Of a stretch of 11,557 bases of DNA, positions 1-11,557 are shown in pieces. The translations under genes were made by a program, and so were the position numbers. Below the pieces are notes generated by a model. That model was given only the letters and a program-made list of their open reading frames with translations, made no database searches and was not told the DNA's origin. The stretch's first letter is position 1, and every line of letters starts with the position of its first letter. The DNA is from Candidatus Dormiibacterota bacterium. GTDB lineage: Bacteria > Chloroflexota > Dormibacteria > Dormibacterales > Dormibacteraceae. The stretch covers positions 1-11,557 of the forward strand of contig PLYD01000001.1 of NCBI GenBank assembly GCA_003151665.1. Direction: 5' to 3'.

Positions 1-594
1 CCGGATCGCCAGGTAGGCCGCCCCGAGAATGGGGCCGATGAGATACATGATCAGGACCAACCCGAAGACCACGTCGATCCCGGTCTGCGCGCCGGCCGAT
101 GGGCACGTAGACGAGATCACGTGCCCAACGTCGTCAGTCACCGTCTCGCAGGCTGTCGTCAAGGTTCCCGCCGCCAGCAGGGGCCCCAGGACCAGGATGC
201 CCAGGTAGCCGCCAGGCGGCACCAGGGTGCCTATCCATTTGTCGCGCGTGGTCCATGTATCCGACATCCAGAGCAAAACCACTCCGACCGGCCAGAACAG
301 CAGCAGCAGGACGATGGCCGCGATCTCGAGGCCGCGCGACGTTCGTCGCGCCGGCACGGGCGCCTCTGCGCGGCCGATCTCTGCGGCGGCGACGTCAGCC
401 GGATCGCCGAGCCGGTCAAGGATGTTCAGCACATCGGCATCGGTCTCTACTGAAAGAGCTTGGCGCGCTTCGGCGATGTGCTCCCGAAGTTCGTCCAGCA
501 GCTCCAGGCGCCTGGCCTCCGGAACCGGCGCCAGCGCCGCCGCCAAACGCGCGAGGTATCCAGCAACGATTTCGTCGGCTCGCGGAGCGGTCAT
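1..594 (-). CDS. HAAS-domain (DUF1700-like) membrane protein, 3' end cut by window edge
   Basis: The reverse strand is open from an ATG at 594 to the window edge, giving 198 residues without a stop. Residues 1-75 form a charged helical region with the pattern of HAAS/DUF1700 domains: a YLARL segment, ELLDELREHIAEA around 31-44, then a conserved-looking RLGDPADVAAAEI. Three hydrophobic segments follow at about 89-110, 121-147 and 173-197, so it is an integral membrane protein with a cytoplasmic N-terminal domain. Two cysteines (C149, C164) lie in the loop between segments two and three. Its ATG overlaps the stop of the PadR gene (ATGA), which implies translational coupling. PadR/HAAS pairs are a known arrangement in which the HAAS protein is often a sensor or anti-regulatory membrane partner. 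The specific signal is unknown. Confidence 0.85.
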   Translation of the reverse strand, partial: MTAPRADEIVAGYLARLAAALAPVPEARRLELLDELREHIAEARQALSVETDADVLNILDRLGDPADVAAAEIGRAEAPVPARRTSRGLEIAAIVLLLLFWPVGVVLLWMSDTWTTRDKWIGTLVPPGGYLGILVLGPLLAAGTLTTACETVTDDVGHVISSTCPSAGAQTGIDVVFGLVLIMYLIGPILGAAYLAIR

Positions 595-932
595 TTTGCG
601 CCTCCTGTTTCGAGAATCATGTCGACGGCGGCCCGGAAGGTCGTCCACTCGTCCTTGAACCCGCGCAGGGCTCGTTGACCTCCGGTCGTGAGCTTGTAAT
701 AGCGACGGGGTGGACCCGCGGAAGACTCCTGCCATGCGCTCTGGACCAGGCCGTCCCGGCGCAATCGGCCGAGCAGCGGGTACATGGTGCCCTCACTCGT
801 CAGCATCCCGTCGATCTGGCTGAGGCGCTGGACGATCTCGAACCCATAGCGCGCCTGGTCTTTCAGAAGGGCCAGGACGCAGTATTCAAGCGCCCCTTTA
901 CGCATCTGGGTGACGAGGGTGTCCAGCGCCAC
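591..932 (-). CDS. PadR-family transcriptional regulator
   Basis: This 113-residue winged-helix regulator begins with a GTG. It has the usual PadR opening (MRKGALEYCVLALL at 10-23), then YGFEIVQRL, a recognition region with EGTMYPLLGRLRRDGLV at about 47-63, and the wing RRYYKLTTGGQRAL at 75-88. It ends with a short C-terminal helix, as in the small PadR subfamily. An internal ATG at 905 is possible, but the preceding LDTLVTQ segment is typical of the family and favours the GTG. No good Shine-Dalgarno sequence precedes the GTG, so the message may be leaderless. The gene ends in an ATGA overlap with the HAAS membrane protein, which it probably controls together with itself. It is separated from the sugar operon by the hairpin-rich spacer and looks like an independent unit. 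Confidence 0.93.
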   Translation of the reverse strand: MALDTLVTQMRKGALEYCVLALLKDQARYGFEIVQRLSQIDGMLTSEGTMYPLLGRLRRDGLVQSAWQESSAGPPRRYYKLTTGGQRALRGFKDEWTTFRAAVDMILETGGAK

Positions 933-939
933 CGCTACG

Positions 940-950
940 TTGTATCACAA
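940..950 (-). promoter_or_regulatory. Candidate PadR autoregulatory dyad / promoter region
   Basis: An 11-bp imperfect dyad with arms TTGT and ACAA around three bases lies 8 bp upstream of the PadR GTG start. PadR proteins usually bind short dyads in their own promoters, so this is a reasonable operator candidate, and its AT-rich core could also serve as a -10 element. The match is short and no clear -35 is visible, so this is tentative. Confidence 0.25.
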
Positions 951-976
951 GCTACCGTGGGATGCATAGTTGTGGG

Positions 977-1005
977 AAAATTGTCCTCCCCGCTGGCCGG
1001 GGAGG
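977..1005 (-). terminator. Possible intrinsic terminator after the transaldolase gene
   Basis: Read on the minus strand, the 8-bp GC stem at 985-1005 is followed by ACAATTTTC, a short T-run 4 nt after the stem. This is a plausible though weak rho-independent terminator for the operon that ends with the transaldolase gene about 75 bp upstream. It would separate that operon from padR. The T-run is only four bases, so efficiency is uncertain. Confidence 0.4.
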
Positions 1006-1046
1006 TGGCGCGCAGCGCCGGAGGGGGCTTGCAGGGGCGTAGCCCC
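985..1046. repeat. Hairpin-rich palindromic element resembling a dispersed intergenic repeat
   Basis: Three back-to-back inverted repeats fill the gap between the transaldolase and PadR genes. CCTCCCCG/CGGGGAGG lies at 985-992 and 998-1005 with a 5-nt loop. GGCGC/GCGCC lies at 1007-1011 and 1015-1019 with a 3-nt loop. GGGGC/GCCCC lies at 1034-1038 and 1042-1046 with a 3-nt loop. A further GGAGGGGG at 1020-1027 could pair with the first arm instead. One plus-strand frame reads SSPLAGEVARSAGGG, the artefactual peptide I recognise from a dispersed palindromic repeat common in GC-rich proteobacterial genomes. Only one copy is in this window, so repeat status is inferred. Confidence 0.5.
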
Positions 1047-1081
1047 AGAGGTTGGGCTCGGCGTGGGGTGAAGCCGGCGCC

Positions 1082-2182
1082 TTATGCCAGGTCGGGGTTG
1101 GGAACCATCACGTCGCGCACCAGCGCATCGAGCTCTGCGCAAGCCCCGATGAACTGACGCAGCGTGCGCCGCGTCGGCCCGAAGCCGTCGAATTCCTCGA
1201 TGGTCAGTCCGTCCTCCGAGTACGCGCGGCGGAAATCAGGAAACTTGGAGACGAGCTCGCCGACCAACTTCGGATCGACTGGATCGGCGATCCGAGACTT
1301 CACCTCTATACCGCTGGCGTTGAGGCGCTGCTGCCATGCGTAGGGGGGCGAGATGACAGCGTCAGCACCCACGAGCTCGCTCCAGTGCATGTGGTTGCGG
1401 AACGCAGCCGAAAGCAGCCTCAGGCGGTAGCCGCGCTCGCGGAAGATCTGGTACGCCTTCTTGAAAACGGCCACGCCGGCCCACTCGAGATAGCCCGGGT
1501 CGACCGAAAGGCCATCTCTCTCCTGAATCACCTTGAGCCAGTCGTCCAGCCGGCCCACCATGATCGTGCAGACAGGCCCCATGGACGCAACATCCTGGCC
1601 TTCTGCCTCGCGGCGTCGCAGGCCTCGCTCCACCGCCTCGCCGACCGCGATGCACTGAGGGAGCGTGAAGGAGACTGTCGCATTGATGCTCACACCGCGG
1701 TATGTCGATTCCTCGATGGCTGCAATCCCCGCCTTAGTCACCGGGATCTTGACGATCATGTTTGGCGCAAGGCGGTTGAATGCAAGGGCTTGCTCGACGA
1801 TCGCCGCCGCATCTCGGAAGTACCGAGGGTCGGTCTGGATTGACAGGCGGCCGTTGCGCCCCGCGTGTTGCTTGAATGCCGGTTCGAGCAGTCGCGCTGC
1901 TCGCACGGACAGCTCCTCGATCAGCTTCCAGCCAATCTGGTCTTCCGTTGCCGTGGGCAGCTCATCGAGCAGGCTCTCGATTCGGGGCCGCCACGCTGCC
2001 AATTCCTTCTTCAACACCGAGACCGCGATCACCGGGTTGCAGGTGGCTCCGACCGCGCCGTCGTCGATGGAACGCGTCAGCTCGTCGATCGACGCCGAGT
2101 CATTCCAAAGGCAGGTGGGAGTCGTCTGCGTCATCTGGTGCAGCAGGCTCTTGTATGAGACGCGCTGGGCGGATTGCGTCAT
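1082..2182 (-). CDS. Transaldolase-family protein
   Basis: The 366-residue protein has the hallmarks of class I Schiff-base transaldolases. These are an early Asp in LWNDSAS (D28), TRSIDDGAVGATCNPV (36-51, with N49), NMIVKIPVT containing the probable catalytic Lys145, and SINATVSFTLPQ (N167, T169). The 22-residue spacing from K145 to N167 equals that between K132 and N154 of E. coli TalB. It should move or release a three-carbon dihydroxyacetone unit, but the true substrate is unknown. It is somewhat longer than TalB (about 317 residues). Its position as the last gene of the permease operon suggests a role in the lower part of a sugar or polyol pathway rather than in the housekeeping pentose phosphate pathway. 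The start is 9 bp after the upstream stop, and M17 is an alternative start. No strong Shine-Dalgarno sequence is seen. Confidence 0.9.
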   Translation of the reverse strand: MTQSAQRVSYKSLLHQMTQTTPTCLWNDSASIDELTRSIDDGAVGATCNPVIAVSVLKKELAAWRPRIESLLDELPTATEDQIGWKLIEELSVRAARLLEPAFKQHAGRNGRLSIQTDPRYFRDAAAIVEQALAFNRLAPNMIVKIPVTKAGIAAIEESTYRGVSINATVSFTLPQCIAVGEAVERGLRRREAEGQDVASMGPVCTIMVGRLDDWLKVIQERDGLSVDPGYLEWAGVAVFKKAYQIFRERGYRLRLLSAAFRNHMHWSELVGADAVISPPYAWQQRLNASGIEVKSRIADPVDPKLVGELVSKFPDFRRAYSEDGLTIEEFDGFGPTRRTLRQFIGACAELDALVRDVMVPNPDLA

Positions 2183-2189
2183 GGTTTGA

Positions 2190-2204
2190 GCCTACGCCGT
2201 AGGC
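2190..2204. repeat. Inverted repeat over the nucleotidyltransferase stop codon
   Basis: GCCTACG and CGTAGGC flank a single base, giving a 15-bp palindrome. As RNA it would form a 6-bp stem with a 3-nt loop. It contains the TAG stop of the nucleotidyltransferase gene (2192-2194) and ends 8 nt before the transaldolase ATG, so it could affect translational coupling or initiation. There is no T-tract, so it is not a terminator. Confidence 0.6.
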
Positions 2205-2971
2205 GTGGTCTCCTCCGGCTCGTCGTACCACCTCACCCGATCGCCAACTCGGCCGCGAAGCTTCCAGCGCGCCGTCTTCGGGGCCTGTTCGATCTGCTTC
2301 GAAAGCTTTGACAGTCGGGAAGCCACCAGCACCGAAGCTTCGGACGGCAACCCGTAGTCGGGCAACCTGGCGAGACTCTGCTCGATCGTGGCGGTGCAGG
2401 TTCGCCATAGGCCCCAATCCTTGGCGCAAAGATCGGCGATGAAGTCAGCCTCGATCCCGGAGCCGTCGCCGGCGCTGACCTCGTGGTGGTAGGACATGCT
2501 GTAAATGTCGCGAAGGTCTCGTTCGGTGAGCTGCACGATCTGGAGCTTCGTCAGCAGAAGCTCGGCCAGGGGGATCGTCATCGGCTCCTTCTCCAGTCGG
2601 CCCGCAATTGGGATCGAGTGGCACATCTCGAACGCACCCACGAAGACATCGAGCTTGCGGTTGTTGGCGTGGTCGAAGAAGAGCAGCCGGCGCGCCCCGT
2701 TGAGCGCGTTGAACATGTCGTCAGCGCCGTAGCCCGCCGATTTCAGGAAATCGGCGAGGGCTCGCCAGCCCCCCTGCCTGATCGCGAGGTCGATGTCGCC
2801 GATTGGACGCGGCAATAAAGGAGTTTCGGAAGGGCCCTGCATGCGTACGGCCACCCCGCCAAGAACCCTGATCGTCAGTCCCGCCCGCGCGGCGGACTCG
2901 ACCACCCGCTTGGCCTCGAGCACGGGATCCGCCAGCGGGCGGCCGGCCACATCGTTGCCGTGGTCGACCAT
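2192..2971 (-). CDS. Nucleotidyltransferase-fold protein (AbiEii-like)
   Basis: The 259-residue protein carries the polymerase-beta-type nucleotidyltransferase signature. This comprises a GG turn (RVLGGVAV, G38-G39), a two-Asp motif in DIDLAI (D59, D61), and a third acidic residue in KLDVFV (D108). A downstream segment LLLTKLQIVQLTERDLRDI (K142, D152, D155) resembles the C-terminal part of AbiEii/MNT-like enzymes. All catalytic acids are present, so it is probably active. AbiEii proteins are toxins normally paired with an AbiEi antitoxin, but no antitoxin-like gene adjoins it. It sits inside a metabolic operon, between the metallophosphoesterase (12 bp upstream) and the transaldolase (9 bp downstream). 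The acceptor could be RNA, a protein or a small molecule. The family is supported, but the role is unknown. Confidence 0.75.
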   Translation of the reverse strand: MVDHGNDVAGRPLADPVLEAKRVVESAARAGLTIRVLGGVAVRMQGPSETPLLPRPIGDIDLAIRQGGWRALADFLKSAGYGADDMFNALNGARRLLFFDHANNRKLDVFVGAFEMCHSIPIAGRLEKEPMTIPLAELLLTKLQIVQLTERDLRDIYSMSYHHEVSAGDGSGIEADFIADLCAKDWGLWRTCTATIEQSLARLPDYGLPSEASVLVASRLSKLSKQIEQAPKTARWKLRGRVGDRVRWYDEPEETTPTA

Positions 2972-2977
2972 CAGCCG

Positions 2978-2993
2978 CTCAGGCTAACCTGAG
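2978..2993. repeat. Stem-loop with the metallophosphoesterase stop codon in its loop
   Basis: CTCAGG (2978-2983) and CCTGAG (2988-2993) form a 6-bp stem with a 4-nt loop that contains the TAG stop of the metallophosphoesterase gene. The stem ends 6 nt before the ATG of the nucleotidyltransferase gene and would mask its weak ribosome-binding region. No T-tract follows. Confidence 0.6.
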
Positions 2994-3949
2994 GTGAAGA
3001 GAAAGTCGATGAACTCTCCCGTGGCGTCGAGGTCGACGATCACGCCGCGCAGCACGTCGGCCGAGTAATCGCTGCCCGGATTGAGGCACATGGATTTGCC
3101 GATGCGCTGAGCGCCACGGGATTCGTGAATGTGCCCGTGCAGGCCGACGACCGGCTGGTACTTCTTGATCGCCTCTCGCACGGCCTTGCTGCCGACCGGG
3201 ATGATGCTTGGCCGGCCCCCGCGGATCACAGGCATCAGGTTCGCATCGAGCTCGGCCGCGAAATCGAGACCGGACGAGTACGGCGGGTTGTGAAAGTTGG
3301 CCACCACCTTTCTTCCAGGCGGCACGGCGTCCATCATCCGCGCGAGGCGCTGGCCCAGCACCGCCTCTGGGTACTCGCGTTCGGTGTTCCATGGAGTCGG
3401 CGTGACGTCCCCGCAGCTGGCGACCAGGACGGGCCCAAGGTCGCACAGCTCCCCCTCCGGGCATTCGATGCGCGGCGCGGCCTTGAGCACCGCGTCGATC
3501 TCGACCGGATCGTCGTTGCCGGGCGTGATCAGGCAGCGCACCGATGCGTCCAGGCGCTCGTCCGCGAGCCTGCACCACGCCTCGATCTGCGCCTTGATCT
3601 CGCGCCGGAACGCGGCGTCAAGCTGTTTCGGGTCCGCCTCCAGCCGATCGAACTCGTCGTCGTCGACGATCGCGGAGTAGAAACCGAGCCGGTTGATCTC
3701 CGCGCGCAGGCGCGGCTCTTCGTCCTTGGGGACGACCACGGACTCGCCCCGTACCTTGGCCGACAGGGTGCCGTCGACCGAACGGATGGGTACCAGGCCC
3801 TTCCCGGCTATGTCGCCACCGAGGATCAGGGCGCCCGCTTCGTAAGCCTTGGCCGCCGCGATGAACTTGCGAAATGCGCGTTCGGATCCGTGGACGTCCG
3901 TCGCGAAGAAGATCCGCAGCGCCGACTTCTTGCCGCCGTCGCCCGGCAT
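2984..3949 (-). CDS. Calcineurin-like metallophosphoesterase
   Basis: The 321-residue protein contains the full two-metal phosphoesterase motif series in order. These are FATDVHG (D18, H20), ILGGDI (D46), TPGNDD (N145), NFHNPPY (H220) and LHGHIH (H271, H273, H275). About 100 residues separate the second and third motifs, more than in compact family members. That segment is acidic and helical and may form a lid. No signal peptide is seen, so it should act in the cytoplasm. It would hydrolyse a phosphomonoester or phosphodiester, but the substrate is not recognisable. It starts 33 bp after the permease stop behind a strong GGGGAGG. Its place behind a permease suggests a phosphorylated intermediate or a regulatory nucleotide, but a housekeeping role is possible. 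Confidence 0.9.
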   Translation of the reverse strand: MPGDGGKKSALRIFFATDVHGSERAFRKFIAAAKAYEAGALILGGDIAGKGLVPIRSVDGTLSAKVRGESVVVPKDEEPRLRAEINRLGFYSAIVDDDEFDRLEADPKQLDAAFRREIKAQIEAWCRLADERLDASVRCLITPGNDDPVEIDAVLKAAPRIECPEGELCDLGPVLVASCGDVTPTPWNTEREYPEAVLGQRLARMMDAVPPGRKVVANFHNPPYSSGLDFAAELDANLMPVIRGGRPSIIPVGSKAVREAIKKYQPVVGLHGHIHESRGAQRIGKSMCLNPGSDYSADVLRGVIVDLDATGEFIDFLFTSG

Positions 3950-3956
3950 GCCCGAT

Positions 3957-3963
3957 CCTCCCC
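3957..3963 (-). promoter_or_regulatory. Strong Shine-Dalgarno for the metallophosphoesterase
   Basis: The minus strand reads GGGGAGG here, 7 nt before the ATG at 3949. This near-consensus site fixes the start and allows independent translation initiation despite the hairpin just upstream. The next two genes of the operon lack comparable sites. Confidence 0.8.
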
Positions 3964-3974
3964 TGGTATCCCGA

Positions 3975-3995
3975 GCCTCCGGTTACTCCGGAGGC
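3975..3995. repeat. Strong stem-loop with the permease stop codon in its loop
   Basis: GCCTCCGG (3975-3982) and CCGGAGGC (3988-3995) form a perfect 8-bp GC-rich stem with a 5-nt loop. The loop contains the TAA stop of the permease gene (3983-3985). On the transcript it forms from the last permease codons and the first spacer bases and is followed by the ribosome-binding site of the next gene. No T-run follows, so it is not an intrinsic terminator. It may influence coupling, mRNA processing or 3'-end stability. Confidence 0.7.
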
Positions 3996-5638
3996 AGCTC
4001 CCGCATGGCGAGCCGCATGTCGATGGACGATGTGGCCAGCCTTCGGCGGCGCACGATCAGGTAGATGATCGGGCCCGAGAAGAAGATCACGACCAGCGAA
4101 CCGATCGAGGCAAAGCTGAACGCTCCGAACACCTGCGGCTTGGCAATGATCACGCCAACGGTGAACAGGGCACACAGCGTCGATAGGGTGCCCCAGATGG
4201 CGGCGGTGGGAATGCCGGCGACGCGATCGACGTCGTTGGTGGCCGGATTCCTGATGAGGTCGGGCCGGCGGAACGGCAGCGCGGTCGCCGCGACCGAGCC
4301 GGCGAGCAAAACGAGGGCGAAGAACAGCGCCAGGTTGGCGGAGATGTTCGCGATGTTCAGGATCGAGCCGACGATGGTGAACGCGATTCCGATGATCACC
4401 GCCAGGATCACAGCATTGGTGGGCGCCGAGTTGCGCTCGCTGACCTTGGCGAGGCCGATCGGCAGTATGCGGTCGAAAGCGAGTGCAAAGATGACGCGCG
4501 TCACCACCGCGACGAATGCGAGGTCGACGGCGATCTCGGCGGCCGGAACCGCGAGGCCGATGAAGATCTTGCTGATCGGGTCGCCGGACAGAACCAGCCC
4601 GTAGCCCAGCCCACCGGCGTTGGCCTGCAGGCTCGTGATGTTGCCGTAGTCCGCGAGGCCTCCGACCTGGGCCTGCGACTGCATGAAGTCGAGGCCGATG
4701 GTGTTCAGCATCAGGAGCCAGACGCCGACCCAGACCACGATCAGCAGTGCCAGGCTGATCACCGAGGCCCAGATGTACGTGTTCCCGGGCCGCTTGAGCT
4801 CGCCACCTACGTAGTAGGAGTAGAGGACGCCGTTGTAGTTGAGGACCATGAACGGGATCACCAGCAGCGATGCGCCGAGGTCCACCCCGAGCGGCACGGA
4901 GTTCTTCTGGGCGAGTGCGATCACGTCGTTGTAAGCCGACGACTTGCCGCTGAATGACCCGAAGGCGTTGACGAAGTCCTGGTGCGAGTGGGTCGCGAGC
5001 AGCCAGCCCAGGACGAGGAAGGCCAGCACCTGGAAGACGACCAGGACGAGGATGATCTGCGCGATCCTCTTCAGGGAGAAGATCGAGCCGAGGCCGACGA
5101 TCACCAGCATGCCGACGGCGCAGATGGCTAGCCCGGGCGAGCAGGTGACCTGTCCGCACTGCGCGGTGCTGGCGATGCTCGTGGCCGCCGACGTGAACGC
5201 CGAGCTGTTGAACGCGGCGCCCAGGCTCCTGAGCGCGAACGGCACGTAGTTGGCGGCGAAGTTGGCGTTCGCGGACAGCGTGTACGAGAAGCCGATCATC
5301 GTCGCGATGCCGACCATCGTGCCGATCGCCGGGGACACGATACGGGAGAGGTAGATGTACTCGCCGCCTGCGCGGGGGATGGCCTGGAGGAGGTACCTAT
5401 AGGCGAACATAGCGATGAACCAGATCGCCGCGGCCAGCAGCAGGGGCAGCACCATGTCGACCTTGGTGAAGTTGAAGAGCCCCGAGTAGAAGTTGATGAA
5501 CGTGTTGACGACGGCCACTGAAGCGAGCGCTATGCCCGTGGCGGCGGGGATACCGAGTTCGCGTACAAGGCCGGACGACTGCCGGGTGAACAGGTCCTGC
5601 CTCGCAGGCCCCTTACCGCTGATCGGCGTACTGGCCAT
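3983..5638 (-). CDS. APC-superfamily permease
   Basis: The 551-residue protein is almost entirely hydrophobic with roughly 12 or more membrane helices. It carries APC-superfamily features: the first helix with ELGIPAATGIALAS at about 27-40, PRAGGEYIYLSRI at 88-100 between helices 2 and 3, and NYNGVLYSYYVGGELKRPGNTY in the middle. The FDRILPIGLAKVSERNSAPTNA segment corresponds to the usual loop of this family (R-x-LP...G.APTNA). Two nearby cysteines, in QCGQVTCSPG, lie in an external loop and might form a disulfide. It is expected to import a solute by cation symport. Most relatives take amino acids or amines, so its presence beside sugar-modifying enzymes is unusual. It is first in its operon, with GGGGAGG 7 bases upstream of the ATG, and is preceded by a promoter with tandem operators. 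Confidence 0.92.
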   Translation of the reverse strand: MASTPISGKGPARQDLFTRQSSGLVRELGIPAATGIALASVAVVNTFINFYSGLFNFTKVDMVLPLLLAAAIWFIAMFAYRYLLQAIPRAGGEYIYLSRIVSPAIGTMVGIATMIGFSYTLSANANFAANYVPFALRSLGAAFNSSAFTSAATSIASTAQCGQVTCSPGLAICAVGMLVIVGLGSIFSLKRIAQIILVLVVFQVLAFLVLGWLLATHSHQDFVNAFGSFSGKSSAYNDVIALAQKNSVPLGVDLGASLLVIPFMVLNYNGVLYSYYVGGELKRPGNTYIWASVISLALLIVVWVGVWLLMLNTIGLDFMQSQAQVGGLADYGNITSLQANAGGLGYGLVLSGDPISKIFIGLAVPAAEIAVDLAFVAVVTRVIFALAFDRILPIGLAKVSERNSAPTNAVILAVIIGIAFTIVGSILNIANISANLALFFALVLLAGSVAATALPFRRPDLIRNPATNDVDRVAGIPTAAIWGTLSTLCALFTVGVIIAKPQVFGAFSFASIGSLVVIFFSGPIIYLIVRRRRLATSSIDMRLAMRELPPE

Positions 5639-5748
5639 CCCTACTTCCTCCCCTTCGGGCCCTCAGGCCCACACGACCCGCTGACGAACCGTTTCGACGA
5701 TCGCGCGGAGGCGGGGACGCGTCCCGTTGGCCCCGCGACTAGGTCTAT
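5639..5748 (-). promoter_or_regulatory. 5' leader of the permease operon
   Basis: About 130 nt separate the predicted transcription start (near 5770) from the permease ATG. The leader holds a perfect 12-bp palindrome GGGACGCGTCCC at 5714-5725 and a 5-bp stem with a 4-nt loop (GGGCC/GGCCC, 5657-5661 and 5666-5670). That stem stands directly before the Shine-Dalgarno at about 5647-5653. I see no recognisable riboswitch class. The palindrome could be an extra operator or an RNA structure. The leader is long for this compact region. Confidence 0.45.
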
Positions 5749-5774
5749 TGGAAGGTTCCACCTGGAAGGTTCCA
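5749..5774. promoter_or_regulatory. Tandem operator TGGAA-N2-TTCCA (two copies)
   Basis: Two identical 12-bp inverted repeats, TGGAAGGTTCCA on the plus strand, lie at 5749-5760 and 5763-5774, with 14 bp between centres. They begin 2 bp downstream of the -10 element and cover the expected transcription start, a position typical of repressor sites. The same arms recur as a perfect palindrome before the Gfo/Idh/MocA operon (9936-9947). Arm length and centre are like LacI-family operators. The cognate regulator is not in the window. Confidence 0.75.
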
Positions 5775-5776
5775 GA

Positions 5777-5805
5777 ACCATATCCGAAGCTCTGCACCGC
5801 GTCAA
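5777..5805 (-). promoter_or_regulatory. Sigma-70-type promoter of the permease operon
   Basis: On the minus strand, TTGACG (5805-5800) is followed after 17 bp by TATGGT (5782-5777). The spacing is optimal and the -35 matches consensus at five of six positions. The -35 includes the TGA stop of the upstream Gfo/Idh/MocA gene, so operon B's promoter begins exactly where operon A ends. The tandem operator covers the predicted +1. Confidence 0.7.
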
Positions 5806-6935
5806 GGAGAAGTCACCTCCGCCACCTCAACCCATCGCCGTTCGGCTGCGGCCCGCTCGATCGCCTCGCAAACCGCCTGCACCGCAACACCCTGCTTGAA
5901 ATCAGGCTGCCACGGCCCCGCCGGCCAGCGCTCCAGGAGATCGCCGAGGTGGTTGACGAAGCTCGAGCCGTAGCCGACGCCCTGGCCGATCGGCCACCAG
6001 TTGCGCGCATACGGATGCGTCTCGTGCTCGGCCCGGATCCTGCGCATGCCGTACAGGCCGGGTGAATCCCCGCCTTCCCCGTACATGAGCTCGTTCAAGC
6101 GCGCGTACTCGAACACCAGCGTGCCGGTCTCGCCGTTGACCTCGATCGTGAAGTCGCAGGGTCTGCGGACCGCTGTTCGCGCCATCTCAAAAACGCCACG
6201 CGCGCCCGACTCGAATCGCACCAATGCCGATGAGGCCTCGTCGACGGTGACCATCCTCGAGCCGGCTCCTCCCGGATCGGGGCGAGTGCGCACAAATGTC
6301 TCCGATTGGGCCGTGACCTCAGCCACACTGCCGACCATCCACAGGGCCAGGTCGATGAGGTGGCTTCCGAGATCCGCGATGGTGGAACCACCGACGGTTC
6401 GGTCGAATCGCCAGTCGAACGGGATGGCGGGGTCGACGAACTCGTCGGAAAGCCAGGTCGCCCGCCAGAGTCGGACCTTGCCGACCGCGCCCTCATCGAT
6501 CATTCGTTTCATCAGCGAGACCGCAGGAAGCCGCCTGTAGTTGAAGCCGACGGCGTTCAAGACCCCAGCCCGTTGCACTGACAATGCCGCATCCATCGCC
6601 TGCGCGTAAGAGACGGCGAGCGGTTTTTCACAGATGACAGCCTTGCCGGCGGCGGCGGCAGCGGCAGCGATCTCGGCATGCGTTCCTGGGGGCGTGCAGA
6701 TGTCGACGATGTCGACATCGGGACTGTTGACAAGGTCGCGCCAGTCGCCCACCCAACGCTCGAATCCATAAGCGGCGGCTGCTCGCGAGACCTTTGCCTC
6801 GTCCCGCCCGCTGATCACTCGGAGCCGGGGCCGGCATGGAAGCGTGCGCATCACGGGCGCGACGGTGTATGCGTACGCGTGGGCCTTGCCCATCATCCCG
6901 TAGCCCGCGACGCCGATGCCGACCTCGCGCGCCAA
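5802..6935 (-). CDS. Gfo/Idh/MocA-family oxidoreductase (third of operon A)
   Basis: This NAD(P)-dependent oxidoreductase is 377 residues from the TTG chosen here. The N-terminal Rossmann fold opens with IGVAGYGMMGKAHA (about 7-20). ICEKPLAV follows (E103, K104, P105), then GFNYRR at 130-135, and STIADLGSHLIDLALWM (D188, H192) with the Asp and His that complete the catalytic triad of the family. The C-terminal domain is the usual substrate-binding sheet. The TTG lies 1 bp after the upstream stop and puts the Rossmann strand at the expected distance. An ATG at 7004 or GTG at 6953 would add a Pro/Arg-rich N-terminus overlapping the previous gene, which is less likely. It is the last gene of operon A and probably oxidises or reduces a sugar or cyclitol hydroxyl. 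Confidence 0.9.
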   Translation of the reverse strand: MAREVGIGVAGYGMMGKAHAYAYTVAPVMRTLPCRPRLRVISGRDEAKVSRAAAAYGFERWVGDWRDLVNSPDVDIVDICTPPGTHAEIAAAAAAAGKAVICEKPLAVSYAQAMDAALSVQRAGVLNAVGFNYRRLPAVSLMKRMIDEGAVGKVRLWRATWLSDEFVDPAIPFDWRFDRTVGGSTIADLGSHLIDLALWMVGSVAEVTAQSETFVRTRPDPGGAGSRMVTVDEASSALVRFESGARGVFEMARTAVRRPCDFTIEVNGETGTLVFEYARLNELMYGEGGDSPGLYGMRRIRAEHETHPYARNWWPIGQGVGYGSSFVNHLGDLLERWPAGPWQPDFKQGVAVQAVCEAIERAAAERRWVEVAEVTSP

Positions 6936-6936
6936 C

Positions 6937-7863
6937 CTACGCGGCGCTCCCACCGGCGGCTGAGGCCGCCCTTTCCGCCGCCCCCAGCGCAGCTGCGGCA
7001 TCATCGCCGCCCGCGCCTTCGCGCGGACCTCCGCGCGCGTAACGCGCGAACGATTCGGCTTGCACCTTCAGGGCTTCGAAGAATGTCTCGTCCGCGGTCG
7101 GCGGCCACAGGAACCGGCACTCCTCCCAGCCCTTGGTCCCGAACACCTCGACCTTGCAGACGTCCCCAAGTGGAAAGCGCCTCCCAAGGGAGATGACCGC
7201 CGTGGTGCCTTGCGAAAGCTGGGCCAATGCGTGGGCGCTCTCCGGGTCGCCAGGCCATGGCTCTTCTGAGACCCCTGAGGCCAGCGAGCTGCTGCTCACG
7301 AACTCCTGCCCGCTCAACCACCTCGCTTGATCGAACTCGTGGACGCCCATGTCGACGAAGATCCCGCCGCTGTGCGTTCGGAAGTAGGCCCCGGGAGGCT
7401 GCCCGTCCCACTGGAAACAAGCGATGGCGTAGAGGTCTCCCAGCTCGCCCGCGTCGATGCGCTTTTTGAGCGTCTTCAACATCGGCACGAACCGGCGCCA
7501 GAAGCCGATCTGCAGCGGCAGGGAGGCGTCGGCGGCCAGCTTCGCCGCCTCGAGTGCCTCCGATGGGATGACGCCAAGCGGCTTCTCACACAGGATCGGC
7601 AGGCCCGCCGCGACCAACCGGCGAACGGTGTCGAGATGGAGGTCACTTGGCGCGCACACGAGGACCCCGTCCAGGCCGCCGGCCTCGAGCATCGAATCAA
7701 GATCGGCGTGCAGCACCGCTCCCGACTTCGGCAGTCGAGCGCGAGTCGCCTCTGCCGGCTCGGCGATCGCCGCCACCTGAACCACGTCAGAGCCGGCAAT
7801 CGCCTTGAGGTGGTTTTGCCCCATCCTGCCCGCTCCAACGAGGCCGAGCTTGAAGATCGCCAT
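6937..7863 (-). CDS. Gfo/Idh/MocA-family oxidoreductase, inositol 2-dehydrogenase-like
   Basis: The protein is 308 residues from the ATG at 7863. It starts with FKLGLVGAGRMGQNHLKAI (dinucleotide-binding Rossmann motif, 4-22) and carries ILCEKPLGV (K94). The segment QPPGAYFRTHSGGIFVDMGVHEFDQARWL at about 155-183 includes the probable catalytic D171 and H175. That segment closely recalls the SGGIF-DM-IHDFDMARWL pattern of IolG inositol 2-dehydrogenases, so a cyclitol or similar polyol is a reasonable guess. The C-terminus is Ala/Gly-rich and shorter than in most IolG proteins. The reading frame continues open upstream, but the ATG that overlaps the previous stop by 1 bp (TGATG) is the natural start. 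It is translationally coupled to the isomerase gene. Confidence 0.92.
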   Translation of the reverse strand: MAIFKLGLVGAGRMGQNHLKAIAGSDVVQVAAIAEPAEATRARLPKSGAVLHADLDSMLEAGGLDGVLVCAPSDLHLDTVRRLVAAGLPILCEKPLGVIPSEALEAAKLAADASLPLQIGFWRRFVPMLKTLKKRIDAGELGDLYAIACFQWDGQPPGAYFRTHSGGIFVDMGVHEFDQARWLSGQEFVSSSSLASGVSEEPWPGDPESAHALAQLSQGTTAVISLGRRFPLGDVCKVEVFGTKGWEECRFLWPPTADETFFEALKVQAESFARYARGGPREGAGGDDAAAALGAAERAASAAGGSAA

Positions 7864-8792
7864 CAGAAGCCTCGGGCGCGCAGAAACTCGCGATTGGCCC
7901 GTTGATCCAGGGCCGGTCGGCCGCTCATGCGGTCGGGGTCCGGGAGCACATCCTGCTCGACCACCAGCCAGCCGTTGTAGTTGCGGCGCAGATCTTCGAG
8001 CACCGCGTCGACGTTCAGATCGCCCTCGCCAAGCCTGCAAAACGCGTGTCGCCGCCAGATCTCGGACACGGGCGCTTGCTCGCGGATGATGTCGTCGACG
8101 ATGCTCTTCCGAGCGTCCTTGAGGTGAATGTGATTGATGCGATCGCCCCAGTCCTGGAGGGCGCGCACCGGATCACCGCCTCCAAGGAGCAAGTGCCCGG
8201 TGTCGAGACACAGACCGATTGAGGTGTGCTCGAGCGCCGCGGATATCTCCCACGGCGCTTCGATGTGCGTGCCAGGCTCGTGATGCAGCGTGGCCTCGTA
8301 CCCGCGCTCACGGCACCGGGCGACAGCCATCTCCACGCCTTTGGCGAATCGCTTCCAGCCCTCTGCGTCGAAGCCGAGGCTGCGGTTGCGTGCCGCTTGA
8401 AACGGCCGGCTGCGGCGCTGGTCGCTGCCTGCGTCAGCGAGCGTCGGCTTGGGTTTTAGGGCGCCATCGCGCGGGGGCGCCGCGTCGAACAGGTCCAGCA
8501 GCTCGTCGAGGCCGCCCATCGCACTCGGCATCGCGGCGGGATCGCTGAAGGGCAGCTCGAAGAAGCCACCGCACAGGGTCAGCCCCCGCGAGTCGAGCTC
8601 GCCGGCCAGCGTGTCCCGATCGCCGAAGTAGCCGGCAGGACCGAGGTCGATGCCCGCATATCCGGCCCCGGCGACCTCATCGAGCACCATCGAAGCATCG
8701 GGCACGTTCGGGTCGATGCCGACCGTGAGCTCGAAGGCGCCGTAGCTCACGGGTGCGTTGGCGACGACGATGCCGGCAACGTCGCGACCCAC
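7863..8792 (-). CDS. Sugar phosphate isomerase/epimerase-family TIM-barrel protein (IolE-like)
   Basis: The 309-residue protein begins with a GTG 3 bp after the upstream stop. It has the beta-barrel and likely metal ligands of the xylose-isomerase-like/AP-endonuclease-2 superfamily: LHHEPGTH (E172), LCLDTGHLL (D197), HIHLKD (H223) and WLVVEQD (E279), plus a conserved LGEGDLN loop at 254-260. The N-terminus NAPVSYGAFELT is like IolE-type inosose dehydratases and other sugar-keto isomerases. In this superfamily, members paired with Gfo/Idh/MocA enzymes isomerise, epimerise, dehydrate or eliminate oxidised sugars or cyclitols. Lying between two dehydrogenase genes, it probably acts on a keto product. 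The exact reaction is not determinable. A low-complexity polar stretch at about 103-140 is an insertion of uncertain role. Confidence 0.9.
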   Translation of the reverse strand: MGRDVAGIVVANAPVSYGAFELTVGIDPNVPDASMVLDEVAGAGYAGIDLGPAGYFGDRDTLAGELDSRGLTLCGGFFELPFSDPAAMPSAMGGLDELLDLFDAAPPRDGALKPKPTLADAGSDQRRSRPFQAARNRSLGFDAEGWKRFAKGVEMAVARCRERGYEATLHHEPGTHIEAPWEISAALEHTSIGLCLDTGHLLLGGGDPVRALQDWGDRINHIHLKDARKSIVDDIIREQAPVSEIWRRHAFCRLGEGDLNVDAVLEDLRRNYNGWLVVEQDVLPDPDRMSGRPALDQRANREFLRARGF

Positions 8793-8795
8793 CGC

Positions 8796-9914
8796 TTATC
8801 GCGCTGCCGTGAGCACCGGCTCGGAGGGCCGTTCGCGCGGGGTGCGGGCCCGATGCACGCTGACGATCGCCTCGCACAACGCGATGTCATGCAGCGTGTC
8901 CCGCCCCGAGGTGACTGGTTCCCGACCGGTGGTGATGCAGTCGTAGAAATGAATCAGCTCCTCCTTGAAGCTCTCGTTGAACGAGGTGATCTCCTCAGTC
9001 CGCGAAGAACGCGATGACTTGGCCTCGCCGGTCTCCGAGATCAGCAGCGTGGGCATGCTTCGAAGAAAGGGGGAGGGGAATGAGAGCGTGAGCCGGCGGT
9101 CCGGGGAGTAGAGCGCGAGCTCCATCTCGTAGCGCGCAATTCCCGGGAGGTCGACCCAGGCAAGGATGCACTGCGTGCCGCCGTACTTGAAGATCGCTGT
9201 CAGGCCGGTTTCGCGGATGTCGGAATACTCGAGACTCTCGGGCTCGCCCATGACTCCTCGCATCGCGTTCAGCTCGTGCACAAGGCTGTCGAGCAGCACG
9301 AGGTGATACGCCCATCGCGACAGAGGGTCGGCCTCGCCGATCGCTGCGGTGATGCGAGCCTGGTTGTCGTCGGTCAGCTTCGTGGCGAGATCCTTGGGCA
9401 AAGGACCACCACGACGCAGGTTGTAATGGCTGACGTATGGCTCGAGCGGGGATTCCAAGGTCGTGATCCGGAACAATCGAACATCGCGCAGCTGCGCGGA
9501 TTCTTCGACCAATCTCACGTAGGCGGGGTCGTAGCGCTTGTTGTACGCAACCATCAGGGTGACGCCGGCCTGGTCGGCGGCGTCGATCATCTCCTGGCCC
9601 TCGGCGACGGAGAAGCACATGGGCTTTTCGACGAGCACGTGCATACCCGCCTTCGCCGCCGCAATCGCGGCGGGCGCGTGGCTGCCAGAGGTCAAGACGA
9701 AAACGGCATCCAGAGGCTGCGCGATCAGCTCCTGCCAGCTGTCGAACTGTTGTGGGACGGCATACTCGCGCGCGACCGCGTCACGAGCCTCAGCCGAGAG
9801 ATCGCAGATGGCGGAGATCTCGAAGCGGTCGGAAAGCTCGCGCATGTAGTGGAGGTGCATGACCTGGGCAATCAGGCCGCCCCCGATCACCCCAACTCTG
9901 AGCCGCTTACCCAT
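8796..9914 (-). CDS. Gfo/Idh/MocA-family oxidoreductase (first of operon A)
   Basis: The 372-residue protein is the promoter-proximal gene of operon A. The Rossmann motif RVGVIGGGLIAQ (6-17) is followed by HVLVEKPMCFS (K97) and VAYNKRYDP (122-130). The triad is completed by D209 and H213 in LLDSLVHELNAMRG. The central region contains an insert around LRRGGPLPKDLATKLTDDNQ (166-185) that is not typical of IolG and may shape substrate specificity. The protein is not closely similar to the other two family members in the cluster, which argues against recent tandem duplication and for different reaction steps. The ATG follows a G-rich stretch (GGGGTGG) at plausible Shine-Dalgarno distance. A promoter and palindromic operator lie directly upstream. 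Confidence 0.92.
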   Translation of the reverse strand: MGKRLRVGVIGGGLIAQVMHLHYMRELSDRFEISAICDLSAEARDAVAREYAVPQQFDSWQELIAQPLDAVFVLTSGSHAPAAIAAAKAGMHVLVEKPMCFSVAEGQEMIDAADQAGVTLMVAYNKRYDPAYVRLVEESAQLRDVRLFRITTLESPLEPYVSHYNLRRGGPLPKDLATKLTDDNQARITAAIGEADPLSRWAYHLVLLDSLVHELNAMRGVMGEPESLEYSDIRETGLTAIFKYGGTQCILAWVDLPGIARYEMELALYSPDRRLTLSFPSPFLRSMPTLLISETGEAKSSRSSRTEEITSFNESFKEELIHFYDCITTGREPVTSGRDTLHDIALCEAIVSVHRARTPRERPSEPVLTAAR

Positions 9915-9935
9915 TCAAACCACCCCGAACCAGGC

Positions 9936-9947
9936 TGGAACGTTCCA
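9936..9947. promoter_or_regulatory. Perfect palindromic operator TGGAACGTTCCA
   Basis: This 12-bp perfect palindrome with a central CG is the classic shape of a LacI-family operator. It lies 6 bp downstream of the -10 element and overlaps the predicted +1 of operon A. It shares both arms (TGGAA/TTCCA) with the tandem sites before the permease operon, so both operons should respond to one regulator. Confidence 0.8.
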
Positions 9948-9953
9948 TCGGAC

Positions 9954-9981
9954 GGTATACGAAACTCGGCGCTCCTGTCAA
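9954..9981 (-). promoter_or_regulatory. Sigma-70-type promoter of the Gfo/Idh/MocA operon
   Basis: On the minus strand a perfect TTGACA (9981-9976) is followed after 16 bp by TATACC (9959-9954). The 92-bp gap downstream of the isomerase gene at 10007-11014 holds this promoter, so operon A can be transcribed independently of that gene. The operator covers the predicted start site. Confidence 0.75.
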
Positions 9982-10006
9982 CGGCCGCGTGGCGACCGCG
10001 CCTTCG

Positions 10007-11014
10007 TCAGATCCGGCTGGCGATCGGGCCTGCTTTCTGGGCGGCGGTTGACAGCACGGCAGCTGCCTCGGCGATCCCTTCCTCAGGGCTCACGAACGGG
10101 TCCTCGTGCTCGACCGCTATCGTCTGGACGCGGCTGTGGGCGGCCAGGCCGGCGACGAATCGCGTCCACCACTGCGAATCCTTGCCGCGTCCGACGACGG
10201 CGAAGTTCCATGGCATGTCTGCCGGCGGCCGGGGCCAGCGGCGGTCGAGCAGCCCGTTGATCGCCAGGTTGTCTGCTGAGAAAGCGACGTCCTTGCCGTG
10301 GCAGTGGCCAACGCGCGAGCCCAAAGCGGCGACGACAGCGTTGGGGTCCATGCCCATCCAGAAGAAGTGACTTGGGTCGATGTTTGCCGCGATCGCATCG
10401 CCCAGGCCGGCGAGCTGGTTGAAGGTCTCGACGTTGTAGACCACGGTTCCGGGATGCAGCTCCAGGCAGATGAGGAGCTCGCCATCTTCCCGGCGGGCGA
10501 AGTCTGCGACGTCGGACCAGTAAGGCTCGACGCGCGATTCCCACTGCAGCCTGTACACATCCTCGAGATAAGGCAGCCAGCCGCCGCCCGAGAAGTGCGG
10601 GGTCTGATCGCCCGGCGCGCCTGCGGGGCAGCCGGCCAGGGCGACCACTCGATCGACGCCGAGCGCCGCCGCAAGACGGATCGTGTCCCGGAGGTCTTCG
10701 TCGTGCTTCGAAGCGACCTGCGAATCCGGATGCAGCGGGTTGCCCCAAACATTAAGGGCGCCGATTCTCAATCCGCGGACGGTGATCTCGTGCAGCCAGC
10801 TCTTACGCGCCGCGGCGTCGTGGAGCAGTGCCCTCATGTCGCAATGATTCGTGGGCCCGTATCCGCCGGTGCCGATCTCGAGATCGGTGATGTCGGGCAC
10901 CTCGCGCTTGAGCCAATCCATGACATCCACCAGCGGACGGCTGACCAGAGGCTCGGTCACCACACCGATGTGAATCTTGCCAAGCTCTTTTTGGTCAGCG
11001 TGCGTCACGGCCAC
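10007..11014 (-). CDS. Sugar phosphate isomerase/epimerase-family TIM-barrel protein
   Basis: The 335-residue protein has the metal-binding pattern of the xylose-isomerase-like superfamily. The main motifs are LLICLELHPGTVVYNVETF (E185), ANIDPSHFFWMGMDP (D213), GHCHGKDV (H239) and AVEHEDPF (E302 or E304). A GRGKDSQWW loop at 275-283 sits near the predicted active site. It is a different subfamily from the isomerase inside operon A. The IDPSHFFW...CHGKD...EHED pattern recurs in proteins encoded beside Gfo/Idh/MocA dehydrogenases, where such pairs process keto-sugars or keto-glycosides. The start is a GTG at 11014 without a clear Shine-Dalgarno. A GTG two codons downstream is possible. It faces the MFS gene across a very short gap, so the two may share control. 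Confidence 0.9.
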   Translation of the reverse strand: MAVTHADQKELGKIHIGVVTEPLVSRPLVDVMDWLKREVPDITDLEIGTGGYGPTNHCDMRALLHDAAARKSWLHEITVRGLRIGALNVWGNPLHPDSQVASKHDEDLRDTIRLAAALGVDRVVALAGCPAGAPGDQTPHFSGGGWLPYLEDVYRLQWESRVEPYWSDVADFARREDGELLICLELHPGTVVYNVETFNQLAGLGDAIAANIDPSHFFWMGMDPNAVVAALGSRVGHCHGKDVAFSADNLAINGLLDRRWPRPPADMPWNFAVVGRGKDSQWWTRFVAGLAAHSRVQTIAVEHEDPFVSPEEGIAEAAAVLSTAAQKAGPIASRI

Positions 11015-11045
11015 GCAATTGTGTCGCGATCGAGGCCCTCATCGC

Positions 11046-11065
11046 ACCTTTGGGTGACCTAAGGT
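11046..11065. promoter_or_regulatory. Inverted repeat between divergent genes
   Basis: ACCTT (11046-11050) and AAGGT (11061-11065) flank 10 bp that themselves contain GGTGACC. This imperfect dyad lies at the start of the MFS gene and about 30 bp upstream of the isomerase start. It could be an operator for either gene but differs from the TGGAA-N2-TTCCA sites. If the MFS gene does start at 11050, the dyad overlaps its first codons. The call is tentative. Confidence 0.3.
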
Positions 11066-11557
11066 ATGCGACCATCACTGACTCCCTGATCCGCAGCCGT
11101 AGCGGCGGCCTCGTTGCCGCGTTGACCTTCTCGACTCTGGCGGCAGGCCTGATTCAGATCTGCCTTCCGCTCGAGCTTCGCCAGCTGCGCGCCAGCCCGA
11201 ATCAGATCGGGCTGACTCTCGCGATGTTCGGATTCGGGATGTTCGCTTTCGAATGGCTGTGGGGATTTCTGGCGGATCGGTTCGGCTACCGCTGGCCTCT
11301 CGTCGTCTCGCAGCTGCTGTATGCGGCGTGCATCGTCCTGCTGGCGCGAGCCGATGCCGTTTTGCCGATCGCAATCAGCTATTTGCTGGCGTCGGGCATG
11401 TTCGTGGCGGCCGGCCCGGTGGCGCGGTCTTACCTCGGCACGAGCCTTCACGCACGGCTGCGAGCCACCGGCCTTGCACTGGTGTCGGCGCAATGGGTGA
11501 TCGCGGAGGCGATCGGCTCGGGTGCGGGCGGCCAGCTGATCGACCACTTCCCGATCC
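11050..11557 (+). CDS. MFS transporter, N-terminal part, cut by window edge
   Basis: This plus-strand frame has no stop to the window end and encodes at least four membrane helices. The first spans about residues 20-40 (GLVAALTFSTLAAGLIQICL). The major-facilitator motif A is present as GFLADRFGYRWPL between helices 2 and 3, followed by further helices with typical Gly/Ala packing. The start is uncertain. A TTG at 11050 is the only common initiation codon in frame before the first helix that I could find, with a distant GAGG at 11032-11035, and no ATG is available. It is divergent from the isomerase gene and may be an alternative importer or exporter for the pathway. The substrate cannot be inferred. 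Confidence 0.8.
   Translation, partial: MGDLRYATITDSLIRSRSGGLVAALTFSTLAAGLIQICLPLELRQLRASPNQIGLTLAMFGFGMFAFEWLWGFLADRFGYRWPLVVSQLLYAACIVLLARADAVLPIAISYLLASGMFVAAGPVARSYLGTSLHARLRATGLALVSAQWVIAEAIGSGAGGQLIDHFPI

Follow-up and report, generated by a model that had tools for sequence, protein, structure and literature searches.

The 12-bp core TGGAACGTTCCA is very probably the operator of a LacI-family repressor encoded just outside the window, as predicted from sequence comparison. The window denotes the whole analyzed stretch of 11,557 nucleotides from a Candidatus Dormiibacterota bacterium (contig PLYD01000001.1). The analysis established the sites and their placement at the promoters, how well they are conserved, that they co-occur with the lacI gene, and that recognition helix and operator covary. 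This regulator, a repressor of the LacI family, probably controls an inositol-type catabolic cluster. In the uninduced state, its dimer would presumably occupy the first nucleotides transcribed from the Gfo/Idh operon (O1) and from the permease operon (O2 and the tandem O3), and would block initiation by the sigma-70-type polymerase. Its effector, inositol or an inositol-derived metabolite, would release the repressor, thereby switching on uptake and oxidation together.

Predicted operator copies and their promoters

The exact TGGAANNTTCCA pattern occurs three times in the window (Table 1). The positions agree with those of an earlier note, which had described a tandem pair before the permease operon and a perfect palindrome before the Gfo/Idh operon, 2–6 bp after the −10 elements, and had noticed the motif nowhere else in the window. 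Allowing up to two mismatches adds a single place, at 2255. O1 and all 15 orthologous sites are even palindromes with a central CG, which O2 and O3 lack (centre GG/CC, starts 14 bp apart), a point against the LacI reading. The nearest genome, the 3.3-Mb MAG palsa_842 of Candidatus Dormiibacterota (G001), is 95.2–99.8% identical to the window over 19 blocks of 500 bp. A scan of this genome found the exact pattern at four places, the three orthologous ones and TGGAAGTTTCCA inside a 602-aa open frame; the motif is infrequent genome-wide, so the refuting case named in the earlier note, a motif common throughout the genome, does not arise.

Table 1. Features of the window, with predicted operators and promoters
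Feature	Position	Strand	Description
Transaldolase-family protein	1082..2182	-	PF00923 127.8 bits; last gene of the presumed permease operon
Protein without known family	2192..2971	-	No Pfam or NCBIfam match; place behind the metallophosphoesterase kept in L008, L010, L012, L014–L017
Calcineurin-like metallophosphoesterase	2984..3949	-	PF00149 25.5 bits (cut-off 21.5); after the permease in relatives
APC-type permease	3983..5638	-	PF13520 56.1 bits
Predicted operator O3	5749..5760	-	Second tandem copy, 14 bp downstream of O2
Predicted operator O2	5763..5774	-	TGGAACCTTCCA, promoter-proximal; orthologous single site in related permease loci
Permease operon promoter	5777..5805	-	TTGACG, 17-bp spacer, TATGGT, 2 bp, operator
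Gfo/Idh/MocA oxidoreductase, third	5802..7004	-	Best model levoglucosan dehydrogenase NF052479, 294 bits (cut-off 650)
Gfo/Idh/MocA oxidoreductase, second, IolG-like	6937..7863	-	TIGR04380 178.5 bits (cut-off 355)
TIM-barrel protein, IolE-like	7863..8792	-	PF01261 71.6 bits; TIGR04379 125 bits (cut-off 290; scored on the G001 orthologue)
Gfo/Idh/MocA oxidoreductase, first, IolG-like	8796..9914	-	PF01408 91.6 bits; TIGR04380 96.6 bits (cut-off 355; scored on a 99% identical orthologue)
Predicted operator O1	9936..9947	-	TGGAACGTTCCA, perfect 12-bp palindrome at about +1 of the promoter of the first Gfo/Idh gene
Gfo/Idh operon promoter	9954..9981	-	TTGACA (9981–9976), 16-bp spacer, TATACC (9959–9954), 6 bp, operator

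The Gfo/Idh promoter was read by eye, and the promoter scanner did not list it. The permease promoter was the sole sigma-70-like match of the scanner in window positions 1000–11557, where shuffles expect 0.9, so by itself the scan lacks significance. The distance from the start of the −35 element to the start of the operator is 34 at the Gfo/Idh promoter of the window and 31–34 in all 14 class genomes whose contigs extend far enough upstream (G001 included; the G071 contig stops at the −10 element). At the permease promoter, the distance is 30–31 in 10 of 11 loci (L005–L008, L010, L012, L014–L017) and 41 in the eleventh, L048. The phasing is fixed at the Gfo/Idh, permease, and ABC promoters. 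It is absent at the TGTAACGTTCCA sites before the dehydrogenase and at the TIM-barrel sites of L009, L011, and L089, where TTGAC does not occur within 48 bp. All 12 operator columns are invariant over the 14 tabulated Gfo/Idh promoters, with variable flanks, and the fifteenth site, in G104 (L011), is also exact.

The tandem pair resembles a 14-bp duplication, which is specific to the window and G001 (L005) among the 11 related permease promoters, and this would suit repeats that arose by chance or as a short mobile repeat without regulatory role. Such an origin is scarcely credible in view of the invariant columns, the fixed phasing, and 200 dinucleotide shuffles of the window, which yielded no exact copy (mean 0.00, largest 0); the earlier judgment that chance is unlikely thus stands.

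Cra and CcpA, both of the LacI family, have wide regulons and can also activate transcription. Similarly, the LacI considered here could be an activator at these sites, or chiefly a global carbon-control factor of the Cra or CcpA kind instead of a local repressor. We regard this as very unlikely, as the sites lie past the −10 element and not upstream of the −35 element, and G001 has only the three exact TGGAANNTTCCA sites besides the coding-frame copy. We infer repression rather than activation.

The lacI gene and its co-occurrence with the operator

In G001, a LacI-family gene (L005:3865-4920, minus strand) resides about 3.4 kb past the window end and about 5 kb from O1, in the gene order MFS transporter, iolD, iolB-like, lacI. 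The same lacI is presumably present in the window's own genome. The protein matches PF00356 (64.8 bits, cut-off 27) and PF13377 (102.4 bits, cut-off 26.5), with an effector domain of the Peripla_BP type, and the closest solved structure by sequence is RbsR (9ny7, E 3.7e-51). The earlier note had placed a repressor, probably of the LacI type, outside the window; the gene found near matching sites in G001, which tracks the operator, refines this to a position close by. Together, its position and the co-occurrence below indicate that the regulator has probably been identified.

Among 110 class genomes, exact TGGAACGTTCCA was found in 20, compared with 4 for a reversed control pattern. A lacI orthologue (E<=1e-60) is present in 15, all of them among the 20 holders of TGGAACGTTCCA, and in each of the 15 the operator stands before the Gfo/Idh gene. 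Five of the 95 class genomes without lacI also carry TGGAACGTTCCA; none of these copies has the 31–34 bp spacing, and on neither strand does a TTGAC occur within 48 bp (in G026 one lies at 49). Within the family, TGGAACGTTCCA and lacI coincide in 15/15 versus 0/27 genomes (Fisher 1e-11). Since one cluster contains both the site and lacI, part of this co-occurrence reflects gain or loss of the cluster. In G101, G102, and G104, a lacI with 50–57% identity lies directly upstream of the operator. A prediction made from the regulator also held: G287, found solely via a 62% identical LacI with the helix VSKSTVSN, carries TGGAACGTTCCA on the same contig, before a 57.5% identical Gfo/Idh gene.

That the operator accompanies any such Gfo/Idh gene is ruled out by all nine lacI-less class genomes with a 48–54% identical homologue; this count leaves out the G104:C12 copy (52%), which runs off its contig. 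The nine homologues have a TTGACC-TATAGT promoter, and the nearest sequence in the 300 bp upstream is at least 4 mismatches from the operator.

As for the nature of the cluster, IolD exceeds the curated cut-off in all six genomes searched (in G001, TIGR04377 913.6 bits, cut-off 715, L005:5759-7642, minus strand). IolB does so in L007 (TIGR04378, 330.8 against 205), and an IolB-like protein between iolD and lacI in G001 was identified by reading its translation. IolG stays below the cut-off (best scores 96.6, 178.5, and 118 against 355), and IolE does too, scoring 125 against 290, with 23 for the second TIM barrel. The substrate of the entry steps may thus be another cyclitol or sugar. Plasmid sequences matched the Gfo/Idh protein at less than 60% identity in every case.

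Recognition helix and operator specificity

The recognition helix reads VSKSTVSN in all 17 lacI loci read, which come from G112, an Acetobacteraceae MAG, and from 15 class genomes, one of which contributes two; all these genomes bear TGGAACGTTCCA. Of the 17 lacI loci (4 kb each), 15 contain a site with at most one mismatch, the exceptions being G001 and G099. In G116 and G117, the helix VSPSTVSN is paired with TGCA(A/T)C-type sites, the change from Lys to Pro thus matching an operator change from TGGAAC to TGCAAC. A paralogue with VSKSVVSR (TVSN to VVSR) starts behind tandem GGGAACGTTCCC of the GGGAAC type (L009, L011). The changed positions are those coupled in the published LacI code, in which, according to the part of Camas et al. 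(2010; PMC2978694) consulted, residues AA-15/16 go with NT-5/4 and AA-20 goes with NT-6, Arg pairing with G. The hinge Ala and Leu of that study are also present here (NVLARQL, positions matched by eye), whereas the code was built on the TVSR subgroup and the present regulator is of the TVSN type.

Several observations count against the model. No TGCAAC-type site was found in the lacI locus of G115 (LacI 37% identical, VSPSTVSN), and neither operator type in those of G361 (VSASTVSN) and G289; the G361 locus also yielded no operator that would suit its own helix type. The site near lacI in L086 and L090, TGGAACGTTGCA, is equally close to both types. Off the cluster, TGGAACGNTCCA occurs at four further places in G112, three in G287, two in G117, and one each in G113, G116, and G361, genomes that include both helix types.

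A regulator of another family (ROK, IclR, GntR, or a non-LacI IolR type) might bind the palindrome, with the nearby LacI controlling something else. Inositol regulators belong to several families, and the Caulobacter crescentus IolR is, in the portion of Boutte et al. (2008; PMC2597717) covered, described as not homologous to the IolRs of B. subtilis, C. glutamicum, and C. perfringens. Its module also resembles the present one in having TGGAA/TTCCA-like arms before inositol genes and two sites at one promoter; the motif, GGAA-N6-TTCC, was mutated there, and the genes are derepressed without iolR (Boutte et al., PMC2597717). Nevertheless, all three sites of the window read GGAA-N2-TTCC instead of the N6 spacing. 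Moreover, the operator follows this LacI across genera, into another class and another phylum, and differs where the LacI helix differs. A central CG like that of O1 is typical of LacI operators (Ravcheev et al., 2014; PMC4052901). Involvement of another family is therefore improbable. We also dropped an identification with the Caulobacter IolR as a LacI-type protein with the same motif, because the spacing differs and its authors speak of a new class of inositol regulator (Boutte et al., PMC2597717).

The iol-cluster LacIs of Dormibacteria and relatives may, on balance, form a natural series in which substitutions in the helix alter the operator one base at a time (TGGAAC is paired with K-S-TVSN, TGCAAC with P-S-TVSN, and GGGAAC with K-S-VVSR of the paralogue), the regulon having apparently spread with the cluster across phyla (Dormibacteria and the Acetobacteraceae MAG).

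Extent of the proposed regulon and its relation to known systems

The regulon of eight genes proposed in the earlier note is plausible for the two presumed operons but incomplete, as relatives have sites before other genes, namely ABC-permease-like genes, a TIM-barrel gene, and an alcohol dehydrogenase that is followed by lacI. Some of these sites bear on autoregulation, a frequent though not general trait of LacI/GalR factors: L008, L010, L012, L015, and L017 have one roughly 1.2 kb upstream of lacI, in front of a dehydrogenase whose annotation exists for L012 alone, and in L009, L011, and L089 the site is located at the TIM-barrel gene preceding lacI or immediately before it. Within the eight genes, membership is least certain for the transaldolase-family gene, because L010, L015, L016, and L017 have it at another place in the cluster. 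The G001 lacI itself has only a two-mismatch site upstream (L029 4934, 13.7 bits). This site and one of 8.5 bits in L028 were the only ones above 8 bits, beyond the three operators, in the roughly 60 kb surrounding the cluster in G001 (L028–L030), so that no clear site there explains control of the MFS–iolD group.

Ravcheev et al. (2014; PMC4052901) included Chloroflexi as one taxonomic group, and their Table 1 contains seven orthologous groups of LacI-family inositol regulators, exemplified by IolR. Judged by the part of that study consulted, the present system shares with LacI local sugar regulons the even central-CG palindrome at O1, a site shortly before the start codon, a regulator near its targets, and tandem sites (spacing peak 13 bp there; 13, 14, and 15 here). 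It differs in its conserved core of 12 bp, compared with 16–22 nt there, and in that more than 75% of their sites lie between 140 and 30 bp ahead of the start codon, whereas O1 ends 21 bp before that of the Gfo/Idh gene (PMC4052901). A literature search, with most subscription journals outside its coverage, found no earlier description of this operator, or of a LacI regulon or inositol catabolism in Dormibacter.

For general biology, the system adds a further local sugar-type regulon, a clear but ordinary control circuit of a well-known kind. For an uncultured soil lineage with little known regulation, it provides a probable regulator, its predicted operator, and the likely targets in one step. 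It also offers a few naturally occurring test cases for the LacI recognition code beyond the TVSR core; if the helix series is real, it would extend the published code from TVSR proteins to the TVSN class.

Palindromic operators behind the -10 elements

All three operator sites in the window are exact, and judged by dinucleotide shuffles they are not expected by chance. Both promoters read along the minus strand: TTGACA-16-TATACC-6 bp-TGGAACGTTCCA for the Gfo/Idh operon and TTGACG-17-TATGGT-2 bp-TGGAACCTTCCA-GG-TGGAACCTTCCA for the permease operon, in line with the earlier note, which had described a shared palindrome just past the -10 elements of both operons. If the -10 element ends near -7, this spacing predicts that the operators would begin at about -4 to +1, covering the first transcribed bases.

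The nearest genome, G001 (MAG palsa_842 of Candidatus Dormiibacterota, 3.3 Mb), is 95.2-99.8% identical to the window in nineteen ungapped 500-bp blocks, and the operator positions coincide between its contig C28 and PLJM01000025.1. A genome-wide count bore out the rarity of the motif: TGGAANNTTCCA occurs at four places in G001, namely the three orthologous sites and one inside a 602-aa open frame. Beyond the window end, G001 continues with MFS, iolD (TIGR04377, 913.6 bits against a cut-off of 715), an IolB-like frame and lacI, which starts about 3.4 kb beyond the position equivalent to window base 11557. Four LacI-type HTH genes exceed the Pfam cut-off in G001, and the recognition helices read in three of them are VSKSTVSN (lacI of the iol cluster, L112), VSTATVSR (L111) and VSIASVSR (L113).

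Among 11 permease promoters of relatives, only that of G001 carries a tandem operator, as in the window, and the L006 promoter, which shares the CC centre, has a single site; the second permease operator therefore looks like a recent 14-bp duplication. Central CG was reported for 1173/1251 regulators with even palindromes, and overlapping LacI sites show a spacing peak at 13 bp (Ravcheev et al., PMC4052901). In the window lineage, the second copy might make up for weaker permease sites.

Features by locus
Locus	Position (strand)	Feature
Window	9936-9947	operator before the Gfo/Idh gene
Window	5749-5760, 5763-5774	tandem permease operators, centred on CC/GG, not the CG usual for LacI operators
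Window	591-932 (-)	PadR-family regulator adjoining membrane-protein-like open frame 1-735 (-); no operator copy nearby
Window	2192-2971 (-)	no Pfam/NCBIfam match; place behind metallophosphoesterase kept in relatives
L007 (G106)	about 2415-2500	lacI remnant (last ~30 codons) behind dehydrogenase; 72% identical lacI on another contig
L009	4646-4672	tandem GGGAACGTTCCC pair, 14-15 bp apart, between paralogous lacI (VSKSVVSR) and divergent 27% identical Gfo/Idh gene
L011	5578-5604	as L009
L016	6484-6509	tandem GGGAACGTTCCC pair, 14-15 bp apart
L017	9628	extra copy of permease-type promoter and operator, 187 bp ahead of Gfo/Idh gene
L020 (Acetobacteraceae MAG palsa_925, alphaproteobacterial)	2832, 5106, 9965, 20645	operators with same lacI type and Gfo/Idh genes; sites also precede genes resembling ABC transporter parts (by eye)

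Co-occurrence with lacI and promoter phasing

Exact TGGAACGTTCCA is present in 20/110 class genomes and a reversed control pattern in 4/110. A lacI orthologue (E<=1e-60) was found in 15/110 genomes, all of them among the 20 operator holders. In all 15, TGGAACGTTCCA precedes the Gfo/Idh gene, which is 65-99% identical in 14 and reduced in G083 to its first codons by the contig end; TTGAC starts 31-34 bp ahead of the site in 14 genomes, the contig of the fifteenth, G071, ending at the -10. In the five operator holders without the orthologue (G026, G030, G052, G053, G068), the 48 bp upstream of the site contain no TTGAC on either strand; in G026 one lies 49 bp from the site. Site presence with versus without lacI is 15/15 versus 5/95 (Fisher P 1.3e-14), within the family 15/15 versus 0/27 (P 1e-11) and within genus g25 8/8 versus 0/9 (P 4e-5), counts that do not represent independent losses because lacI and the sites share one cluster and some MAGs are incomplete. 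In nine control genomes with a 48-54% identical Gfo/Idh homologue and no lacI orthologue, nothing upstream comes closer than 4 mismatches to the operator, and all nine have a TTGACC-TATAGT promoter there.

All 12 operator positions are invariant across 14 tabulated Gfo/Idh promoters, while the immediately flanking positions vary. At permease-type promoters, the first operator starts 30-31 bp past the -35 start in 10/11 loci; the distance is 41 bp in the eleventh, from G104, where the downstream gene is a 70% identical permease orthologue. Of the ABC-type promoters, the ten distinct ones listed have the first site 31-32 bp past TTGAC and another copy 13 or 15 bp on; downstream lie genes that score below cut-off against ABC permease models (L012, L007). 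The phasing is not universal: no TTGAC lies within 48 bp of the TGTAACGTTCCA sites ahead of the dehydrogenase or of the TIM-barrel-gene sites of L009, L011 and L089.

G287, from another class of the phylum, was detected solely via its 62% identical lacI with VSKSTVSN, and the operator predicted from that helix is present. Its TGGAACGTTCCA lies on the lacI contig, 4.5 kb from lacI and 33 bp past a TTGAC start, and the gene immediately behind is a 57.5% identical Gfo/Idh. A second exact copy lies 40 bp past a TTGAC, with no match to any of nine window proteins tested in its 3-kb locus. For the alphaproteobacterial L020, either the regulon was transferred horizontally or the contig is misbinned. 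Co-occurrence and phasing lend good support to the earlier proposal of a repressor, probably LacI-type, encoded elsewhere, its role as repressor being presumed.

Recognition helix and operator type

VSKSTVSN occurs in 16/16 class lacI loci and in a 55% identical protein of the Acetobacteraceae MAG G112, whose cluster contig holds four sites of the associated type, of which two deviate by a single base. In 15/17 VSKSTVSN loci, a site with no more than one mismatch falls within the 4-kb lacI locus; the lacI-locus site of L086 and L090, TGGAACGTTGCA, is equally close to the other operator type. In G116, G117 and G113, TGCA(A/T)CGNTGCAA precedes a Gfo/Idh homologue and is no more than about 1.2 kb away from lacI. 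The helix beside TTGCA(A/T)CGNTGCAA, where readable (G116 and G117, not G113), is VSPSTVSN, a Lys to Pro change. The 37% identical G115 protein also has VSPSTVSN, yet its locus contains no TGCA(A/T)CGNTGCAA-type site. Upstream of the Gfo/Idh genes of L021, L024 and L025, TTGCA(A/T)CGNTGCAA replaces the usual operator in related clusters.

Across seven genomes searched, TGCA(A/T)CGNTGCAA occurs at three further places (G113 C40, G287 C30, G112 C209), and TGGAACGNTCCA outside the G112 and G287 clusters four times in G112, three in G287, twice in G117 and once each in G113, G116 and G361. The paralogous lacI with VSKSVVSR (L009, L011) starts right behind tandem GGGAACGTTCCC copies, which are probably its own operator because they lie between that gene and the divergent Gfo/Idh gene. 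What sets the three operator types apart is NT-4 and NT-6; Camas et al. (PMC2978694) link AA-15/16 with NT-5/4 and AA-20 with NT-6 (Arg with G). The lacI proteins of the three types also differ at other residues.

Pathway and place of the regulon

IolD exceeds its curated cut-off in 6/6 genomes tested, on the operator contig in five and on another contig in G287. The CoA-acylating methylmalonate-semialdehyde dehydrogenase passes in 5/6, the G001 copy lying on another contig, and in L007 both it and IolB pass. Since the Gfo/Idh and IolE-like proteins fall short of the IolG and IolE cut-offs, "inositol-type" is the safe label, and the actual substrate may be another cyclitol or a sugar. The class search covered just one further member of G001's genus, G100, in which neither an exact operator nor lacI nor the Gfo/Idh gene came up at the thresholds applied; the cluster may therefore be accessory.

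The operator finding is real, and its interpretation is well supported. The system is ordinary in kind: a putative local repressor of the LacI family whose operators sit at about +1 in the promoters it targets.
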